64,000 bases of DNA from Streptomyces sp. NBC_01296 (GTDB lineage: Bacteria > Actinomycetota > Actinomycetes > Streptomycetales > Streptomycetaceae): the NCBI RefSeq assembly GCF_035984415.1, contig NZ_CP130720.1:2170001-2234000 (forward strand). Reading direction: 5' to 3'. Each line of letters begins with the position of its first letter. Positions within the stretch are counted from its first letter, which is position 1. Below the pieces are notes generated by a model. The model was not told where the DNA came from and ran no database searches. It worked only from the letters and a program-made list of their open reading frames with translations. The position numbers and the translations under genes are program-made. Below are positions 1-64,000 of this stretch, in pieces.

Positions 1-1374
1 CGCGCCCTCGCCGGCGGTCTCCCACTGGCGCTCCGGCGGCAGCGGGCGGGCCTTGACCCGGCGCAGCAGCTCGGCCACGGGCGCCGGGGCGTCCACGACC
101 TGGCCGGTGGGCATGATCGTGCCCATCTCCATGGCGTTCAGCTGGCGGAACTCGACCGGGTCCATGCCCAGCTTCGCCGCGAGCTTGTCCATCTGGGCCT
201 CGTAGGCGAAGCAGGCCTGGACGGCGCCGAAGCCGCGCATCGCGCCGCAGGGCGGGTTGTTCGTGTAGAGCGCGATCGCCTCGATGTCCACGTCCTCCAG
301 GACGTAGGGACCGACCGAGAGGGAGGAGGCGTTGCCCACGACCGCCGGGGAGGCGGACGCGTACGCGCCGCCGTCCAGGACGATCTTGCACTTCATGTGC
401 GTGAGCTTGCCGTCCTTGGTGGCGCCGTGCTCGTAGTACAGCTTCGCCGGGTGACGGTGCACGTGGCCGAAGAAGGACTCGAACCGGTTGTAGACGATCT
501 TGACCGGCTTGTTCGTGGCCAGGGCCAGGAGGCAGGCGTGGATCTGCATCGAGATGTCCTCGCGGCCACCGAAGGCACCGCCGACGCCCGAGAGCGTCAT
601 ACGGACCTTCTCCGGCGGCAGGCCGAGGACCGGGGCGATCTGCTGGAGGTCCGAGTGCAGCCACTGGGTGGCGACGTACAGCTCGACACCGCCGTCCTCG
701 GACGGCACGGCCAGACCGGACTCCGGGCCGAGGAAGGCCTGGTCCTGCATGCCGAAGGTGTACTCGCCCTCGACGATGACGTCGGCGCGCTTGCGGGCCT
801 CTTCCACGTTGCCGCGGATGATCGGCTGGCGGTGCACGATGTTCGGGTGCGGGACGTGACCGATGTGGTGGTCGTCGCGGCCCTCGTGGATCAGCGGCGC
901 GCCCTCGGCGAGGGCGGACGCCTCGTCGGTGACGAGCGGCAGCTCGCGGTAGTCGATCTTGATCTTGGCGGCCGCGCGGCGGGCGGTCTCCGGGTGGTCG
1001 GCGGCCACGAGGGCGACCGGCTCACCGTGGTGGCGTACCCGGCCGTTGGCGAGAACCGGGGTGTCCTGGATCTCGAGGCCGTAGTTCTTCATCTCGGCCG
1101 GCAGGTCGTCGTACGTCAGCACCGAGTACACGCCGGGCATGGCGAGCGCCTCGGAGATGTCGATGGAGACGATCTCGGCGTGGGCGACGGTGCTGCGCAG
1201 GGTCTGGCCCCAGAGCATGTCCTCGTGCCACATGTCCGAGGAGTACGCGAACTCACCGGTGACCTTGAGGGTGCCGTCCGGGCGGAGAATCGATTCGCCG
1301 ATGCCGCCCTTGTTGTGCTTCTGGGTGACGTTCGTCGGCGTACCGGCGGGCACGGTGCGGGTGTTCTGAGCCAT
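1..1374 (-). CDS. xanthine dehydrogenase, molybdopterin-binding subunit (3' end cut off by window)
   Basis: Large catalytic subunit of a three-gene xanthine dehydrogenase, which oxidises hypoxanthine/xanthine to urate with a molybdenum cofactor. 458 codons are visible and the frame is open to the left edge, so the C-terminal part lies outside the window. Family signatures are present: GGAFGGRED around residues 265-273 and AMRGFGAVQ around residues 379-387, both lining the Mo-cofactor pocket. The N-terminus (about residues 20-150) is the aldehyde-oxidase/xanthine-dehydrogenase a/b hammerhead. ATG at 1374 lies 2 nt after the stop of the iron-sulfur subunit gene, so it is translationally coupled as third gene of the operon. 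CO dehydrogenase or another hydroxylase of the family is possible, but the divergent PucR regulator favours purine use. Confidence 0.93.
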   Translation of the reverse strand, partial: MAQNTRTVPAGTPTNVTQKHNKGGIGESILRPDGTLKVTGEFAYSSDMWHEDMLWGQTLRSTVAHAEIVSIDISEALAMPGVYSVLTYDDLPAEMKNYGLEIQDTPVLANGRVRHHGEPVALVAADHPETARRAAAKIKIDYRELPLVTDEASALAEGAPLIHEGRDDHHIGHVPHPNIVHRQPIIRGNVEEARKRADVIVEGEYTFGMQDQAFLGPESGLAVPSEDGGVELYVATQWLHSDLQQIAPVLGLPPEKVRMTLSGVGGAFGGREDISMQIHACLLALATNKPVKIVYNRFESFFGHVHRHPAKLYYEHGATKDGKLTHMKCKIVLDGGAYASASPAVVGNASSLSVGPYVLEDVDIEAIALYTNNPPCGAMRGFGAVQACFAYEAQMDKLAAKLGMDPVEFRQLNAMEMGTIMPTGQVVDAPAPVAELLRRVKARPLPPERQWETAGEGA

Positions 1375-1376
1375 GG

Positions 1377-1982
1377 TCAGACCGCCTCTCCCTGACGGGC
1401 GGCCGCGAGGCGGACCGCGTCGAGGATCTTCTCGTAACCCGTGCAGCGGCAGAGGTTGCCGGACAGGGCCTCACGGATGTCCTGGTCGGACGGGTCGGAG
1501 TTCTGCTCCAGGAGCGCGTCCGCCTGGACGAGCAGACCGGGGGTGCAGAAACCGCACTGGACGGCGCCGGCGTCGATGAACGCCTGCTGGATGCCGGAGA
1601 GCTCGACGCCCTCACCGGTCTGGGAGTCACCGGGCTTGGCGGCCCAGCGCTTGGCCTCGTCGGTGGTGACGCCGTTGCCGCCGCAGCCGCCGCCGGTGCC
1701 ACAGGCACCGCCGTGGCCGTGCTCCTCGCGCTGCTTGGCGAAGTCCGCCAGGCCCTCGACGGTCACGACGTCGCGGTCTTGGACCTGACCGGCCGCGACC
1801 AGGCAGGAACAGACCGGCACGCCGTCGAGGCGGACGGTGCAGGAACCGCACTCGCCCTGCTCACAGGCGTTCTTCGAACCCGGCAGGCCCAGGCGCTCGC
1901 GCAGGACGTAGAGGAGGGACTCGCCCTCCCAGACGTCGTCGGCTTCCTGCGGACGGCCGTTGACAGTGAAATTGACGCGCAT
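1377..1982 (-). CDS. xanthine dehydrogenase, 2Fe-2S subunit
   Basis: Small electron-transfer subunit (201 aa). The N-terminal plant-ferredoxin-type cluster uses C40, C45, C48 and C60 (CEQGECGSC then VCSC). The C-terminal helical 2Fe-2S domain has QCGFCTPG near residue 142 and CRCTGY near residue 177. Between the two domains, about residues 86-125, sits an extra Gly/His/Cys-rich stretch (HGHGGACGTGGGCGGNG) with two additional cysteines, C94 and C100, that classical XdhC/CoxS-type subunits do not need. It carries electrons from the Mo centre to FAD. ATG at 1982 is 2 nt from the FAD-subunit stop and its own stop is 2 nt before the Mo-subunit start, giving a tightly packed operon. Confidence 0.95.
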   Translation of the reverse strand: MRVNFTVNGRPQEADDVWEGESLLYVLRERLGLPGSKNACEQGECGSCTVRLDGVPVCSCLVAAGQVQDRDVVTVEGLADFAKQREEHGHGGACGTGGGCGGNGVTTDEAKRWAAKPGDSQTGEGVELSGIQQAFIDAGAVQCGFCTPGLLVQADALLEQNSDPSDQDIREALSGNLCRCTGYEKILDAVRLAAARQGEAV

Positions 1983-1984
1983 GG

Positions 1985-2878
1985 TTACGCAGCCCCTTCA
2001 AGCGAGCGGCCGTTCGTGCCGCGGTACTGCTCCCACGTCCAGACGAGCTGACGGCGAGCCATGATGCCTACCGCGTGGCGGCGGTACTTCGCCGTGCCGC
2101 GGACGTCGTCGATCGGGTTGGCCGCGCCGGTGGCGAGCTCACCGAACTGCTTGGCGATCGACGGGGTGATGACCTTGCCGGACTCCCAGAAGCCGCCCTC
2201 TTCGAGCGCGGCGTTCAGGAACTCCTCGGCGGCCTTCGCCCGGATCGGGGTCGGCGCGGCCGAACCGATGCCGGTGCGGACCGTCCGGGTGTCGGGGTGC
2301 AGCGCCAGGCCGAAGGCGCACACGGCGATGACCATCGCGTTGCGGGAGCCGACCTTGGAGTACTGCTGCGGGCCCGTGGCGTTCTTGATGTGGACCGTCT
2401 TGATGAGCTCGTCGGCGGAGAGCGCGTTGCGCTTGACGCCCGTGTAGAACTCGTCGATCGGGATGAGGCGGGAGCCGCGTACGGACTCGACCTCGACCTC
2501 GGCGCCGGCGGCGAGGAGGGCGGGGTGGGAGTCACCGGCGGGCGAGGCGCAACCGAGGTTGCCGCCGACACCGCCGCGGTTGCGGATCTGCGGGGACGCG
2601 ACCGTGTGCGAGGCGAGCGCGAGACCCGGCAGCGTGCCGCGCAGGTTCTCCATGATCTGGGTGTACGGGACGGAGGCGCCCAGCTTGGTGACCTCCTCGC
2701 CTACCTCCCACTCCCGCAGCAGTCCGATGCGGTTGAGGTCAAGGAGGTACTCCGGACGGCGGTGGTCGAAGTTGATCTCGACCATGATGTCGGTGCCACC
2801 CGCAATCGGCACAGCTGTGGGGTACTCGGCCTTAGCGGCGAGCGCCTCCTCCCAGCTGGCGGGGCGAAGGAAGTCCAT
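1985..2878 (-). CDS. xanthine dehydrogenase, FAD-binding subunit
   Basis: Medium subunit (297 aa) of the molybdenum hydroxylase; it binds FAD and passes electrons on to the final acceptor. Both FAD-binding signatures of the CoxM/XdhB family are present: PIAGGTDIMVE near residue 24 and the Gly-rich RNRGGVGGNLGCASPAGD near residue 98. The C-terminal CO-dehydrogenase flavoprotein domain spans about residues 175-280, and the length is typical. It is the first gene of the operon, and its upstream 255 bp is shared with the divergent PucR gene, so the operon promoter must lie there. A purine-rich GAAGAAGAAGAGAG stretch lies just upstream of the ATG as a possible ribosome-binding region. Confidence 0.94.
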   Translation of the reverse strand: MDFLRPASWEEALAAKAEYPTAVPIAGGTDIMVEINFDHRRPEYLLDLNRIGLLREWEVGEEVTKLGASVPYTQIMENLRGTLPGLALASHTVASPQIRNRGGVGGNLGCASPAGDSHPALLAAGAEVEVESVRGSRLIPIDEFYTGVKRNALSADELIKTVHIKNATGPQQYSKVGSRNAMVIAVCAFGLALHPDTRTVRTGIGSAAPTPIRAKAAEEFLNAALEEGGFWESGKVITPSIAKQFGELATGAANPIDDVRGTAKYRRHAVGIMARRQLVWTWEQYRGTNGRSLEGAA

Positions 2879-3133
2879 GTGCGGCTCTCTTCTTCTTCAT
2901 CGTGTCGTTCACTTCAAGCCAGGAGGCCCGGGGGGCCCTCGACTGGTCGTTCACGTGCTGTTAATGCGGTGTGGAGCCAGTACACAAGCCGCGGCTCCTC
3001 CGGGTGCAGTCACCGAAACCATGAAGGAGTTGGCTGGCGGCCTCCCTCGTCTTGTAGATTCGTATGAAAGGCAGGATGCAACGACCTGCCCGATTTCCAA
3101 CGGCAACATTCGAGACAGATCGGCGGCGACACC
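2879..3133. promoter_or_regulatory. divergent xdh/pucR control region
   Basis: 255-bp gap between the divergent xanthine dehydrogenase operon and the PucR gene. It must carry both promoters and probably the PucR operator. I see no convincing -35/-10 pair or clear operator palindrome; the right part (about 3040-3120) is noticeably more A/T-rich than the surroundings. The assignment is by position only. Confidence 0.5.
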
Positions 3134-4816
3134 ATGCGGCTGCGCGCACTGCTGGAAACCGAGGCGCTGGGGCTGCGGCTGCTGGGCGGCGAGGACGAAC
3201 TCGACCGGACGGTCCGCGGCGTCATGACGACCGACCTGAGGGATCCCAGCCGATACCTCACCGGGGGCGAACTCGTCCTCACTGGCCTGGCCTGGCGAAG
3301 AAATTCAGCCGACTCCGAGCCGTTCGTACGAATCCTGGCGAGCGCGGGCGTCGCGGGCCTCGCGGCCGGCGAGGCGGAGCTCGGGGACATCCCCGACGAT
3401 CTCGTTTCAGCCTGTCGGCGCAACCGGCTGCCGTTGTTCGCTGTGAACGAAGACGTTGCATTCGCCACGATCACGGAGTATGTGGTGCGGCAGGTCTCGG
3501 GGGAGCGCGCGGGCGATCTCGCGGCCGTCGTGGACCGGCACCGCCGCCTGATGACCTCGGGCCCCGCGGGCGGTGGACCCGACGTGGTGCTCGATCTGCT
3601 CACCACCGACCTCGATCTGCGCGCCTGGGTGCTGTCCCCCACGGGCCGGCAGATCGCCGGCGCGGGAGAACCCCTGGCACCAGGTGTCTGCGCGAAGCTG
3701 GCCGGCGAGCACCTGGCGGCGGTCCGCACCGGGCGCAGGGGCCCGCACCGGATCTCCATCCAGGGTATTACGTACTCCCTGTTCCCGATCAGGGGAGCGG
3801 GGCGGGGCCCGGGCGGTCCCGGGGCCCGTGACGTGCGCGAGAGCGTGCTCTCGGACTGGCTGCTGGCCGTCGAGGCGGACGCGGGCGACTGGCCCGCCGA
3901 GCGGCTCGACCTGCTGCAGGGCGTGACCCAGCTGATCGCCGTCGAGCGGGAGCGGCGCGACGCGGCCCGTACGGTGCGCCGCCGGCTCGCCCAGGAGGTG
4001 CTGGAGCTGGTCCAGACGGGCGCCGCGCCCGCCGAGATCGCCGCCCGCCTGCGGGTCGCGGCCCCGGTGCTGCTGCCCGGGCTGGGCACCGCCCCGCACT
4101 GGCAGGTCGTCGTGGCGCGGGTCGACTGGGAGGGCGGGGACATCCCCGGCGGCCCGGTGGCCCAGTCGCTGCTGGAGGAGATCCTGATCGACCCGTCCGT
4201 CTCGGGGCCCGAGCCCTCGGACCGGATCGCGGTGGCCCATGCGGGTGACGAGGCCATCGCGCTCGTACCGCTGCCCGCCCTGCCCGCCGAGCCCGGCGAG
4301 GAGAAGGGCGGCCCGGACAGCGCCCTGCACGCCGACGAGCTGCTCTCCGCCGTACGGGAGCCCCTGCAGGCGGGCCTCGCCGATGACGGCCGGATCACCC
4401 TGGGCGTGAGCGCGGCCGTGCACTCCGCGGAGGGGCTGCGCGGGGCGCTGGAGGAGGCCCGGCACGCCCGCCGGGTCGCCGCGGCGCGCCCGGGCCGGGT
4501 CTGCGCGGCGGGCCACCACGAGCTGGCCTCGCACGTACTGCTGCTGCCGTTCGTCCCGGACGACGTGCGCCGCGCCTTCACGGCGCGCCTGCTGGACCCG
4601 CTGCGGGACTACGACCGCCGCCACCGCGCGGAGCTCATTCCGACGCTGGAGGCGTTCTTGGACTGCGACGGCTCGTGGACGCGGTGTGCGACGCGGCTGC
4701 ACCTGCACGTCAACACCCTGCGCTACCGGGTCGGGCGAATCGAGCAGTTGACGTCGCGTGACCTGTCGCGGCTGGAGGACAAGCTCGACTTCTTCCTGGC
4801 ACTGCGGATGAGCTGA
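3134..4816 (+). CDS. PucR-family transcriptional regulator
   Basis: 560-aa regulator of the PucR type. The N-terminal PucR domain (about residues 5-125) contains the typical LTGGELVLTGLAW segment. A central GGDEF-like/CdaR region follows (about 280-450). The C-terminal helix-turn-helix has the family core TRLHLHVNTLRYRVGRIEQL (about residues 520-540). PucR proteins sense purine-degradation intermediates and control purine catabolism. Divergent transcription from the xanthine dehydrogenase operon suggests it controls that operon and perhaps itself. ATG at 3134 follows an A/G-rich region but has no strong Shine-Dalgarno. Length agrees with streptomycete PucR proteins. Confidence 0.93.
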   Translation: MRLRALLETEALGLRLLGGEDELDRTVRGVMTTDLRDPSRYLTGGELVLTGLAWRRNSADSEPFVRILASAGVAGLAAGEAELGDIPDDLVSACRRNRLPLFAVNEDVAFATITEYVVRQVSGERAGDLAAVVDRHRRLMTSGPAGGGPDVVLDLLTTDLDLRAWVLSPTGRQIAGAGEPLAPGVCAKLAGEHLAAVRTGRRGPHRISIQGITYSLFPIRGAGRGPGGPGARDVRESVLSDWLLAVEADAGDWPAERLDLLQGVTQLIAVERERRDAARTVRRRLAQEVLELVQTGAAPAEIAARLRVAAPVLLPGLGTAPHWQVVVARVDWEGGDIPGGPVAQSLLEEILIDPSVSGPEPSDRIAVAHAGDEAIALVPLPALPAEPGEEKGGPDSALHADELLSAVREPLQAGLADDGRITLGVSAAVHSAEGLRGALEEARHARRVAAARPGRVCAAGHHELASHVLLLPFVPDDVRRAFTARLLDPLRDYDRRHRAELIPTLEAFLDCDGSWTRCATRLHLHVNTLRYRVGRIEQLTSRDLSRLEDKLDFFLALRMS

Positions 4817-4970
4817 GCAGATCCGGCCAGGGGCGGTGCCGAATGCCTGACGCGGCGTCCGGACTTTGTGAAAGAGTTCACCCGACCCCTTGGCCGCAGC
4901 CGTCGATCCGTGCTCAAATTTCGGCCCAGGGCTCGACGACGTGCTGCTTGGTTGCTTTGGGGAGGGCAAT

Positions 4971-5747
4971 GTGGCGGATACCGCCATGTCCGGTGCCGGA
5001 ACTACCGGGGGAGACGACCCCCTCCAGCGGGCGATATGGCGGCTGCGCTCGCGCGGCTGTTGGACCGACGCGGCGGCCCTGCTGACGCCGCACCTGCCCG
5101 ACGCCGGCGCGGCCGTGCAGCGGACCGCGCTGCTGGTCGAGCGGTGCCTGTTCACCGGGCAGGGCTGGGCCGAGGCGGAGGACGCGCTGCGGGTCGCGGA
5201 GGCGGTGGCCCGGGACGACGACGAGCGGGGCTCGGCGGCCTGCGAGCGGGGGCAGCTGGCGTACGCGGCCACCGTGCTCGGGGTCCGCGACCGCTCGGAC
5301 GAGGCCCGGTCGGCGCTGGGCCGGGCGGCGGCGCTGCTGTCCCCGGGGTCCAGGACGCGGCCCCTGCTGGACTTCCGGCGCGGCCTGGTCGCGGAACACC
5401 TGGCGGACGCCCCCCAGTCGGCCCGGCCCGCGTACCGGCGCGCCCATGCGGGGGCCCTGGCCCACGGGGACACCCTCCTCCTGTCGTTCACCTGGCGGCA
5501 CCTGGCGGCGCTGGCCCTGCGGGACGGGGAGGTGGCGGAGGCCCGCAAGGGCTTCGCGGAGTCCTTGCGCATCCGGGAGGAGCTGGGCTTCCTGATCGGC
5601 ACGGCCCCGGCGCTGGCGGCCCTGGCCGAAGCCGAGCCGGAACCGGAGGCCGCCCGCCTCCGCGCGGAGGCCCGCCGCCTGTTCCACCTCCTGGGCGGCA
5701 TCCCCACCTGGCTGGCGGACCAACTCCAGCCGGCCCCGGCGACCTGA
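4971..5747 (+). CDS. TPR-like helical repeat protein of unknown function
   Basis: 258-aa soluble Ala/Arg/Leu-rich protein. The frame could start at ATG 4890, but GTG 4971 is preceded by a clear GGGGAGG Shine-Dalgarno (4959-4965) and is preferred. The sequence is a run of paired amphipathic helices with 33-40-residue spacing (for example ERCLFTGQGWAEAEDALRVAE and RHLAALALRDGEVAEARKGF), the look of tetratricopeptide-type repeats, so it is likely a protein-interaction scaffold. No catalytic motif, signal peptide or membrane segment is visible. It follows pucR after 154 bp in the same direction and converges on the GntR gene. Function unknown. Confidence 0.8.
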   Translation: MADTAMSGAGTTGGDDPLQRAIWRLRSRGCWTDAAALLTPHLPDAGAAVQRTALLVERCLFTGQGWAEAEDALRVAEAVARDDDERGSAACERGQLAYAATVLGVRDRSDEARSALGRAAALLSPGSRTRPLLDFRRGLVAEHLADAPQSARPAYRRAHAGALAHGDTLLLSFTWRHLAALALRDGEVAEARKGFAESLRIREELGFLIGTAPALAALAEAEPEPEAARLRAEARRLFHLLGGIPTWLADQLQPAPAT

Positions 5748-5773
5748 CGGCGCGGACCCTGCGGGGGCGCCGG

Positions 5774-6439
5774 TCAGGCGCCGGTGAAGTGGTTGCGGAT
5801 CAGGGGTTCGATCAGCGGGAGGTCGCCCGCGATCAGGGCCTCCAGTAGGGCCGAGTGCTCCGCCGCGTCCGCGACGAGGTCCGCCCTGCGGACCCGCGGA
5901 GCGCCGGGCAGCGGCCACTGGGACCGGCGGTGCAGTTCCTCGGCGACCTGGACCAGCTGGTCGTTCGCGCCCAGGGAGAGGACCTCCCGGTGGAAGGCCC
6001 GGTCCGCGTCCGCGTACCCCGGGAGGTCACCGGCCGCGGCGGCCTCGGCCGTGGCGGCCGCCGCCGGCCGCAGCGCCGCCCAGGCCTCCGCCGGGACCGT
6101 ACGGGCCAGCCGCAGCATCACCGGCACCTCCAGCAGCGCGCGGACCTCCGCCAGCTCCGCCAGGGCCCGCGGCGTGCGCGACAGCACCCGGAAGCCCCGG
6201 TTCGGCAGGCATTCCACCGCCCCCTCCAGCGCCAGCTGCTGCATCGCCTCGCGCACGGGCGTCGCGGAGACGCCGAAGCGCTCCCCCAGGGCCGGCCCGG
6301 AGTAGATCTCCCCCGGCGCCAGCTCGCCGTCGACGAGTGCGGCGCGCAGCGCGTCCAGCACCTGCGCGCGCACCGAATGGCGCAGCACCTTCTGCGTCGG
6401 GATCAGCGCCGTCACCCCGACGGGGGCCGCTTCGTGCAC
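5774..6439 (-). CDS. GntR-family transcriptional regulator (FCD/FadR type)
   Basis: 221-aa regulator. The N-terminal winged helix of the GntR family (about residues 18-85) contains the typical GELAPGEIYSGPALGERFGVS and TPVREAMQQL segments. The C-terminal all-helical FCD-like domain (about 90-215) includes AFHREVLSLGANDQLV and HSALLEAL, which supply conserved histidine/aspartate ligands for a carboxylate or metal in FadR/VanR members. The ligand cannot be predicted. It is divergent from the FhuF-like gene, with the 139-bp gap holding an iron box, so one target may be that promoter; self-regulation is also usual for the family. Confidence 0.92.
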   Translation of the reverse strand: MHEAAPVGVTALIPTQKVLRHSVRAQVLDALRAALVDGELAPGEIYSGPALGERFGVSATPVREAMQQLALEGAVECLPNRGFRVLSRTPRALAELAEVRALLEVPVMLRLARTVPAEAWAALRPAAAATAEAAAAGDLPGYADADRAFHREVLSLGANDQLVQVAEELHRRSQWPLPGAPRVRRADLVADAAEHSALLEALIAGDLPLIEPLIRNHFTGA

Positions 6440-6526
6440 TCGGTCCTCCTCTGGGTCTCGACCTGGGCCCTCCGAGAATAGGCGAATCGGTCCGGCAAGT
6501 GCTGGTACAGGCCACCGAGATCAGTT

Positions 6527-6543
6527 AAGGTAAGGCTTACCTT
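6527..6543. promoter_or_regulatory. iron box (DmdR/IdeR-type operator)
   Basis: A perfect 17-bp palindrome, AAGGTAAGGCTTACCTT, with a single central G. It closely resembles the TTAGGTTAGGCTNACCTAA consensus bound by the iron repressors DmdR (Streptomyces), IdeR and DtxR. It lies 36 bp before the start of the FhuF-like reductase gene, where repressor binding in iron-replete cells would block transcription. Confidence 0.85.
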
Positions 6544-6578
6544 TGTCTCTCGCGCCTGTGTGAATCGGTGGTTCCGCC

Positions 6579-7430
6579 ATGCCCGACAGCTCCGTCGACG
6601 CCCCGCCCCCGGCCGGCTCTGCGGTGGCGGACGCGTACGCACGCCTGTCGCAGGTGTACGACAGGCTGCAGGTCACCGAGCGCGCAGCACACGAGACCGC
6701 CCCTCGCGGTGTGGGGTGGGTCGGTGCGGATGCGCTCGCGGCGGGCGGAGCCGAGCTGGACGGGTACCTCGCCTGGGACGACGCCCAGGTCCTTCGGGAC
6801 TACGGCCGCCAGGCCCGCCCCGACGTCGTGGCCACCTTCGGCCTGCACCGGTACGCATGGCCCGCGTGCCTGCTGATCACGGCCCCCTGGTTCCTCCACC
6901 GGCGGGTGCCCCGGCTGTCGGCGCAGCAGGTGGCCTTCCATCGGACCCAGGGGCGCATGAGCGTGCGCATCGACTCCTTCGCGTGCCTGCCGGACGATCC
7001 GGCGGCCGCTCTCCCCGGGGCCCGTGTCGTGCCCGGCGAGGAGGCGCTGCGCGGTGAGGTGCGGGCTGCGGTGGCCCAGCACCTCGAGCCCCTCCTGGAC
7101 GGCTTCGGCCCGCGCATGCGGCGCGGCCGCCGCGCCCTGTGGGGCATGGTGACCGACGAGATCGTCTCGGGCGTCTGGCACCTGGGCAAGCTGGTGGGCG
7201 AGGAGCGCCGGGCCAGGGCGGAGCTGGAGGCGCTGCTGCCCGGCAGGACGGCCCCGTACACCGCGGGCGCGGCGTTCCGCATGCTCTCCGGCCCGGACGG
7301 CGAACGGCTGCCCACCCGGGACCGCGCGAGCTGCTGCCTCTTCTACACGATCCGGCCCGAGGACACCTGCACCACCTGCCCCCGCACCTGCGACGCGGAC
7401 CGCATCGTCCGCCTCACAGCTGCCGCCTGA
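6579..7430 (+). CDS. FhuF-like (2Fe-2S)-binding ferric-siderophore reductase
   Basis: 283-aa protein ending in the FhuF-type cysteine cluster: CC at about residues 251-252, then CTTCPRTC at about 266-273, the unusual C-C-x10+-C-x2-C arrangement that binds the 2Fe-2S centre. FhuF proteins reduce iron(III) in hydroxamate siderophores after uptake and release it in the cytoplasm. No signal peptide is visible, consistent with a cytoplasmic role. A perfect DmdR/IdeR-type iron box sits 36 bp upstream, so expression should rise under iron limitation. No siderophore transporter lies beside it here; it appears to be a single-gene unit with GntR divergent. Confidence 0.9.
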   Translation: MPDSSVDAPPPAGSAVADAYARLSQVYDRLQVTERAAHETAPRGVGWVGADALAAGGAELDGYLAWDDAQVLRDYGRQARPDVVATFGLHRYAWPACLLITAPWFLHRRVPRLSAQQVAFHRTQGRMSVRIDSFACLPDDPAAALPGARVVPGEEALRGEVRAAVAQHLEPLLDGFGPRMRRGRRALWGMVTDEIVSGVWHLGKLVGEERRARAELEALLPGRTAPYTAGAAFRMLSGPDGERLPTRDRASCCLFYTIRPEDTCTTCPRTCDADRIVRLTAAA

Positions 7431-7634
7431 CATCTGAACCCACTCGTCCGGCTGACCGTAATCGAACGCAATTCCGGCTGAACGAGCGGCAGTTCGAGCT
7501 ACAACACCCTATCCGGCGGGCCCCACCCCCCGATGGCGTCCACTTGCCCCGAAACCCTCATGGCGGGCCGATCTCCTGGGTCACCATGGCTCCCGGAAGG
7601 CCGCACACGCGAGGCAGAGGCAAGGGACATCCGC

Positions 7635-8696
7635 ATGAGACTGACCGACATATCGCTGGACTGGCTGCTGCCCGGCAGCCTGCTGATCCTGGGCGTACTT
7701 GCGGCAGTTGCGGTACTGGCCCGGGGCAAGCGGGAGGGCGACAAGGGCGCGGCAGACGACACGTGGGAGCGCAGCGAAGAGCGGCGGCGGCGCAAGGAAG
7801 CCGTCTACGGAACCGCCTCCTACGTCCTGCTGTTCTGCTGCGCGGCGGTGGCCGCCGCGCTCTCCTTCCACGGACTGGTCGGCTTCGGCCGGCAGAACCT
7901 GAACCTCTCCGGGGGCTGGGAGTACCTGGTCCCCTTCGGCCTCGACGGCGCCGCCATGTTCTGCTCGGTGCTCGCCGTCCGCGAGGCGAGCCACGGTGAC
8001 GCGGCCCTCGGCTCCCGCATGCTGGTCTGGCTGTTCGCGGGCGCGGCCGCCTGGTTCAACTGGGTGCACGCTCCGCGCGGCGCCGGGCACGACGGGGCCC
8101 CGCAGTTCTTCTCCGGAATGTCGCTGTCGGCGGCCGTGCTCTTCGACCGCGCCCTCAAGCAGACCCGCCGGGCGGCGCTGCGCGAACAGGGCCTGATTCC
8201 ACGGCCGTTGCCGCAGATCCGGATGGTCCGCTGGCTGCGGGCCCCCCGGGAGACCTTCGGCGCCTGGTCGCTCATGCTGCTCGAAGGGGTCCGCACCCTC
8301 GACGAGGCCGTCGACGAGGTGCGCGAGGACAAGCGCGAGCGGGAGCAGGACCGCCACCGCAGGCGCGACCAGAACCGGCTGGACCGGGCCCGCATCAAGG
8401 CCCTGGGCCGGCAGAACCGGGCGTTCGGGCGATCCCGCGCCCGCCAGGTCGACGTGCCGGGGCTGGCCCCCGGGTCGGGCTCCGCGCCGGTCGGCGCGGA
8501 GCCGGCCATAGCGGAAACGGGACAGCTGCCCGCCCCGCGCCGCCGGCCCTCCCTGCAGGCCGTGCACCGGACCGAGACCGCTGAGGTGACCGGCGCCCGG
8601 ACGGTGGACCTCACCGCCGAGGACGACACCCAGACCATCCCCCGCCTCGACTCGCTCGAGCGCAAACTCAAGGACCTGGAGCAGCAGTTCGGCTGA
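7635..8696 (+). CDS. DUF2637 (SpdB-like) membrane protein
   Basis: 353-aa protein with a lone N-terminal hydrophobic helix (about residues 10-28) and then a DUF2637 core with about three further membrane segments (about 55-75, 92-108, 130-150), followed by a long charged tail: a DEAVDEVREDKREREQDRHRRR coiled-coil-like stretch (about 220-260) and a C-terminal LDSLERKLKDLEQQ helix. DUF2637 occurs in Streptomyces conjugative-plasmid spread proteins and in chromosomal proteins of unknown role; no transfer genes are nearby. ATG 7635 is chosen over the upstream ATG 7533 because AAGGGA precedes it at 7623 and the added 34 residues look non-coding. It ends in a strong hairpin terminator. Confidence 0.88.
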   Translation: MRLTDISLDWLLPGSLLILGVLAAVAVLARGKREGDKGAADDTWERSEERRRRKEAVYGTASYVLLFCCAAVAAALSFHGLVGFGRQNLNLSGGWEYLVPFGLDGAAMFCSVLAVREASHGDAALGSRMLVWLFAGAAAWFNWVHAPRGAGHDGAPQFFSGMSLSAAVLFDRALKQTRRAALREQGLIPRPLPQIRMVRWLRAPRETFGAWSLMLLEGVRTLDEAVDEVREDKREREQDRHRRRDQNRLDRARIKALGRQNRAFGRSRARQVDVPGLAPGSGSAPVGAEPAIAETGQLPAPRRRPSLQAVHRTETAEVTGARTVDLTAEDDTQTIPRLDSLERKLKDLEQQFG

Positions 8697-8719
8697 CGCC
8701 TGCCCCCGCTCGGGACCTC

Positions 8720-8748
8720 GCAGGGCCCGCCGGTCCGGCGGGCCCTGC
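8720..8748 (+). terminator. hairpin terminator after DUF2637 gene
   Basis: Perfect 13-bp GC-rich stem (8720-8732 with 8736-8748) and a 3-nt loop, 24 nt after the DUF2637 stop and before the convergent ATPase gene. It has no U-tract, as usual in Streptomyces, and could serve both strands. Confidence 0.8.
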
Positions 8749-8783
8749 GCCGTGCGTCCCGTCGCACGGCGCGCCGTACGCGC

Positions 8784-9353
8784 CTACGCCCCGTCGTACA
8801 TCCCGAGCGTGCCGTCCAGCTCGAACCACACCACCTTGCCGCCGGCCTGCACCGGCGCGTCCACGCCCCAGGCGTCGGCGAGGGCCTGCACCAGCACCAG
8901 CCCCCGGCCGTGCGTACCGTCGTCGGCGGTCGGTACGTACGGCCGGGGCCGGCGCGAGGCGTAGTCCCTGACCTCCACCCTCAGCCGGTCCGCGGCGATC
9001 CGCGCGGACACCTCCGCGCCCTGGTCGGTGTGGACGAGGGCATTGGTGACGAGCTCGGTGATCAGCAGCTCCGCCACCTCCGCGGTGTCGGCCGGGCACC
9101 GATGGCGCATCAACTCCCGTAACGCCCGGCGCACCTCGCCCACGGCCTTGAGATCCGCCCGCCGTACGCTCCGGCTGATCTTCAGCGCGTCCACCGCTCC
9201 CCCGTCCTCGACGGACGGTTCACGCGGTACGGGCCGCCCTCTTCTCCACTGCTTCCCGGTCTTCGCCCCCACCCGCACGGCGATGTACCTCCCCCGTGTC
9301 CCACGGATCTCGAACTGGTCTACGGGATGCATGCCCGCCGGGGCAATCCGCAC
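8784..9353 (-). CDS. RsbW-like ATP-binding regulatory protein (HATPase_c)
   Basis: 189-aa protein with a C-terminal GHKL ATPase domain of the anti-sigma-factor type (about residues 60-185). The N-box is ELLITELVTNALVHTD and the G-box DDGTHGRGLVLVQALADAWGV. Streptomyces encode dozens of such single-domain ATPases, a few shown to be anti-sigma factors or to act with BldG-like anti-anti-sigma factors. No partner sigma factor or STAS gene is adjacent, so the target is unknown. The ATG at 9332 (residue 8) is an alternative start. Its start lies 10 bp from the stop of the split pyruvate oxidase gene on the same strand, so read-through from that gene is possible. Confidence 0.88.
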   Translation of the reverse strand: MRIAPAGMHPVDQFEIRGTRGRYIAVRVGAKTGKQWRRGRPVPREPSVEDGGAVDALKISRSVRRADLKAVGEVRRALRELMRHRCPADTAEVAELLITELVTNALVHTDQGAEVSARIAADRLRVEVRDYASRRPRPYVPTADDGTHGRGLVLVQALADAWGVDAPVQAGGKVVWFELDGTLGMYDGA

Positions 9354-9363
9354 TCCTGCGGGC

Positions 9364-10384
9364 TTACGGGCGCGGCACGTTGCGCAGGTTGGATCGAGCC
9401 ATCTGGATCATCCGGCCCACCCCTCCGTCCAGCACGATCTTGCTGGCCGAAAGTGCAAAACCGGTCACCATCTCGGCGCTGATCCTGGGTGGAATGGACA
9501 AGGCGTTGGGATCGGTCACCACGTCCACCAAGGCGGGCCCCTTGTGCCGGAACGCCTCCTTCAGAGCCCCGGTGAGCTGCTTGGGCTTCTCCACCCGGAC
9601 CCCGAAGGCGCCCGCCGCGCGCGCGATCGCCGCGAAATCCGGATTGTGATGGGTCGTTCCGTACGAGGGCAGGCCGGAAACCAGCATCTCCAACTCGACC
9701 ATCCCGAGCGATGAGTTGTTGAAGAGGACCACTTTGACGGGCAGGTCGTACTGCACCAGGGTGAGGAAATCTCCCATCAGCATCGAGAAACCGCCGTCGC
9801 CCGACATCGACACCACTTGACGGCCGCGGTCCGTGAACTGTGCGCCGATGGCCTGCGGAAGGGCATTGGCCATGGAGCCGTGGCTGAAGGAGCCGATGAT
9901 GCGCCGCTTGCCGTTCGGGGAAAGATAGCGTGCCGCCCACACGTTGCACATGCCCGTGTCGACGGTGAACACGGCGTCTTCGTCCGCGAGTTCGTCGAGT
10001 ACCGAGGCCACGTACTCGGGGTGGATCGGGGTGTGCTTCTCCACCTTGCGCGTGTACGCCTTGACCACGCCCTCCAGGGCGTCCGCGTGCTTCTTCAGCA
10101 TCCGGTCCAGGAACCGGCGGTCCGTCTTGGCCTTCACCCGGGCGTTCAGGGCGCGCAGGGTCTCCCGTGCGTCACCCCAGACGGCGAGGTCCAACTGTGT
10201 GCGGCGGCCGAGGTGTTCGGGGCGGATGTCCACCTGGACGATCTTCACGTCGTCGGGCAGGAAGGCGTTGTACGGGAAGTCCGTGCCGAGCAGGATCAGC
10301 AGGTCGCACTCGTGCGTGGCCTCGTAGGCGGCGCCGTAGCCGAGCAGCCCGCTCATTCCGACGTCGTACGGGTTGTCGTACTGG
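9364..10384 (-). pseudogene. poxB: pyruvate dehydrogenase/oxidase (PoxB-type), C-terminal half, separated by an insertion
   Basis: C-terminal half of a thiamine-diphosphate enzyme that oxidatively decarboxylates pyruvate to acetate and CO2. It contains the central-domain end (HECDLLILLGTDFPYNAF) and the whole PP domain with the ThDP/Mg motif GDGGFSM...NNSS. The homologous frame begins at QYDNPYDVGMSGLLG, exactly where the N-terminal half (10915-11655) stops. Upstream of that the frame runs into foreign insert sequence without a plausible native start; the first internal Met codon is at 10356. Both halves look undamaged otherwise. This fragment alone lacks the pyruvate-activating glutamate of the N-terminal domain, so it should be inactive as pyruvate oxidase. 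Confidence 0.88.
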
Positions 10385-10584
10385 TGATACCTGCGCGCGT
10401 GAATGCGAGCACGGCCCGCAAGGCCTCTCCGGCGGGTTGCGGCACCGGCCATCCGTCCCTGCGTCGCCGGTGGCCCGCTCCCGACAGGTGTCACTCGAAT
10501 GGAGTAACCAAACGCGCCACCCACATGGGTGAAGATCAAGCTGAGTAGTGCCCCAACCGAGGCAATCCGTGAAAGGGGAACCAC

Positions 10585-10803
10585 ATGCGCCTTCGACGAA
10601 TCTTCGCCGCCGTCATCGCCACGGCGGCCTTCGCCGGACTCGGCCTCTCTGGCGCCGCCACCGCCACCGCCACCGCCGGCAGCGTCACCCCGGCCAGCGT
10701 CACCCCGGGTGAGTGCACGGACAACGGCGGAACGATCGATCGGTCGACGCCCGTGCTCCCGACCTGCAGGGGCGGTATGTACGACGGGCAGACGGTCGAC
10801 TAA
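10585..10803 (+). CDS. small secreted protein inside the poxB insertion
   Basis: 72-aa protein with a textbook Sec signal peptide: basic n-region MRLRR, hydrophobic core FAAVIATAAFAGLGLSGA, and likely cleavage in the ATATA region near residue 30. The predicted mature peptide is about 40 aa with two cysteines (GEC... and ...TCRGG) that could form one disulfide. ATG 10585 has an AAAGGGG ribosome-binding site at 10573-10579. A perfect 9-bp hairpin follows at 10836-10862. The product is not recognised; as the only gene of the inserted segment it is either its cargo or a hitch-hiker. Confidence 0.75.
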   Translation: MRLRRIFAAVIATAAFAGLGLSGAATATATAGSVTPASVTPGECTDNGGTIDRSTPVLPTCRGGMYDGQTVD

Positions 10804-10835
10804 ACCCCACCAGGCCCGTTGCGAAAGTGGATCGT

Positions 10836-10862
10836 CGCCCCGCAGCCACGCGTTGCGGGGCG
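10836..10862 (+). terminator. hairpin after the inserted small gene
   Basis: Perfect 9-bp stem (CGCCCCGCA with TGCGGGGCG) around a 9-nt loop, 32 nt after the small gene's stop and inside the insertion. Its symmetry means it could also stop poxB transcripts coming the other way. Confidence 0.65.
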
Positions 10863-10914
10863 CTCCCGCGCGAGCATGCTGCAACATCACGGTGACACCG
10901 AGATACGTACGCCA

Positions 10915-11655
10915 CTAAGGATTGTCGTACTGGATCCACTCCTTGCCGCGCAGGGCGTGCCCGACGGGCGCCTTGACCCGGCCCGCGAACTCCATGACCT
11001 CGGGGTGCGCCCCGGCGGCGCCGCTGCCGCAGAACAGCGTGACCTTCTCGGCCTCGTCGATCAGCCGGACCAGCTTCTCGATCTCCCCGTCGCCGGGCCG
11101 TACGGTCGGCCGCGCGGTCACGAGCGCGTGCTCGATGCTCTTGTCCGGGGCCGGGAGGGAGGCGATGTCGCCGGGCAGCGAGATCACGCCGACGCCGCTG
11201 CGGCCGATGGCGTGCTGGATGGCGGTCTGGAGCACCCGGGGCGTCTGCTGTGGGTTGGAGATCAGCTCGCTGTAGTGGCTGCACTCGGTGAACAGCCGGT
11301 CGGGGTGGGTCTCCTGGAAGTAGCCGAGGCCGATCTCGCCGGAGGGGATGTGGGAGGCGAGCGCGAGCACCGGGGCCATCGAGCGGTGGGCGTCGTAGAG
11401 GCCGTTGATCAGGTGCAGGTTGCCGGGACCGCAGGAGCCTGCGCAGGCCGCGAGCCGGCCGGTGATCTGGGCCTCGGCCCCGGCGGCGAACGCGGCCGTC
11501 TCCTCGTGGCGGACCTGGATCCACTCGATGCCGCCGGTGCGCCGAATGGCGTCGACGACGGGGTTCAGGCTGTCGCCGACGACTCCGTACATCCGGCGCA
11601 CGCCGGCGCGTACGAGGATGTCGACGAACTGCTCGGCCACGTTCTTCTTGCCCAT
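10915..11655 (-). pseudogene. poxB: pyruvate dehydrogenase/oxidase (PoxB-type), N-terminal half
   Basis: 246 aa starting MGKKNVAEQFVDILVRAGVRR and containing the whole pyrimidine-binding domain of the ThDP enzyme, including the catalytic glutamate in VRHEETAAFAAGAEAQ and the GSCGPGNLHLINGLYDAHR segment, then the start of the central domain. It ends KEWIQYDNP followed by a TAG contributed by the inserted DNA at 10915-10917. The rest of the protein resumes at 10384. PoxB is normally a peripheral membrane flavoenzyme feeding electrons to quinones. Start ATG 11655 is 62 nt downstream of the PP2C-like gene on the same strand. Truncated like this it lacks the ThDP-diphosphate site and should be inactive. 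Confidence 0.9.
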
Positions 11656-11717
11656 GGAGGCGCGCCCTTTCCCGTTGCCTGCCGGGTACGCCTCCCATCC
11701 ATCCACATTCCGCGCGG

Positions 11718-13742
11718 TTACGCCTCCCAGACCGCGGCGGCCGTCCGGTCGTCGGCGTAGCCCTTGAGGCGGAGCTGGGTGTCCGCGAGGAAGGCGGCGA
11801 GGCCGGGGGGCTCCGGGTCGGCCCAGCGGGCCGCGAGTTCGGCCGAGAGGAGGCCCTCCTCGCGCATGGGGTCCGCGAGCCCGCCGGAGCAGAGCAGCAG
11901 GGTGTCGCCGGGCCGGGCCACGGCGGCCCTGAACCGGAACCCGTCCCCGCCGGTCTCGGTCGACTCGGGCTCTGGCTCCGGCTTCGGTTCCGGCTCCAGG
12001 TCCTCCCATGCCCCGGCCCGGAGCCGGAACAGGCCGCCGGCGCCCGCGCCGAAGCAGACCCGGGTCTTGCACTCGGGGTCGATGGGGAGCAGCAGCACGC
12101 GCAGGCCCGCGGTGTACGCGTCCTCCGGGAGCCCCAGCTCGGCGGCGTGCGCCCGCAGGCGGCCGTAGCCGCGGTCGGTGAGGCGCTGGAGCCCCGAGCG
12201 CAGGGCGTCGCGCCGGCCGGCGCGGATGTCGTCGGCGAGCCGCTCCCGGCTCCGGCCGACGGCCGATGCCATCCAGCGGCACAGCTCGACGGCGGCCTCG
12301 GCGGCGCCGGGGGCGGCCCGGTCACCGCCGGCGAGGGCCACGAGGACGAGGGCGTCGTCGCCGGTGCCGAAGCGGGCGGTCAGCAGGAAGTCCCGGCGGG
12401 CCTCGCCGCGGAACCGGGCGGAGTCCCCGCGCACGGAGGTGGCGCGCAGGGTGTACGTCCCGTGCCGGGCCCCCTCGAGGACGGTGTCGGGCACAAGCGC
12501 GTCGAGCACCCCCGGATCGGCGAGGGGCAGGGCCCCGGGCTCGGGGGCGTAGGTGGGCGCCCGGTCCCCCAAATACCCCACGACGGGCCGCTCCCCACCC
12601 GGGCCCGCGGCCCCCGGCCCGCCGTCGAGCACGGAACCTGCCCGCGACTGCCCTCCGGGACCAGGACCGGGATCCGACGCGGAATCCGGTCCGGCTCCGG
12701 GGCCTGCCCAGGGATGTGGTTCAGCACCGGCCGGAGGCTGCGGACCGGACCGCGGGTCGGCGTCGGCACGGGAACCGGCCCGGGGTCGGGCTCCGGGACC
12801 GGTCGACGGCTCGTCGTCGGAGACCGGCGACGGCGCGGCGGCGGGCCAGGTTCCCGGGCGGAGCCCGGTGTCAGGTCCGGCCCCGTGCTGCGCGGCGGCG
12901 GCGCCGGTTCCCGCACCGGCCTCCGGGCCCGACCAGGAGCCCGGCTCGGCACCGGAACGAGCCCCGGGCAGCAGGCCGGGACCGGAGCGCCGGCCGGGCT
13001 CACCCGAACCGGGCTCGGCCGGCCCGGACTCGCCCGCGCCGCGGTCGGCCGCGCCGGGGTCGGCCGCGCCGGGGTCGGCCCAGGCCTCGGGCCGGTGCCC
13101 CGTGCCGTCCCCGGCCACCGGCCGGGCACGTGGCCCGACACCGGTTCCGGGCCAGGGGCCCGTACCGGCGTCGGGTCCGGGGTCGGACTCCGGTCCGGGG
13201 ACGGGCCAGGAGCCCGCGCCCTGCTCGGGCGCTCGCTCGGGTGCAGGCCAGGTGCCGGAAGCCCGTCCGGGGGCGGGGGAAGGGGGCTCGGGCGGGGTGT
13301 CACGCGGGACGCCCCAGCGCCGGACCGGCAGTTCGGGCGGCTCCTCCGGGAGCGCCGGCGGCACGGTCACACTGCCGAGGCCGTATCCGGTCGTGCCGGG
13401 TCCCCGGGGGTCCCGGGGTGGCGGCGGCTCCGGCGCGGCCTCCCGCCGCGGCCCCGGCAGCACGGCATGCGGGGGCGCCCCGGGCGCCGTGGCCCCCGGC
13501 GGCGGCCCCGGCTGCGCAGCGCTCCCCGGCGGCCCGGCGTGCGGCGGTGGCGCGGGTGGCAGCGAGCCCGGCGGCCCGGGCGGCGCAGGCCGTGGGGCCG
13601 GTAGGGACGGGTCCGGTGCGGAGGTCACTGCCGACGCCGAGTGGAAACGGCTCTCCAGCGTGTCCCCCGGGTCCGGGACCGGTCCCGCGTCCGGGTCCTC
13701 GTACAGCTTCTGCCACCAGTCGTCCGCGCCCTGCTGACTCAT
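11718..13742 (-). CDS. PP2C-like protein phosphatase with long Pro/Gly-rich region
   Basis: 674 aa. After a short N-terminal segment (MSQQGADDWWQKLYEDPDAG) comes an approximately 370-residue low-complexity region rich in Pro, Gly, Ala, Ser and Asp, predicted disordered, then a C-terminal PP2C_2-type domain (about residues 430-674). That domain has GDDALVLVALAGGDRA, RLRAHAAELGL and DTLLLCSGGLADP, the last resembling the DG motif region with SGG in place of the usual metal-binding SDG. Several metal ligands of canonical PP2Cs are unclear, so activity is uncertain. ATG 13742 is preferred to the in-frame ATG 13802 because the hairpin terminator lies between. In-gene 15-bp repeats encode GAADP units. 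Confidence 0.8.
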   Translation of the reverse strand: MSQQGADDWWQKLYEDPDAGPVPDPGDTLESRFHSASAVTSAPDPSLPAPRPAPPGPPGSLPPAPPPHAGPPGSAAQPGPPPGATAPGAPPHAVLPGPRREAAPEPPPPRDPRGPGTTGYGLGSVTVPPALPEEPPELPVRRWGVPRDTPPEPPSPAPGRASGTWPAPERAPEQGAGSWPVPGPESDPGPDAGTGPWPGTGVGPRARPVAGDGTGHRPEAWADPGAADPGAADRGAGESGPAEPGSGEPGRRSGPGLLPGARSGAEPGSWSGPEAGAGTGAAAAQHGAGPDTGLRPGTWPAAAPSPVSDDEPSTGPGARPRAGSRADADPRSGPQPPAGAEPHPWAGPGAGPDSASDPGPGPGGQSRAGSVLDGGPGAAGPGGERPVVGYLGDRAPTYAPEPGALPLADPGVLDALVPDTVLEGARHGTYTLRATSVRGDSARFRGEARRDFLLTARFGTGDDALVLVALAGGDRAAPGAAEAAVELCRWMASAVGRSRERLADDIRAGRRDALRSGLQRLTDRGYGRLRAHAAELGLPEDAYTAGLRVLLLPIDPECKTRVCFGAGAGGLFRLRAGAWEDLEPEPKPEPEPESTETGGDGFRFRAAVARPGDTLLLCSGGLADPMREEGLLSAELAARWADPEPPGLAAFLADTQLRLKGYADDRTAAAVWEA
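13035..13079. repeat. three tandem 15-bp units inside the PP2C gene
   Basis: Three consecutive 15-bp units (13035-13049, 13050-13064, 13065-13079; the first differs at one base) encode the repeated Asp-Pro/Arg-Gly-Ala-Ala part of the disordered region. In-frame length means unit gain or loss would not disrupt the gene. Confidence 0.8.
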
Positions 13743-13798
13743 GGGCCCATTCTTGGCCCCCCACAGGGGCAGAAAACGCCGAATACGCGAAAAGGAGC

Positions 13799-13820
13799 CC
13801 ACCGGGCCGCCGCCCGGTGG
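13799..13820 (-). terminator. terminator after the subtilase gene
   Basis: Perfect 9-bp stem (CCACCGGGC with GCCCGGTGG), 4-nt loop; reading on the minus strand it is followed by CTCCTTTTCG. It lies 26 nt beyond the S8 peptidase stop, separating it from the PP2C gene downstream. Confidence 0.85.
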
Positions 13821-13845
13821 ACCCCTTCTGTATCTCTCGTACGAC

Positions 13846-16800
13846 CTACCGGATGTCGTACGCCCGCGCGACCGTCTGGGTGACGGCAGCGCCGTTCGCG
13901 TCGGTGAGCTCCACCTTCAGCGTCACCTGCCGGCCGGCCCCGGCCCCGGCGTGGTCCACGACCGCGGACCAGCGCCCGTCCCGCTCGGCGACAGCCGCCT
14001 GTGTCCAGTGCTCAGCGTCGTACGAGTACGACAGCTTCACCGATTTCAGCGCCCCCGGCACGTACCCCGCATGGCCCGTGACCCCCAGGCCGATCGTCTG
14101 GCCGTCCGCCGCCGGCAGCGTCTTCATGCCGTCCGCCGGGATCGCGATCGACGGGAACAGGATCGGGATGGACTGCGAGTACCGGGTCGGGTCCTGCTTC
14201 GAGACGAAGGTCCATGTCGTCGCCACCGCCTGCGAGCGCTGCCAGGTGCGCGCCGGCTGGCCGAACTTCTCGATCTGCTGGGTCAGTTCGTACGTCGTCT
14301 CCTCGGCCGGGACCTCGAAGACCCCCGACGGGTACCCGCTGTCGCCGATCTGCTCGCCGTTCCGCTTGAGGACGAGCCCGCCGACGTCCCCGAAGGAGCC
14401 CGGCTGCGCGAAGTGCCCCGTGTCCCCCCACATTGCGGAGGCGAAGCCGATCAGGTTGCCCTGCCGTTCGGCGGCGAGCTGCGGCCGGCCCGCGAGGTCG
14501 CGGCCGGCGACCGGGCCGACGACCCCGTCGTACCAGCTCTCGCTGCGCTTGCCGCCCTTGGCGTACGTGCGCTGCTGGTCGGTCATGAACTCGCCCCACG
14601 GGAAGCTGCTGGAGACCATGTGGTCCCAGGCGGTGTCCCCGGCGGAGTAGAACTCGGTGCGCTTGCCCGGGACGGCCACGGTGTCCAGCCCGCCGAAGTA
14701 CACGGCGTTGCCGAGCGGCCGGTAGGCGCCGGTCAGATCGACGAAGTCGGCGGCGACGCCCATCGAGTGGTACGTCGACTCGGCGGAGCCGAGGTCGCGG
14801 TCGTGCACCCGGTAGGTGCGCTCGCCCTGTACCGGGCCGTTCTCGATCTGGGCCAGGTTGTAGACGTACGGGCTCTTCGCGCTGCCCTTCCAGTTCAGCG
14901 TGACCTTGCCGGCCGCGAGCTTCGCGAGCAGCGCCTTCGCCTCCGGCTGTTCGATGGTCAGCGCCGGCAGGGAGCCGCCCGCGTAGCCGGTGAAGCCGAC
15001 CCAGCGGCCGGGGGCGTCGCGGTGGGCGAGGACGGCCTTGGCCCCGGCCGCCTTCGCGTTGTTCGCGACCTCGTACAGCGCGCCGTCCTCGGCCTTGACC
15101 AGCACGATCGCGCCCCCGGCGCCGGCCGCGGCGAGCTCCTGCGGGGTGCCGGAGCCCGCGTCGACGAGCGGCGCACTGCCGGTTCCGTCGAGGTTGTCGC
15201 TGCCGGTGGAGGCGGTGATCGGGTGCAGCGCAGGGCCGCCCGCGGCCTTCAGCTCGGAGAGCAGCGGGGCTGCCGCGCGCCAGTAGCTGCCGAACTCGAA
15301 CTCGCCCTCGTGCGCCCGGCCTTCGACCGAGGCGTAGTAGCCGCGGATCGTCCGCCCGCCCATCGCCGTGCCGGCGTGCAGCCAGGACTCGTCCCAGTAC
15401 CGGGAGAAGGCGAGGGTGGTGCTGCGGGCCTCGGTCGGCCGGTCGGTGGCGATCGAGAGCCGGGCCGCCTTGCGGGCGTCCAGCACGATCACGGTGTCCT
15501 TCTTGACCTCCGCCTGGGGACGGCTCAGGTAGGTGAGCGAGTCGTACAGCGTGGCTCCGTCACCGGCGTCGAGGGTGCCGATGAAGCTGGAGAGGAAGTA
15601 CGAGCCCGGGCGCACCCGGTAGACCTGGTCCACGGCGCCGTCGTTGAAACGGCGCTCCCCCCTGGCGTCGTCGGTGCCGATGACGTCCAGGGAGGACGGT
15701 CCGGCGGCCGGCTTGCCCGCGCGGTCGATCAGCTTGACGCGCAGGGTGACGGTCTCCGGCTCCACGTACAGCGAGAAGGGGGTGGAGACGTGCACGCCGT
15801 CCGCGGTGGCGACGACGCGGCCGGTGACGTCCCCGTACTGGGAGCGCTCCAGCCGGGCCGCGGGGTCGAGGGCGAGCGGCACCTTGACGGTGGCGCCGGC
15901 CGGCACGGTCACCGTACGCCGGTCCAGGCCTGCGATCCGGCTGCGGACGGCCGAGCCGTCGTTGCCGGTGACCTTCTCGACGGCGAGGTTCAGGGTGACG
16001 GGCCGGGCGGCGCCGTTGGTGTAGGGGATCTCGACGGTCGTCCGGTCGCTGCGGTCCTGCGGCCAGTCGTACGTGCCGCCCTGCACGGCGGGGGCGCTCG
16101 TCACGGTGGTGTCGACGGCGGCCTTGACGTCGAGGCGGCCGCCGCCGGTCTGGCGTACGTCCCCGGGGACGCCGGAGTTCGCGGAGCCGACGAGGGCGGC
16201 CTTGACCTGCTGGGCCGTCCAGTCGGGGTGGCGCTGCTTGACGATGGCCGCGGCGCCCGCGACGTGCGGGGTGGCCATCGAGGTGCCGGACATGGACTGG
16301 TACGCGTACACCCCGCGCCCGCCCATGGCCGCGGCGGAGATCCCGACGCCCGGCGCGGCGATCTCGGGCTTGAGGGTGTGCTGGAGTCCGGCGGGGCCGC
16401 GGCTGGAGAAGGAGGCGGTGGTGTCGTCGCGGTCGACGGCGCCGACGGTGAGCACGCTGGGCGCGCAACCGGGCGAGGAGACCGTGTTGTTGCCCGGGCC
16501 GGAGTTGCCGGCGGCGATCACGAAGAGGGTGCCGCTGCTCTGCGCGAGCCGCTCGGCGGCCGCCGACATGGGATCGTCACAGGTCGTCCGAGAGGGGTCG
16601 CCGAGGCTCATGGAGACCACGTCGGCCTTGCTCTCGACGGCCCATTCCATACCGGCGATGATCCACGAATCGAGGCCGTAGCCCGCGTCGTTGAGGACCT
16701 TGCCGCTGAGCAGTCCGGTGCCCGGCGCGACGCCCTTCTTGGCGCCGCCGCTCTCGGCTCCGGAGCCGCCGACGGTGGAGATGGTGTGGGTGCCGTGGCC

Positions 16801-17616
16801 CTGGCGGTCGGCGTCGGTGTCGGAGTCGGTGAAGTTCTTCGACGCCGCGACACGGCCCTTGAGGTCGGGGTGCTCCAGATCGGTGCCGGTGTCGAGGACG
16901 GCGACCTTGGTGCCCTTGCCGTCGTACCCGGCCGCCCAGGCGGCGGTCGCGTTCACCTGCTTCGTGGAACGCTCCAGGTTCGCCCGGACTTTGCCGTCGA
17001 GCCACAGCTTCTTCAGCCCGCCGGCGGCGCGGGAGCGGGTGTCGGTGACGTCCGTCCAGAAGGAGGCGGCCCGCTGCTTGTCGGCGGCGAGGGCGACGGC
17101 GCCGATGGAGCCGAGGACGAGGGAGCGTTCGGCGCCGCGCGGGGTGGGCGGTGCGCTGCGCGCCGGGTTGACGGAGCCGTCGTAGACCGCGATGAGCGGG
17201 AGCTTCCCGGCGTGTGCGTCGTCGTAGCCCTGCCGGATCAGGCCGGTGACGTTGAACAGCTCCTGGTCGACCGTGCCGGCGGCGAGGGCCTTGACCGCGC
17301 TCTCGGGATAGACGTACAGGTCCTTGCCGCTCTGGCGGGTCTGCACGAGCGGCTGCGAGCCGTCCTCGCGCGGCATCGCGGTGGCGGCGGTCCGGCCCGC
17401 CGGGTCGGTGGACACCAGGATCCGGTCGCCGGTGACCAGCGTCACGGTGACGGGGGCCGTGGCCTGCTTTCCGGCCGCCTCGCTCCCCGCGATCGGTCTC
17501 TTCCCGGCTCCTCCGGGCGCTCCGTCGATCGGCTGCGCCGCCGACGGGCCGACGGCGGTGACGGCCAGGACGGCCGCGCCGGCCGCTCCCAGTGCCGTGC
17601 GCGATATCGGATGCAT
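13846..17616 (-). CDS. large secreted S8 (subtilisin-like) serine peptidase
   Basis: 1256 aa. The signal peptide follows MHPISRTALGAAGAAVLAV and ends near AQP (residues 1-28). A propeptide-like segment (about 35-200) precedes the subtilase domain: catalytic Asp242 in AVLDTGTDLEHPD, His274 in GHGTHT and Ser446 in GTSMATPHVAG. The remaining approximately 780 residues include a PA-like insert (about 800-900) and beta-rich C-terminal regions. Such large subtilases are exported proteases for nutrient acquisition. ATG 17616 is chosen because GGGGAG precedes it and the signal peptide starts there; the longer frame adds 12 residues. Divergent from an HTH regulator, and ended by a good terminator. Confidence 0.93.
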   Translation of the reverse strand: MHPISRTALGAAGAAVLAVTAVGPSAAQPIDGAPGGAGKRPIAGSEAAGKQATAPVTVTLVTGDRILVSTDPAGRTAATAMPREDGSQPLVQTRQSGKDLYVYPESAVKALAAGTVDQELFNVTGLIRQGYDDAHAGKLPLIAVYDGSVNPARSAPPTPRGAERSLVLGSIGAVALAADKQRAASFWTDVTDTRSRAAGGLKKLWLDGKVRANLERSTKQVNATAAWAAGYDGKGTKVAVLDTGTDLEHPDLKGRVAASKNFTDSDTDADRQGHGTHTISTVGGSGAESGGAKKGVAPGTGLLSGKVLNDAGYGLDSWIIAGMEWAVESKADVVSMSLGDPSRTTCDDPMSAAAERLAQSSGTLFVIAAGNSGPGNNTVSSPGCAPSVLTVGAVDRDDTTASFSSRGPAGLQHTLKPEIAAPGVGISAAAMGGRGVYAYQSMSGTSMATPHVAGAAAIVKQRHPDWTAQQVKAALVGSANSGVPGDVRQTGGGRLDVKAAVDTTVTSAPAVQGGTYDWPQDRSDRTTVEIPYTNGAARPVTLNLAVEKVTGNDGSAVRSRIAGLDRRTVTVPAGATVKVPLALDPAARLERSQYGDVTGRVVATADGVHVSTPFSLYVEPETVTLRVKLIDRAGKPAAGPSSLDVIGTDDARGERRFNDGAVDQVYRVRPGSYFLSSFIGTLDAGDGATLYDSLTYLSRPQAEVKKDTVIVLDARKAARLSIATDRPTEARSTTLAFSRYWDESWLHAGTAMGGRTIRGYYASVEGRAHEGEFEFGSYWRAAAPLLSELKAAGGPALHPITASTGSDNLDGTGSAPLVDAGSGTPQELAAAGAGGAIVLVKAEDGALYEVANNAKAAGAKAVLAHRDAPGRWVGFTGYAGGSLPALTIEQPEAKALLAKLAAGKVTLNWKGSAKSPYVYNLAQIENGPVQGERTYRVHDRDLGSAESTYHSMGVAADFVDLTGAYRPLGNAVYFGGLDTVAVPGKRTEFYSAGDTAWDHMVSSSFPWGEFMTDQQRTYAKGGKRSESWYDGVVGPVAGRDLAGRPQLAAERQGNLIGFASAMWGDTGHFAQPGSFGDVGGLVLKRNGEQIGDSGYPSGVFEVPAEETTYELTQQIEKFGQPARTWQRSQAVATTWTFVSKQDPTRYSQSIPILFPSIAIPADGMKTLPAADGQTIGLGVTGHAGYVPGALKSVKLSYSYDAEHWTQAAVAERDGRWSAVVDHAGAGAGRQVTLKVELTDANGAAVTQTVARAYDIR

Positions 17617-17806
17617 CGCTCTCCCCAGGTGAATTCCGGCCAACTGCCGCATCGCATGGCAAAGCTGCCCACAAGTGGCGTCTGACCGGCGGATGTTGGT
17701 GCTGCGGTGGCGTCACCTTGGCAGAGAGCCGGTGGGTGCGGCGATGATGTCCGCGGCGGGTTTGCGCCGTGGCCGCTTCCCGCCAGGAACGGCGTCGAGA
17801 GGGTGG

Positions 17807-18790
17807 GTGGACCGGTTGCTGAGTGCGATAGGCCTGGACGAGGGCCAGGAGTCGGCGTACCGCGCGCTGGTGGCGCTGGGGGCTGCGGAGATACCGGACC
17901 TGGCGCACCGGCTGGCGCTGCCGGTGCCGCAGACCGAGCGGGCGCTGCGGCACCTGGAGCGGCACGGGCTGGCGGCGCAGTCCTCCGCCCGGCCGGGGCG
18001 CTGGGTGGCGGCCCCGCCGGGGGTGGCGCTGGGGGCGCTGCTGACGCAGCAGCGGCACGAGCTGGAGCAGGCGGAGCTGGCGGCGGCGCTGCTGGCGCAG
18101 GAGTACCGGGCGGAGGCGGCCGAACCGTCGGTGCACGACCTGGTGGAGGTGGTGACGGGGGCGAGCGCGGTGGCGCACCGGTTCCACCAGCTCCAGGTGG
18201 GCGCGGTGGAGGAGGTGTGCGCTCTGGTCAGCAGCCGGCCCCAGGTGGTGACGGCGATGGACAACGAGGCGGAGGAGCAGGCCGCCGCACGGGGCGTCGA
18301 GTACCGGGTGGTCATCGAGCGGGACGTACTGACCCTGCCGACCGGCATCCGGGAGGCGTCGACGGCGCTCGCGCGGGGCGAGGGGGTCCGGGTGACGGCG
18401 CAGGTCCCGACCAGGCTGGTGATCGCGGACAGGTCGCTGGCGCTCGTGCCGCTGACGGGGCCCGGGGCGGAGCCGGCGGCGCTGGTGGTGCACGCGTCGG
18501 GGCTGCTGGAATCCCTGACGGGGCTGTTCGAGGCGGTGTGGCGGGAGGCGCTGCCGCTGCGGCTGGGGGCTGACGGGGCGGAGGTGTCCGAGGGCATCCC
18601 CGACACCACGGACCTGGAGATCCTGACGCTGCTGCTGGCCGGGATGACGGACGCGAGCGTGGCCAAGCACCTGGAGCTCGGGCTGCGGACGGTGCAGCGG
18701 CGGGTCAAGGGCCTGATGGAGCTATCCGGGGTCACGACCCGGCTCCAGTTGGGCTGGCACGCGTACGAACGGGGCTGGGTGGCCCGATAG
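17807..18790 (+). CDS. HTH transcriptional regulator (TrmB-like N-domain, LuxR-like C-terminal HTH)
   Basis: About 327 aa from GTG 17807. Residues 1-70 resemble a TrmB/MarR-type winged helix (LSAIGLDEGQESAYRALVALG, ALRHLERHGLAAQS). The middle region has a PLD-like fold seen in TrmB relatives. The C-terminus (about 265-325) is a LuxR-type HTH with LTLLLAGMTDASVAKHLELG and RTVQRRVKGLMELSG. The frame is open from ATG 17675, but starting there would leave only 58 bp to the divergent subtilase; GTG 17807 has GAGAGGG upstream and begins the conserved part. ATG 17744 is another option. Architecture is common in Streptomyces next to secreted subtilases, so it probably controls the neighbouring peptidase gene. 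Confidence 0.85.
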   Translation: MDRLLSAIGLDEGQESAYRALVALGAAEIPDLAHRLALPVPQTERALRHLERHGLAAQSSARPGRWVAAPPGVALGALLTQQRHELEQAELAAALLAQEYRAEAAEPSVHDLVEVVTGASAVAHRFHQLQVGAVEEVCALVSSRPQVVTAMDNEAEEQAAARGVEYRVVIERDVLTLPTGIREASTALARGEGVRVTAQVPTRLVIADRSLALVPLTGPGAEPAALVVHASGLLESLTGLFEAVWREALPLRLGADGAEVSEGIPDTTDLEILTLLLAGMTDASVAKHLELGLRTVQRRVKGLMELSGVTTRLQLGWHAYERGWVAR

Positions 18791-18846
18791 CTGGGTGGCC
18801 CGATGGCTGGGTGGCCCGAAAGCCCCTGGTCGGTCAGGCTGAGCGC

Positions 18847-19329
18847 ATGGATCTGCCTCAGCTGCTCCTGGTGGGGCTGGTGCTGCTGCTCGGGGTGCTC
18901 GGGGTACTGGTCCCGGGTGTTCCGGGGACCTGGCTGGTGTGGGCGGGCGTGCTGTGGTGGGCGCTGCACGAGCGCTCGGCGACGGCGTGGTCCCTGCTCG
19001 TCTCGACGACGGCGCTGCTGCTGGTGGTCCAGGTGATCGAGTGGCAGCTGCCGCCGCGACGGCTGCGCGGGCTGGGGGTCACGCGCCGGATGGCGGTGTT
19101 CGCGGGCGCGGGTGCGCTGCTCGGCTTCGTGGTGGTGCCGGTGCTGGGGGCGGCTGCGGGGTTCGTGGGGGGCATCTACCTGTGCGAGCGGCTGCGGCTG
19201 GGCACGCACGGCGAGGCCTGGGCCTCGGTGCGGGCGGTGATGCGGGCGGTGGGGACGAGCGTGCTGGTGGAGCTGCTCGCGTGCCTGATGGTGGTGGGCG
19301 CGTGGGTCGGGGCGGTCCTGGTCGACTGA
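18847..19329 (+). CDS. DUF456 family membrane protein
   Basis: 160-aa integral membrane protein from ATG 18847 (MDLPQLLLVGLVLLLGVLGV). Hydrophobic segments lie at about residues 3-35, 45-65, 82-108 (FAGAGALLGFVVVPVLGAAAGF) and 133-158. The Gly-rich VLVPGVPGTWLVWAG motif and the second glycine-zipper-like LGFVVVPVLGAAAGFVGGIYL stretch are characteristic of DUF456, whose function is unknown. It follows the regulator by 56 bp on the same strand and may be co-transcribed. The upstream ATG 18811 gives a longer form with a hydrophilic start that looks less likely. Confidence 0.87.
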   Translation: MDLPQLLLVGLVLLLGVLGVLVPGVPGTWLVWAGVLWWALHERSATAWSLLVSTTALLLVVQVIEWQLPPRRLRGLGVTRRMAVFAGAGALLGFVVVPVLGAAAGFVGGIYLCERLRLGTHGEAWASVRAVMRAVGTSVLVELLACLMVVGAWVGAVLVD

Positions 19330-19391
19330 CGGACCGCCCATGGCGTAACCCGACAATTCCCGGACGCCGAGTCCGTTGATCATCTTGCCCA

Positions 19392-19450
19392 CTTCTCAGG
19401 TCCCTGCTTGCCACAGTGGAAGGGACAGCAGTCCGACCAACTGTGAGAAG
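19392..19450 (+). promoter_or_regulatory. nested inverted repeats in the ketosynthase leader
   Basis: CTTCTCA (19392-19398) pairs with TGAGAAG (19444-19450), and inside it GTCCCT (19400-19405) pairs with AGGGAC (19421-19426). The structure ends 18 bp before the ketosynthase ATG, so it may be a 5'-UTR element or operator. No known riboswitch class is recognised. Confidence 0.4.
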
Positions 19451-19468
19451 ACCACAAGGGGATGAGTC

Positions 19469-20686
19469 ATGAACGCTGACCACGCAGGCGTGTCCGTCAC
19501 CGGGCTCGGGGCCACCACCCCGCTCGGCGGGGACGTGGAGACGACGTGGCGGGCGATGCTGCGCGGCGAGAACGGCATCGGGCCCATCGAGGAGGAGTGG
19601 GCCGCCGCGCTGCCCGTACGGATCGCGGGGCGGCTGCGGCAGGAGCCGGGTGAGGTACTGGACCGGGTACAGGCACGGCGGATGGACCGGTGCGAGCAAC
19701 TGGCGCTGGTCGCCGCGCGGGAGGCGTGGGCCGGAGCCGGGCGGCCGGAGGTGGAGCCGGAGCGGCTCGCCGTGGTCATCGGGACCGGGACGGGCGGGGC
19801 GCTGACCCTGCTCGGGCAGGACGACGTACTGGAGTCCGCGGGCGTGCGGAAGGTCTCGCCGCACACCGTGCCGATGCTGATGGCGAACGGTCCGGCGGCA
19901 TGGGTGAGCATCGACCTCGGTGCTCGCGGCGGCGCGCACACCCCGGTCAGCGCCTGCGCCTCGGGCGCGGAGGCGATCGCGCTGGGCCTGGACCTGATCC
20001 GCCTCGGCCGGGCCGACGTGGTGGTCGCCGGCGGCACGGAGGCCTGCATCCATCCGCTGCCGCTGGCCGGATTCGCCCAGGCCAAGGCGCACTCCACGCG
20101 CAACGACGACCCGGCGGCCGCCTCCCGGCCGTTCGACACCGGCCGGGACGGGTTCGTCATCGGGGAGGGCGCGGGCGTGGTCGTCCTGGAGCGGGCCGCA
20201 TTCGCGGCGGCGCGCGGGGCCCGGGTCCACGCGACGCTGGCCGGGGCCGGGGTGACCTCCGACGCGCACCACATCACGGCAGCGCACGCGCAGGGCCAGG
20301 TACGGGCGATGCGGCTGGCGCTGGCCGCCGCCGGGCTCGCCCCCTCGGACATCGCGCACGTCCACGCACATGCCACGTCCACGCAGGCGGGGGACTTGGT
20401 GGAGGCGCGGTCGGTCACCGAGGCGGTGGGCGCACACCCGGCGGTGACGGCGACCAAGTCGATGACGGGGCACCTGTTCGGTGCCGCCGGGGCGGTCGGC
20501 GCGATAGCGGCGATCCTCGCGGTACGGGACGGGGCGATCCCGGCGACCCGCAACCTCGACGCCCTCGACCCGGGCATCGGCCTGGACGTGGTCCGGGGCT
20601 CCGCGCGGCACGGCCGGGTGCCCGCCGCGCTGGCCAACGCGTTCGGTTTCGGCGGGCACAACGCCTCGCTGGTGTTCACGGCTTAG
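19469..20686 (+). CDS. stand-alone beta-ketoacyl-ACP synthase (KAS II/FabF-like)
   Basis: 405-aa thiolase-fold condensing enzyme. The nucleophile Cys is in TPVSACASGAEAIALG (about residue 161). The two catalytic histidines are in VHAHATSTQAGD (about 300) and MTGHLFGAAGAVGA (about 335); a C-H-H triad is therefore complete, although the usual HGTST reads HATST. It elongates acyl-ACP by decarboxylative condensation with malonyl-ACP. No ACP, ketoreductase or other fatty-acid or polyketide gene is adjacent, so the substrate is open. ATG 19469 has an AAGGGGAT ribosome-binding site. It is terminated by a long hairpin overlapping the stop codon. Confidence 0.92.
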   Translation: MNADHAGVSVTGLGATTPLGGDVETTWRAMLRGENGIGPIEEEWAAALPVRIAGRLRQEPGEVLDRVQARRMDRCEQLALVAAREAWAGAGRPEVEPERLAVVIGTGTGGALTLLGQDDVLESAGVRKVSPHTVPMLMANGPAAWVSIDLGARGGAHTPVSACASGAEAIALGLDLIRLGRADVVVAGGTEACIHPLPLAGFAQAKAHSTRNDDPAAASRPFDTGRDGFVIGEGAGVVVLERAAFAAARGARVHATLAGAGVTSDAHHITAAHAQGQVRAMRLALAAAGLAPSDIAHVHAHATSTQAGDLVEARSVTEAVGAHPAVTATKSMTGHLFGAAGAVGAIAAILAVRDGAIPATRNLDALDPGIGLDVVRGSARHGRVPAALANAFGFGGHNASLVFTA

Positions 20687-20736
20687 GGCCTGTCCGGCGG
20701 GCCTGTCCGACCCTGATCCGCCGGACGGGCCCTAAG
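20682..20736 (+). terminator. long-stem terminator at the end of the ketosynthase gene
   Basis: A 19-bp stem (20682-20700 with 20718-20736, one G-U pair) around a 17-nt loop; the left arm includes the ketosynthase TAG. A strong transcription stop by Streptomyces standards. Confidence 0.85.
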
Positions 20737-20807
20737 GCCATGGGCCTAGATACGGCTCGGCCGCAGGCCCGATGCGGTGTGACTGCGGTGCTGCGAGGCT
20801 GGTGGGC

Positions 20808-21185
20808 ATGACGGAGTTCAAGGGTTTCAGCGAGGCGGAGCTGGCGTACCTCGGGTCGCAGCGGCTGGGGCGGCTGGCGACGGTGGACGCCGCCGGGCAG
20901 CCGCAGGCGAACCCGGTGGGGTTCTTCCCGCAGGAGGACGGGACGATCCTGGTCGGCGGCCTGGCGATGGGATCGACGAAGAAGTGGCGGAACCTCCAGG
21001 GCAACCCGCGGCTCGCGCTGGTGGTGGACGATCTGGTGAGCACCCGGCCGTGGCGGGTCCGCGGGATCGAGGTCCGCGGCCGCGCCACGCTGGAGGTCGG
21101 CCCGCACACGCTGGGCCCGCACTTCAGCCCGGAGGTGATCCGGATCCACCCGGAGCGGGTGCACGCGTGGGGCCTGGACGCCTGA
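20808..21185 (+). CDS. PPOX-class (split beta-barrel) F420/FMN-dependent protein
   Basis: 125-aa single-domain protein of the pyridoxamine 5'-phosphate oxidase-like fold. The family pattern is visible: RLGRLATVDAAGQPQANPVGFF (residues about 18-39), TKKWRNLQGNPRLALVVDDL (about 57-76) and a C-terminal IRIHPERVHAWGLD. Mycobacterial relatives bind coenzyme F420 or act on flavin/heme substrates; the exact reaction is unknown. ATG 20808 is favoured over the longer in-frame ATG 20772 because the fold begins right after it. Single gene, converging on rsgA with a shared hairpin between. Confidence 0.85.
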   Translation: MTEFKGFSEAELAYLGSQRLGRLATVDAAGQPQANPVGFFPQEDGTILVGGLAMGSTKKWRNLQGNPRLALVVDDLVSTRPWRVRGIEVRGRATLEVGPHTLGPHFSPEVIRIHPERVHAWGLDA

Positions 21186-21228
21186 CGCCCGGCCCGAGCC
21201 CGGTCTGACGCCCGGTCTGATGCCCGAC

Positions 21229-21268
21229 CCGGTGCCCGACCCCTGCCTGAGCAGGGGCCGGGCACCGG
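21229..21268. terminator. bidirectional terminator between PPOX gene and rsgA
   Basis: 17 base pairs with a single A.C mismatch and a 4-nt CTGA loop (arms 21229-21246 and 21251-21268). Placed 43 nt after the PPOX gene stop and 11 nt after the rsgA stop on the opposite strand, so it can end both transcripts. Confidence 0.88.
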
Positions 21269-21279
21269 GCTGCGTCGGG

Positions 21280-22395
21280 TCAGAAGCCGCCGTTGTGCTT
21301 CGCCGCGTAATTGGCCCGGCCGACCGCCGACTTCATCCGCCAGTCCCGGCGGATCTCGGAGCGGAGCCTGGCGTCCGTCTTGGCGACGATCCGCTGGTTC
21401 TCCCGCAGCAGCTTGCGGTAGCTCTCCAGGCGCCGCTGCGGCAGTGCGCCGGTCTCGACCGCCTCGAGCACCGCGCACCCCGGCTCGGCCTCGTGCGCGC
21501 AGTCGTGGAAGCGGCAGTCGGCCGCGTACTCCTCGATCTCGGAGAAGACCTGGCCTACCCCGGCCTCGGCGTCCCACAGGCCGACGCCCCGCAGTCCCGG
21601 CGTGTCGATGAGGACGCCCCCGCCGGGCAGGGCCAGCAGGTTGCGGGTGGTCGTCGTGTGCCGGCCCTTGCCGTCCACGTCGCGCGTGGCCTGCACGTCC
21701 ATGACGTCGGAGCCGAGCAGGGCGTTCGCCAGCGTGGACTTGCCCGCGCCGGAGATGCCGAGCAGCACGCTCGTACCGCCCGCGACGACGGCCGCCAGGA
21801 CGTCCGTACCCTCCCCCGTGTGGGAGGAGACGGTGAGGACGTCGACGCCGGGCGCCGTGGTCTCCACGTCCTGGACCAGGTGCGCGAGCGTCACCGGGTC
21901 CGGTACGAGGTCCGCCTTGGTCAGGACGACCAGCGGCTGTGCGCCGGACTCCCAGGCGAGGGCCAGGAAGCGCTCGATACGACCCAGGTCGAGCTCGACG
22001 GCCAGCGAGACCGCGATGATCGCGTGGTCGACGTTGGCGGCCAGGATCTGCCCCTCGGAACGCTGCGAGGAGGTGGAGCGTACGAAGGCGGTCCGGCGCG
22101 GCAGGTACGTCTTCACGTACCGGGGGTTGCCGGCCCCTTCGACGAGAGCCCAGTCACCGGTGCAGATGACGCGGAGCGGGTCGTGCGGGGTGACGAAGGC
22201 GGTGTCGGCGCGGACGATGCCGTCCGCGGTCATCACGTCGCACTGGCCGCGGTCCACCCGGACCACGCGGCCGGGCACCAGGCCCTGGTCGATGTACGGG
22301 GCGAACTCGGCCTCCCACGCCTCGTCCCAGCCGAGGGGGGTGAGGGCGTGCGCGTACGAAGAAGACGGAAACGAAGGAGAAGAAGAGAAAGACAA
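21280..22395 (-). CDS. rsgA: ribosome small-subunit-dependent GTPase A (RsgA)
   Basis: 371-aa circularly permuted GTPase that acts late in 30S subunit maturation. N-terminal OB-fold (about residues 35-110). The permuted G-motif order is visible: TKAD (G4, about 170), SSHTGEG (G5), then GISGAGKSTL (G1/P-loop, about 218) and DTPGLRG (G3, about 273). A C-terminal zinc finger with CRFHDCAHEAEPGC (about 303-316) completes the fold. The track starts at TTG 22395, preceded by GAAGGG; the first dozen residues are almost all Ser/Phe/Pro and encoded by a homopyrimidine run. A probable 24-codon uORF and a hairpin lie immediately upstream. Confidence 0.93.
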   Translation of the reverse strand: MSFSSSPSFPSSSYAHALTPLGWDEAWEAEFAPYIDQGLVPGRVVRVDRGQCDVMTADGIVRADTAFVTPHDPLRVICTGDWALVEGAGNPRYVKTYLPRRTAFVRSTSSQRSEGQILAANVDHAIIAVSLAVELDLGRIERFLALAWESGAQPLVVLTKADLVPDPVTLAHLVQDVETTAPGVDVLTVSSHTGEGTDVLAAVVAGGTSVLLGISGAGKSTLANALLGSDVMDVQATRDVDGKGRHTTTTRNLLALPGGGVLIDTPGLRGVGLWDAEAGVGQVFSEIEEYAADCRFHDCAHEAEPGCAVLEAVETGALPQRRLESYRKLLRENQRIVAKTDARLRSEIRRDWRMKSAVGRANYAAKHNGGF

Positions 22396-22458
22396 GGGGA
22401 ACCCTTCACAGGGTGGCCCCGGCAGCGCGCGCCCAGCGGCGCGCGAAGAGGTGTGAGG

Positions 22459-22533
22459 TCAGCCGGAGACCACGGAAGTGACATTGATGGTCTTCTGGGT
22501 GCGGTTCGCGCCCTGCGTGACGACAGTCCTCAA
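22459..22533 (-). CDS. probable 24-aa leader peptide (uORF) upstream of rsgA
   Basis: A 24-codon ORF starting at TTG 22533 (product begins MRTVVTQGANRTQK and ends TSVVSG), preceded by an excellent GGAGGTGAG Shine-Dalgarno at 22538-22546 with 8-nt spacing. It stops 63 nt before the rsgA start. The region between can fold: GCGCGC arms and, just before rsgA, GGGG-ACCC pairing with GGGT-CCCC. That layout fits a translated leader or small standalone peptide. The peptide is Thr/Val-rich and has no single-residue run, so the sensed signal is not obvious. Not recognised. Confidence 0.55.
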   Translation of the reverse strand: MRTVVTQGANRTQKTINVTSVVSG

Positions 22534-22653
22534 TGAACTCACCTCCGGGTCTTGCACGTGCCGGCAGTTCCGGGCCGATCGGCGGGAACACGTTCACCGT
22601 AGCAAGTGCGCTCAGACGCCCGCCAATTCTTTTCCGGGCCCTAGCCTGGGCGC

Positions 22654-23061
22654 ATGACTCCCCGACTCGACCTGATCGGCCTGGTCGTCTCCGACATGGC
22701 CGCCTCGCTCGCCTTCTACCGCCGCCTGGGCCTGGACATCCCGGCCGGGGCGGAGGAAGAGCCGCACGTGGAGGCCGTCCTCCCCGGCGGGCTCCGGATC
22801 GCCTGGGACACGGAGGACGTCGTCCGCTCCTTCGATCCCTCCTGGACCCGTCCCGCCGGGGACAGTCGGCGGGACCTGGCGTTCCTGTGCGACTCCCCCG
22901 CAGAGGTGGACGCGGTGTACGCCGAGCTGACGGACGCCGGGTACAAGGGCCACCTGGAGCCCTGGGACGCCTTCTGGGGACAGCGCTACGCCGTCGTGCT
23001 CGACCCGGACGGCTGCGGCGTCTCGCTGTTCGCCCCGGCCGAAGCCCCCGCCGGGGCGTAG
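22654..23061 (+). CDS. VOC-superfamily (glyoxalase/bleomycin-resistance fold) protein
   Basis: 135-aa protein with the beta-alpha-beta-beta-beta repeats of the vicinal-oxygen-chelate fold: LIGLVVSDMAASLAFYRRLGLDIP at the N-terminus and a C-terminal RYAVVLDPDGCGVSLFAP strand pair. Canonical metal ligands are only partly present (the usual first-strand His is Gly/Leu here, Glu residues remain), so it may bind a small molecule rather than catalyse. Candidate roles in the family range from antibiotic binding to lactoylglutathione lyase-like reactions. Single gene between divergent rsgA and the BrkB gene. Confidence 0.88.
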   Translation: MTPRLDLIGLVVSDMAASLAFYRRLGLDIPAGAEEEPHVEAVLPGGLRIAWDTEDVVRSFDPSWTRPAGDSRRDLAFLCDSPAEVDAVYAELTDAGYKGHLEPWDAFWGQRYAVVLDPDGCGVSLFAPAEAPAGA

Positions 23062-23131
23062 GCAGGGGGCCGGCCGCACCTCGTGGCGCCGCGCCCCGTG
23101 CCCGGCGTGCAGGCCCCGGCCGGTCCGGTGG

Positions 23132-24253
23132 TCAGTGTTTGCGCAGGCGGGAGGAGTAGTCCTCCGGCGGCAGGAAGTTCGACCAGCGCTCCGGGAACTC
23201 GGACGGCATCCCGGCGTCGCCCTCGTCGTCGTCCTCCGACTCGCCCTCCGCCAGCGCCCGCCAGGCGGCGGCCCGCGCGACCAGCTGCGCGGCCTCCGCC
23301 TCCCGGGCCCGCTCGTTCGCCTCGCGGGCCGCGGCGGTGGCCACGGACGGCCAGACGCGGTCGATGGCGGCGTTCACGGCCGCGCCGACCAGGACGGCGA
23401 AGGCCGACACGCCGATCCACAGCAGGACGGCGACCGGCGCGGCCAGCGATCCGTAGATGGTCGGGCCCTCGACGGTGTTGGTCAGGTAGATCCGCAGCAG
23501 GAACGAGCCCAGCACCCACATGGCGAGCGCCACCAGCGCGCCCGGCACGTCCTCGATCCACGGGGAGCGCACGGGCACGGACACGTGGTACAGCGTGGTC
23601 AGGAAGGCGATGGACAGCAGGGTGACCGTCGGCCAGTACAGCACCGCGATCACTTCCGTGCTCCAGGGCACCCAGCGCACGACGGCGTCCGGCCCGGCCA
23701 CCATCAGCGGCAGCACGATCGCGCCGATCACCAGGGCGATCACGTAGAGCAGGAAGGCCAGCAGCCGGGTCTTGACGATGCCGCGCTGGCCGTCGAGCCC
23801 GTACATCACGGTGATGGTGTCGATGAAGACGTTGACGGCCCGCGAGCCCGACCAGAGGGCGAAGGCGAAGCCGAGGGAGATCAGGTCCGGGCGGCCGGCT
23901 TTGGTGACGTCGTCGAGCATCGGTTTCGCGATGTCGCTGACGCCCCGGTCGGAGAGCACGGTGCCGACCGCGTTGAGGATGTTCTCCTCGATGGAGGCCA
24001 CGAAGGTGCCGCCCGTCCAGCCGTCCACGTACCCGAGCAGGCCGAGCAGGCCGAGGAACAGCGGCGGCAGCGAGAGCAGCGTGAAGAACGCCGCTTCGGC
24101 CGCCAGGCCGAGGATCCGGTACTCGATGCACGAATTGACGGTGTCTTTCAGGAGCAGCCACGCCATCTTGCGCTTGGAGACGTTGCGGTAGAGGGCGCGG
24201 GCCCGATGGAGCCGCCCGGGGACCCGCTCGGGTGTTTCTTTTGCTGGCTGCAC
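23132..24253 (-). CDS. YihY/BrkB-family membrane protein
   Basis: 373-aa integral membrane protein of the YihY/virulence factor BrkB family. About six membrane helices are visible between residues 45 and 285, including AAFFTLLSLPPLFLGLLGLLGYV and LLAFLLYVIALVIGAIVLPLMV, and the family hallmark NVFIDTITVMYG. The cytoplasmic C-terminal tail (about 290-373) is charged and acidic (EGESEDDDEGD). Function is unresolved; older RNase BN assignments for the family were withdrawn. GTG 24253 leaves only 17 bp to the divergent AidB-like start; an internal Met (about residue 29, 24169) is possible. Confidence 0.88.
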   Translation of the reverse strand: MQPAKETPERVPGRLHRARALYRNVSKRKMAWLLLKDTVNSCIEYRILGLAAEAAFFTLLSLPPLFLGLLGLLGYVDGWTGGTFVASIEENILNAVGTVLSDRGVSDIAKPMLDDVTKAGRPDLISLGFAFALWSGSRAVNVFIDTITVMYGLDGQRGIVKTRLLAFLLYVIALVIGAIVLPLMVAGPDAVVRWVPWSTEVIAVLYWPTVTLLSIAFLTTLYHVSVPVRSPWIEDVPGALVALAMWVLGSFLLRIYLTNTVEGPTIYGSLAAPVAVLLWIGVSAFAVLVGAAVNAAIDRVWPSVATAAAREANERAREAEAAQLVARAAAWRALAEGESEDDDEGDAGMPSEFPERWSNFLPPEDYSSRLRKH

Positions 24254-24270
24254 GTCCTTACGGTATCCGC

Positions 24271-25926
24271 ATGGCAGCCACCACCCACACCGTCACCAAC
24301 CAGCCCCCTCCCCTGGTGGGCTACGACGTCTACGGCACCGACCGGGCCCTTCGCGAGGGCGTGGAGCGGCACCTGACGGCCTCGGCGCCCGAACTCCTCG
24401 GCGAAGTGCGGGAGGAGCTCTCGGAACTCGGGCGGGCCGCGGGCTCGGCGCAGGCCCAGCGGTGGGGCGCGCTGGCGAACGAGAACCCCCCGAAACTACG
24501 TACGCACGACCGGTACGGCCACCGGATCGACGAGGTGGAGTTCCACCCGGCCTGGCACCGGCTGCTCGGCCACGCGGTGGGCGCCGGCCTCACCGATGCG
24601 TGGGGGCGGCCGGCCGGGCACCTGCGCCGCGCGGCCGGGTTCTTCGTGTGGTCGCAGGCCGAGGCGGGGCACGGCTGTCCGGTCTCGATGACCCATGCGG
24701 CCGTACCGGCGCTGCGGACGGACCCGGAGCTGGCCGCCGAGTGGGAGCCGCGGCTGACCTCGCACGTGTACGAGGAGGGGCTGCGGCCGGCCGCGCAGAA
24801 GGGCGGGGTGCTGTTCGGCATGGGGATGACGGAGAAGCAGGGCGGCAGCGACGTACGGGCGAACACGACGGCGGCGAAGCCGCTGGACGCGGCGGGCGAG
24901 TACCTGCTGACGGGGCACAAGTGGTTCTGCTCGGCGCCGATGTCGGACGGGTTCCTGGTGCTGGCGCAGGCGTCCCCCTCCGGGAAGGAAGGCCTGACCT
25001 GCTTCCTGGTGCCGCGGGTGCTGGAGGACGGCACGCGCAACGTGTTCGCGATCCAACGGCTGAAGGACAAGCTCGGCAACCGGTCGAACGCGTCGGGCGA
25101 GGTGGAGTTCGACGGGACGTGGGCGCGGCGGGTCGGCGAGGAGGGGCGGGGGGTGCGGACCATCATCGGGATGGTCGCGGCGACCCGGCTGGACTGCGTG
25201 CTGGGCTCGGCCGCGCAGATGCGGCAGGCGCTGACGCAGGCCGTGCACCATACGGAGCACCGCTCTGCTTTCGGAGCACGGCTCATCGAGCAGCCGCTGA
25301 TGCGCAACGTGCTGGCCGACCTCGCCCTGGAGTCCGAGGCGGCCACCATCCTCGGGCTGCGCCTCGCGGCCGCCTACGACGCCGGGACGGAGCAAGAGCG
25401 GGCCTTCCTGCGCATCGCGGTGCCCGCCGCGAAGTACTGGGTGACCAAGCGCTGTACGCCGATGGTGGCGGAGGCACTGGAGTGCCTGGGCGGCAACGGC
25501 TACGTCGAGGAGTCCGGGCTGCCGCGGCTGCTGCGCGAGTCCCCGCTGAACTCGATCTGGGAGGGCTCGGGCAACGTACAGGCCCTGGACGTGCTGCGGG
25601 CCCTGCAGCGGGAGCCGCAGGCGCTGAACGCGTTCCTCCAGGAGGTGGGGCTGGCGCGCGGCGCCGACCACCGGCTGGATTCGGCCATCAAGGGGCTGCT
25701 GACGGAGCTCGCGGACCTGGAGGGCATCGAGGCGCGGGCGCGCCGGGTGGTGGAGCGCATCGCCCTGGTGCTCCAGGGATCGCTGCTGGTGCGCTGGGCG
25801 CCGCCGGAGGTGGCGGACGCGTTCTGCGCCTCGCGCCTGGGCGGCGACGGGGGTGCGGCCTTCGGCACGCTGCCGCACAGCCTGAATCTGGGTGCGCTGG
25901 TCGAACGGGCGCGGATCGCGGGCTAG
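24271..25926 (+). CDS. AidB-like acyl-CoA dehydrogenase family flavoprotein
   Basis: 551-aa acyl-CoA dehydrogenase-fold protein of the AidB branch, longer than metabolic ACADs and with the extended N-terminal domain. Signatures: GMGMTEKQGGSDVRANTT (FAD region, about residues 188-205), LTGHKWFCSAPMSD (about 215-228), and AEALECLGGNGYVEESGLPRLLRE (about 396-420) followed by NSIWEGSGNVQALD. E. coli AidB is an FAD protein of the adaptive response to alkylation damage. No ada/alkB genes are here, so a DNA-repair role is inference; a conventional dehydrogenase role is possible. ATG 24271 starts 17 bp from the divergent BrkB gene. Confidence 0.9.
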   Translation: MAATTHTVTNQPPPLVGYDVYGTDRALREGVERHLTASAPELLGEVREELSELGRAAGSAQAQRWGALANENPPKLRTHDRYGHRIDEVEFHPAWHRLLGHAVGAGLTDAWGRPAGHLRRAAGFFVWSQAEAGHGCPVSMTHAAVPALRTDPELAAEWEPRLTSHVYEEGLRPAAQKGGVLFGMGMTEKQGGSDVRANTTAAKPLDAAGEYLLTGHKWFCSAPMSDGFLVLAQASPSGKEGLTCFLVPRVLEDGTRNVFAIQRLKDKLGNRSNASGEVEFDGTWARRVGEEGRGVRTIIGMVAATRLDCVLGSAAQMRQALTQAVHHTEHRSAFGARLIEQPLMRNVLADLALESEAATILGLRLAAAYDAGTEQERAFLRIAVPAAKYWVTKRCTPMVAEALECLGGNGYVEESGLPRLLRESPLNSIWEGSGNVQALDVLRALQREPQALNAFLQEVGLARGADHRLDSAIKGLLTELADLEGIEARARRVVERIALVLQGSLLVRWAPPEVADAFCASRLGGDGGAAFGTLPHSLNLGALVERARIAG

Positions 25927-25984
25927 GTTCCGGGCCCTGTCCCCAAACAGGTCCGAGCCGGGATCCGGACCCGTTGACCGGGAG

Positions 25985-26020
25985 CAGGGGTGGCGCCGCG
26001 CCGACTCGGCACCACCCCTG
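25985..26020 (+). terminator. hairpin after the AidB-like gene
   Basis: Perfect 9-bp stem CAGGGGTGG/CCACCCCTG with an 18-nt loop, 59 nt past the stop, in the 297-bp gap before the GAF regulator. The rest of that gap shows nothing definite beyond the GGGGAGG ribosome-binding site of the next gene. Confidence 0.7.
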
Positions 26021-26223
26021 ATCCGAAAGCCCCGAGGAGGAGCTGGCACGCCGCGAGGCGACGTCCGGACAGTTTCGGTCGGGTGACCGGGACTTGGCGA
26101 GAGTTGCATACCGTTGCAACCCTCTGAGTCGGAACCGTCCGCCGTGCGTGCCCGGGGAAGCGGCACGCACGGACCGCCCGGGCGGATTCCCTTGTACGTC
26201 CTGTTCCACACGGGGAGGTTCCG

Positions 26224-27537
26224 GTGGCCTACACCGCAGGCAGCACGGTCGATGTGGCACGCATCTCGGCCATGGACGCACGGGAGGCCGCGCGTCTGCT
26301 CAAGGGGGTGCGGGCGGCCGCGCTCGCCGGGGACCGGCCGCCCGCCGAGCCCCGCCCGGAGATCGCCGAGTCCTGGCGGCGGATGCTGGCCTGCGGGGTG
26401 CACCCGGACCGGGACGCGCGCGCGCGGATGCTGTCGACGGCCGAGACCGAGGAGCGGCGGCAGGTCTCGCCGCTGCGGGAGATCCTGCCGGTGCTGCGCG
26501 AGGGGCTGCTGCCGGCGCTGGACACGGCGCTGCACATCATGGTCGTCGCCGACGCGGAGGGGCGGCTGCTGTGGCGGGAGGGGGCCGCGTCGATCCTGCG
26601 CAACGCGGACCGGCTGGGGTTCTCGGTGGGCGCCGACTGGGGCGAGGCGGTGGTCGGCACCAACGGGGTGGGCACCGCGCTGGTGGCCCGGCAGCCCGTC
26701 CAGGTGTTCTCGGCGGAGCACTTCGTCTCCAGCCACCACGACTGGACCTGCGCGGGGGCCCCGGTGCGGGACCCGCGGGACGGGCAGCTGCTGGGCGTGG
26801 TGGACGTCAGCGGGCCGCTGGCCACCATGCACCCGGCCACGCTGGCGTGGGTGAGCTCGGTGGCCCGGCTCGCGGAGCGGGAGCTGCGGATCCGGCACCT
26901 GGAGTCGCTGGAGCGGCTGCGGGCGGTCGCGGCGCCGCTGCTGGCCCGGCTGCCCGGGCAGGCCGTCGTGGTGGACCCGCAGGGCTGGACGGCGGCGGTG
27001 ACGGGCCTGGCCCCGGCGGACCGGATCCCGCTCCCGAAGGGGTTCGGGCCGGGCCGGGTGTGGGTGCCGCAGCTCGGGGACTGCGTGGTGGAGCCGCTGC
27101 CGGGCGGCTGGCTGCTGCGCATCGCCGAGGAGCCGGGCACGGCGATGGCGGCGAGCCGCGTCGTCCTGGACCTGAGCCGGCCCCGCACGTGGTCGGCGAC
27201 GGTGTACGGGGCCGCCGGGAGCTGGTCCCAGGAGCTGAGCCCGCGCCATGCGGAGCTGCTGTTCCTGCTGGCGGAGAGCCCGCGGGGGCGGTCCGCGGCG
27301 GAGCTGTCGGCGGAGCTGTTCGGGGACCCGACGCGTACCGTGACGGTCCGGGCCGAGCTGTCGCGGGTCCGGCGGCACCTGGGCGGGGTGCTGACCCACC
27401 GCCCGTACCGCTTCGCGGACGACGTGGAAGTGGAGCTGATCCGGCCGCAGGACCCGGCGGCGCTGCTGCCGCACTCCACGGCACCGGCGGTGATCAAGGC
27501 CCGCCTGGGCCGTACGGAGCCGGCCGTGATTCCCTGA
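26224..27537 (+). CDS. GAF-domain transcriptional regulator
   Basis: 437-aa protein starting at GTG 26224 with a GGGGAGG ribosome-binding site. The N-terminal AcoR/NifA-like part (about residues 20-215) includes the sigma-54-activator-type GAF motif WGEAVVGTNGVGTALV and the SSHHDWTCAGAPVRDP stretch. The AAA+ domain of true enhancer-binding proteins is absent. The C-terminal region (about 335-420) has LSPRHAELLFLLAESPRG and VRAELSRVRRHLGG, resembling a winged-helix or transcriptional-activator-type DNA-binding segment. Streptomyces relatives often sit near aldehyde/alcohol dehydrogenase genes; none is adjacent here. Likely a small-molecule-responsive regulator. Confidence 0.85.
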   Translation: MAYTAGSTVDVARISAMDAREAARLLKGVRAAALAGDRPPAEPRPEIAESWRRMLACGVHPDRDARARMLSTAETEERRQVSPLREILPVLREGLLPALDTALHIMVVADAEGRLLWREGAASILRNADRLGFSVGADWGEAVVGTNGVGTALVARQPVQVFSAEHFVSSHHDWTCAGAPVRDPRDGQLLGVVDVSGPLATMHPATLAWVSSVARLAERELRIRHLESLERLRAVAAPLLARLPGQAVVVDPQGWTAAVTGLAPADRIPLPKGFGPGRVWVPQLGDCVVEPLPGGWLLRIAEEPGTAMAASRVVLDLSRPRTWSATVYGAAGSWSQELSPRHAELLFLLAESPRGRSAAELSAELFGDPTRTVTVRAELSRVRRHLGGVLTHRPYRFADDVEVELIRPQDPAALLPHSTAPAVIKARLGRTEPAVIP

Positions 27538-27542
27538 CCTGC

Positions 27543-28106
27543 ATGAGCACCATCACACTCACCACTTGGTCCCTGGAAATGGCCTCCCCGCAGGACCTGG
27601 TCCGGGCGGCCGTCCCAGGGCCTGAGATCCAGGTCCGGCGGGCGGAGGTCCCCTCGCCCGAGTTCAGCCGCTTCCTCTACGCCTCGGTCGGCGGCGACAT
27701 CCACTGGACGGACCGGCTCTCGCTGACCCGCGCCCAGTGGGTGGAGCAGCTGGGCCGTCCCGGCGTGGAGACCTGGGTGGCGTACGACCGCGGGACGCCG
27801 GCCGGGTACGTGGAGCTCGACCCGCAGGAGGACGGCGTGGTGGAGATCATGTACTTCGGGCTGCTCCCGGACTTCCGGGGGCGCCGGATCGGGGGGCACC
27901 TGCTGACGCTGGGCGTCGAGGCGGCCTGGTCGCTGGCCGAGCGCTGGCCGGAGCGCGGGGCGACGACGCGGGTGTGGCTCCACACCTGCAGCCAGGACGG
28001 CCCGACGGCGATGGACAACTACCTCCGCCGCGGCTTCAAGGTCTTCCGTACGGAGACGGAGGACAAGGAGTCCGCCCCCACCCCGGGCCCCTGGCCGGGG
28101 GCGTAG
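27543..28106 (+). CDS. GNAT-family N-acetyltransferase
   Basis: 187-aa acetyltransferase starting at ATG 27543, 5 nt after the GAF regulator gene, so probably co-transcribed. The acetyl-CoA-binding motif A is visible as MYFGLLPDFRGRRIGGHLLTLGVEAA (R/Q-x-x-G-x-G/A pattern RGRRIGG), and the late beta-strand/helix has AMDNYLRRGFKVFRTETED, the usual N-x-x-A-x-x-x-Y-x-x-x-G-F-like ending. Substrate unknown. The pairing with the GAF regulator suggests the regulator may control it. Followed by a strong hairpin. Confidence 0.88.
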   Translation: MSTITLTTWSLEMASPQDLVRAAVPGPEIQVRRAEVPSPEFSRFLYASVGGDIHWTDRLSLTRAQWVEQLGRPGVETWVAYDRGTPAGYVELDPQEDGVVEIMYFGLLPDFRGRRIGGHLLTLGVEAAWSLAERWPERGATTRVWLHTCSQDGPTAMDNYLRRGFKVFRTETEDKESAPTPGPWPGA

Positions 28107-28123
28107 GAGCCCTCGTACGGCAT

Positions 28124-28165
28124 CCAGGCCGCGGGGCAGGGCCCGTCCCGTGCTCCGCGGCCTGG
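28124..28165 (+). terminator. hairpin after the GNAT gene
   Basis: Perfect 11-bp stem CCAGGCCGCGG/CCGCGGCCTGG with a 20-nt GC-rich loop, beginning 18 nt past the GNAT stop. Confidence 0.75.
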
Positions 28166-28652
28166 CTGCGGGACCGCGGGGGCGGGGCGTGCGCATGCTG
28201 GACGCCCGTCGAACAGGCGAGGCGCATGAGCCGCCCGGCGGTTGTCCCGGTCGCGCCACTGGCACAGCCTCCTCGGGGCCTGGTCACGGCCCTGGTCGGG
28301 GCCGCTGACTCGCTCGGACGTCACCTCCAGGCCCCTCATGCCGGGGCTCGACGCTCTCGAGCGCCTCCGCGCCTCCGGCGGCAGGGACTCGATGCCGCGT
28401 CGATCGAGACGTCGAACCCGCTCCGGCCGGTCGCCCCGGGACGCCCCGGCCGTCGGCCCCCGGTGCCACCCCGAGCGAGGGCCGTGGCCAGCAGGGCGGC
28501 GGGTAGCGTGGGCGGGGTCCGGGTCCGCCACGGCCGCATTCCGCACCCCGTATGACGTGACCCCCGTCACGCGATCTCGAAGTGCGAGACAAGTACGTCC
28601 GAATAATGGACAGTAGTGGACTCCTCCAATCGGCACATGACACGCTTCCGCC
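28166..28652. other. 487-bp non-coding stretch upstream of the sulfur locus
   Basis: No gene with credible codon bias or start is seen on either strand; the frames open here are GC-rich shadows. The last 100 bp should hold the promoter of the sulfur operon. A small inverted repeat GTCC-GAATAAT-GGAC (28597-28611) sits in a relatively A/T-rich patch about 40 bp before the leader peptide and is a candidate -10 region or operator. Confidence 0.5.
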
Positions 28653-28736
28653 ATGAATGGAGCTGGGATTGCCTTGGTGAGTCGGCGGCACGTCGACCTC
28701 GGCCGCATGTCCAGCGCCATCTGTCCGGCGAGCTGA
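28653..28736 (+). CDS. cysteine-operon leader peptide
   Basis: 27-aa peptide starting at ATG 28653, with the core VSRRHVDLGRMSSAIC shared by short leader peptides found upstream of sulfur-assimilation genes across Actinobacteria. It ends with a Cys codon four codons before the stop. It lies 224 bp before the sulfite reductase gene. By analogy with Cys-rich uORFs shown to sense cysteine in mycobacteria, ribosome progress through the Cys codon probably controls the downstream genes when charged tRNA-Cys is scarce. No classic terminator/antiterminator pair is obvious, so the mechanism could be Rho- or translation-based. Confidence 0.85.
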   Translation: MNGAGIALVSRRHVDLGRMSSAICPAS

Positions 28737-28960
28737 CGGAACCAGCCACCGCCGCACATCGCCGTCGTCCCCGCCGCTGCGGACGCGTCGACCCCCGAAG
28801 CACCTGCATGCCCCCTGAAGGCAGAAGACCGCCCTGACCTCCGGAAACCCCGGCACTGGGCGGCTGTCGGCCGCACCTGCTCAGCGGCAGGGCCGATGAC
28901 AGGGGCTCGCCGCCGCTCCCCCTACCTTGCATTGACGCCGCCGAAGAAGGATGTACCGCC

Positions 28961-30652
28961 ATGGCCGCCACCCCCGAAACGCCCGCCGCCGCGCGCCGAA
29001 AGACCGGCCGTCACCGCGGTGAGGGTCAGTGGGCCGTTGGACACCACACCCCCCTCAACGGCAACGAGCAGTTCAAGAAGGACGACGACGGTCTCAACGT
29101 GCGGACACGCATTGAGACGATCTACTCCAAGACGGGCTTCGACTCGATCGACCCCAACGACCTGCGCGGCCGCATGCGCTGGTGGGGTCTGTACACCCAG
29201 CGCAAGCCCGGGATCGACGGCGGCAAGACCGCGATCCTGGAGCCGGAGGAGCTGGACGACAAGTACTTCATGCTGCGCGTCCGCATCGACGGCGGCCGGC
29301 TGACCACCGAGCAGCTCCGCGTCATCGGCGAGATCTCGCAGGAGTTCGCGCGCGGCACCGCCGACCTCACCGACCGCCAGAACGTGCAGTACCACTGGAT
29401 CCGGATCGAGGACGTCCCGGAGATCTGGCGCCGCCTCGAGGCCGTCGGCCTGTCGACCACCGAGGCCTGCGGTGACACGCCCCGCGTCATCCTCGGCTCG
29501 CCCGTCGCCGGCATCGCCCAGGACGAGATCATCGACGGCACGCCCGCCATCGACGAGATCTACCGCCGCATCGTGGGCAACCCGGACTTCTCCAACCTGC
29601 CCCGCAAGTTCAAGTCCGCGGTCTCCGGCTCGCCGCTGCTCGACGTGGCGCACGAGATCAACGACATCGCGTTCGTCGGCGTGAACCACCCCGAGCACGG
29701 CCCCGGCTTCGACGTCTGGGTCGGCGGCGGCCTCTCGACCAACCCCAAGCTGGGCGTGCGCCTGGGCACCTGGGTCTCCCTCGACGAGGTCCCGGACGTC
29801 TACGAGGGCGTCATCTCGATCTTCCGCGACTACGGCTACCGCCGCCTGCGCACCCGCGCCCGGCTGAAGTTCCTCGTCGCCGACTGGGGCCCGGCCAAGT
29901 TCCGCCAGGTCCTGGAGGACGAGTACCTGAAGCGGGGGCTCACCGACGGCCCCGCACCCGAGCAGCCGAGCGGCCAGTGGCGCGACCACGTCGGCGTCCA
30001 CCGGCAGCAGGACGGCAAGTTCTACGTCGGCTTCGCGCCCCGCGTCGGCCGCGTCGACGGCGCCACCCTCACCAAGATCGCGGACGTCGCCGAGCAGCAC
30101 GGCTCCGGCCGGCTGCGCACCACCGCCGAGCAGAAGATGATCGTCCTCGACATCGAGGCGGACCGGGTCGACTCCGTCGTGGAGGCCCTGGAGGCGCTGG
30201 ACCTGCGGGTCAAGCCGTCCCCGTTCCGCCGCGGCACGATGGCCTGCACCGGCATCGAGTTCTGCAAGCTGGCCATCGTCGAGACGAAGGCGCGCGGCGC
30301 CTCGCTGATCGACGAGCTGGAGCGCCGCCTGCCCGAGTTCGCCGAGCCGCTCACCATCAACATCAACGGCTGCCCGAACGCCTGCGCCCGTATCCAGGTG
30401 GCGGACATCGGTCTCAAGGGCCAGCTGGTCCTGGACGACGACGGCAACCAGGTGGAGGGCTACCAGGTCCACCTGGGCGGCGCCCTCGGCCTGGAGGCCG
30501 GCTTCGGCCGCAAGGTCCGCGGTCTCAAGGTCACCTCGGCCGGTCTGCCCGACTACGTCGAGCGGGTCGTCACGCGCTTCCAGGAGCAGCGCGGGGACGG
30601 CGAGCGCTTCGCCGCCTGGGTGACCCGTGCGAAGGACGAGGACCTCTCGTGA
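28961..30652 (+). CDS. sirA: ferredoxin-dependent sulfite (nitrite/sulfite) reductase
   Basis: 563-aa siroheme/4Fe-4S reductase that converts sulfite to sulfide with six electrons. Two ferredoxin-like half domains and two catalytic domains occur in the usual order; substrate-contact arginines lie in TADLTDRQNVQYHWIR (about residues 131-146). The 4Fe-4S/siroheme cysteines are in CTGIEFCKLA (about 428-437) and NGCPNACARI (about 468-477), giving the C-x5-C...C-x3-C signature. Position at the head of the cys genes behind a Cys leader peptide argues for sulfite over nitrite. A four-base overlap couples it to the next small gene. Confidence 0.95.
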   Translation: MAATPETPAAARRKTGRHRGEGQWAVGHHTPLNGNEQFKKDDDGLNVRTRIETIYSKTGFDSIDPNDLRGRMRWWGLYTQRKPGIDGGKTAILEPEELDDKYFMLRVRIDGGRLTTEQLRVIGEISQEFARGTADLTDRQNVQYHWIRIEDVPEIWRRLEAVGLSTTEACGDTPRVILGSPVAGIAQDEIIDGTPAIDEIYRRIVGNPDFSNLPRKFKSAVSGSPLLDVAHEINDIAFVGVNHPEHGPGFDVWVGGGLSTNPKLGVRLGTWVSLDEVPDVYEGVISIFRDYGYRRLRTRARLKFLVADWGPAKFRQVLEDEYLKRGLTDGPAPEQPSGQWRDHVGVHRQQDGKFYVGFAPRVGRVDGATLTKIADVAEQHGSGRLRTTAEQKMIVLDIEADRVDSVVEALEALDLRVKPSPFRRGTMACTGIEFCKLAIVETKARGASLIDELERRLPEFAEPLTININGCPNACARIQVADIGLKGQLVLDDDGNQVEGYQVHLGGALGLEAGFGRKVRGLKVTSAGLPDYVERVVTRFQEQRGDGERFAAWVTRAKDEDLS

Positions 30653-30828
30653 GCGAGCGCGCGGCCCCGTTCTACTGCCCGTACTGCGGCGACGAGGACC
30701 TGTTTCCGAACGAGACGGGTCACGGCGCGTGGGAATGCAGGGCCTGCAACCGAGCCTTCCAGCTGAAGTACCTCGGGCTGCTGGCCCGGGGTGTTCAGTC
30801 CAACACCACTGGAGGGGACGAGATATGA
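30649..30828 (+). CDS. 59-aa CxxC/CxxC small protein in the sulfur operon (CysX-like position)
   Basis: Starts at GTG 30649, overlapping the sulfite reductase stop by 4 nt, and its stop overlaps the CysH start. Sequence has YCPYCGDEDLF and WECRACNRAF, two CxxC pairs 18 residues apart, the look of a zinc ribbon or rubredoxin-type knuckle. In Corynebacterium glutamicum a small ferredoxin-like gene, cysX, sits at the same place between sulfite reductase and cysH and is proposed as electron carrier for sulfite reductase. The position matches; whether this protein binds Fe, Fe-S or Zn is unknown. Confidence 0.85.
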   Translation: MSERAAPFYCPYCGDEDLFPNETGHGAWECRACNRAFQLKYLGLLARGVQSNTTGGDEI

Positions 30829-31544
30829 CGACGAGTCAGACAGTGGACCAGGCGGCGGGGCCGCGCGATCTCAAGGGGCTGGCCGAGCAGGCGGGCCGCG
30901 ACCTCGAGGACGCCTCCCCGCTGGAGATCCTCGCGTGGGCGGCCGAGACCTTCGGCAAGAAGTTCGCCGTGACCTCCTCCATGGAGGACGCGGTGGTCGC
31001 CCACCTGGCCTCCCGCGCCTTCCCCGGCGTGGACGTGGTCTTCCTGGACACGGGCTACCACTTCGAGGAGACCATCGGCACCCGCGACGCGGTCGAGGCC
31101 GTGATGGACGTCAACGTCATCACCCTCACCCCGCGGCAGACGGTGGCCGAGCAGGACGCGCAGTACGGCCCGAAGCTGCACGACCGCGACCCCGACCTGT
31201 GCTGCGCACTGCGCAAGGTCAAGCCGCTGGAAGAGGGCCTGACCGCGTACGAGGCCTGGGCGACGGGCCTGCGCCGCGACGAGTCCCCGACCCGGGCGAA
31301 CACCCCGGTGGTCGGTTGGGACGAGAAGCGGCAGAAGGTCAAGGTCTCCCCGATCGCCCGCTGGACCCAGGACGACGTGGACGCCTACGTCGCGGAGCAC
31401 GGGGTGCTGACCAACCCGCTGCTGATGGACGGCTACGCCTCGGTCGGCTGCGCCCCCTGCACCCGCCGCGTGGCGCAGGGCGAGGACGCACGGGCCGGCC
31501 GCTGGGCCGGGCGGGCCAAGACCGAGTGCGGACTGCACGGCTGA
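30825..31544 (+). CDS. cysH: CysH, adenylyl-sulfate (APS/PAPS) reductase
   Basis: 239-aa thioredoxin- or glutathione-dependent sulfonucleotide reductase producing sulfite. The PP-loop-derived SSMEDAVVAHLA segment binds the nucleotide. The two cysteine pairs DLCCALRKVKPL (about residue 125) and VGCAPCTRRV (about 207) are the 4Fe-4S ligands diagnostic of assimilatory APS reductases; E. coli-type PAPS reductases lack them. The catalytic cysteine is in the C-terminal ECGLHG. ATG 30825 overlaps the small CxxC gene's stop, implying coupled translation. A cysC gene follows, so both APS and PAPS may be available in the cell. Confidence 0.95.
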   Translation: MTTSQTVDQAAGPRDLKGLAEQAGRDLEDASPLEILAWAAETFGKKFAVTSSMEDAVVAHLASRAFPGVDVVFLDTGYHFEETIGTRDAVEAVMDVNVITLTPRQTVAEQDAQYGPKLHDRDPDLCCALRKVKPLEEGLTAYEAWATGLRRDESPTRANTPVVGWDEKRQKVKVSPIARWTQDDVDAYVAEHGVLTNPLLMDGYASVGCAPCTRRVAQGEDARAGRWAGRAKTECGLHG

Positions 31545-31594
31545 TGACCGACCTCGAAGCATCGACTTTCACAGAACCGACGGAGACGAGAACG

Positions 31595-32140
31595 ATGAGC
31601 GTGAGCGACCAGGGCGCCACCGTGTGGCTGACCGGGCTGCCGAGCGCGGGCAAGACCACCATCGCCTACGCGCTGGCCGAGCGGCTGCGCGCCGAGGGCC
31701 ACCGCGTGGAGGTCCTCGACGGCGACGAGATCCGCGAGTTCCTCTCCGCCGGCCTCGGCTTCACCCGCGAGGACCGCCACACCAACGTGCAGCGGATCGG
31801 CTTCGTCGCCGAACTCCTCGCGAGCAACGGCGTGAAGGCGCTCGTGCCGGTGATCGCGCCGTTCGCGGACAGCCGCGAGGCCGTCCGCAAGCGGCACGCG
31901 GCGGTCGCGACGAACTACCTCGAAGTGCACGTGGCCACCCCGGTGGAGGTCTGCTCCGAGCGTGACGTGAAGGGCCTGTACGCCAAGCAGGCGGCGGGCG
32001 AGATCTCCGGTCTGACCGGCGTCGACGACCCGTACGAGGCGCCGGAGTCCCCGGACCTCCGCATCGAGTCGCACACGCAGACCGTGCAGGAGTCGGCTTC
32101 GGCCCTGCACGCGCTGCTCACCGAGAGGGGTCTGGCATGA
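31595..32140 (+). CDS. cysC: adenylyl-sulfate kinase
   Basis: 181-aa kinase that phosphorylates APS to PAPS. The P-loop is GLPSAGKTT near residue 15. APS-binding and family motifs follow: DGDEIREFLSAGLGFTREDRHTNVQRIGFVA and the KGLYAKQAAGEISGLTGVDDPYE segment. ATG 31595 is preferred because GGAGACGAG precedes it and the conserved protein starts there. The in-frame ATG 31544 overlaps the cysH stop and would add 17 poorly conserved residues; translational coupling makes it a real alternative. It overlaps cysD by 4 nt (ATGA). Confidence 0.94.
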   Translation: MSVSDQGATVWLTGLPSAGKTTIAYALAERLRAEGHRVEVLDGDEIREFLSAGLGFTREDRHTNVQRIGFVAELLASNGVKALVPVIAPFADSREAVRKRHAAVATNYLEVHVATPVEVCSERDVKGLYAKQAAGEISGLTGVDDPYEAPESPDLRIESHTQTVQESASALHALLTERGLA

Positions 32141-33075
32141 CCGCCACCGTCGCACACGTCCACGAAGGGACGGACGCGCCCTACGCGCTGTCGCACCTCG
32201 ACGCCCTCGAATCGGAGGCCGTGCACATCTTCCGTGAGGTGGCGGGCGAGTTCGAGAAGCCGGTGATCCTTTTCTCCGGCGGCAAGGACTCCATCGTGAT
32301 GCTGCACCTGGCGCTGAAGGCGTTCGCGCCGGCGCCGGTGCCGTTCACGCTGCTGCACGTGGACACCGGGCACAACTTCCCCGAGGTCCTCGACTACCGC
32401 GACCGGGCCGTGGCGCAGCACAACCTGCGCCTGCACGTGGCCTCCGTCCAGGAGTACATCGACGCCGGCAAGCTGCGCGAGCGTCCCGACGGGGTCCGCA
32501 ACCCGCTGCAGACCGTCCCCCTCACGGAGGCGATCCAGCAGCTCAAGTTCGACGCCGTGTTCGGCGGCGGCCGCCGTGACGAGGAGAAGGCCCGCGCCAA
32601 GGAGCGCGTCTTCTCCCTGCGCGACGAGTTCTCCCAGTGGGACCCGCGCCGCCAGCGCCCCGAGCTGTGGCAGCTCTACAACGGCCGCCACGCCCCGGGC
32701 GAGCACGTGCGCGTGTTCCCGCTGTCCAACTGGACCGAGCTGGACGTGTGGCAGTACATCGCCCGCGAGGGCATCGAGCTGCCGGAGATCTACTTCGCGC
32801 ACGAGCGCGAGGTCTTCCAGCGCAACGGCATGTGGCTGACGGCCGGCGAGTGGGGCGGCCCGAAGGAGGGCGAGACGCCGCAGAAGCGCCTCATCCGCTA
32901 CCGCACCGTCGGTGACATGTCCTGCACCGGTGCCGTCGACTCCGACGCCACCACGCTGGACGCCGTGATCACCGAGATCGCCGCCTCCCGGCTGACCGAG
33001 CGGGGTGCGACCCGCGCCGACGACAAGATGTCCGAGGCCGCGATGGAAGACCGCAAGCGCGAAGGGTACTTCTAG
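32137..33075 (+). CDS. cysD: sulfate adenylyltransferase subunit 2
   Basis: 312-aa catalytic subunit of ATP sulfurylase, which makes APS from sulfate and ATP, driven by the GTPase subunit CysN. It has the PP-loop ATP-pyrophosphatase motif LFSGGKDSIVML (about residues 46-57), HVDTGHNFPEVLDYRD, FGGGRRDEEKARAKER (about 143-158) and the C-terminal RYRTVGDMSCTGAV, all standard CysD landmarks. The length matches E. coli CysD (302 aa). It overlaps cysC by 4 nt and is 2 nt ahead of cysN, so the three genes are translated as a unit. Confidence 0.97.
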   Translation: MTATVAHVHEGTDAPYALSHLDALESEAVHIFREVAGEFEKPVILFSGGKDSIVMLHLALKAFAPAPVPFTLLHVDTGHNFPEVLDYRDRAVAQHNLRLHVASVQEYIDAGKLRERPDGVRNPLQTVPLTEAIQQLKFDAVFGGGRRDEEKARAKERVFSLRDEFSQWDPRRQRPELWQLYNGRHAPGEHVRVFPLSNWTELDVWQYIAREGIELPEIYFAHEREVFQRNGMWLTAGEWGGPKEGETPQKRLIRYRTVGDMSCTGAVDSDATTLDAVITEIAASRLTERGATRADDKMSEAAMEDRKREGYF

Positions 33076-33077
33076 AA

Positions 33078-34418
33078 ATGACCTCCACCACCGAGCAGTT
33101 CGCCGACGTTTCGGCGACCACGCTGCTGCGCTTCGCGACCGCCGGCTCCGTCGACGACGGCAAGTCCACGCTGGTCGGACGACTGCTGCACGACTCCAAG
33201 TCGGTCCTGACGGACCAGCTGGAGGCCGTCGAGGCCGTGTCCGCCCAGCGCGGCCAGGACACCCCCGACCTGGCGCTGCTGACCGACGGCCTGCGGGCCG
33301 AGCGGGAGCAGGGCATCACCATCGACGTCGCGTACCGCTACTTCGCCACCGCGCGCCGCCGGTTCATCCTCGCCGACACCCCGGGGCACGTGCAGTACAC
33401 CCGGAACATGGTCACCGGCGCCTCCACCGCCGACCTGGCCGTGGTCCTGGTCGACGCCCGCAACGGCGTGATCGAGCAGACCCGCCGGCACGCCGCCGTC
33501 GCGGCCCTGCTGCGCGTCCCGCACGTGGTGCTGGCCGTCAACAAGATGGACCTGGTGGACTACGAGGAGTCGGTCTTCGCCTCGATCGCCGAGGAGTTCA
33601 CCGCGTACGCCTCGGACCTGGGCGTCCCGGAGATCACCGCGATCCCGATCTCGGCGCTCGCCGGGGACAACGTGGTCGAGCCCTCCGCCCACATGGACTG
33701 GTACGGCGGACCGACCGTGCTGGAGCACCTGGAGACCGTCCCGGTCAGCCACGACCTCACCACCTGCCCGGCGCGTTTCCCGGTGCAGTACGTGATCCGC
33801 CCGCAGACCGCCGAGCACCCCGACTACCGCGGCTACGCGGGCCAGATCGCCTCCGGTGTGCTGCGCGTCGGCGAGCCGGTCACGGTCCTGCCGTCGGGCC
33901 GCACCTCGGTCATCGCCGGGATCGACGCGCTCGGCGAGAGCGTGGACATCGCCTGGGCGCCGCAGTCGGTGACGGTGCGTCTGGCGGACGACATCGACAT
34001 CTCGCGCGGCGATCTGATCGCGCCGTCCGCGAACCCGCCGGCCACCACGCAGGACGTCGTCGCCACGGTCTGCCACGTCGCGGACCAGCCGCTGGCCGTC
34101 GGCGCGCGGGTGCTGCTCAAGCACACCACGCGCACGGTCAAGGCGATCGTCAAGGAGATCCCCTCGCGGCTGACCCTGGACGACCTGTCCCAGCACCCGA
34201 ACCCCGGGCAGCTGGTGGCCAACGACATCGGCCGCGTCGTCGTACGGACCGCCGAGCCGCTCGCGCTCGACGCGTACGCCGACTCGCGCCGTACCGGGTC
34301 CTTCCTGCTGATCGACCCGGCCGACGGAACCACCCTGGCGGCGGGCATGGCCGGCGAGTCCTTCGCCTCCCAGGCCCGCACCACCGTCCAGGCGGATGAC
34401 GAAGGCTGGGACTTCTAA
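33078..34418 (+). CDS. cysN: sulfate adenylyltransferase subunit 1 (GTPase)
   Basis: 446-aa EF-Tu-like GTPase that powers APS synthesis by CysD. G-motifs: GSVDDGKSTLVGRLL (G1, about residues 18-32), ADTPGHVQYTRNM (G3, about 100-112) and NKMD (G4, about 155-158). Beta-barrel domains II/III follow. There is no C-terminal CysC fusion, unlike the bifunctional CysNC of many mycobacteria; the kinase is the separate cysC gene. A perfect 9-bp hairpin and a second Cys-containing uORF follow before the sulfonate transporter genes. Confidence 0.97.
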   Translation: MTSTTEQFADVSATTLLRFATAGSVDDGKSTLVGRLLHDSKSVLTDQLEAVEAVSAQRGQDTPDLALLTDGLRAEREQGITIDVAYRYFATARRRFILADTPGHVQYTRNMVTGASTADLAVVLVDARNGVIEQTRRHAAVAALLRVPHVVLAVNKMDLVDYEESVFASIAEEFTAYASDLGVPEITAIPISALAGDNVVEPSAHMDWYGGPTVLEHLETVPVSHDLTTCPARFPVQYVIRPQTAEHPDYRGYAGQIASGVLRVGEPVTVLPSGRTSVIAGIDALGESVDIAWAPQSVTVRLADDIDISRGDLIAPSANPPATTQDVVATVCHVADQPLAVGARVLLKHTTRTVKAIVKEIPSRLTLDDLSQHPNPGQLVANDIGRVVVRTAEPLALDAYADSRRTGSFLLIDPADGTTLAAGMAGESFASQARTTVQADDEGWDF

Positions 34419-34457
34419 CCCATGCTCTGCGACATCTACTCGACCTTCGCCAAGGAG

Positions 34458-34482
34458 GGCGGCCGCGTAGGCAGCGGCCGCC
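34458..34482 (+). terminator. hairpin between cysN and ssuA (terminator or attenuator)
   Basis: Perfect 9-bp stem GGCGGCCGC/GCGGCCGCC with a 7-nt loop, 39 nt past the cysN stop and 28 nt before the small ORF leading into ssuA. No U-tract. It may end the cys transcript or modulate read-through into the transporter genes. Confidence 0.7.
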
Positions 34483-34510
34483 TCGGCAGCGGACAGGGAG
34501 GAGTGGCGCG

Positions 34511-34606
34511 ATGTGCGCGATGACGTACGCGCACTGCATGCGCGCCCTCACCCTCCACGAACTGCGTTACCTGTCCTTGCTCCACAGACGAAGACGTGCG
34601 TCATGA
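34511..34606 (+). CDS. 31-aa Cys-containing uORF upstream of ssuA
   Basis: Starts at ATG 34511 with a strong AGGGAGGAG Shine-Dalgarno at 34496-34504 and ends at 34606, 27 nt before ssuA. The product opens MCAMTYAHCMRAL, with cysteines at positions 2 and 9, and ends in an Arg-rich RRRRAS tail. Placement between the cys genes and the sulfonate transporter plus early Cys codons suggests a second cysteine-sensing leader. It does not share the VSRRHVDL core of the first leader. A nearby frame at 34422 has no ribosome-binding site and is not counted. Confidence 0.55.
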   Translation: MCAMTYAHCMRALTLHELRYLSLLHRRRRAS

Positions 34607-34633
34607 GATGACGCAACGAGAGGAAGCCCTCCC

Positions 34634-35779
34634 GTGCCTGCCACCGGTACCACCCGCACCGTGTTCTCCCCGTCCGGCCTGCGCCGCAGCGTTGTCGCCG
34701 CCGCCCTGCCGCTCCTGATCGGCGCGCTCGCCTCCTGCGGATACGGCTCCCAGGCCGAGAAGCCCGCCGGCGCGGACGCCAAGAAGGCCGGCGCGGCCGC
34801 CGACGGAGCGAAGCTCTCGGCCTCCGAGGTCCGTATCGGGTACTTCCCGAACCTGACGCACGCGACCGCGCTGGTCGGCATCCAGGAAGGCCTGATCGCC
34901 AAGGAGCTCGGCTCCACCGCGATCAAGCCGCAGACGTTCAACGCCGGCCCGTCCGAGATCGAGGCCCTCAACGGGGGCTCTCTCGACATCGGCTTCATCG
35001 GCCCCTCGCCGTCGATCAACGGCTACGTGAAGTCCAAGAGCACCAACCTGCGGATCGTCTCCGGTTCCGCGTCCGGCGGCGTGAAGCTCGTCGTGAACCC
35101 GGACAAGATCAAGACCCTGGACGACATCAAGGGCAAGAAGATCGCCACCCCGCAGAAGGGGAACACGCAGGACGTCGCGTTCCTCAACTGGATCGGCGAG
35201 AAGGGCTGGAAGGTCGACCCGGAGTCCGGCAAGGGTGACGTCTCCGTCGTCCGTACGGACAACAAGGTGACCCCGGACGCCTTCAAACAGGGTTCGATCG
35301 ACGGCGCCTGGGTGCCGGAGCCGACCGCCTCCAAGCTGGTCGCCGACGGCGGCTCCGTCCTCCTCGACGAGACCGACCTGTGGCCCGACAAGAAGTTCGT
35401 GATCACGAACGTCATCGTGTCGCAGAAGTTCCTCAAGGAGCACCCGGACGTCGTCGAGGCCGTACTGCGCGGCACGGTGAAGACCAACGACTGGATCAAC
35501 GCCAACCCCGACAAGGCGAAGGCCTCCGCCAACGCGGCGCTCAAGACGCTCAGCGGCAAGGAGCTCGAGCCCTCGGTCATCGACCCGGCGTGGAAGAGCA
35601 TCCTCGTCACCGACGACCCGCTGGCGTCCACGCTGAAGACCGAGTCCGACTGGGCGGTCAAGGCCAAGCTCATCGAGCAGCCCGACCTCGCCGGCGTCTA
35701 CGACCTGACGCTCCTGAACAAGGTCCTCAAGGCCGCCGGCAAGCCCGAGGTCTCCGACGCCGGTCTCGGCGTCAAGTAA
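34634..35779 (+). CDS. ssuA: aliphatic sulfonate ABC transporter, substrate-binding lipoprotein
   Basis: 381-aa periplasmic-type binding protein (SsuA/TauA/NMT1 class), here a lipoprotein: signal peptide with lipobox LIGALASC, Cys36 being the lipidation site. The mature part has VRIGYFPNLTHATALVGIQEG, NAGPSEIEALNGGSLDIGFIGPSPSINGY and a later PQKGNTQDVAFLNWI, the usual ligand-lobe segments. It delivers sulfonates (or taurine-like compounds) to the SsuBC transporter as a sulfur source. The GTG start at 34634 follows AGGAAG. First gene of the transporter trio; with the cys genes upstream, control by sulfur status is likely. Confidence 0.92.
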   Translation: MPATGTTRTVFSPSGLRRSVVAAALPLLIGALASCGYGSQAEKPAGADAKKAGAAADGAKLSASEVRIGYFPNLTHATALVGIQEGLIAKELGSTAIKPQTFNAGPSEIEALNGGSLDIGFIGPSPSINGYVKSKSTNLRIVSGSASGGVKLVVNPDKIKTLDDIKGKKIATPQKGNTQDVAFLNWIGEKGWKVDPESGKGDVSVVRTDNKVTPDAFKQGSIDGAWVPEPTASKLVADGGSVLLDETDLWPDKKFVITNVIVSQKFLKEHPDVVEAVLRGTVKTNDWINANPDKAKASANAALKTLSGKELEPSVIDPAWKSILVTDDPLASTLKTESDWAVKAKLIEQPDLAGVYDLTLLNKVLKAAGKPEVSDAGLGVK

Positions 35780-35812
35780 GCCCGTCCGTACGAACCCCAG
35801 GAGGTGACGACC

Positions 35813-36604
35813 ATGGCCACCACACTCGCCAAGGCTGCCGAGGGCACGGTAGCGGAGCAGACGCACGCCGCCCGGATCGAGCACGTCTCGAAGTCCTTCC
35901 CCGGTCCGGCCGGATCGCAGCTCGTCCTGGACGACATCAGCCTCGATGTCGCGCCCGGCGAGTTCGTCACCATCCTGGGAGCCTCCGGGTGCGGGAAGTC
36001 CACCCTGCTCAACCTGGTCGCCGGACTCGACAAGCCCAGCGCGGGCACCATCGAGACCGCCGGACGGCCCGCCCTGATGTTCCAGGAGCACGCCCTCTTC
36101 CCCTGGCTCACCGCGGGCAAGAACATCGAACTCGCCCTGCGCCTGCGCGGGGTGGCCAAGGCCGACCGCAAGCCCGAGGCCGAGCGGCTGCTGGAACTGG
36201 TCCGCCTCGGCGGCGCCTACGGCAAGCGGGTCCACGAACTGTCCGGCGGCATGCGCCAGCGCGTCGCCCTGGCCCGCGCCCTCGCCCAGGACAGCCGGCT
36301 CCTGCTGATGGACGAGCCCTTCGCGGCCCTGGACGCCATCACCCGCGACGTGCTGCACGGCGAGCTCACCCGCATCTGGGCCGAGACCGACGTCTCCGTC
36401 CTCTTCGTCACCCACAACGTGCGCGAGGCCGTCCGCCTCGCCCAGCGCGTGGTCCTGCTCTCCTCACGGCCCGGCCGCATCGCCAAGGAATGGACCGTGG
36501 ACATCCCGCAGCCGCGCCGCATCGAGGACGCGGACGTCGCGGAACTGTCCGTCGAAATCACTGAACACCTGCGTGGGGAGATCCGCCGCCATGGCCAGCA
36601 CTGA
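35813..36604 (+). CDS. ssuB: aliphatic sulfonate ABC transporter, ATP-binding protein
   Basis: 263-aa ABC ATPase. Walker A GASGCGKSTLL (about residues 60-70), Q-loop LMFQEHALFPWLT, signature ELSGGMRQRVALARALA (about 141-157), Walker B LLLMDEPFAALD and switch His in FVTHNVREAV are all intact. It energises import by SsuC. ATG 35813 follows an excellent AGGAGGTGA ribosome-binding site. Its 3' end overlaps ssuC by 14 nt. Ion-specific relatives such as nitrate or taurine ATPases share this sequence class, so the sulfonate assignment rests on the neighbours. Confidence 0.93.
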   Translation: MATTLAKAAEGTVAEQTHAARIEHVSKSFPGPAGSQLVLDDISLDVAPGEFVTILGASGCGKSTLLNLVAGLDKPSAGTIETAGRPALMFQEHALFPWLTAGKNIELALRLRGVAKADRKPEAERLLELVRLGGAYGKRVHELSGGMRQRVALARALAQDSRLLLMDEPFAALDAITRDVLHGELTRIWAETDVSVLFVTHNVREAVRLAQRVVLLSSRPGRIAKEWTVDIPQPRRIEDADVAELSVEITEHLRGEIRRHGQH

Positions 36605-37493
36605 CACCACCCCGAAGGCCGCGGCGGGCGCCAGGAGCGACGACCTGGCCGGCCTGGAAGCCGGCCTGGACGCGCTCGACGCGGTCCAGACCCACCGCAC
36701 CCCCGCCCGCGAGGTCCTCGTCAAGAAGATCCTGCCGCCGGTCATCGCCGTCGGCCTGGTCCTGCTGGTGTGGCAGATCCTCGTCGCGGCGAAGGTCACC
36801 GACGAGACGAAGCTGCCCGCGCTGTCCGCGGTCTGGGACAGCCTGTCCCAGATGTGGCTCAAGGGCACCCTGCTCGAGGTCATCTGGACCAGCGTCTCCC
36901 GCGGCCTGCTCGGCTTCCTGCTCGCCCTGGCCATCGGCACCCCGCTCGGCCTGATCGTCGCCCGCGTCACATTCGTCCGCGCCGCGATCGGCCCCATCCT
37001 CCAAGGCCTGCAGTCCCTGCCCTCCGTCGCCTGGGTACCCCCGGCCGTCCTCTGGTTCGGCCTCAACGACGCCATGATGTACACGGTCATCCTCCTCGGA
37101 GCCGTCCCCTCCATCGCCAACGGCCTCGTCTCCGGCATCGACCAGATCCCCCCGCTCTACCTGCGCGCCGGCCGCACCCTCGGCGCCACCGGCCTCCAGG
37201 GCGCCCGCCACGTCGTCATGCCCGCCGCCCTCCCCGGCTACCTCGCCGGCCTCAAGCAAGGCTGGGCCTTCTCCTGGCGCTCCCTCATGGCCGCCGAGAT
37301 CATCGCCAGCTCCCCCGACCTCGGCCTCGGCCTCGGCCAACTCCTCGAAAACGGCCGCAACAACATCGACCTCCCCGGCGTGTTCCTCGCAATCATCCTC
37401 ATCCTCGTCGTCGGCATCGCCATCGACCTGCTGATCTTCAGCCCCGTCGAACGGTGGGTACTGCGCAGCCGCGGCCTGCTGGTGAAGGGCTGA
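36591..37493 (+). CDS. ssuC: aliphatic sulfonate ABC transporter, permease
   Basis: 300-aa inner-membrane permease with about six helices between residues 45 and 290 (ILPPVIAVGLVLLVWQILVAA first, ILILVVGIAIDLLIFSPV last) after a soluble N-tail of about 40 residues. The cytoplasmic EAA-type coupling loop is present as RAGRTLGATGLQGARHVVMPAALP (about residues 192-215). It starts at ATG 36591 inside the end of ssuB (14-nt overlap), so translation is coupled. The chelatase gene follows 5 nt after its stop. Confidence 0.93.
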   Translation: MASTDTTPKAAAGARSDDLAGLEAGLDALDAVQTHRTPAREVLVKKILPPVIAVGLVLLVWQILVAAKVTDETKLPALSAVWDSLSQMWLKGTLLEVIWTSVSRGLLGFLLALAIGTPLGLIVARVTFVRAAIGPILQGLQSLPSVAWVPPAVLWFGLNDAMMYTVILLGAVPSIANGLVSGIDQIPPLYLRAGRTLGATGLQGARHVVMPAALPGYLAGLKQGWAFSWRSLMAAEIIASSPDLGLGLGQLLENGRNNIDLPGVFLAIILILVVGIAIDLLIFSPVERWVLRSRGLLVKG

Positions 37494-37498
37494 CCGGC

Positions 37499-38248
37499 AT
37501 GCCCCCCGTCCTGCTGGTCATAGCCCACGGCAGCCGCGACCCGCGGCACGCGGCGACCGTGCACGCCCTCACCCGGCGGGTGCGGGCGCTGCGGCCCGGG
37601 CTGCGGGTGGAGACGGCGTTCCTGGACTTCGACACCCCGACGGTGGCGCAGGTGACCTGCGCCCTGTACCGGTCCGGCGTACGGGAGGTCGTGGCCCTCC
37701 CGCTGCTCCTGACCCGGGCGTTCCATGCGAAGTCCGACATACCCGCGGTGCTGGCCGAGGCCACGTCCCACTTGCCGGACCTCTCCGTCCGCATCGCGGA
37801 CGTCCTCGGCCCGTCCCCGCTGCTGGTCGGCGCCCTGGAGCGCCGCCTCGCGGAAGCGGGTCTCACCCCGGCGGACCGCGCCACCACCGGTGTGGTGCTC
37901 GCGTCCGCCGGTTCCTCCGACCCGGAGGCGATCGCAGTGATCGCTGAAATCGCGCGGGAGTGGCGGCACACCGGTTGGTGCGCCGTGCGGCCTGCGTTCG
38001 CCTCCGCTGCTCTGCCCCGTACGGAGGACGCCGTACGGGCCCTGCACGCCGAGGGCGTCCGCCGGGTGGCGGTGGCCCCGTACGTCATCGCCCCCGGGCG
38101 CCTGCCGGACCGTATCGCGGCGGGCGCGGAAGCCGCCGGGGCGGATCTGGTGTCCGGCGTGCTCGGCGCGGCCCCCGAACTGGCCCGCCTGCTCCTGCGC
38201 CGCTACGACACGGCGCAGCGCAGCGTGCCGCTCCTCGCCGCGGCCTGA
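37499..38248 (+). CDS. sirohydrochlorin chelatase (CbiX/SirB-like)
   Basis: 249-aa protein made of two CbiX repeats. The N-terminal half carries the metal/tetrapyrrole histidines in IAHGSRDPRH (His10) and LLLTRAFHAKSDIP (about His76); the second half keeps the fold with different residues (VVLASAGSSDPEA, VAPYVIAPGRLPDRI). It inserts Fe(II) (or Co) into sirohydrochlorin. At the end of the sulfur locus it most probably completes the siroheme needed by the sulfite reductase at the other end; a cobalamin role is possible but no cob genes are near. ATG 37499 is 5 nt after ssuC. Confidence 0.93.
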   Translation: MPPVLLVIAHGSRDPRHAATVHALTRRVRALRPGLRVETAFLDFDTPTVAQVTCALYRSGVREVVALPLLLTRAFHAKSDIPAVLAEATSHLPDLSVRIADVLGPSPLLVGALERRLAEAGLTPADRATTGVVLASAGSSDPEAIAVIAEIAREWRHTGWCAVRPAFASAALPRTEDAVRALHAEGVRRVAVAPYVIAPGRLPDRIAAGAEAAGADLVSGVLGAAPELARLLLRRYDTAQRSVPLLAAA

Positions 38249-38360
38249 TTCTCGTTCGAGCGAACCAAGGGCTCGGTCCAGTGGATCATGGGTAGTCCAG
38301 CCGCGAGGTTCCGTGCATCACACAACGGGATCGATCGTCCTGGCCGCCCCTGGAGGGCAG

Positions 38361-38804
38361 ATGTCCATGTCACGCCGTACGCGCAGCTTCCTCACCACGT
38401 CCGCCGCCGCCCTGATCCTGTCCGTCGCGGGGGCGGGTCTCACCGCCCCCGCGAACGCCGCACCCGCGAGCGCAGCGAGCGCCGGGCGGGAGGCCCGCGC
38501 GGCGGCGTTCTTCAACGCCAGTGGGGTCTGGACCATCTTCCAGACCAACGCCACCGTGCGGATCGACGTGCGACAGGACGCCGCGGGGAACCTCTTCGGA
38601 ACCACGTCGTCCGGAGGCACCGTGGGGACCCTGCAGGAGGGCGCCGTCACCGGGAACGACATCTACTTCATCGTCCAGTGGAACCACGGGCCCAGGGGCC
38701 GGTACACCGGCACCCGCGGCGCGGACGGCCGGCTCTCCGGCCTCACGGTCGACCTGAACAACCCGTCCAGCCAGTCCTCCTGGCGCAGCGACCGCACGTT
38801 CTGA
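38361..38804 (+). CDS. small secreted protein of unknown function
   Basis: 147-aa protein from ATG 38361, which has GGAGGGCAG directly upstream; an ATG two codons later is equally possible. Signal peptide: SRRTRSF basic start, LTTSAAALILSVAGAGLTAP core, cleavage after ANA near residue 35. The mature part of about 110 residues has alternating beta-strand character with NGT-like and GxxxG turns (VRIDVRQDAAGNLFGTTSSGG, YFIVQWNHGPRGRYTGTR), suggesting a single beta-barrel domain. No cysteine and no enzymatic motif. Not recognised. Confidence 0.8.
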   Translation: MSMSRRTRSFLTTSAAALILSVAGAGLTAPANAAPASAASAGREARAAAFFNASGVWTIFQTNATVRIDVRQDAAGNLFGTTSSGGTVGTLQEGAVTGNDIYFIVQWNHGPRGRYTGTRGADGRLSGLTVDLNNPSSQSSWRSDRTF

Positions 38805-38826
38805 CGCACTCCGTCCGCCGCCCGGC

Positions 38827-39834
38827 CTACGCCCTGGTCGCCGCCTCGTCGGCCAGGGCCGTCAGGTCCTCGATGGACATGGCGCCCGGTGGGAGGCCTT
38901 CGCGGGCGAAGATGTTCGCCGCGTGGCGCAGGGTGTCGTTCACCGGGGTCGGGATCCCGTGCAGGCGCCCCAGCAGGGTGATCTCGCCGTTCAGGTAGTC
39001 CGCCTCGATCGAGCCCGTGCCGCGCCGCAGCGACTGCCAGGACGAGCCGCCCCGCATGCTCCCCCCGGCCGGCTGGTCGACCTTGCCGTCACGGGCCGCC
39101 GACTGCTCCGCGTCCGAGGCGTACGCGATCCCGGCCGCCTCGAGCGCCGCCCGGCCCTCACGCTGCGCCCGCTGCAGCAGCGCCGCCTTCGCCGGGTCGG
39201 GCTCCGGCCCGGTCGTCGCCTGGATCGCGTTGCCCAGGTTGCCCAGCAGCTTCGCGTGCTTCCACCGCATCACGTCCTCGACGACCGGTGCCTCGAAGCC
39301 GGACTTCTCCAGGTCGGCCGCGATCCGCCGGGCCCGCGCATCCGCGCCCCCGGCGGCCAGTCCGATGTGCAGGATGCCCGTCAGCGGCGCGCACAGCGCG
39401 GACACCGCCCCCGGTTCCAGGAACGTGGCGGGCAGCCATACGCAGACCCCGTACACGCGCGCGAAGCGGCGCAGCGCCAGCCGCTCGCTCTCCACCCCGT
39501 TCTGCGCGCACAGCACCGGCAGCCGCTGCGCCGCCGTGCCGCCGCCCGCCACCTCCGCGTCGCCCCACGCATCGAGCGCGGTGATCGCGTCCTGGGTCTT
39601 CACGGTCAGCAGCAGTACGTCGTCCGGCCGCAGTTCACCCAGCTCCGCCGGGCCCGAGACCACGGGGATCCGGTGCACCCGGGCCCCGTCCGCCGTCGTG
39701 AGCCGCAGCCCGTCCGCCGCGAGGGACTCCGCGTGCGCGCCGCGCGCGACGAGCACGACCTCCGCGCCCGCTTCCGCCAGCCGTCCGCCGATGGTCGCGC
39801 CGATCGCACCGGCGCCGATGATGATGTAACGCAT
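38827..39834 (-). CDS. ketopantoate reductase family (2-dehydropantoate 2-reductase-like) enzyme
   Basis: 335-aa ApbA/PanE-fold oxidoreductase. Rossmann NADPH site IIIGAGAIGATIGGRLAEAG at the N-terminus, LLLTVKTQD and NGVESE in the central region, catalytic-type Lys in VEDVMRWKHAKLLGNLGNA (about residues 180-198), and the C-terminal helical ApbA_C domain with RGTGSIEADYLNGEI. These match the family, but the paralog group contains enzymes acting on other 2-oxo acids, so panE function is not certain. ATG 39834; divergent from the aldo-keto reductase with 45 bp between starts. Confidence 0.9.
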   Translation of the reverse strand: MRYIIIGAGAIGATIGGRLAEAGAEVVLVARGAHAESLAADGLRLTTADGARVHRIPVVSGPAELGELRPDDVLLLTVKTQDAITALDAWGDAEVAGGGTAAQRLPVLCAQNGVESERLALRRFARVYGVCVWLPATFLEPGAVSALCAPLTGILHIGLAAGGADARARRIAADLEKSGFEAPVVEDVMRWKHAKLLGNLGNAIQATTGPEPDPAKAALLQRAQREGRAALEAAGIAYASDAEQSAARDGKVDQPAGGSMRGGSSWQSLRRGTGSIEADYLNGEITLLGRLHGIPTPVNDTLRHAANIFAREGLPPGAMSIEDLTALADEAATRA

Positions 39835-39879
39835 GGCCAGGAGCCTGGCACATCCGGAGCCCTGAGTTACCGTCGGGGC

Positions 39880-40728
39880 ATGATGGACGACTTGTTCCTT
39901 CTCGGCGGCGATCTCCCCGTACGGCGGCTCGGCCTCGGCACGGGCGGTCTGGTCGGACCCGGCTACTGGGGCCCGCGCGGCAGCCGCGCCGAGGCCCGGG
40001 CCCTGCTGCACACCGCCGTCGACCGGGGTGTCACCTTCCTCGACACCGCCGACAACTACGGCCCCGACCTGGCCGAGGAGCTGATCGCCGAGGCCCTCCA
40101 CCCGTACGGGGAGCAGCTCGTCGTCGCCACGAAGGGCGGGGTGGTGCGCACCGGCCCCGACCGGTGGCATCTCGCCGGGCGTCCCGAGCAGCTGCGGGAG
40201 AGGTGCGAGGCGAGCCTGCGGCGGCTGCGGGTGGAGTGCATCGACCTCTACCAGCTGCACCGCTTCGATCCCTCGGTCCCGATGGCCGAACAGCTGGGCG
40301 CGCTGGCCGGGTTGCAGGAAGAGGGCAAGATCCGGCACATCGGGTTGGACACGGTCACCGCCGAACAGCTGGGCCGGGCGCTGGAGCTCGTCCCGGTCGC
40401 CGCCGTCCAGAACCCGTACAACCTGCTGGACCGGTCGTCGGCGGAGGTGCTCGCGCTGTGCGAGGCGCGGGGGATCGCCTTCCTCCCGTACTACCCCCTG
40501 GGCAGTGGCGTCCTGACCCGCGAGAGCGCGGCCGCGGTGACGGCCGTGGCCGCGGAGCACCGCGCGGGCCCGGGGCAGATCGCGCTGGCCTGGCTGCTGC
40601 ACCGGTCGCCGGTGCTGTGCCCCATGCCGGGCACCGGATCCCCCGTCCACCTGGCCGAGAACATTGACGCGGCAACCATCCACCTGACGTCCGGGGAGCT
40701 GGCCGTCCTCGACGCGCTCGGCCAGTAG
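39880..40728 (+). CDS. aldo/keto reductase
   Basis: 282-aa (alpha/beta)8 NADPH oxidoreductase. Catalytic tetrad residues are visible: Asp and Tyr in TFLDTADNYGPDLAEE (about residues 52-60), Lys in VVATKGGVV (about 86) and His in DLYQLHRFD (about 126). NADPH-binding C-terminal region APGQIALAWLL-like (GPGQIALAWLLHRSPVLCPMPGTGS) is present. The substrate cannot be deduced. ATG 39880 with a following ATG three bases on; it is divergent from the ketopantoate-reductase-like gene, suggesting a shared regulatory region of only 45 bp. Confidence 0.92.
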   Translation: MMDDLFLLGGDLPVRRLGLGTGGLVGPGYWGPRGSRAEARALLHTAVDRGVTFLDTADNYGPDLAEELIAEALHPYGEQLVVATKGGVVRTGPDRWHLAGRPEQLRERCEASLRRLRVECIDLYQLHRFDPSVPMAEQLGALAGLQEEGKIRHIGLDTVTAEQLGRALELVPVAAVQNPYNLLDRSSAEVLALCEARGIAFLPYYPLGSGVLTRESAAAVTAVAAEHRAGPGQIALAWLLHRSPVLCPMPGTGSPVHLAENIDAATIHLTSGELAVLDALGQ

Positions 40729-40864
40729 CCCGGCCGTAGGCTGGAAGGGCACGCACGGAGCGGGGAGCCCCGGTGCGGTTGCGTCGATTTCAACCATCTC
40801 GGGGGCCGGATTCTTCTCGGCGGGGCTTCTCTCGCCTGAACTCCTTGCCTGAAGGGAGCCCCTG

Positions 40865-42814
40865 ATGGCTGTCAAGAAGCGCACGTCCGCCAGGCCCGCG
40901 ACCGCCGGCTCCGCCGGAGCGGCCGGTTCGGCCGGTTCGGCCCGTTCGGCCGGTTCGACCCGTTCGGCCGGTACGACCCGTTCGGCGAACGGCCAGGACA
41001 AGCTGATCACCTCGCTCAAGCAATTCATCCGTACACGCGGGTCGAGCTACCTCAGCGACCCGAACGTGTCCTCGATCGGCATCGGCTACAAGGAGAAGAA
41101 CGGGAAGCGGAGCAAGGAACTGGCACTGCAGTTCACGGTGGACAAGAAGGTCCGGCCGGAGGGCGTACGCGACGTGGGGAGCGTCGAGATACCGGCGGTC
41201 ATCGACATAGGCGGCGGCGTGGAAGTGCCGACCGATGTCGTGCAGCGCAGCTACAAACCGCATTTCCTGGTGGTGCCCGAGGCCCAGACGCCCGAGCGGC
41301 AAAAGCGCGTCGACCCGGTCCGTCCCGGGGTGAGCGTCGGCAACGTCAAGGTGAGCGCCGGCACCCTCGGCTGCATCGTCTTCGACAAGAACGACGGCTC
41401 GACCTGTGTCCTGAGCAACTGGCACGTGCTCAACGGCCGCAAGGGCGTGCCGGGCGACGAGGTCGTCCAGCCCGGGACCGCCGACGACAGCCGCATCGCC
41501 CTGAACCGGCTCGGCACGCTCAAGCGCTCCCACCTCGGCCAGGTCGGCGACTGCGCCGTCGCCGGCATCACGGAACGCGACTTCGACACGGCCATCCTCG
41601 ATCTCGACGTCACGCCGACGCAGCTGGGCGAGCCGCAGATCGACGACAAGGTCGTCAAGAGCGGGCGGACCACCGGTGTCACGCACGGGGTGGTGACGCG
41701 GCCCTTCGCCAAGGTGAGCATCAACTACGGAGCGCCGGTCGGGGTGCGCGAGATCGAGTGCTTCGAGATAGGCCCCGACCCCGGCCACCCGGCGGACGGC
41801 GACGAGATCAGCCTGCCCGGCGACTCCGGTTCGGCCTGGCTGTTCAAGGCGCGCACCGGCAGGCCGACCGATGTACTGGCCGGTCTGCACTTCGGCGGGG
41901 AGAGCGACGCGGACCCCGAGGACCGGGCGCTGGCCTGCTTCCCCCACGCGGTCTTCGAGGAACTGAAGATCACCCTCCAGCCGCCGGCCCGCGGTTCGCT
42001 GGAGGCCGTGACCGGGTACGACCCGGGCTTCCTCACGGTGCCGATAGCCACCCCGCAGCTGGGCGCGGCCGTCAAGGCGGATGCCGTGCAGCTCTCCGGG
42101 ACCGAGGTCATCCCGTACACCCACTTCTCGCTGGCGCTGCACGGGAAGCGGCGGTTCGCGTTCTGGGTGGCCTGGAACATAGACGGCGGAGCCATCAAGA
42201 AGATCGACCGCAGCGGGATCGAGTTCAAGAAGGATCCGCGGCTGCCGGCCGACGTCCAGGTCGGCAACGAGATCTACAAGGGCAACCGGCTCGACCGGGG
42301 CCACATCGCGCGCCGCGCCGACCTGATCTGGGGGCCCATGCCCGAGGCGGACCGCGCCAACACCGACTCGTTCTTCTACACCAACATCACCCCGCAGATG
42401 GACGACTTCAACCAGAGTGCGAAGGCCGGCATCTGGGGTGAGCTGGAGAACGCCCTCTACGAGGAGATCGAGGTCGAGGGCCTGAAGGTCAGCGTGTTCG
42501 GCGGGCCGGTGTTCCAGGACGACGACCGCGTCTTCCGCGGCGTGCAGCTTCCGCGCGAGTTCTGGAAGGTGCTCGTGTACTCCGAGAAGGGCACCCTCAA
42601 GGCGAAGGCGTTCCTGCTGACCCAGAACCTGGTCCTGGCGGAGATCCTGGAGCTGGACGAGTTCCGGGTGTTCCAGATCAAGCTGGGCGAGATCCAGAAG
42701 CGGACCGGTCTCAAGTTCCCCGCCACGCTGCTCCAGGCGGACACGCTGGTGGTCCCGGAGGCCCTGGAGGACCGGACTCCGCTGGAGGGCCTGGCAGACA
42801 TCGACTGGGGCTAG
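40865..42814 (+). CDS. trypsin-like protease / DNA-RNA non-specific endonuclease (NUC1) fusion
   Basis: 649-aa two-domain protein with no signal peptide. An AGS-repeat tail (residues about 15-42) precedes a chymotrypsin-fold protease: His187 in LSNWHVL, Asp241 in DFDTAILDLD and Ser321 in PGDSGSAW, a complete triad. The C-terminal part (about 390-640) is a NUC1 nuclease with the DRGH motif in NRLDRGHIARR (His480) and FFYTNITPQMDDFNQ carrying the metal-binding Asn. Both active sites look intact. It stands alone, with 136 bp upstream and its end abutting DUF1697 on the other strand. A cytosolic protease-activated nuclease, for instance a defence or cell-death effector, is my inference; extracellular use is less likely. 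Confidence 0.88.
   Translation: MAVKKRTSARPATAGSAGAAGSAGSARSAGSTRSAGTTRSANGQDKLITSLKQFIRTRGSSYLSDPNVSSIGIGYKEKNGKRSKELALQFTVDKKVRPEGVRDVGSVEIPAVIDIGGGVEVPTDVVQRSYKPHFLVVPEAQTPERQKRVDPVRPGVSVGNVKVSAGTLGCIVFDKNDGSTCVLSNWHVLNGRKGVPGDEVVQPGTADDSRIALNRLGTLKRSHLGQVGDCAVAGITERDFDTAILDLDVTPTQLGEPQIDDKVVKSGRTTGVTHGVVTRPFAKVSINYGAPVGVREIECFEIGPDPGHPADGDEISLPGDSGSAWLFKARTGRPTDVLAGLHFGGESDADPEDRALACFPHAVFEELKITLQPPARGSLEAVTGYDPGFLTVPIATPQLGAAVKADAVQLSGTEVIPYTHFSLALHGKRRFAFWVAWNIDGGAIKKIDRSGIEFKKDPRLPADVQVGNEIYKGNRLDRGHIARRADLIWGPMPEADRANTDSFFYTNITPQMDDFNQSAKAGIWGELENALYEEIEVEGLKVSVFGGPVFQDDDRVFRGVQLPREFWKVLVYSEKGTLKAKAFLLTQNLVLAEILELDEFRVFQIKLGEIQKRTGLKFPATLLQADTLVVPEALEDRTPLEGLADIDWG
40907..40990. repeat. 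short tandem repeats encoding the AGS-rich tail
   Basis: Imperfect 9-bp/18-bp tandem units around GCCGGTTCG/GCCCGTTCG encode Ala-Gly-Ser, Ala-Arg-Ser and related triplets at the N-terminus of the protease-nuclease protein. Unit gain or loss would stay in frame. Not a CRISPR array. Confidence 0.75.
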
Positions 42815-43377
42815 GGGGTGTCCTCCGTCAGCTCGACGAGTTTGGCGACGGTGTTCCAGTTGCGGGTCGTCGCGGCGATGCCCTTGAACACGGCGGGCTT
42901 GGCGAGGGCCTCGCCCAGTTTGGAACGGCCCAGCCCGTTCGGGGCGTAGAGGTAGACGACCCGGTCGCCGATCCGGTACTCCTCCGGGAGGTACGCGGGC
43001 CCGTCGATCGAGGCGAACCGCCCCTCGGCCGGCTGCTCGGAGAGGAAGGTGGCGTGCAGCTGCCTGCCCTCGAGCTCGGCGGCCGGGAAGGGGCAGGCCT
43101 CGGCGACGGCGCGCAGGTAGCCGCCGTCGACCACCAGGCAGCGCACCGCGAAGCCGAAGTGGGCCTCGACGGCCCGCTCCAGATCGCGGGCCAGGGCGGC
43201 CATGTCCTTCTCCGTGCTGGCGAAGACGGCGTTGCCGCTCTGCAGGTACGTCTGCACGTCGGTGTGGCCGAGGCCCGCCAGGACCTCGCGCAGCTCGGCC
43301 ATCGGGACCTTCTTGGCCCCGCCGACGTTGATTCCGCGCAGCAGGGCCGCGTACTTCTTCGTGGTCTTCGTGGTCAT
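42811..43377 (-). CDS. DUF1697 family protein
   Basis: 188-aa single-domain protein of DUF1697: [22 protein letters not shown] at the N-terminus and [13 protein letters not shown] in the second strand are the family hallmarks; function unknown. ATG 43377 overlaps the stop of the glycosyltransferase gene by 4 nt, so the two are translated together, glycosyltransferase first. Its 3' end overlaps the end of the protease-nuclease gene by 4 bp. Confidence 0.92.
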
Positions 43378-44609
43378 GACCGAACGATAGGACGGTGCAC
43401 CGACAGCGCGGGCAGTTCGGCCTCGACGAGGTCGGCGGCCTGTCGCGTACCGCCCTCGGCGGCCATCTGCATGCGGACGGCCTCGGCGCGGGCCGCGACC
43501 CCGGGATCCGCGACGAGCGCGAGGACGGCCGCCCGCAGGGTCGCGGCGTCGGCCTCGTCCATCGGGACGTGCCGGGCGACGCCGAGTCCCCGGAGCATGT
43601 CGGCGTTGGCGAACTGGTCGACGGCCTGCGGGACGGCGACCATCGGGGTGCCGGTGGCGAGGCCTTCCTGGCTGCCGCCGGCGCCCGCGTGGGTGATGAA
43701 GGCGTCGGCCCGGCGCAGGATGTCGAGCTGGGGAACCCAGCGGTGGACCTCGACGTTGGCGGGGACGGCGCCGAGTTCGGCCTCGTCGGTGAACTTGCCG
43801 ATCTGGAGGACGACATGCCAGTCGGGCAGGTCCCCGAAGGCCTCGATGCAGGCGCGGTAGAAGACGGGCTGCTTGGTGAAGGTCGAGCCGAGGGAGACCA
43901 GCAGCACCTTCTTCCCCTCCGCTGCCGCCGGGCGCTCCCAGGTGCCCTGGTCGGCGCTGCGGTCGCCCTGGCAGGAGCCGACGAAGGTGTGGACGGACGC
44001 GTCGACGCGGTCGGCGTGCGGCTGGAGGGCGCGCGGGATGAGCACGATGCTGCGGCGCGGCCGGCCGACGAAGCGGTCGCTGTCCTCGTCGATGCCGTTC
44101 TCGTCGAGCCAGGCGCGGAAGCGGGCGTAGTACGCCTGCCCGCGCTCGGAGGCGCGCAGTTCGGCGGTCATCGGCGCGGCGACCTCCTCCTCGTACCCGG
44201 TCCAGGCGACCAGGTTCGGGGAGAGGGAGACGGCGGGGACGCCCCAGCGGTGGGCGAGGACGGGCGCCGGGTAGGCGGTGATGTCGTGGATGACCAGGTC
44301 GGGCTCGTCGCCCTCGAAGGCGGCCGCGAGCTGCGGCAGGGCCTGCACGGCGTCGTTCAGGAACGGCTCGATGCTGTCGATGAGCTCGGTGCCCCAGGCC
44401 TCGGGCTCGTCGCCGGTGGGGAGGGTGGAGTTCCAGATCACCGGTGTCGCGCCGGTCTCCGCGATCTTCTCGGCGAAGGAGGCGGGGATGGCGTAGCTGA
44501 CGCGGTGGCCGCGGGCGACGAGTTCCCGGATCACTTCGATGCTCGGGTTCACGTGCCCGTGGGCGGCGATCGAGAACATGGCGATGTGTGCGGGCTGGGC
44601 TGGGGTCAT
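43374..44609 (-). CDS. macrolide-type (MGT) UDP-glycosyltransferase
   Basis: 411-aa GT-B glycosyltransferase (GT1, MGT subgroup). N-terminal acceptor lobe begins [22 protein letters not shown] with the catalytic histidine in AHGHVNPS (about residue 17). The C-terminal donor lobe has [61 protein letters not shown] (about 290-340), the sugar-nucleotide signature with HAGAGGSQE and DQ. Streptomyces Mgt enzymes inactivate macrolides by UDP-dependent glucosylation; the native acceptor is not known. It is first in a two-gene unit with DUF1697. Confidence 0.93.
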
Positions 44610-44754
44610 GCAACGAGCCTAACGAGACGATACGTCTCGTGCAACGGAGATATCCGGCCGCCGGAACGGGAGCCGCTGGGGCGCGGGCGGGGGGCGAAGC
44701 CGTGGGAATGCAAGACTTGGCGGATTCGCGGTGATCCGGATGCGGAGAGGTGTC

Positions 44755-45606
44755 ATGGACGAGGCGCAGGCCAGGGGTGTGCTGGCGGCGGCGGGGCTCA
44801 CGGGGCCGGCCGCGTTGCTGGCGCTGGGCGAGAACGCCGTCTTCGCAGCCGGCGATCTGGTGGTGAAGGTCGGCCGGGAGGCGGCGCTGCTGGAGCGGGC
44901 CGGGCGGGAGCTCGCCGTGGCGGGCTGGCTCGAGGAGGCCGGGATCCCGGCGGTCCGCGCCGCCGAGCCGAAGCCGCGGCTGGTGGCGGGACACCCGGTG
45001 ACCCTGTGGCACCGCCTCGCGGATGCGGTCCGGCCGGCCGGTCCCGAGGACCTGGCGGTGCTGTTGCGACAGATCCATGCCCTCCCGGCGGCGCCGTTCG
45101 CGCTGCCCGCGCGGGACCTGCTGGGCGGGGTCGAGCGCTGGCTGCGGCTGGCGGGCGAGGCCGTCGACCCGGCCGACGCGGCGTACCTGCGCGCCCGGCG
45201 CGATGCGTACGCCGGCGAGGTCGCCGCGCTCGCCCCGCACCTGCCGCCGGGCCCGATCCACGGCGACGCCCTCCCCCGCAATGTCCACGTGGGCCCGGAC
45301 GGGCCGGTCCTGGTGGACCTGGAGACCGTCTCGGCCGATCTGCGCGAACACGACCTGGTGGTGATGGCCCTCTCCCGCGACCGGTACGGGCTGCCGCCGC
45401 AGGCGTACGAGGCCTTCGTGGCGGCGTACGGATGGGACGTGCGCGACTGGGCGGGCTGCGCGGTGCTGCGGGGCGCCCGCGAGACGGCCAGCTGCGCCTG
45501 GGTCGCCCAGCACGCCCCGACGAACCCGAAGGCACTGGCCGAATTCCGGCGCCGGGTGGCCTCCCTGCGCGACGGCGACCCCGAAATGCGGTGGCACGCG
45601 TTCTAG
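44755..45606 (+). CDS. aminoglycoside phosphotransferase-family kinase
   Basis: 283-aa kinase-like protein of the APH/choline-kinase fold. Brenner's catalytic loop is IHGDALPRNVHV (about residues 176-187, catalytic Asp in HGD) and the metal-binding Asp is in LVDLETVSADLREHDLVVM. The N-lobe lysine is in DLVVKVGREAALLERAGRELAVAGWL. Family members phosphorylate antibiotics, small alcohols or choline; the substrate cannot be told. ATG 44755 follows GAGAGGTG and is preferred to ATG 44731. Divergent from the glycosyltransferase gene. Confidence 0.9.
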   Translation: MDEAQARGVLAAAGLTGPAALLALGENAVFAAGDLVVKVGREAALLERAGRELAVAGWLEEAGIPAVRAAEPKPRLVAGHPVTLWHRLADAVRPAGPEDLAVLLRQIHALPAAPFALPARDLLGGVERWLRLAGEAVDPADAAYLRARRDAYAGEVAALAPHLPPGPIHGDALPRNVHVGPDGPVLVDLETVSADLREHDLVVMALSRDRYGLPPQAYEAFVAAYGWDVRDWAGCAVLRGARETASCAWVAQHAPTNPKALAEFRRRVASLRDGDPEMRWHAF

Positions 45607-45629
45607 GAGTGCCGTATCCAGGACCGCAT

Positions 45630-46256
45630 ATGAGACTGCACACCACGATCCACACCGCCCGCCTGGGTGCGACGGAGTTCAAAGTCATCCGCCCGGCCCG
45701 GACCCCGGCCCGCGCGGTGCTCCTCGACGGCCCCTGGTACCTGAACGGCTGGTTCGACCAGGAGGCCGCGCAGATCACCGCGGGGCTCTGGGCCCTCGCG
45801 GCCGCCTCGCCCCGGTCGCTGGTCCACCTGCCGATCCGGGCCAACGCGGCGGGCGGACCGGACACGGGCGCGGGGCGCCCGCTCGACCTCGTCCTGCTGC
45901 ACCACTCCCTGCAGTTCGCCCCGTCCCGGTGGAAGGAGCTGCGCGGCCGGCTCGGCCCCGGGCGCCCGCGCACCGTGGACCTGCCCGCCCCCGACCCCGA
46001 TGCGGAGCCCGACGCATCGGGCCTCCACCACCGGGAGAACCGGGACCGGTTCCGCCAGGGCATCCACAGCGAGACGCTGTTCATGACGGGCAGCGCGCGG
46101 ACGTTGCGGGAAGCCGCCGTACAGTTCGCCGACCTCGCCCGCACGGGCCCCGGCCAGGTGTTCAACCACGGGGGCAGGCACTTCTGCCGGAGCGTGGACT
46201 GCGATCCCCAAGACCGCGACCTGCACCTCGAGTACTGCGAGGAGTGGCCTGCGTGA
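45630..46256 (+). CDS. hypothetical protein of about 208 aa
   Basis: 208-aa soluble protein starting at ATG 45630, 23 nt after the APH-like gene and probably co-transcribed. No family is recognised. The sequence has an N-terminal beta-rich part (HTTIHTARLGATEFKVIRPA), a DGPWYLNGWFDQEAAQIT segment, and a His/Cys-rich C-terminus (VFNHGGRHFCRSVDCDPQDRDLHLEYCEEW) with three cysteines and several histidines that might bind a metal. No signal peptide or membrane helix. Confidence 0.75.
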   Translation: MRLHTTIHTARLGATEFKVIRPARTPARAVLLDGPWYLNGWFDQEAAQITAGLWALAAASPRSLVHLPIRANAAGGPDTGAGRPLDLVLLHHSLQFAPSRWKELRGRLGPGRPRTVDLPAPDPDAEPDASGLHHRENRDRFRQGIHSETLFMTGSARTLREAAVQFADLARTGPGQVFNHGGRHFCRSVDCDPQDRDLHLEYCEEWPA

Positions 46257-46309
46257 CCGCGTGGCCGGCACAGCCCTCAGGCCGGCACGCCCTCAGGCCG
46301 AAACAGCCC

Positions 46310-47038
46310 TCAGGCCGACGCCGGCAGCAGGCTCCGCAGCGGCCACGCCGTGTCGATCACCGCGTCCGGGGTGCCCTGCCGGCGCAGGTACGACTGGAAG
46401 TCGCGGGCCCAGCGCTCGTGCCAGCCGCCCTGGCGGGTGTGCAGGTCGGCCGGGGTGAGCGCCGCCACCTCCGGGTGGCGGGCGGCTATCGCGCGGGCCA
46501 CCTGCACCGCGGCCAGCGCGTCGGCGCCCGCGTCGTGCGCGGCGTCCAGGGTCACCCCGTACACCCCGCACACCGCCTCCAGGGTCCGCTTGCCGCGCCG
46601 GTAGCGGTCCACGGCCCGGTCGATGGTCAGCGGGTCCACCACCGGCCCCGTCTGCTGCGCCCCGCCCAGCCGGTCGGCCAGCGAGGGCAGCCCGTGCCGG
46701 GCCAGCTCGGCCGTCAGCAGGGTCAGGTCGAAGGCTGCGTTGTACGCGACGACCACCGCGCCCCGCCGCCAGTGCTCGACCAGCGCCTGCGCGACCTCGT
46801 CCGCGACCTCCCGCACCGGGCGGCCCTCCGCCACCGCGCGCTCCGTGCTGATCCCGTGGATCGCCGAGGCGCCCTCGGGAATCGGTATCCCCGGGTCCGC
46901 GAGCCAGCCGCGCCGTTCGCGCACCTCGCCCGCCCGCACCTCGACCACCGCCGCCGTCACGATCCGCGACTCCCCCGGCTCCGTGCCGGTCGTCTCCAGG
47001 TCGAATCCGATCAGCACACCGCCGTGCCAGTCCCCCAT
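46310..47038 (-). CDS. DnaQ-like 3'-5' exonuclease (epsilon-type)
   Basis: 242-aa DEDD exonuclease. ExoI is LIGFDLETTGTEPGESRIV (Asp11, Glu13), ExoII NAAFDLTLL (about residue 100), and ExoIII HDAGADALAAVQVARAI (about 167-183), giving the DEDDh set. It could proofread, process RNA or nick damaged ends; this lone copy, outside any polymerase operon, is common in Streptomyces. ATG 47038 is chosen; the ORF reads 20 residues further upstream without a good ribosome-binding site. Confidence 0.9.
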   Translation of the reverse strand: MGDWHGGVLIGFDLETTGTEPGESRIVTAAVVEVRAGEVRERRGWLADPGIPIPEGASAIHGISTERAVAEGRPVREVADEVAQALVEHWRRGAVVVAYNAAFDLTLLTAELARHGLPSLADRLGGAQQTGPVVDPLTIDRAVDRYRRGKRTLEAVCGVYGVTLDAAHDAGADALAAVQVARAIAARHPEVAALTPADLHTRQGGWHERWARDFQSYLRRQGTPDAVIDTAWPLRSLLPASA

Positions 47039-47139
47039 GCCGCGCCAGTTCTCCACCCCGTGCCCCTCCCCCGTACTCCCCGTGCACCCCGTACACACCT
47101 TTGGTCAACGACTTTCAGCCTGCCACGGGGCACTGACAG

Positions 47140-48450
47140 TCACGACACCGGGCGGGAGTCCTCCCAGATCGACTCGAATTCCTCCCGGTACGTCGGGAAG
47201 AGCCCGTGCTCCGCGTCCCGCGAGGAACCGCGGGCGCCGCCGCCCCGAAGCACCAGCACCGGCGCCTCCATGCCGCGCGCCCGGCGCAGGTACGACTGCA
47301 CCACCGCGATGCCCGAGGACTCCCCCTCCACCAGGTAGGCGGTGAAGCGGGGCGTCTCGTCGAAGACGTGGATCTCGAACCGCGAGGGATCCCGCAGCCC
47401 CGCCCGCACCCGGCGCACGTGCAGGATGTTCATCTCCACCGAGCGGCTCAGCTCGCCCTTGCGCAGGCCGAGCTCCCGCTCCCGCCGCTTCACGGCGCTG
47501 CTGGCCGGGTTCAGGAACAGCAGCCGGACGCGGCAGCCGGCCTCCGTGAGGCGCACGAGTCTTCGGCCCGAGAAGTTCTGCACCAGCAGGTTGAGCCCTA
47601 TGCCGATGGCGTCGAGCCGCCGCGCCCCGCCGAACAGGTCCTCCGCCGGGAGCTGGCGCTGCAGCCGCACCCGGTCCGGGTGGACCGAGATGACGTCCGC
47701 GTACCGGTCGCCCACCAGGTCCTCGACCGCGTCGATCGGCAGCCGGTCCGCCCCCGGGGAGCCCGCGCCGCCGCCCAGCACCTCCAGCAGCCGCGCCGAG
47801 GCGCGCTCCGCCTGCTCCAGCACCGCCCGCGACAGCGCCCGGTTGCGGGAGACCACGTTGCGGGTGACCTCCAGCTCGTCGAGCGCGAGCTCGATCTCCC
47901 GCCGGTCGTCGAAGTACGGCTCGAAGCACGGCCAGTGCTGGACCATGAGCTCCCGCAGCTGCGGGAGCGTCAGGAAGCTCAGCACGTTGTCGTCGGCCGG
48001 GTCCAGCAGGTAGCCCTTGCGCCGGCTGACCTCGCGGACCGCGACGGCCCGCTGCACCCACTCCTGGCCGGCAGGTCCGGCGGCCGCGACCACCCAGTCG
48101 TCCCCGCCGTGCACGGGCTCGTAGATCGGCCGCAGCACCGCGCCGACGACGGCGCGCAGCCTCTGCTCGATCAGGTTCAGCCAGATGTACGCACGCCCGG
48201 CGCGCTGCGCCCGGGTCCGGACCTCGCTCCACGCGTCCGCGCCCCAGTCCAGCTCGGCCCCGGCCCGCACGCTCCCGGCCGCCGTCGGGGCCAGCGACAC
48301 CGCCCCGGCCGGCACCCCCGTGGGAACGCCGCCCGACACGCCGCCCGACACCCCGCCGGGCGCACCACCGGGTGCACCTCCTGGGGCGTCCGCCGGGCCG
48401 CCCTCGTGACCGCTGTCACCAGGGGGCAGCTCCAGACCTCCCGAGCTCAC
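47140..48450 (-). CDS. SAV2148-like HEPN-domain protein
   Basis: 436-aa protein from GTG 48450. The N-terminus is Gly/Pro/Ala-rich with GGAPGGAPGGVSGGVSGG repeats (about residues 15-50). The helical middle resembles a HEPN domain and includes RELMVQH (an R-x5-H pattern) and a long helical RNVVSRNRALSRAVLEQAERA region. The C-terminus (about 260-430) resembles a DUF5919/phospholipase D-like fold (LTEAGCRVRLLFLNPASSAVKRRE, RFEIHVFDETPRFTAYLVE), lacking visible HKD motifs. Streptomyces proteins of this kind are conserved and uncharacterised. HEPN suggests RNA binding or RNase activity, which is inference. Confidence 0.82.
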   Translation of the reverse strand: MSSGGLELPPGDSGHEGGPADAPGGAPGGAPGGVSGGVSGGVPTGVPAGAVSLAPTAAGSVRAGAELDWGADAWSEVRTRAQRAGRAYIWLNLIEQRLRAVVGAVLRPIYEPVHGGDDWVVAAAGPAGQEWVQRAVAVREVSRRKGYLLDPADDNVLSFLTLPQLRELMVQHWPCFEPYFDDRREIELALDELEVTRNVVSRNRALSRAVLEQAERASARLLEVLGGGAGSPGADRLPIDAVEDLVGDRYADVISVHPDRVRLQRQLPAEDLFGGARRLDAIGIGLNLLVQNFSGRRLVRLTEAGCRVRLLFLNPASSAVKRRERELGLRKGELSRSVEMNILHVRRVRAGLRDPSRFEIHVFDETPRFTAYLVEGESSGIAVVQSYLRRARGMEAPVLVLRGGGARGSSRDAEHGLFPTYREEFESIWEDSRPVS

Positions 48451-48745
48451 CCGTGCACCGCCTTCTGCGTCTGGACGCCCGTCTCCAGTGATCACGGAAG
48501 GGTACTCCGAGCGCGGCGCCCGATGCAGCCCGATGGCCCTTACACCGGTGGTCCGTTGACCCATTATCCGATGCCCGCATAGTCCGCTGACCCGCATATC
48601 AGCTCTCCGGGTCACCCGGGAGGAGCATCCCAAGTCCCCGCGTGCGGGCCCACTTTCGGGGAAGATCTGCAGTGACGTGGTCCACGCCGGATCAGCCCGA
48701 ACCATCAGCCCGACAGCCGGGGGAACGAGGGGAAGAGTCGTATCC
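48451..48745. promoter_or_regulatory. divergent SAV2148-like/glgX control region
   Basis: 295-bp gap between the divergent HEPN-protein and GlgX genes. It contains a near-perfect direct repeat GTCCGTTGACCC / GTCCGCTGACCC (48551-48562 and 48582-48593, 31-bp period, about three helix turns) in a moderately A/T-rich patch. TTGACC in the first copy could be a -35 box. No other clear signal until the GAGGGGAAG ribosome-binding site of glgX. Confidence 0.4.
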
Positions 48746-50860
48746 ATGCAGGTCTGGCCGGGACAGGCGTATCCGCTCGGCGCCACCTACGACGGCGCCG
48801 GCACCAATTTCGCGGTCTACTCCGAGGCCGCCCGACGCATCGAACTGTGTCTGCTCCACGAGGACGGCTCGGAGACCGCCGTCGAACTGCGCGAGACCGA
48901 TGCCTTCGTACGCCACGCCTACCTGCCCGGGGTGATGCCGGGGCAGCGCTACGGCTTCCGGGTGCACGGCCCGTACGAGCCCGAGCGCGGGCAGCGCTGC
49001 AACGCGGCCAAGCTGCTGCTGGACCCGTACGCGCGGGCCGTCGCGGGCAGCGTCGACTGGGGCGAGGAGGTGTACGGCTACCACTTCGGCCGGCCGGATT
49101 CGCGCAACGACCTCGACTCGGCTCCGCACACGATGAGTTCGGTCGTGGTCAATCCGTACTTCGACTGGGCGAACGACCGCCCGCCGCGCCACGAGTACCA
49201 CCACACCGTGCTGTACGAGGCGCACGTCAAGGGACTGACCATGCGTCACCCCGATCTGCCCGAGGAGCTGCGCGGTACCTACGGGGCCCTCGCGCACCCG
49301 GCGGTCATCGGGCACCTCACCAAGCTCGGGGTGACGGCGCTGGAGCTGATGCCGGTGCACCAGTACGTGAACGACCACCGGCTCGTCGACGACGGGCTGA
49401 GCAACTACTGGGGCTACAACACGATCGGCTTCTTCGCCCCGCACAACGGCTACGCCTCCGGTGACCGGGGCCAGCAGGTGTTGGAGTTCAAGTCGGCGGT
49501 GCGGGCCCTGCACGAGGCCGGGATCGAGGTGATCCTCGATGTGGTCTACAACCACACCGCCGAGGGCAACCACCTGGGCCCGACGCTGTCCTTCCGGGGG
49601 CTCGACAACGCCTCGTACTACCGGCTCGCGGACGATCCCCGGCACTACATGGACACGACCGGGACCGGGAACTCGCTGCTCATGCGCTCCCCGCACGTGC
49701 TCCAGCTGATCATGGACTCGCTGCGGTACTGGGTCACCGAGATGCATGTGGACGGGTTCCGCTTCGACCTCGCGGCCACGCTCGCCCGGCAGTTCCACGA
49801 GGTGGACCGGCTGTCCTCCTTCTTCGACCTGGTGCAGCAGGATCCGGTGGTCAGCCAGGTGAAGCTGATCGCGGAGCCCTGGGACCTGGGCGAGGGCGGC
49901 TACCAGGTGGGGAACTTCCCGCCGCTGTGGACCGAGTGGAACGGCAAGTACCGGGACACCGTACGGGACCTGTGGCGCGGGCAGCCGCGGACGCTGGCGG
50001 AGTTCGCGGGGCGGCTGACCGGCTCCTCGGACCTCTACCAGGACGACGGGCGCCGCCCGCTCGCCTCGATCAACTTCACCACCTGCCACGACGGTTTCAC
50101 CCTGAACGACCTCGTCTCGTACGACGAGAAGCACAACGAGGCGAACCGTGAGGGCAATCGGGACGGGGAGACCCACAACCGGTCCTGGAACTGCGGGGTC
50201 GAGGGGCCGACGGAGGACCCGGAGGTCCAGGAGCTGCGCGAGCGACAGATGCGCAACTTCACGGCCACCCTGATGCTCTCGCAGGGCGTGCCGATGCTCA
50301 GCCACGGCGACGAGTTCGCCCGCTCGCAGGGCGGCAACAACAACGCGTACTGCCAGGACAACCCGCTGTCGTGGGTCAACTGGCCCGAGCCGGGCAAACC
50401 GGCGCCCTCCCTGCTGGAGTTCACCCGGCGGATGGTGTGGCTGCGGCGCGACCACCCGGTGTTCCGGCGGCGCCGGTTCTTCCACGGGCGGCCGGTGGAG
50501 GGGACCGACGACGAGCTGTCCGACATCGCCTGGTTCACCCCGCACGGGGAGCCGATGCGGGCCCGCGACTGGCAGGCGCAGCACGCGCGCTCGCTGACGG
50601 TGTTCCTCAACGGGGAGGCGATCTCCGAGCCGGGCTCGCGCGGGGAGCGGATCACGGACGACTCGTTCCTGCTGATGTTCAACGCGGGCGCCGATCCCCA
50701 GGAGTTCACCGTCCCGGCCGGGCACGGGGCGCAGTGGCGGCTGGTCGTGGACACGGCGCGGCCGGACGTACTGCCACCCGGCACCGGACCGCAGTATGCG
50801 GCCGGGGACCGGGTGGCGCTGACAGGGCGGTGTCTGGTGGTGCTTCAGCGCCCGGCGTAG
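48746..50860 (+). CDS. glgX: glycogen debranching enzyme GlgX/TreX
   Basis: 704-aa GH13 alpha-1,6-glucosidase that trims branches from glycogen or maltodextrin. N-terminal CBM48-like domain (WPGQAYPLGATYDGAGTNFAVYSE) precedes the catalytic barrel: YEAHVKGLTMRHPDL, VILDVVYNHTAEG, GFRFDLAATLARQF (nucleophile Asp near residue 336), KLIAEPWDLGEGGYQVGNFP (acid/base Glu) and TCHDGFTLNDLVSYDEKHNEAN. As TreX it feeds linear maltodextrin to TreY and TreZ, both encoded in this window. ATG 48746 with GAGGGGAAG upstream. Its 3' end overlaps the convergent MFS gene by 16 bp. Confidence 0.95.
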   Translation: MQVWPGQAYPLGATYDGAGTNFAVYSEAARRIELCLLHEDGSETAVELRETDAFVRHAYLPGVMPGQRYGFRVHGPYEPERGQRCNAAKLLLDPYARAVAGSVDWGEEVYGYHFGRPDSRNDLDSAPHTMSSVVVNPYFDWANDRPPRHEYHHTVLYEAHVKGLTMRHPDLPEELRGTYGALAHPAVIGHLTKLGVTALELMPVHQYVNDHRLVDDGLSNYWGYNTIGFFAPHNGYASGDRGQQVLEFKSAVRALHEAGIEVILDVVYNHTAEGNHLGPTLSFRGLDNASYYRLADDPRHYMDTTGTGNSLLMRSPHVLQLIMDSLRYWVTEMHVDGFRFDLAATLARQFHEVDRLSSFFDLVQQDPVVSQVKLIAEPWDLGEGGYQVGNFPPLWTEWNGKYRDTVRDLWRGQPRTLAEFAGRLTGSSDLYQDDGRRPLASINFTTCHDGFTLNDLVSYDEKHNEANREGNRDGETHNRSWNCGVEGPTEDPEVQELRERQMRNFTATLMLSQGVPMLSHGDEFARSQGGNNNAYCQDNPLSWVNWPEPGKPAPSLLEFTRRMVWLRRDHPVFRRRRFFHGRPVEGTDDELSDIAWFTPHGEPMRARDWQAQHARSLTVFLNGEAISEPGSRGERITDDSFLLMFNAGADPQEFTVPAGHGAQWRLVVDTARPDVLPPGTGPQYAAGDRVALTGRCLVVLQRPA

Positions 50861-52203
50861 GAGGAGCCCGGCGGGCCCGACGGGCTCCCGGTCACGTGCG
50901 GGGAGGCCGTCTGCTGCGCCGGGATGAAGACCTTCGGCGCGGCGGGGTGCGTCCGGGCGGTCGGCACCCGGGTGACCAGGGCGAGGATCAGGGACAGTGC
51001 GGCGGCCCCGACCGCCACGGCGAAGGCCCCGGCGGGCCCGTACGACTCGGCGAGCCGTCCGGAGGCGGCGAGCGCGGCGGCCTGCCCGGCGACGAGTGAG
51101 CTGGCGGCGAAGGCCGTGGCCTCGGCGAGCCGGGCGGGCTCCACGACCCGCTCGGTCAGCGCGAACGCGGTGATCAGGTGGGGGGCGTAGGCGGCCCCGA
51201 GCACCGTGACGGCCGCGTACAGCGGCCACAGGGTGTCGGTGAAGAGCAGCGGTACGGAGAGCACCAGCGCGGCGGCGGTCGCCGCCCGCCAGCGCAGCCG
51301 CAGCCCGATCCGGGCGGGCAGCGCCCCGAGGGCGAGGCCCACGGCGGCGCTGACGACGCCCATGGCGGCGTAGACGATGCCGGCCTGGCCGGGGACGCCC
51401 AAACGAGCGGTGAGGGCGGCGATTCCGGCCTGGCAGGCGCCGAACATGGCCCCCTGGAGCAGCAGGGAGCCCCGTACGGCGTACACGACGCGCGGCTGCG
51501 GGCTGCGGCGCTCGACGTCGGCGCGGGCGTCGCCGGCGTCCGCACCGGTGCGCACGCCCCGCCGCCGGCTGCGCTCCTTCGCTCCTGCCCCGGCCGTGAC
51601 GGCGGCGGTCGGGTGCAGGGCGAAGGCCGTGCCGAAGACGGCGACGAGGGCGGCGGCCCCGCCGAGGGCGATCGCGGGGTGCAGGGCGAGCGCGGCGAGT
51701 CCGACGAGGGCCGGCCCGAAGACGAAGGACACCTCGTCGAGGGTGCCTTCGAGCGAGTGGACGGCGCCCACCACGCCCTCGTCGGCCTCGGCCCGGTGGG
51801 CGAGGGCCACGGAACGGGTTCGGGCGAGTGGTCCGATCAGCGGTACGGAGGCGCCGGTGACGGCGCCGATCGCGGCGAGCGGGACGGTGGCGAGGCCCCC
51901 GAGGGCCCCGGCGACCAGGGCGCCGGTGGCGACCGCGTTGACCGCGGCGGCGGTCAGGACCACGGGCCGCTGCCCGTACCGGTCGGCGAGCCGGCCCAGG
52001 ACGGGCCCGAAGACCACCTGTCCGGCGGAGAGGATGCCGCCGACGATGCCGGCGGTGGCGAGGGAGCCGCTGGTCTCGGCGACCAGCAGCACGCTCCCGA
52101 ACTGGGACATCGCAACGGGGAGTCGCGCGAGGAAGGAGAGGAGCGGGAGTAGGGGCCCGGTCAGGGCGATGACTCTTCGATAGGTGTTGACGGTTCCGGC
52201 CAC
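50845..52203 (-). CDS. MFS transporter
   Basis: 452-aa major facilitator protein starting at GTG 52203. About 12 hydrophobic segments are visible; the first half has FLARLPVAMSQFGSVLLV, and the loop 2-3 signature reads GRLADRYGQRPVV (about residues 70-82). A long cytoplasmic loop with basic KERSRRRGVRTG separates the halves. Drug or metabolite efflux is plausible; the substrate is unknown. It sits between the GlgX and TreY genes but on the opposite strand, so a role in sugar transport would be guesswork. Confidence 0.9.
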   Translation of the reverse strand: MAGTVNTYRRVIALTGPLLPLLSFLARLPVAMSQFGSVLLVAETSGSLATAGIVGGILSAGQVVFGPVLGRLADRYGQRPVVLTAAAVNAVATGALVAGALGGLATVPLAAIGAVTGASVPLIGPLARTRSVALAHRAEADEGVVGAVHSLEGTLDEVSFVFGPALVGLAALALHPAIALGGAAALVAVFGTAFALHPTAAVTAGAGAKERSRRRGVRTGADAGDARADVERRSPQPRVVYAVRGSLLLQGAMFGACQAGIAALTARLGVPGQAGIVYAAMGVVSAAVGLALGALPARIGLRLRWRAATAAALVLSVPLLFTDTLWPLYAAVTVLGAAYAPHLITAFALTERVVEPARLAEATAFAASSLVAGQAAALAASGRLAESYGPAGAFAVAVGAAALSLILALVTRVPTARTHPAAPKVFIPAQQTASPHVTGSPSGPPGSSYAGR

Positions 52204-52285
52204 TTGATCGACCCTAACGCGGTGCAGTCACCCGGATGCATTGGGTCATGGCACGGAATCCCGGAAGGTGGGTACGTACGTTCTC

Positions 52286-54610
52286 ATGAGCCAGCCGTAT
52301 CCGCACAGCCAAACGGAATCTGATGTTCTGGCAGCTGTCACCCCAGCTCCACCTGCGGCCCCGTCAGCTGCGGTCCCGTCGTCGACGTACCGCCTCCAAC
52401 TGCGACCGGAGTTCCCCTTCGCGGCGGCCGAGGCGGCCGTACCGTACCTCGCCTCGCTCGGCGTGTCGCACCTGCACCTCTCGCCGGTGCTGGAGGCGGT
52501 CCCGGGCTCGGCGCACGGGTACGACGTCACCGACCACTCCGCGGTGCGGGCCGAGCTCGGCGGCGAGCCGGGGCTGCGGGCGCTGGCCGCGGCCGCCCGG
52601 GGGCACGGGCTCGGCCTGGTGCTGGACATCGTGCCGAACCACATGGCGGTGCCGTCCCCGCTGCGGCTGAACCGGCCCCTGTGGGAGGTGCTGCGGGAGG
52701 GTCCGCGGTCGCCGTACGCCCGCTGGTTCGACATCGACTGGGAGGCGGGCGGCGGCCAAATGCTGCTGCCGGTGCTCCCGGGGCCGCCCGAGCCCGGCGC
52801 GTTCACGGTCGACCGGGACGGCGGGGTGCTGCGCCACGGGGAGCTGGAGTTCCCGCTGCGGGAGGGCACGGCGGGGCTGGCCGCGCCGGAGCTGCTGGCC
52901 GCGCAGTGGTACCGGCCGGCCTGGTGGCGGGAGGCCCGGACGGGCCTCAACTACCGGCGGTTCTTCACGATCTCGGAGCTGATCGGGGTCCGGGTGGAGG
53001 ACCCCGACGTGTTCGCGGCGACGCACGCGAAGGTGCTGGAGCTGGTCCGGGACGGGGTGGCCGGGGGGCTGCGGATCGACCACGTGGACGGGCTGGCGGA
53101 CCCGGAGGGGTACCTGCGGCGGCTGCGGGCGGCGGTGGGCGGGGGCTGCTGGGTGGTGGTGGAGAAGATCCTGGCCCGGCAGGAGCGGCTGCCGCCCGGC
53201 TGGCCGGTGGCCGGGACCACCGGGTACGACGCACTGCGCCGGGTGGACGGGGTGTTCACCGACCCGGCGGGCGCCCCCGAACTGACCCGCCGGTACCTGG
53301 AGTTCACCGGGACGCCGGACTGGGAACGGACGGCCCGGGCGTGTGCGCGGGAGGTACTGACCGGCGATCTGGCCGCCGAGCTGGCAGCCCTGGAGCGGGC
53401 CGCCGGTCCGGAACTCGCGGCCGGAGTACGGGAGGTGCTGATCGCCTATCCGGTCTACCGGCCGTACCCCGGCGAGCCGGAGCTCGACCCGCAGGCCCTG
53501 GCGGAGGCCGCCGCGCCGGCCGGCCCGGGCGCGGTGGCCGGCGTACGGGACCTCGTGCTGCGCGATCCCGCCTTCTCGGCGCGCTTCGCCCAGACCTCGG
53601 CCGCCCTGCGGGCCAAGTCGCTGGAGGACCGGGCCTTCTACCGGCACGCCCCGCTGCTGTCGGCCACCGAGGTCGGGGGTGACCCCGGGCAACCGGCCCT
53701 CCCGCCTGCGGAGTTCCACGCGTACTGCGCCGCGCTCGACCGGGACTGGCCGGGCTCCGGGACGGTGCTGTCCACCCACGACACCAAGCGCAGCGCGGAC
53801 GTCCGGGCCCGCATCTCCGCGCTCTCCCAGGCACCCGAGCTGATGGGCCGGCCCGCCGGTCCCGATCCCCAACTCGCCTGGGTGGCCCGGCAGACGGCGC
53901 TGGGCCTCGGGGAAGTCCCCGAGCGCACCGAGCGCCTCGTACAGGCGCTCCTCAAGGCCGTCCGCGAGGCGGCCCTGCACACGAGCTGGACCGACCAGGA
54001 CCCGGCGTACGAGGCCTCGGTCGCGGGATACGTCCCGGACCCGGAGGAGCCCGCGGATCCGGCGGAACTGGCGGAGCTGGCCGGGGCGGCCCGGGCGAAC
54101 CTGCTCGGCATGACCCTGCTGCACCTGGCGATGCCCGGGGTCCCGGAGGTCTACCAGGGCGCCGAGACGGAGTACCGGGCCCTGGTCGACCCCGACAACC
54201 GGCGCCCGGCCCGGTTCCCCCGCGAGGCCCTGGCCCGGCTCGACGCGGGGGCCGCGCCGCAGGGGCAGGCGCAGGAGAAGCTCGCGCTGACGGCCGCCCT
54301 GCTGCGGCTGCGCCGGGACCGGCCCGAGCTGTTCACCGGCTACGCCCCGCTCGCCGCCCGGGGCCCGGCGGCGGAGCACTGCCTGGCGTTCGCCCGCCCG
54401 GCCGGGCTGGTCGCGGCGGCCACCCGGCTCTCGTACCGGCTGGCCGCGGCCGGCGGCTGGCGGGACACCGCCCTGGCCCTCCCGCCGGGGCGGTGGACGG
54501 CGCTCCTGGACCGGGGGGCCTCGTACGAGGGCGAGGTCCGGCTGGCGGACCTGCTCTCGGCCCGCCCGGTCGCCGTCCTCCTGCGCGACGGCGGGCCGGG
54601 AGACGAGTAG
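52286..54610 (+). CDS. treY: maltooligosyl trehalose synthase
   Basis: 774-aa GH13 enzyme that turns the reducing-end glucose of a maltodextrin into a trehalose unit. Starts at ATG 52286 (a longer frame from 52241 is unlikely). Landmarks: STYRLQLRPEFPFAAAEAAVPYLASLGVSHLHLSPVLEA (N-terminal barrel start), LVLDIVPNHMA, RRFFTISELIGVRVEDPDVF, GGLRIDHVDGLADPEGYL (catalytic Asp), ILARQERLP and TTGYDA, all typical of TreY. Product passes to TreZ. GlgX/TreX and TreZ are within 6 kb, making the full route available locally. Confidence 0.95.
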   Translation: MSQPYPHSQTESDVLAAVTPAPPAAPSAAVPSSTYRLQLRPEFPFAAAEAAVPYLASLGVSHLHLSPVLEAVPGSAHGYDVTDHSAVRAELGGEPGLRALAAAARGHGLGLVLDIVPNHMAVPSPLRLNRPLWEVLREGPRSPYARWFDIDWEAGGGQMLLPVLPGPPEPGAFTVDRDGGVLRHGELEFPLREGTAGLAAPELLAAQWYRPAWWREARTGLNYRRFFTISELIGVRVEDPDVFAATHAKVLELVRDGVAGGLRIDHVDGLADPEGYLRRLRAAVGGGCWVVVEKILARQERLPPGWPVAGTTGYDALRRVDGVFTDPAGAPELTRRYLEFTGTPDWERTARACAREVLTGDLAAELAALERAAGPELAAGVREVLIAYPVYRPYPGEPELDPQALAEAAAPAGPGAVAGVRDLVLRDPAFSARFAQTSAALRAKSLEDRAFYRHAPLLSATEVGGDPGQPALPPAEFHAYCAALDRDWPGSGTVLSTHDTKRSADVRARISALSQAPELMGRPAGPDPQLAWVARQTALGLGEVPERTERLVQALLKAVREAALHTSWTDQDPAYEASVAGYVPDPEEPADPAELAELAGAARANLLGMTLLHLAMPGVPEVYQGAETEYRALVDPDNRRPARFPREALARLDAGAAPQGQAQEKLALTAALLRLRRDRPELFTGYAPLAARGPAAEHCLAFARPAGLVAAATRLSYRLAAAGGWRDTALALPPGRWTALLDRGASYEGEVRLADLLSARPVAVLLRDGGPGDE

Positions 54611-54616
54611 CCCGGC

Positions 54617-54670
54617 GAAGGCCTCGGCCGCGCCGGTCCGACGTTGTCGGAGGCGGTGGGCGAGGCCTTC
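54617..54670 (+). terminator. cruciform terminator after treY
   Basis: Outer 10-bp stem GAAGGCCTCG/CGAGGCCTTC (54617-54626 with 54661-54670) enclosing a smaller TCCGAC/GTCGGA hairpin, 6 nt past the treY stop. No clear U-tract. Confidence 0.7.
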
Positions 54671-54803
54671 CCGTCCCTGGCCGGCCGCGGACTCCACCAG
54701 CAGTGGCCGAGGGCCGCCCCGGCAAGGCGTTGGCCAGGGGTTTCCGGGAAGTGTGGGGCGTGCGGAGCAGTAGGGGGCGTGCGCGGCGGGCATTGCATCA
54801 GAC

Positions 54804-56114
54804 GTGACCCTCCTCCGAGACATGTGTTACCCCACACCGTCCGAGCTCGCGCTGGCCGCCCGCGCGCTGGCGGACGAGCACCCCGGCCGGGCCCGGCTCC
54901 GCCGGGCCGGCACCTCCCGGGGCGGCCGGCCCCTGTGGCTGCTCTCCGCCCTGCCGAGCGGCCGCCCGCAGGGCGCGGGCGTGCTCGTCGTCGCCGGGGC
55001 CCACGCCAACGAGCCCGTCGGCGGTGCCACCGCGCTGGCGCTGGCCCGGCGCGTCCTCCACGAGCCGGCGATCCGCGCCGGGCGGGGCTGGCACTTCCTG
55101 CTGTGCGCCGATCCCGACGGGGCGGCCCTGCACCGCACACCCCGCCCGTACTCCCTGCTCGACTACCACCGGAACTTCTTCCGGCCGCCCGGTCCGGAAC
55201 AGCCCGAGTGGGCGCCGTCTTTACTGCCTCCGGACCGGCTCCCGCCCGAGACCCTGGCCCTGACGGCCCTCATCGACGAGCTGCGGCCCGTCCTCCAGGT
55301 CTCGCTCCACGGCACGGACCTCGGCGGGTCCTGGGTGCAGCTCACCCGGGACATACCGGGCCTCGCGGAGCCGTTCGCCAAATCGGCCGCCGAGCTGCGG
55401 ATCCCGGTGGAGACCGGGGCCTCGGACGCGGCCGGCTGGCCCTCCCCCGGGCCCGGGATCTTCGTGATGCCGCAGCCCGGGGCGGACGCCGCCGGGGCGT
55501 TCCACCCGGAGGACACCCGGCTCAGCACCTGGTACCACGCCCACCGGTACGCCGGCACCACCGCCATCGTCGAAGTCCCGATGTGGGCCTCGGACCTGGT
55601 CGACGACCCCGCCCCGCATCCGGACCCGCGCGGCGCCCTGCGGCTCCTGGCGGGGCGGCTCACCGCGGACGCCGCGCTCGTGGCCCGCGTACGGGACCGG
55701 GTGCCCGGTGCCCCGGAGCCCGGCGGGGGCCACGGCGCGGGCATCGGCGCGGACCCCGGTGCGGCCGCGCTGCTGCGCGCCGTCGACTGGACGCTCGCCC
55801 TGATCCCCCGGATCACCGTGGAGTGGACCGGCCCCGGGGCGCCCGCCGAGGCCACGGCGGCCTCCATCGGCAGCATCGACGCCTTCGGGCGCCGCCTGTC
55901 GCTGCGCGCCGCCGCGATGCTGCTGCGGGTGCTGCGGGCTCAGGGCCACCCGGCGGCGCCCGGGCTGGACCGGCTCGTCACCGGCTGGTGCGAGGAGTTC
56001 GCCGCCCGGTTCCAGGCACGCCGGGTCCCGGTGGCCCACCAGGTCGAGCACCAGACCCGTACCGTCCTGGCGACCTACGAACGGCTCGTGGCGGCCGGGA
56101 CGGTCAATGCGTAG
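54804..56114 (+). CDS. M14-family zinc carboxypeptidase
   Basis: 436-aa metallopeptidase-like protein without a signal peptide. The zinc site of M14 enzymes is present as GAHANEPVGG (His-x2-Glu, about residues 66-75) and, later, SLHGTDLGG (third ligand His, about 165). The catalytic Glu is likely in TTAIVEVPMW (about 254). The family cleaves C-terminal residues or, as deacylases and muropeptide hydrolases, removes other groups. GTG 54804 is used; ATG 54822 is a close alternative. It ends 11 bp inside the convergent GNAT gene. Confidence 0.88.
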   Translation: MTLLRDMCYPTPSELALAARALADEHPGRARLRRAGTSRGGRPLWLLSALPSGRPQGAGVLVVAGAHANEPVGGATALALARRVLHEPAIRAGRGWHFLLCADPDGAALHRTPRPYSLLDYHRNFFRPPGPEQPEWAPSLLPPDRLPPETLALTALIDELRPVLQVSLHGTDLGGSWVQLTRDIPGLAEPFAKSAAELRIPVETGASDAAGWPSPGPGIFVMPQPGADAAGAFHPEDTRLSTWYHAHRYAGTTAIVEVPMWASDLVDDPAPHPDPRGALRLLAGRLTADAALVARVRDRVPGAPEPGGGHGAGIGADPGAAALLRAVDWTLALIPRITVEWTGPGAPAEATAASIGSIDAFGRRLSLRAAAMLLRVLRAQGHPAAPGLDRLVTGWCEEFAARFQARRVPVAHQVEHQTRTVLATYERLVAAGTVNA

Positions 56115-56649
56115 CGGCTGCGGGCGCTCCGGCGGGAACGGCAGGTACGGCAGGTACGGGCAGCGTGTACCGGCGCTTGGGCGCGCCCGTGGCGCCGAGC
56201 CGGTCGTAGAAGCGGATCGCGCCCTCGTTCCAGTCCGGGGTCTGCCACTGGACCTGGTCGAGGCCGAGCTCGCGGGCGAGGCCTGCCACGCCGTCCATCA
56301 GGGCGGCGCCGAGGCCGTGCCCGCGGGCCTCCTCGGCGAGGTAGAGGCAGTCCATGTGGAGGTAGTGCCGGGCGTCCCAGAACGCGAACTCGGCCGAGCA
56401 GGCGGCATATCCGGCGACCGAGCCGTCCGGCGCCTCGGCCAGCAGCACCCACAGGCGGGCGCCCTCGGCGAACAGTTGCGGCCCGAGCCGGTCGGCCAGG
56501 TCCGCGGGCCGGGGCGCGGACTTCTCGTACGCGACGTGCTCGTGGACGAGTTCGACGAGGCGGGGCAGGTCCTCGGGGCGCGCGGGGCGCACGGCGGGCC
56601 GGTGTTCCTGCGAGTCCTTCGGGTCTCCGTGTTCCATGGACCCCATCAT
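56104..56649 (-). CDS. GNAT-family N-acetyltransferase
   Basis: About 181 aa. The GNAT fold starts with AVRPARPEDLPRLVELVHEHVAYE; motif A is DCLYLAEEARGHGLGAALMDGVAGLARELG (acetyl-CoA pyrophosphate loop RGHGLG), and WQTPDWNEGAIRFYDRLGATG gives the C-terminal strand with the conserved Asn and Tyr. This resembles the diamine/amino-acid acetyltransferase subgroup, but the substrate is not defined. The start could be ATG 56649, 56646 or 56637; none has a strong ribosome-binding site. The C-terminal PAVPAVPAG tail is short low complexity. Confidence 0.85.
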   Translation of the reverse strand: MMGSMEHGDPKDSQEHRPAVRPARPEDLPRLVELVHEHVAYEKSAPRPADLADRLGPQLFAEGARLWVLLAEAPDGSVAGYAACSAEFAFWDARHYLHMDCLYLAEEARGHGLGAALMDGVAGLARELGLDQVQWQTPDWNEGAIRFYDRLGATGAPKRRYTLPVPAVPAVPAGAPAAATH

Positions 56650-56726
56650 CGGCCCCGGCAGGATCCGGGAGCCGGTGCCCCCCTGGGAAGCGTCCTGCCG
56701 AGCGGGCCGGACGCCCCGGACAGGCC

Positions 56727-57290
56727 CTAGCTCGAGGACAGCCGGAAGTTCATCCGGCCGAAGCCGATCTGGTCCCCGGCTCGGACCGCCACCGAGCCGG
56801 TCACCCGGCGTCCGTTGACCGTGGTGCCGTTGGAGGAGCCGAGGTCGGTGAGCACCCACACCCCGTCGCGCAGTCCGAGCTCGGCGTGCACCCGGGACAC
56901 GGTCTCGTCGGTGAGCCGCAGCCCGTTGCCGGGGTCGCGGCCGATCCGCAGGGCCCGCGCGCTCGGGTGCGGCAGCAGCAGTTTGGGCAGCCGCTCGGCG
57001 GTCCACGCCCGCCGGACGCCGGCGGACACGGCCGAGGCGCGGCCCACCCAGGAGAAGACGCGACGCGTCCAGGGGCCTTCGCCGCTCCCGCGGTTCTCGA
57101 GGTCGGCGGTGAGGACCACGAGGTCCTCGGAGCGGCGGGCGACCAGGGCGAGTTCCATACGGCGCAGGAACGTGTCGTGGGACAGCTTCCCGAGGGCCGC
57201 ACCCTCGCGGAGCTGCTCCAGCGCCCGGTCGCGCTCCGCGTCGGACAGGCGCGGTACCGGGAAGGCGGGGAACTCGAAACTGGACGTCAC
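56727..57290 (-). CDS. DUF1707 and FHA domain protein
   Basis: 187-aa protein. N-terminal DUF1707 (SHOCT-like; PRLSDAERDRALEQLREGAALGKLSHDTFLRRMELALVARR in essence, about residues 13-50) is followed by a basic linker and an FHA domain (about 100-185). FHA key residues: RIGRDPGNGLRL, VSRVHAEL and DLGSSNGTTVNGRRV, the phosphothreonine-binding loops with conserved Arg, Ser, His and Asn. It should read Thr phosphorylation by a Hanks-type kinase. Partner unknown; no kinase gene is within the window. Confidence 0.93.
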   Translation of the reverse strand: MTSSFEFPAFPVPRLSDAERDRALEQLREGAALGKLSHDTFLRRMELALVARRSEDLVVLTADLENRGSGEGPWTRRVFSWVGRASAVSAGVRRAWTAERLPKLLLPHPSARALRIGRDPGNGLRLTDETVSRVHAELGLRDGVWVLTDLGSSNGTTVNGRRVTGSVAVRAGDQIGFGRMNFRLSSS

Positions 57291-57401
57291 AGGGTGATTG
57301 TCGGCCCGTCAGGGCCGGAGTGTCCAGAACTCCTGCGGCCGTCCCGCGATGATGGGGCAGGCACACGTTCCGGGTACCGCCGCAGACGAGGGGAACCGTC
57401 C

Positions 57402-59156
57402 GTGCAGTTCGAGGTGTGGGCACCGCTGACAGACCGGGTCGCGCTGCGGGTCGGCGACGCGACGTACGAGATGGCACGCGATCCGGACCGGGCCGGCTGG
57501 TGGCTCGCCGAGGCGCCGGCCGCCGACGGGGACCGGTACGGATTCCTGCTGGGCGTGGCCCCCGGGGAGGGGATCGTACGGCCCGACCCGCGCGGGCGGC
57601 GGCTGCCGGACGGGCCCGACGGCCTCTCGGCGGTGGTGGATTTCGAGCCGCTCACCCCGCAGGCCCCGGCGCCCGGGACGCGGCTCCAGGACGCGGTCCT
57701 CTACGAGCTGCACATCGGCACGTTCACCCCCGAGGGCACCTTCGACGCGGCCGCCGCCCGCCTCGGGCACCTCACCGCGCTCGGGGTCACGCACGTGGAG
57801 CTGATGCCGGTCTGCCCGTTTCCCGGCCGGCACGGGTGGGGGTACGACGGGGTCGCGCCGTGGGCGGTGCACGAGCCGTACGGCGGCCCGGCCGGGCTGG
57901 CCCGGTTCGTGGACGCGGCCCACGCGGCCGGGCTCGGGGTGGTGCTGGACGTGGTCCACAACCACCTGGGCCCCTCCGGCAACCACCTCCCGGCCTTCGG
58001 CCCGTACTTCACGGACACCCACCACACCCCGTGGGGCGCGGCGGTCAACCTGGACGCGGCCGGCTCCGACGAGGTGCGCGCCTACCTCCTGGACAGCGCC
58101 CTGGCCTGGCTGCGGGACTACCGGATCGACGGGCTCCGGCTGGACGCCGTGCACGCGCTCGCCGACGGCCGGGCGCTGACCTTCCTGGAGGAGCTGTCCG
58201 CGGCCGTGGACGAGCTCGCCGCCGAGAGCGGCCGCCCGCTGTTCCTGATCGCGGAGTCCGACCGGTGCGATCCGCGCACCACGGCCCCGCGCGCCGCCGG
58301 GGGCCTGGGCCTGCACGCCCAGTGGAACGACGACTTCCACCACGCCCTGCACTGTGCGCTGACCGGTGAGTCCCAGGCGTACTACGCCGATTTCGCCGGG
58401 GCGCCGCTCGCCGCCCTGGCCAAGACCATGACCCGGGCCTTCTTCCACGACGGCACCTGGTCCTCGTTCCGGGGCCGCAGCCACGGCCGCCCGGTGGACC
58501 GGCGCCGCACGCCCGCGCACCGCTTCGTCGGCTACACGCAGACCCACGACCAGATCGGCAACCGGGCCCTCGGCGACCGGCTCGCGGGCTCGCTCTCCCC
58601 CGGCTTGCTGGCCTGCGGTGCGACGCTGGCGCTGACCGGGCCGTTCGTACCGATGCTGTTCATGGGCGAGGAGTGGGCCGCGGGCACGCCGTGGCAGTAC
58701 TTCACCGACCATCCGGACCCGGAGCTCGCCGAGGCGGTACGGTCCGGCCGGCGGCGGGAGTTCGCGGCGCACGGCTGGAAGGCCGAGGAACTCCCGGATC
58801 CGCAGGACCCGGCCACCCGGGACCGCTCGTGCCTGGACTGGGCGGAGCCGGAGCGCGCCCCGCACGACCGGCTGCTGGCCTGGTACCGGACCCTGGTCAC
58901 CCTCCGGCGCACCCACCCGGACCTGCGGGACCCGGACCTGGCGGCGGTCCGTGTGGCGTACGACGAGGAGCGCCGCTGGGTGACGTTCCGGCGGGGCGAG
59001 GTACGCGCGGCCGTGAACCTCTCCCCCGAGCCGGTGACCATCGCCCTCGGCCGCAACGGGGTCCGGGTCCTGGCTTCCTGGGAACCCGTCGACCACCCGG
59101 GCCCGGACGGCCGCGTCCACGTACCGGGCGAGTCGGCGGTGCTGCTGGGGCCGTAA
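57402..59156 (+). CDS. treZ: malto-oligosyltrehalose trehalohydrolase
   Basis: 584-aa GH13 enzyme that releases trehalose from the maltooligosyl trehalose made by TreY. GTG 57402 follows GAGGGGAA. N-terminal E-set domain (FEVWAPLTDRVALRVGDATYEM), then the catalytic barrel with LYELHIGTFTPEGTFD, YDGVAPWAVHEPYGG, VVLDVVHNHLGPSGNHL, IDGLRLDAVHALAD (nucleophile Asp near 245) and LFLIAESDRCDPRT (acid/base Glu). QTHDQIGNRALGDRL is the TreZ substrate loop. Length and motifs are standard. It completes a TreX-TreY-TreZ set. Confidence 0.95.
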   Translation: MQFEVWAPLTDRVALRVGDATYEMARDPDRAGWWLAEAPAADGDRYGFLLGVAPGEGIVRPDPRGRRLPDGPDGLSAVVDFEPLTPQAPAPGTRLQDAVLYELHIGTFTPEGTFDAAAARLGHLTALGVTHVELMPVCPFPGRHGWGYDGVAPWAVHEPYGGPAGLARFVDAAHAAGLGVVLDVVHNHLGPSGNHLPAFGPYFTDTHHTPWGAAVNLDAAGSDEVRAYLLDSALAWLRDYRIDGLRLDAVHALADGRALTFLEELSAAVDELAAESGRPLFLIAESDRCDPRTTAPRAAGGLGLHAQWNDDFHHALHCALTGESQAYYADFAGAPLAALAKTMTRAFFHDGTWSSFRGRSHGRPVDRRRTPAHRFVGYTQTHDQIGNRALGDRLAGSLSPGLLACGATLALTGPFVPMLFMGEEWAAGTPWQYFTDHPDPELAEAVRSGRRREFAAHGWKAEELPDPQDPATRDRSCLDWAEPERAPHDRLLAWYRTLVTLRRTHPDLRDPDLAAVRVAYDEERRWVTFRRGEVRAAVNLSPEPVTIALGRNGVRVLASWEPVDHPGPDGRVHVPGESAVLLGP

Positions 59157-59192
59157 CACGCCTCCCTGCGGCATTGCTCCGGCCTGCGACTC

Positions 59193-60314
59193 CTACTCCA
59201 CGACCGCCAGCTCCCGCGGGGCGTTGTTGAAGCTGCGGCCGCCGTCCTCCGTGACCGTCACGATGTCCTCGATGCGCACCCCGAAGCGGCCGGGGAGGTA
59301 GATGCCGGGCTCCACGGAGAAGCACATCCCGGGAACCAGGGGCTGCTCCTCGCCCTCGACCATGTACGGGGGTTCGTGGGTGGTCACGCCGATGCCGTGG
59401 CCCGTGCGGTGGATGAACCGGTCTCCGTAGCCGAACTCGGTGATCACCGCGCGGGCCGCCCGGTCCACGTCCTGGCAGGCGATGCCCGGGCGGACGGCCG
59501 CGGAGGCCGTCTGCTGGGCCTGGCGGACGATGTCGTGGACGCGCTGCTCCTCGGCGCTCGGCTCGCCGACGTGCACGGTGCGGGAGATGTCGGAGCCGTA
59601 CCCGTGCTTGAGCCCGCCGAAGTCGAGGACCACCATGTCGCCGTGCCCGATGGTGCGCTCGCCGGCCTCGTGGTGCGGGTTGGCCCCGTTGGGGCCGGAG
59701 CCGACGACCGTGAAGTCCACCTGGGAGTGGCCGTGTTCGCGCAGCAGAGCGGCCAGGTCGGCGGCGATGTCGGTCTCCCGGCGTCCTGCGAAGGGGACCT
59801 TGAGGATCTGCGCGTACGCCGCGTCCGCGGCCGCGCCGGCCGCCGCGAGCCGTTCCAGCTCCCGCTGGTCCTTGACCGCGCGGAGCATCGGCAGGACGTC
59901 GGTGAGGGGGGCGTACGAGGTGGCCGGCAACTCCCGCTGGAGGCCGAGCAGATGCATGGCCCAGGTGTTGTCGCTGACCCCGAAGCGGCCGCCCACGTCG
60001 AGGAGCGGCGCGGTGACTCCGTACGGGTTCTTCCCGTCGGCCCAGTCGCGCAGGGTCAGCGCGGGCGCCGCGGGGGCCTTGGCCGCGTCGGGGGCTTCCA
60101 GGGCGGGCACGACGAGGACGGGCTCCTGCCCGGCGGCGAGCACGAGCACGGTCAGCCGCTCGGTGTCGATCGGCCGGTAGCCGGTGAGGTGGGCGAGGTC
60201 GGGCCCGGGGGCGATGAGCAGCCCGGCCAGCCCGGCATCGGCGGCGCTCTGTGCGGCGGCGGCCATCCGGGCGGCGTAGTCGGCGTGCGTGAACGGATCG
60301 GGTTCGAGGTCCAT
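59193..60314 (-). CDS. M24-family Xaa-Pro aminopeptidase-like protein
   Basis: 373-aa pita-bread-fold metallopeptidase. N-terminal creatinase-like domain (about residues 10-140) contains LIAPGPDLAHLTGY. The C-terminal M24 domain has the metal ligands in MVVLDFGGLKHGYGSDISRTVHVG (two Asp), TGHGIGVTTHEPPYM (His) and MCFSVEPGIYLPGRFGVRIEDIVTV (two Glu), so both metal sites look complete. The enzyme should cleave Xaa-Pro dipeptides or larger Pro-containing peptides. ATG 60314; 39 bp upstream lies the LysR gene on the same strand. Confidence 0.92.
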   Translation of the reverse strand: MDLEPDPFTHADYAARMAAAAQSAADAGLAGLLIAPGPDLAHLTGYRPIDTERLTVLVLAAGQEPVLVVPALEAPDAAKAPAAPALTLRDWADGKNPYGVTAPLLDVGGRFGVSDNTWAMHLLGLQRELPATSYAPLTDVLPMLRAVKDQRELERLAAAGAAADAAYAQILKVPFAGRRETDIAADLAALLREHGHSQVDFTVVGSGPNGANPHHEAGERTIGHGDMVVLDFGGLKHGYGSDISRTVHVGEPSAEEQRVHDIVRQAQQTASAAVRPGIACQDVDRAARAVITEFGYGDRFIHRTGHGIGVTTHEPPYMVEGEEQPLVPGMCFSVEPGIYLPGRFGVRIEDIVTVTEDGGRSFNNAPRELAVVE

Positions 60315-60353
60315 GGTGCGATCCTGCCGCCGCGCCGGGCCGCGCGCGAGTGG

Positions 60354-61199
60354 TTACCGGGACGGGGTGAGGCGGGCGGCGAGGGCGGCGGCCGCGGGGG
60401 GCGGGGTGCCGGGGGCGAGGAGTTCCGTACGGTGCACCAGGCGCGGGTCGGACAGCGGTACGGCGACCCCGGCCCCGGCTGCCTCGGCCATCCGGCGCGG
60501 CAGCAGGACCAGGCCGTGCCCGGCGGCGGCGAGGGCGCACAGGGCGTGCAGGTCGGTGCCGTCGTAGCGCAGGGCCGGAGCGGTCCGGACGGCGGCGGGC
60601 AGCGGCGCCGCGCCGGGGGCGTCGATCCAGCGGGCGTCGGCGAGGTCGTCCAGCCGGAGCGCGGCCCGGCCGGCGAACGGGTGCCCGGCCGGGAGCAGTA
60701 CGGCGAGCTCCTCCTCGCCGACGCCGGTCACGGTGAGCGGGGCCACGTCGGGCAGCCGCAGCGGGTCGCTGGGCGCGGCGAGGCCGTCGACCAGGCCGAG
60801 GTCGCAGCCGCCGGTGGCGACGGCGGCCGGCACCTCGGCGGCCGGCAGCACCCGCAGCGCCACCCCGGTGGCCGGCAGCGCGGCCAGCAGCCGGGGTCCG
60901 ACGCAGAGCGGGGACGCGGCGAGGGTGACCTGCCCGGGCGGCGCGGCGGCCAGCCGCAGCACATCGGCCCGGGCCGCGTCGAGCCGCAGCAGCAGCGGAC
61001 CGGCGTGCTCCAGCAGCCGCACCCCGGCCGGGGTCGGCTCCACGGGCCGCCGGGTGAGGAGCTCGGCGCGCAGGTCGCCCTCGAGGGCGGCGATGTGCTG
61101 GGAGACGGCGGACTGGGTGTAGCCGAGCTCACGGGCGGCGGCGGAGAAGGAGGACAGCCGGGCGACGGTGACGAAGGTGCGGAGCAGGTGCGGATCCAT
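60354..61199 (-). CDS. LysR-family transcriptional regulator
   Basis: 281-aa LTTR. Residues 1-60 form the typical winged HTH, LLRTFVTVARLSSFSAAARELGYTQSAVSQHIAALEGDL. The effector domain follows (about 90-280). Its inducer is unknown. It is divergent from a membrane protein gene (61327) with a 127-bp gap, the arrangement LysR regulators usually control. ATG 61199. The M24 peptidase gene lies 39 bp downstream and may be co-transcribed. Confidence 0.92.
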   Translation of the reverse strand: MDPHLLRTFVTVARLSSFSAAARELGYTQSAVSQHIAALEGDLRAELLTRRPVEPTPAGVRLLEHAGPLLLRLDAARADVLRLAAAPPGQVTLAASPLCVGPRLLAALPATGVALRVLPAAEVPAAVATGGCDLGLVDGLAAPSDPLRLPDVAPLTVTGVGEEELAVLLPAGHPFAGRAALRLDDLADARWIDAPGAAPLPAAVRTAPALRYDGTDLHALCALAAAGHGLVLLPRRMAEAAGAGVAVPLSDPRLVHRTELLAPGTPPPAAAALAARLTPSR

Positions 61200-61230
61200 G
61201 GCGCCAGCGTGCCACCGGCCCGGGGCCCGG

Positions 61231-61280
61231 CCGCGCCCCGGAAGTCCGCCGCCCGCCGCGCCCCGGAAGTCCGCCGCCCG
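61231..61280. repeat. perfect 25-bp tandem duplication in a divergent promoter region
   Basis: Two identical adjacent copies (61231-61255 and 61256-61280), each containing CCCCGGAAGTCCGCCGCCCG. They lie between the LysR start and the divergent membrane protein start, so duplication may have altered promoter or operator spacing, including LysR binding. Confidence 0.9.
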
Positions 61281-61326
61281 GCGCGCCCGGCCGGCGGCGG
61301 GACGCGGCGTCCGTATCGTGGACGGG

Positions 61327-61842
61327 GTGAGCATCCCCAGTGGCCCGTCCGCAGGCCGCAGCAGGCCACAGGGCACGTCCCGGACCGACTCCGCCGGCGC
61401 CGTGTACGGCTCCCTCCTCGCCACCTCCGTGGTGGCCACCGCAAGTACCGTCGGGGACCATCCGCGGCTCCACCTCGTCATCCTCCTGCTCATCACGGGT
61501 CTGGTGTTCTGGGCCACCCACGTGTACGCCGAGCTGGCGGGGGAACGGCTGGTCGGGCAGCCGTGGAGCCGGCACGAGATCCGCCGCGTCGCCCTGCACG
61601 AGTGGCCCATCGTCGAGGCCGCCGCCCTGCCCGCGGCCGCCGTGGCCGTCAGCGGTCTCCTCGGGCTGGACTACGTGGGGACGGCGTGGCTGGCCATGAG
61701 CGTGGCGGTGGCGCAGCAGGTCGTCTGGGCGTGCCTCGGTGCCGCCCGCGCCGGTGCCACCCGCGGCCAGCTGGCCGCCGAGGGGGTCGTCAACCTCGCC
61801 CTCGGCCTGATCCTCGTGGCCACCAAGGCCGCACTGAAGTAG
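61327..61842 (+). CDS. small integral membrane protein
   Basis: 171-aa protein from GTG 61327 (GACGGG directly before). About four hydrophobic segments: AVYGSLLATSVVATAST, LHLVILLLITGLVFWATHVYAEL, EAAALPAAAVAVSGLLG and VNLALGLILVATKAAL; WAMSVAVAQQVVWACLG-like segment (TAWLAMSVAVAQQVVWACLG) adds a further helix. VYAELAGERL and the R/H-rich loop WSRHEIRRVALHEW are probably cytoplasmic. No family recognised. Divergent from the LysR gene, so a target of that regulator by position. Confidence 0.78.
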   Translation: MSIPSGPSAGRSRPQGTSRTDSAGAVYGSLLATSVVATASTVGDHPRLHLVILLLITGLVFWATHVYAELAGERLVGQPWSRHEIRRVALHEWPIVEAAALPAAAVAVSGLLGLDYVGTAWLAMSVAVAQQVVWACLGAARAGATRGQLAAEGVVNLALGLILVATKAALK

Positions 61843-61928
61843 CACGGGAACGGCGATCAGATCTGCTGATCGAACATGCAGGAACAATCGTTGGCGCTGA
61901 ACCGGGGCCGGGTCGCAGGATGACCGGT

Positions 61929-62711
61929 ATGACCACTGCACGGACCACCTCACGGGCCACCTCACGGGCCACCTCACCGGCCACTGCACGGACGACCCGG
62001 CCCGCCCGGGTCGCCCTCGTCGGCGACCGCTCCCCGCACGTGAAGTCCCACACCCGCGTCCCCGCGCTGCTCGACGCCCTCGCCTCCCGTGACGGGCTCG
62101 TCCTCGACGCGTACTGGATCCCCACCGGCGACGCCGCGGCCGAGGCCGCCTCCGGGGCCCTGGCCCGGTTCGACGCGGTCTGGCTGCTGCCCGGCAGCCC
62201 GTACGCCAGCGAGGCGGGGGCGCTCGCCGCGATCCGGGTCGCGCGGGAGGAGGGCATCCCGTTCCTCGGGACCTGCGGCGGCTTCCAGCACGCGCTGCTG
62301 GAGTACGCCCGCTCGGTCTGCGGGCTGGCCGGCGTCGCGCACGCCGAGAACGACCCGGGGGCCGAGGACCTGCTGATCGCGCCGCTCGCCTGTTCGCTCG
62401 TCGGCCACGAGGGCCTCGTACGGGCCGAGCCCGGGTCGCTCGCCGAGTCCGTGCTCGGCGCGGAGCGGTCCATGGAGCGCTACCACTGCAGCTACGGTCC
62501 GGAGCCGCGGTACCTGCCGGTGCTCACCGCCCACGGGCTGCGGCTGTCGGGGCACGACGAGGACGGGCAGGCGCGCATCGCGGAGCTGCCGGGACATCCC
62601 TTCTTCCTGGCGACGCTGTTCCAGCCCGAGCTGTCCGGGGACGGAAAGCGCCCGCACCCCGTCGTGAAGGCGCTCGCGGCGGCGGCCGTCGCGCGTGCCG
62701 CGGCCGGATAA
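61929..62711 (+). CDS. class I glutamine amidotransferase-like protein (CTP-synthase C-terminal-like)
   Basis: 260-aa protein. After a short Thr/Arg/Ala repeat tail (TSRATSRATSPATARTT), the rest is a class I amidotransferase fold: FDAVWLLPGSPYASEAGALAAIR, then FLGTCGGFQHALLEYAR with the nucleophilic Cys in the elbow (about residue 109), and a C-terminal PGHPFFLATLFQPEL with His and Glu of the triad region. It resembles the amidotransferase half of CTP synthase but lacks the synthetase half, so the acceptor is unknown. ATG 61929; ATG 61920 is an alternative. Confidence 0.82.
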   Translation: MTTARTTSRATSRATSPATARTTRPARVALVGDRSPHVKSHTRVPALLDALASRDGLVLDAYWIPTGDAAAEAASGALARFDAVWLLPGSPYASEAGALAAIRVAREEGIPFLGTCGGFQHALLEYARSVCGLAGVAHAENDPGAEDLLIAPLACSLVGHEGLVRAEPGSLAESVLGAERSMERYHCSYGPEPRYLPVLTAHGLRLSGHDEDGQARIAELPGHPFFLATLFQPELSGDGKRPHPVVKALAAAAVARAAAG

Positions 62712-62784
62712 CGCGTGGCGGGACCACCCTCCTGATCAGCTATGCTGTGCATGCACATCGAACGGGCGGTCCGCCGCCCTTCGT

Positions 62785-62858
62785 GGTGGGTGTAGCTCAG
62801 TTGGTAGAGCACCTGGTTGTGGTCCAGGTGGCCGCGGGTTCAAGTCCCGTCACTCACC
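62785..62858 (+). tRNA. tRNA-His (GTG)
   Basis: Cloverleaf: acceptor GTGGGTG (62786-62792) with CACTCAC (62851-62857), D-arm AGCTCAGTTGGTAGAGC, anticodon stem CCTGG/CCAGG with loop TTGTGGT and GTG anticodon (62819-62821), T-arm GCGGGTTCAAGTCCCGT. The extra G-1 at 62785 faces C73 at 62858, the identity element of histidine tRNAs. No CCA is encoded. It is a single-copy gene with no integrase or repeated 3' end nearby. Confidence 0.96.
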
Positions 62859-62863
62859 CTGAT

Positions 62864-62900
62864 CCCCTGGGGGTACGAGGTTTCCTCGTACCCCCAGGGG
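62864..62900 (+). terminator. strong intrinsic terminator after tRNA-His
   Basis: Perfect 17-bp stem (62864-62880 with 62884-62900), 3-nt TTT loop, followed by CTTTT. It is the clearest intrinsic terminator in the window. It begins 5 nt after the tRNA and ends 18 bp before the convergent hydrolase stop, so it may serve both. Confidence 0.95.
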
Positions 62901-62918
62901 CTTTTCTGCGTCCTCCCG

Positions 62919-63674
62919 CTACCCCCGCAGGAACGCCTCCACCGCGGCGGCGAAGGCGACCGGGGTCTCGTGCGGCGGGTAGTGACCGGCACCGGGGACG
63001 GGGTGGACCCGGCAGTTGGGGTACGAGACCTGCCAGGTGGCCCGCATCACCTCCGGGGTGAGGGCGAGGTCGTACTCCCCGACGAGGACCAGCACCGGGA
63101 CCGTACTGCCCTTCACGGCGGCGGACAGGTCCAGCGGCTGCCAGCTCGCGAGGTACGCGGCGAAGGCCTCCGGTCGGGAGACGGCGAGGGAGTGCGCGAT
63201 CATCCGGTCCAGCCAGTGGCGGCTCGCGCGGTGGCCCGTGACGAGGTCGAGGATGGTCCGCCGGTTCTCGGCGCTGTCGGCGGCGCCGTAAAAGAGGGCG
63301 TGGGTGGCGTCGTCCATCTCGTAGGGGCCGGCGGGGACCGGGTTGATCCCGATCAGCTTCTCGATCCGCTCGGGGGCCCGGACCAGGACCTGCTGCATCG
63401 CCTTGCCGCCCATGGAGTGGCCCATGAGGGAGAAGGTGTCCCAGCCGATCTCGTCGGCGAGCGCGAGCACGTCGTCGGCGATCTCGGGGACGGTGTGGCG
63501 GCCGGCGACGTCCCTGCGGTCGCCGTAGCCGCGGTAGTCGAGGAAGGCGTACGAGAACGCCTCGGGGTCGAAGTAGTCCAGTACGGAGCCCCAGTTGGCG
63601 GAGGTGCCGAACCAGTCGTGCAGCACGATGACGCGGACGGGGCCGGTGCCGATCCTGCGGTGGGCGATGGCCAT
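62919..63674 (-). CDS. alpha/beta-hydrolase
   Basis: 251-aa alpha/beta-hydrolase. Oxyanion-hole region HDWFGTSANW (about residues 19-28), nucleophile elbow GHSMGGKAM (Ser about 96), acid Asp in VLVGEYDLALTP (about 199) and His in VPGAGHYPPHE (about 229) form the triad set. Similar proteins are esterases, haloperoxidase-like or epoxide-type hydrolases; the substrate is unknown. ATG 63674 with GAGGGAGA upstream. Confidence 0.92.
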   Translation of the reverse strand: MAIAHRRIGTGPVRVIVLHDWFGTSANWGSVLDYFDPEAFSYAFLDYRGYGDRRDVAGRHTVPEIADDVLALADEIGWDTFSLMGHSMGGKAMQQVLVRAPERIEKLIGINPVPAGPYEMDDATHALFYGAADSAENRRTILDLVTGHRASRHWLDRMIAHSLAVSRPEAFAAYLASWQPLDLSAAVKGSTVPVLVLVGEYDLALTPEVMRATWQVSYPNCRVHPVPGAGHYPPHETPVAFAAAVEAFLRG

Positions 63675-63746
63675 GCGTTCTCCCTCTGTGGCGGGGCGGT
63701 GGGAACTGCCGCCGTACCTTCTGCCCGGCGCACCTACGATCACACC

Positions 63747-64000
63747 GTGAAGCCGATATCCCGTGCGGTCCGCGCCGTCGTCAGCAGCAGCCGCACCGAC
63801 GGGCAGGCACACCCGCACCACCCCGCGGAGTACGGGATCACCGACCCCGAACAGGTCCGGGAGCTGCTCGCGACGTGGCCCGACGACACCGGGGCCGCAG
63901 ATCACTTCGCCTGCATGTGCCTCGGCCACGAGGGCCGGGTGACGCTGTACGAGGCGAGCGGACAGCTCGTACGGACCGTGCACGTTTCCCCTTCCGAGCC
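63747..64000 (+). CDS. hypothetical protein, 3' end cut off by window
   Basis: GTG 63747 opens a frame to the right edge, 84 codons visible, no stop. Codon bias is that of a real gene. The product has a short basic N-terminus, then SSSRTDGQAHPHHPAEYGITD, DPEQVRELLATWP and DHFACMCLGHEGRVTLYEA, with two nearby cysteines. No family is recognised. It is divergent from the hydrolase with a 72-bp gap. Confidence 0.7.
   Translation, partial: MKPISRAVRAVVSSSRTDGQAHPHHPAEYGITDPEQVRELLATWPDDTGAADHFACMCLGHEGRVTLYEASGQLVRTVHVSPSE

Follow-up and report, generated by a model that had tools for sequence, protein, structure and literature searches.

In sigK-type intervening elements, a gene is split by an inserted element; elements of this type, gin included, are excised during sporulation, with the gene being rebuilt. 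The gin element, which splits gerE of Bacillus cereus, is described in the accessible part of PMC5595907. Among Streptomyces elements with large serine integrases, Samy integrates inside a host gene (PMC12924846, accessible part), and for phiJoe and the SCO2603 element the accessible part of PMC5311408 describes how the phiJoe attB houses elements whose size differs from species to species. The same text gives the architecture of a serine-integrase attP as 45-50 bp with inverted repeats and a spacer near 20 bp, adjoining the integrase gene (int). Finally, a CIME (cis-mobilizable element) has lost its integration genes and kept both attL and attR (PMC5704250, accessible part).

The locus considered here is a poxB gene interrupted by a short insert, found in a 64-kb stretch of Streptomyces DNA (the whole stretch analysed, hereafter the window). 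Its element resembles a CIME in having no recombinase and in its putative att-like boundaries, and a related locus in another genome (G197) has the layout of accretion, with a CIME-like unit in tandem with a second element. However, the CIMEs described there derive from ICEs and IMEs (PMC5704250, same part), whereas the units at poxB measure 70-549 bp, lie within a metabolic gene and have associated elements with phage-type serine integrases; by analogy, a mini-element at a serine-integrase attB may work like a CIME, at a far smaller size. The likeness to phiJoe- and Samy-type elements lies in an attP that measures about 45-50 bp, contains inverted repeats and precedes int, in an attB filled by elements of different sizes in different species, and in integration within a host gene; the difference is that the target here is poxB and that the window insert is without an integrase. 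In contrast to gin and the sigK-type elements, the window insert has no recombinase and no regulated excision of it is known.

Layout of the interrupted poxB gene

On the minus strand of the window, poxB is interrupted at the codons for QYDNP by 537 bp. The N-terminal part (10915-11655, minus strand) is open, ends QYDNP-stop and contains TPP_enzyme_N with the first part of TPP_enzyme_M, and the C-terminal part (9364-10383, minus strand) is open from QYDNPYDV to the native stop and contains the rest of TPP_enzyme_M with TPP_enzyme_C (Pfam families throughout). Since each part holds a portion of TPP_enzyme_M, the cut lies inside the central domain. An exact 12-bp repeat, TTGTCGTACTGG (CCAGTACGACAA on the coding strand), flanks the insert as a common core at 10373-10384 on the poxB-C side and at 10922-10933 on the poxB-N side, with a spacing of 549 bp; these are the two exact copies in the 64 kb, and sites with up to two mismatches number 9, against 1.89 expected. 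In extended form, the repeat at the insert measures 18 bp with 2 differences. Other poxB-like matches in the window's genome stand at 47% (with an internal stop) and 32%.

The insert consists of a conserved middle of 402 bp (10474-10875, plus strand) and ends that are less shared. This middle, the cargo unit, belongs to a family dispersed in Streptomyces and comprises (i) a conserved leader with the palindrome CACCCACATGGGTG (10518-10531), imperfect in some copies, (ii) the gene of a small secreted-type protein of 72 aa (10585-10803, plus strand), and (iii) a terminator-like hairpin seen in the sequence at 10836-10862 (plus strand). The 72-aa frame is the gene-like ORF of the insert, in which no integrase gene was found. 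The outer ends are TGATACCTGCGCGCGTG on the poxB-C side (10385-10401), which is P-arm-like as scored against random windows, and GATACGTACGCCACTAAGGA on the poxB-N side (10902-10921), which is common to other mini-inserts and unlike the phages found. A group I or group II intron was rejected, as no Rfam intron fold is found in 9300-11800 at E up to 1.

This layout bears out most of an earlier note on the locus, which had described a gene broken at the QYDNP codons with its halves otherwise intact, the 12-bp repeat with its spacing of 549 bp, and an insert holding a small secreted-protein gene and a hairpin without a recombinase. The significance which that note attached to a length divisible by three has to be dropped: other inserts at the site add 70 and 131 bp, and recombination from repeat to repeat restores the frame at any insert length, so that a multiple of three proves nothing.

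The poxB QYDNP codons as an attachment site

Comparison at the level of sequence identifies the QYDNP codons of poxB as the predicted attB of a Streptomyces phage family whose integrases are large serine integrases, so that a known system is involved after all. In Streptomyces sp. ISL-43 (L167), poxB contains a 6-kb element remnant that encodes a large serine integrase of 531 aa, in which Resolvase, Recombinase and Zn-ribbon domains are recognised; poxB is joined to the integrase gene at the QYDNP point, and the poxB-C side is truncated by 91 bp. Querying IMG/VR with this integrase gave three loci. The first (L285) begins in the N half of poxB and enters an integrase gene (76% at the amino acid level) exactly at the QYDNP point. 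The second, a 41.6-kb contig (L286, also L341), encodes a serine integrase with 63% amino acid identity to that of ISL-43 and has an attP-like site, ATACGCAGTAGCATCC-AGTACGACAACCCATACG-GGATGCTACTGCGTAT, directly upstream of int. There, CAGTACGACAACCCATACG, the QYDNP sequence of poxB, stands between perfect 16-bp inverted arms, and the best dyad is 19/24, centred CAGTACGACA|ACCC; this putative attP fits the serine-integrase architecture given in the accessible part of PMC5311408. The third locus (L287, 39%) starts inside the integrase gene, without a junction. Dyad symmetry of the attB was not used as evidence, being not special (the best half-site score, 8/12, falls elsewhere).

Against 50,697 phage records, the ISL-43 integrase has 739 matches, all of them less than 60% identical and the best listed at 36-37%. 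No close relative of it was found in the window's genome, where one match of 38% covers the N domain only; this serine recombinase match lies at G000:C1:1871006-1871476, in a 369-aa frame. The genome of strain AP-93 (G281) has four large serine recombinase matches, the best with 40% to the ISL-43 integrase, on the same contig as a 70-bp poxB insert. In the open-access literature, no report was found of poxB, pyruvate oxidase or pyruvate dehydrogenase as a Streptomyces serine-integrase attB, and the accessible part of PMC10276819 has nothing on poxB.

Recurrence, ends and cargo of the poxB inserts

In the empty site, as in G012 and others, the two flanks abut with an 18-bp overlap. Among 80 named loci, 46 are uninterrupted, their two poxB halves meeting at the QYDNP site (gap 0) with one repeat copy. 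The repeat is therefore not native on both sides, a finding that, according to the earlier note, would have spoken against a mobile element. Another 7 have both halves at another distance (2 of these being spurious short matches) and 27 are without a recognisable poxB half. Occupied poxB genes among these neighbours are of three kinds, at an identical position, namely with a small-gene insert, a 70-bp insert or the 6-kb remnant. The small-gene kind is found in S. roseus, S. yangpuensis and CG 926, with poxB decayed in all three; in NBC_01214, the small gene lies about 2 kb away from a poxB remnant. Integrase-less inserts at the same nucleotide position measure, with one repeat counted, 70 bp in AP-93, 131 bp in G319 and 549 bp in the window, and poxB is otherwise open on both sides of the insert in AP-93 and G319. 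G197 has a further integrase-less insert at this position, in tandem with phage-like remnants. The short common core is present in both junctions and single in empty sites, and recurrence at one nucleotide position of poxB is documented at the level of sequence.

A flank tree of 33 taxa (28 of the 80 named loci and 5 genomes of the G series) has occupied and empty lineages interspersed; the other 52 named loci were left out of this and of the poxB-C tree as too distant, incomplete or not needed. The poxB-C tree keeps the main strongly supported groupings, with many deep nodes weak and a support of 34 for roseus. In an rpoB/gyrB tree of 22 genomes, G012 (the first empty relative) stands beside G197 (0.916), and with 8 genomes region A (90) and A+B (63) place it outside the group of four occupied genomes, but region B (80) places it within that group. 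As these trees disagree on G012, one insertion would do for those five genomes. A vertical single origin of the poxB inserts was considered. Against it stand the interspersed occupied and empty lineages of the wider named sample and the inserts of roseus and yangpuensis, which group together in the small-gene tree (95) against their hosts, placed elsewhere (roseus with flavotricini, 100).

The flank tree has S. katrae as sister to the window genome; in this species poxB is mostly deleted and only a scrap of a G197-type small gene is left (93.7% over 63 nt). In the decayed C parts of occupied genes, synonymous and nonsynonymous changes number 4/46 in G223, 6/70 in roseus, 4/32 in katrae, 8/30 in yangpuensis, 12/33 in G062 and 19/19 in G197. 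The window poxB, counted against S-244, OV450 and flavotricini, has 10 synonymous and 2 nonsynonymous changes in its C part (259 codons) and 6 and 5 in its N part (189 codons); both parts are still undecayed, and the window's insertion is therefore young. Two functional half-proteins were also considered as the product of the split gene, the changes in the N part being too few to decide. In the best reading, which as a whole is given an even chance, the insertion inactivates poxB.

On the poxB-C side (coding strand), the mini-inserts read catacgcaggtagccc|CAGTACGACAA in G319 and in the middle site of G197, gtacgcaggtagccc in AP-93 and cgcgcgcaggtatcac in the window, and the phage attP has a counterpart, catacgcagtagcatc, at the same spacing. 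Similarity of ends was judged by counting, among 20,000 random pieces of the window, those that do equally well. With the phage attP arm as the reference, these number 0 for G319, 2 for the G197 middle site, 98 for AP-93, 621 for the window and 2837 for the G197 left site; the likeness of the window P-side arm to the phage arm is therefore weak (3% of random windows are as good), and against the G319 end the window end is equalled by 22. On the poxB-N side, the mini-inserts have CAGTACGACAA|ttcctaggg.tgtacgtatc or similar, the second end of the mini-element being TTCCTAGG...GTACGTATC adjoining CAGTACGACAA. Against the G197 end, 0 random pieces are as good as the window end, 1 as that of AP-93 and 443 as that of G319, whereas the P' arms of L286, L285 and ISL-43 are unlike it (2733, 7188 and 10552 as good). 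The mini-inserts thus appear to have one end that is phage-like and another that is their family's own.

A phage with these ends was not found in IMG/VR, where 4 contigs have a 16-base match, none of the 4 with an integrase or poxB, and where no contig has the 21-base P-side pattern; a search for the mini-insert ends in phage and plasmid collections likewise gave no match. The right spacer of the window insert has a 16-base match to L285. For the core-free end GGCTACCTGCGTAY, a search of 8 genomes gave a single occurrence in each of G197, G281 and G319, every time at poxB; the other 5 have none, among them the window's genome, whose own end differs from the pattern. A pattern of arm plus core is found in 5 of 392 genomes, four times at poxB and once (G259) without further similarity, and since it contains the core it is not informative on copies at other targets. 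When the AP-93 insert was searched in the 392 genomes as part of a query of 85 bp, the one full match was G281 itself, and a 29-bp partial match in G252 is without element ends.

Between their ends, the inserts have interiors of 27 bp (AP-93), about 90 bp (G319) and about 500 bp (window), which do not appear to be recognisable phage DNA; their heterogeneity argues against simple prophage remnants. That of G319 (L343) includes 37 bp of poxB in inverted orientation, a match equalled by 0 of 200 shuffles. This piece has 89% identity to the window's poxB and 86% to its own.

In G197, poxB-C is followed by core and arm, the small gene, a second arm with core and a repeated arm, and finally by blocks that recur elsewhere, an order of attL-like end, cargo, attP-like junction and remnant. 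Judged from their sequence, the blocks may represent a gene for a small membrane protein and the beginning of an HNH gene. Nine stretches with these blocks were fetched, five of which (L311-L314, L319) also hold a serine integrase relative, with no integrase in the fetched part of the other four (L320-L323); three integrase stretches (L316-L318) are without the blocks. By analogy, G197 would have a mini-element and a phage-like remnant arranged in tandem, the layout to which CIME accretion would lead according to the accessible part of PMC5704250; it is compatible with mobilisation in cis after the accretion of a full element. The remnant itself contains a 40-bp stretch with a CATTCG...CGAATG hairpin (L080:7401-7440), near-identical in most Streptomyces matches listed; a query that includes it matches 339 of 392 genomes at E up to 1e-6, most listed matches running through this stretch.

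The cargo has a wider distribution. At E up to 1e-10, 42 of 392 Streptomyces genomes have matches to the window insert, a figure that includes its own genome and a few matches that are partial; these matches run mostly through the 402-bp unit; together with insertion at the same nucleotide position in other lineages, they dispose of the possibility, raised in the earlier note, of a single-locus insert. A second copy lies elsewhere in the window's genome (76% identity), and copies on plasmids reach 89-90%. In two linear plasmid records (L039, L041), small-gene copies lie 1.5 and 9 kb from the record start, with transposase genes within a few kb. The 35 cargo copies fetched fall into 22 left-flank contexts, and in the right spacer of the poxB insert similarity extends well past the unit only in copies at poxB (G062, G197, G223). 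Many dispersed small-gene copies (L043, L044, L053, L054, L066 and others) lie between inverted ends, TGTCCGACGGGTCG...CGACCCGTCGGGCA with slight variants, which in some cases adjoin CTAG: a MITE-like carrier of the same small gene, distinct from the poxB element.

The 72-aa protein belongs to no Pfam family and to no NCBIfam family at E up to 0.1, its best PHROG match has E 0.085, and no relatives of it were found in IMG/VR. Among 50,697 phage records, the insert DNA has only two matches, both weak and partial, with E 9e-5 and a coverage of 10-14%. Small genes at poxB form three groups in the small-gene tree, a mosaic in which leader and coding part point to different relatives, and their grouping is read as probable horizontal exchange of cargo. 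Because the cargo unit is mosaic, independent insertions were not counted from this tree.

Origin of the window insert

The best reading, to which we assign about even chances, is an integrase-less miniature element at the poxB attB, placed there by a serine integrase acting in trans; this agrees with the earlier suggestion of a non-autonomous, cassette-like element inserted into an otherwise intact gene. Specifically, the 537-bp insert would be bounded on both sides by element arm, common core and poxB, its putative attL-like and attR-like ends being evident in the core and in part of the arms. Most likely, a related serine integrase would have acted in trans, its substrate being a circle whose junction is attP-like. 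The element carries a single cargo gene, which encodes the small secreted-type protein and comes with a leader and a terminator. Given an integrase and a directionality factor from an incoming phage, both of which should be needed, precise attL x attR recombination would restore poxB. As the poxB-N end of the mini-inserts is unlike the P' arm of the phages found, there is no candidate for their own integrase among these. The 70-bp unit of AP-93 is too short for a freely recombining circle, so that secondary deletion or another route must be allowed there. More tentatively, and with somewhat less than an even chance, the inserts may represent a mobile family of 70-550 bp without an integrase, consisting of two att-type ends around variable captured DNA (a host-gene piece or a small gene) and inserted repeatedly by phage serine integrases in trans at one poxB position, as a serine-integrase counterpart of MITEs.

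It is rather unlikely, if well short of implausible, that the window insert is what remained of a full serine-integrase element (phage or ICE) that had integrated in poxB and whose interior was then deleted, with attL, attR and a small gene, carried or later acquired, as the residue. Serine-integrase elements do occupy this poxB site, G197 keeps phage-like remnants beside its cargo and decay is obvious in several lineages, all of which would suit such a history; however, interiors as different as the 27 bp of AP-93, the roughly 90 bp of G319 with its inverted stretch of poxB and the roughly 500 bp of the window, whose gene was not found in viral collections, are unlike phage leftovers, and both ends are exact in AP-93, G319 and the window, within an otherwise open poxB.

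A classic IS or MITE is disfavoured as the mover of the poxB insert. For a target-specific MITE, with imperfect terminal inverted repeats of 15-16 bp and a target duplication of 11-13 bp, the probability seems low: the ends of AP-93, GGCTACCTGCGTACC...GGTACGCACCTAGGA, do adjoin a 12-13-bp repeat, and the ends are roughly symmetric about the repeat and not about the phage crossover point, but no copy at another target was seen (GGCTACCTGCGTAY in 8 genomes; the AP-93 query in 392), and the exact choice of a phage attB together with a CATACGCAG arm at the same spacing would be a coincidence. A regulated intervening element, akin to the sigK skin or gin and excised on cue to rebuild poxB, is very improbable; exact excision would restore the gene and both halves are undecayed in the window's genome, yet the insert has no recombinase, the genome has no close relative of the ISL-43 integrase and other lineages with an occupied site have a decayed poxB. 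A chance event, in which the repair of a staggered break captured a piece of DNA and duplicated 12 bp, would suit the heterogeneous interiors and the poxB piece in G319, but it is hardly credible given the same position in several lineages, the conserved ends and the coincidence with a phage attB, and a chance duplication is rejected by the recurrence at one position.

If mobilisation in trans is the true history, then serine-integrase phages have parasitic mini-elements down to about a hundred base pairs, and these mini-elements move single genes between species. The poxB attB, together with an integrase lineage for which even the best matches among 50,697 phage records stay below 60% identity, could become a tool for integration in Streptomyces.
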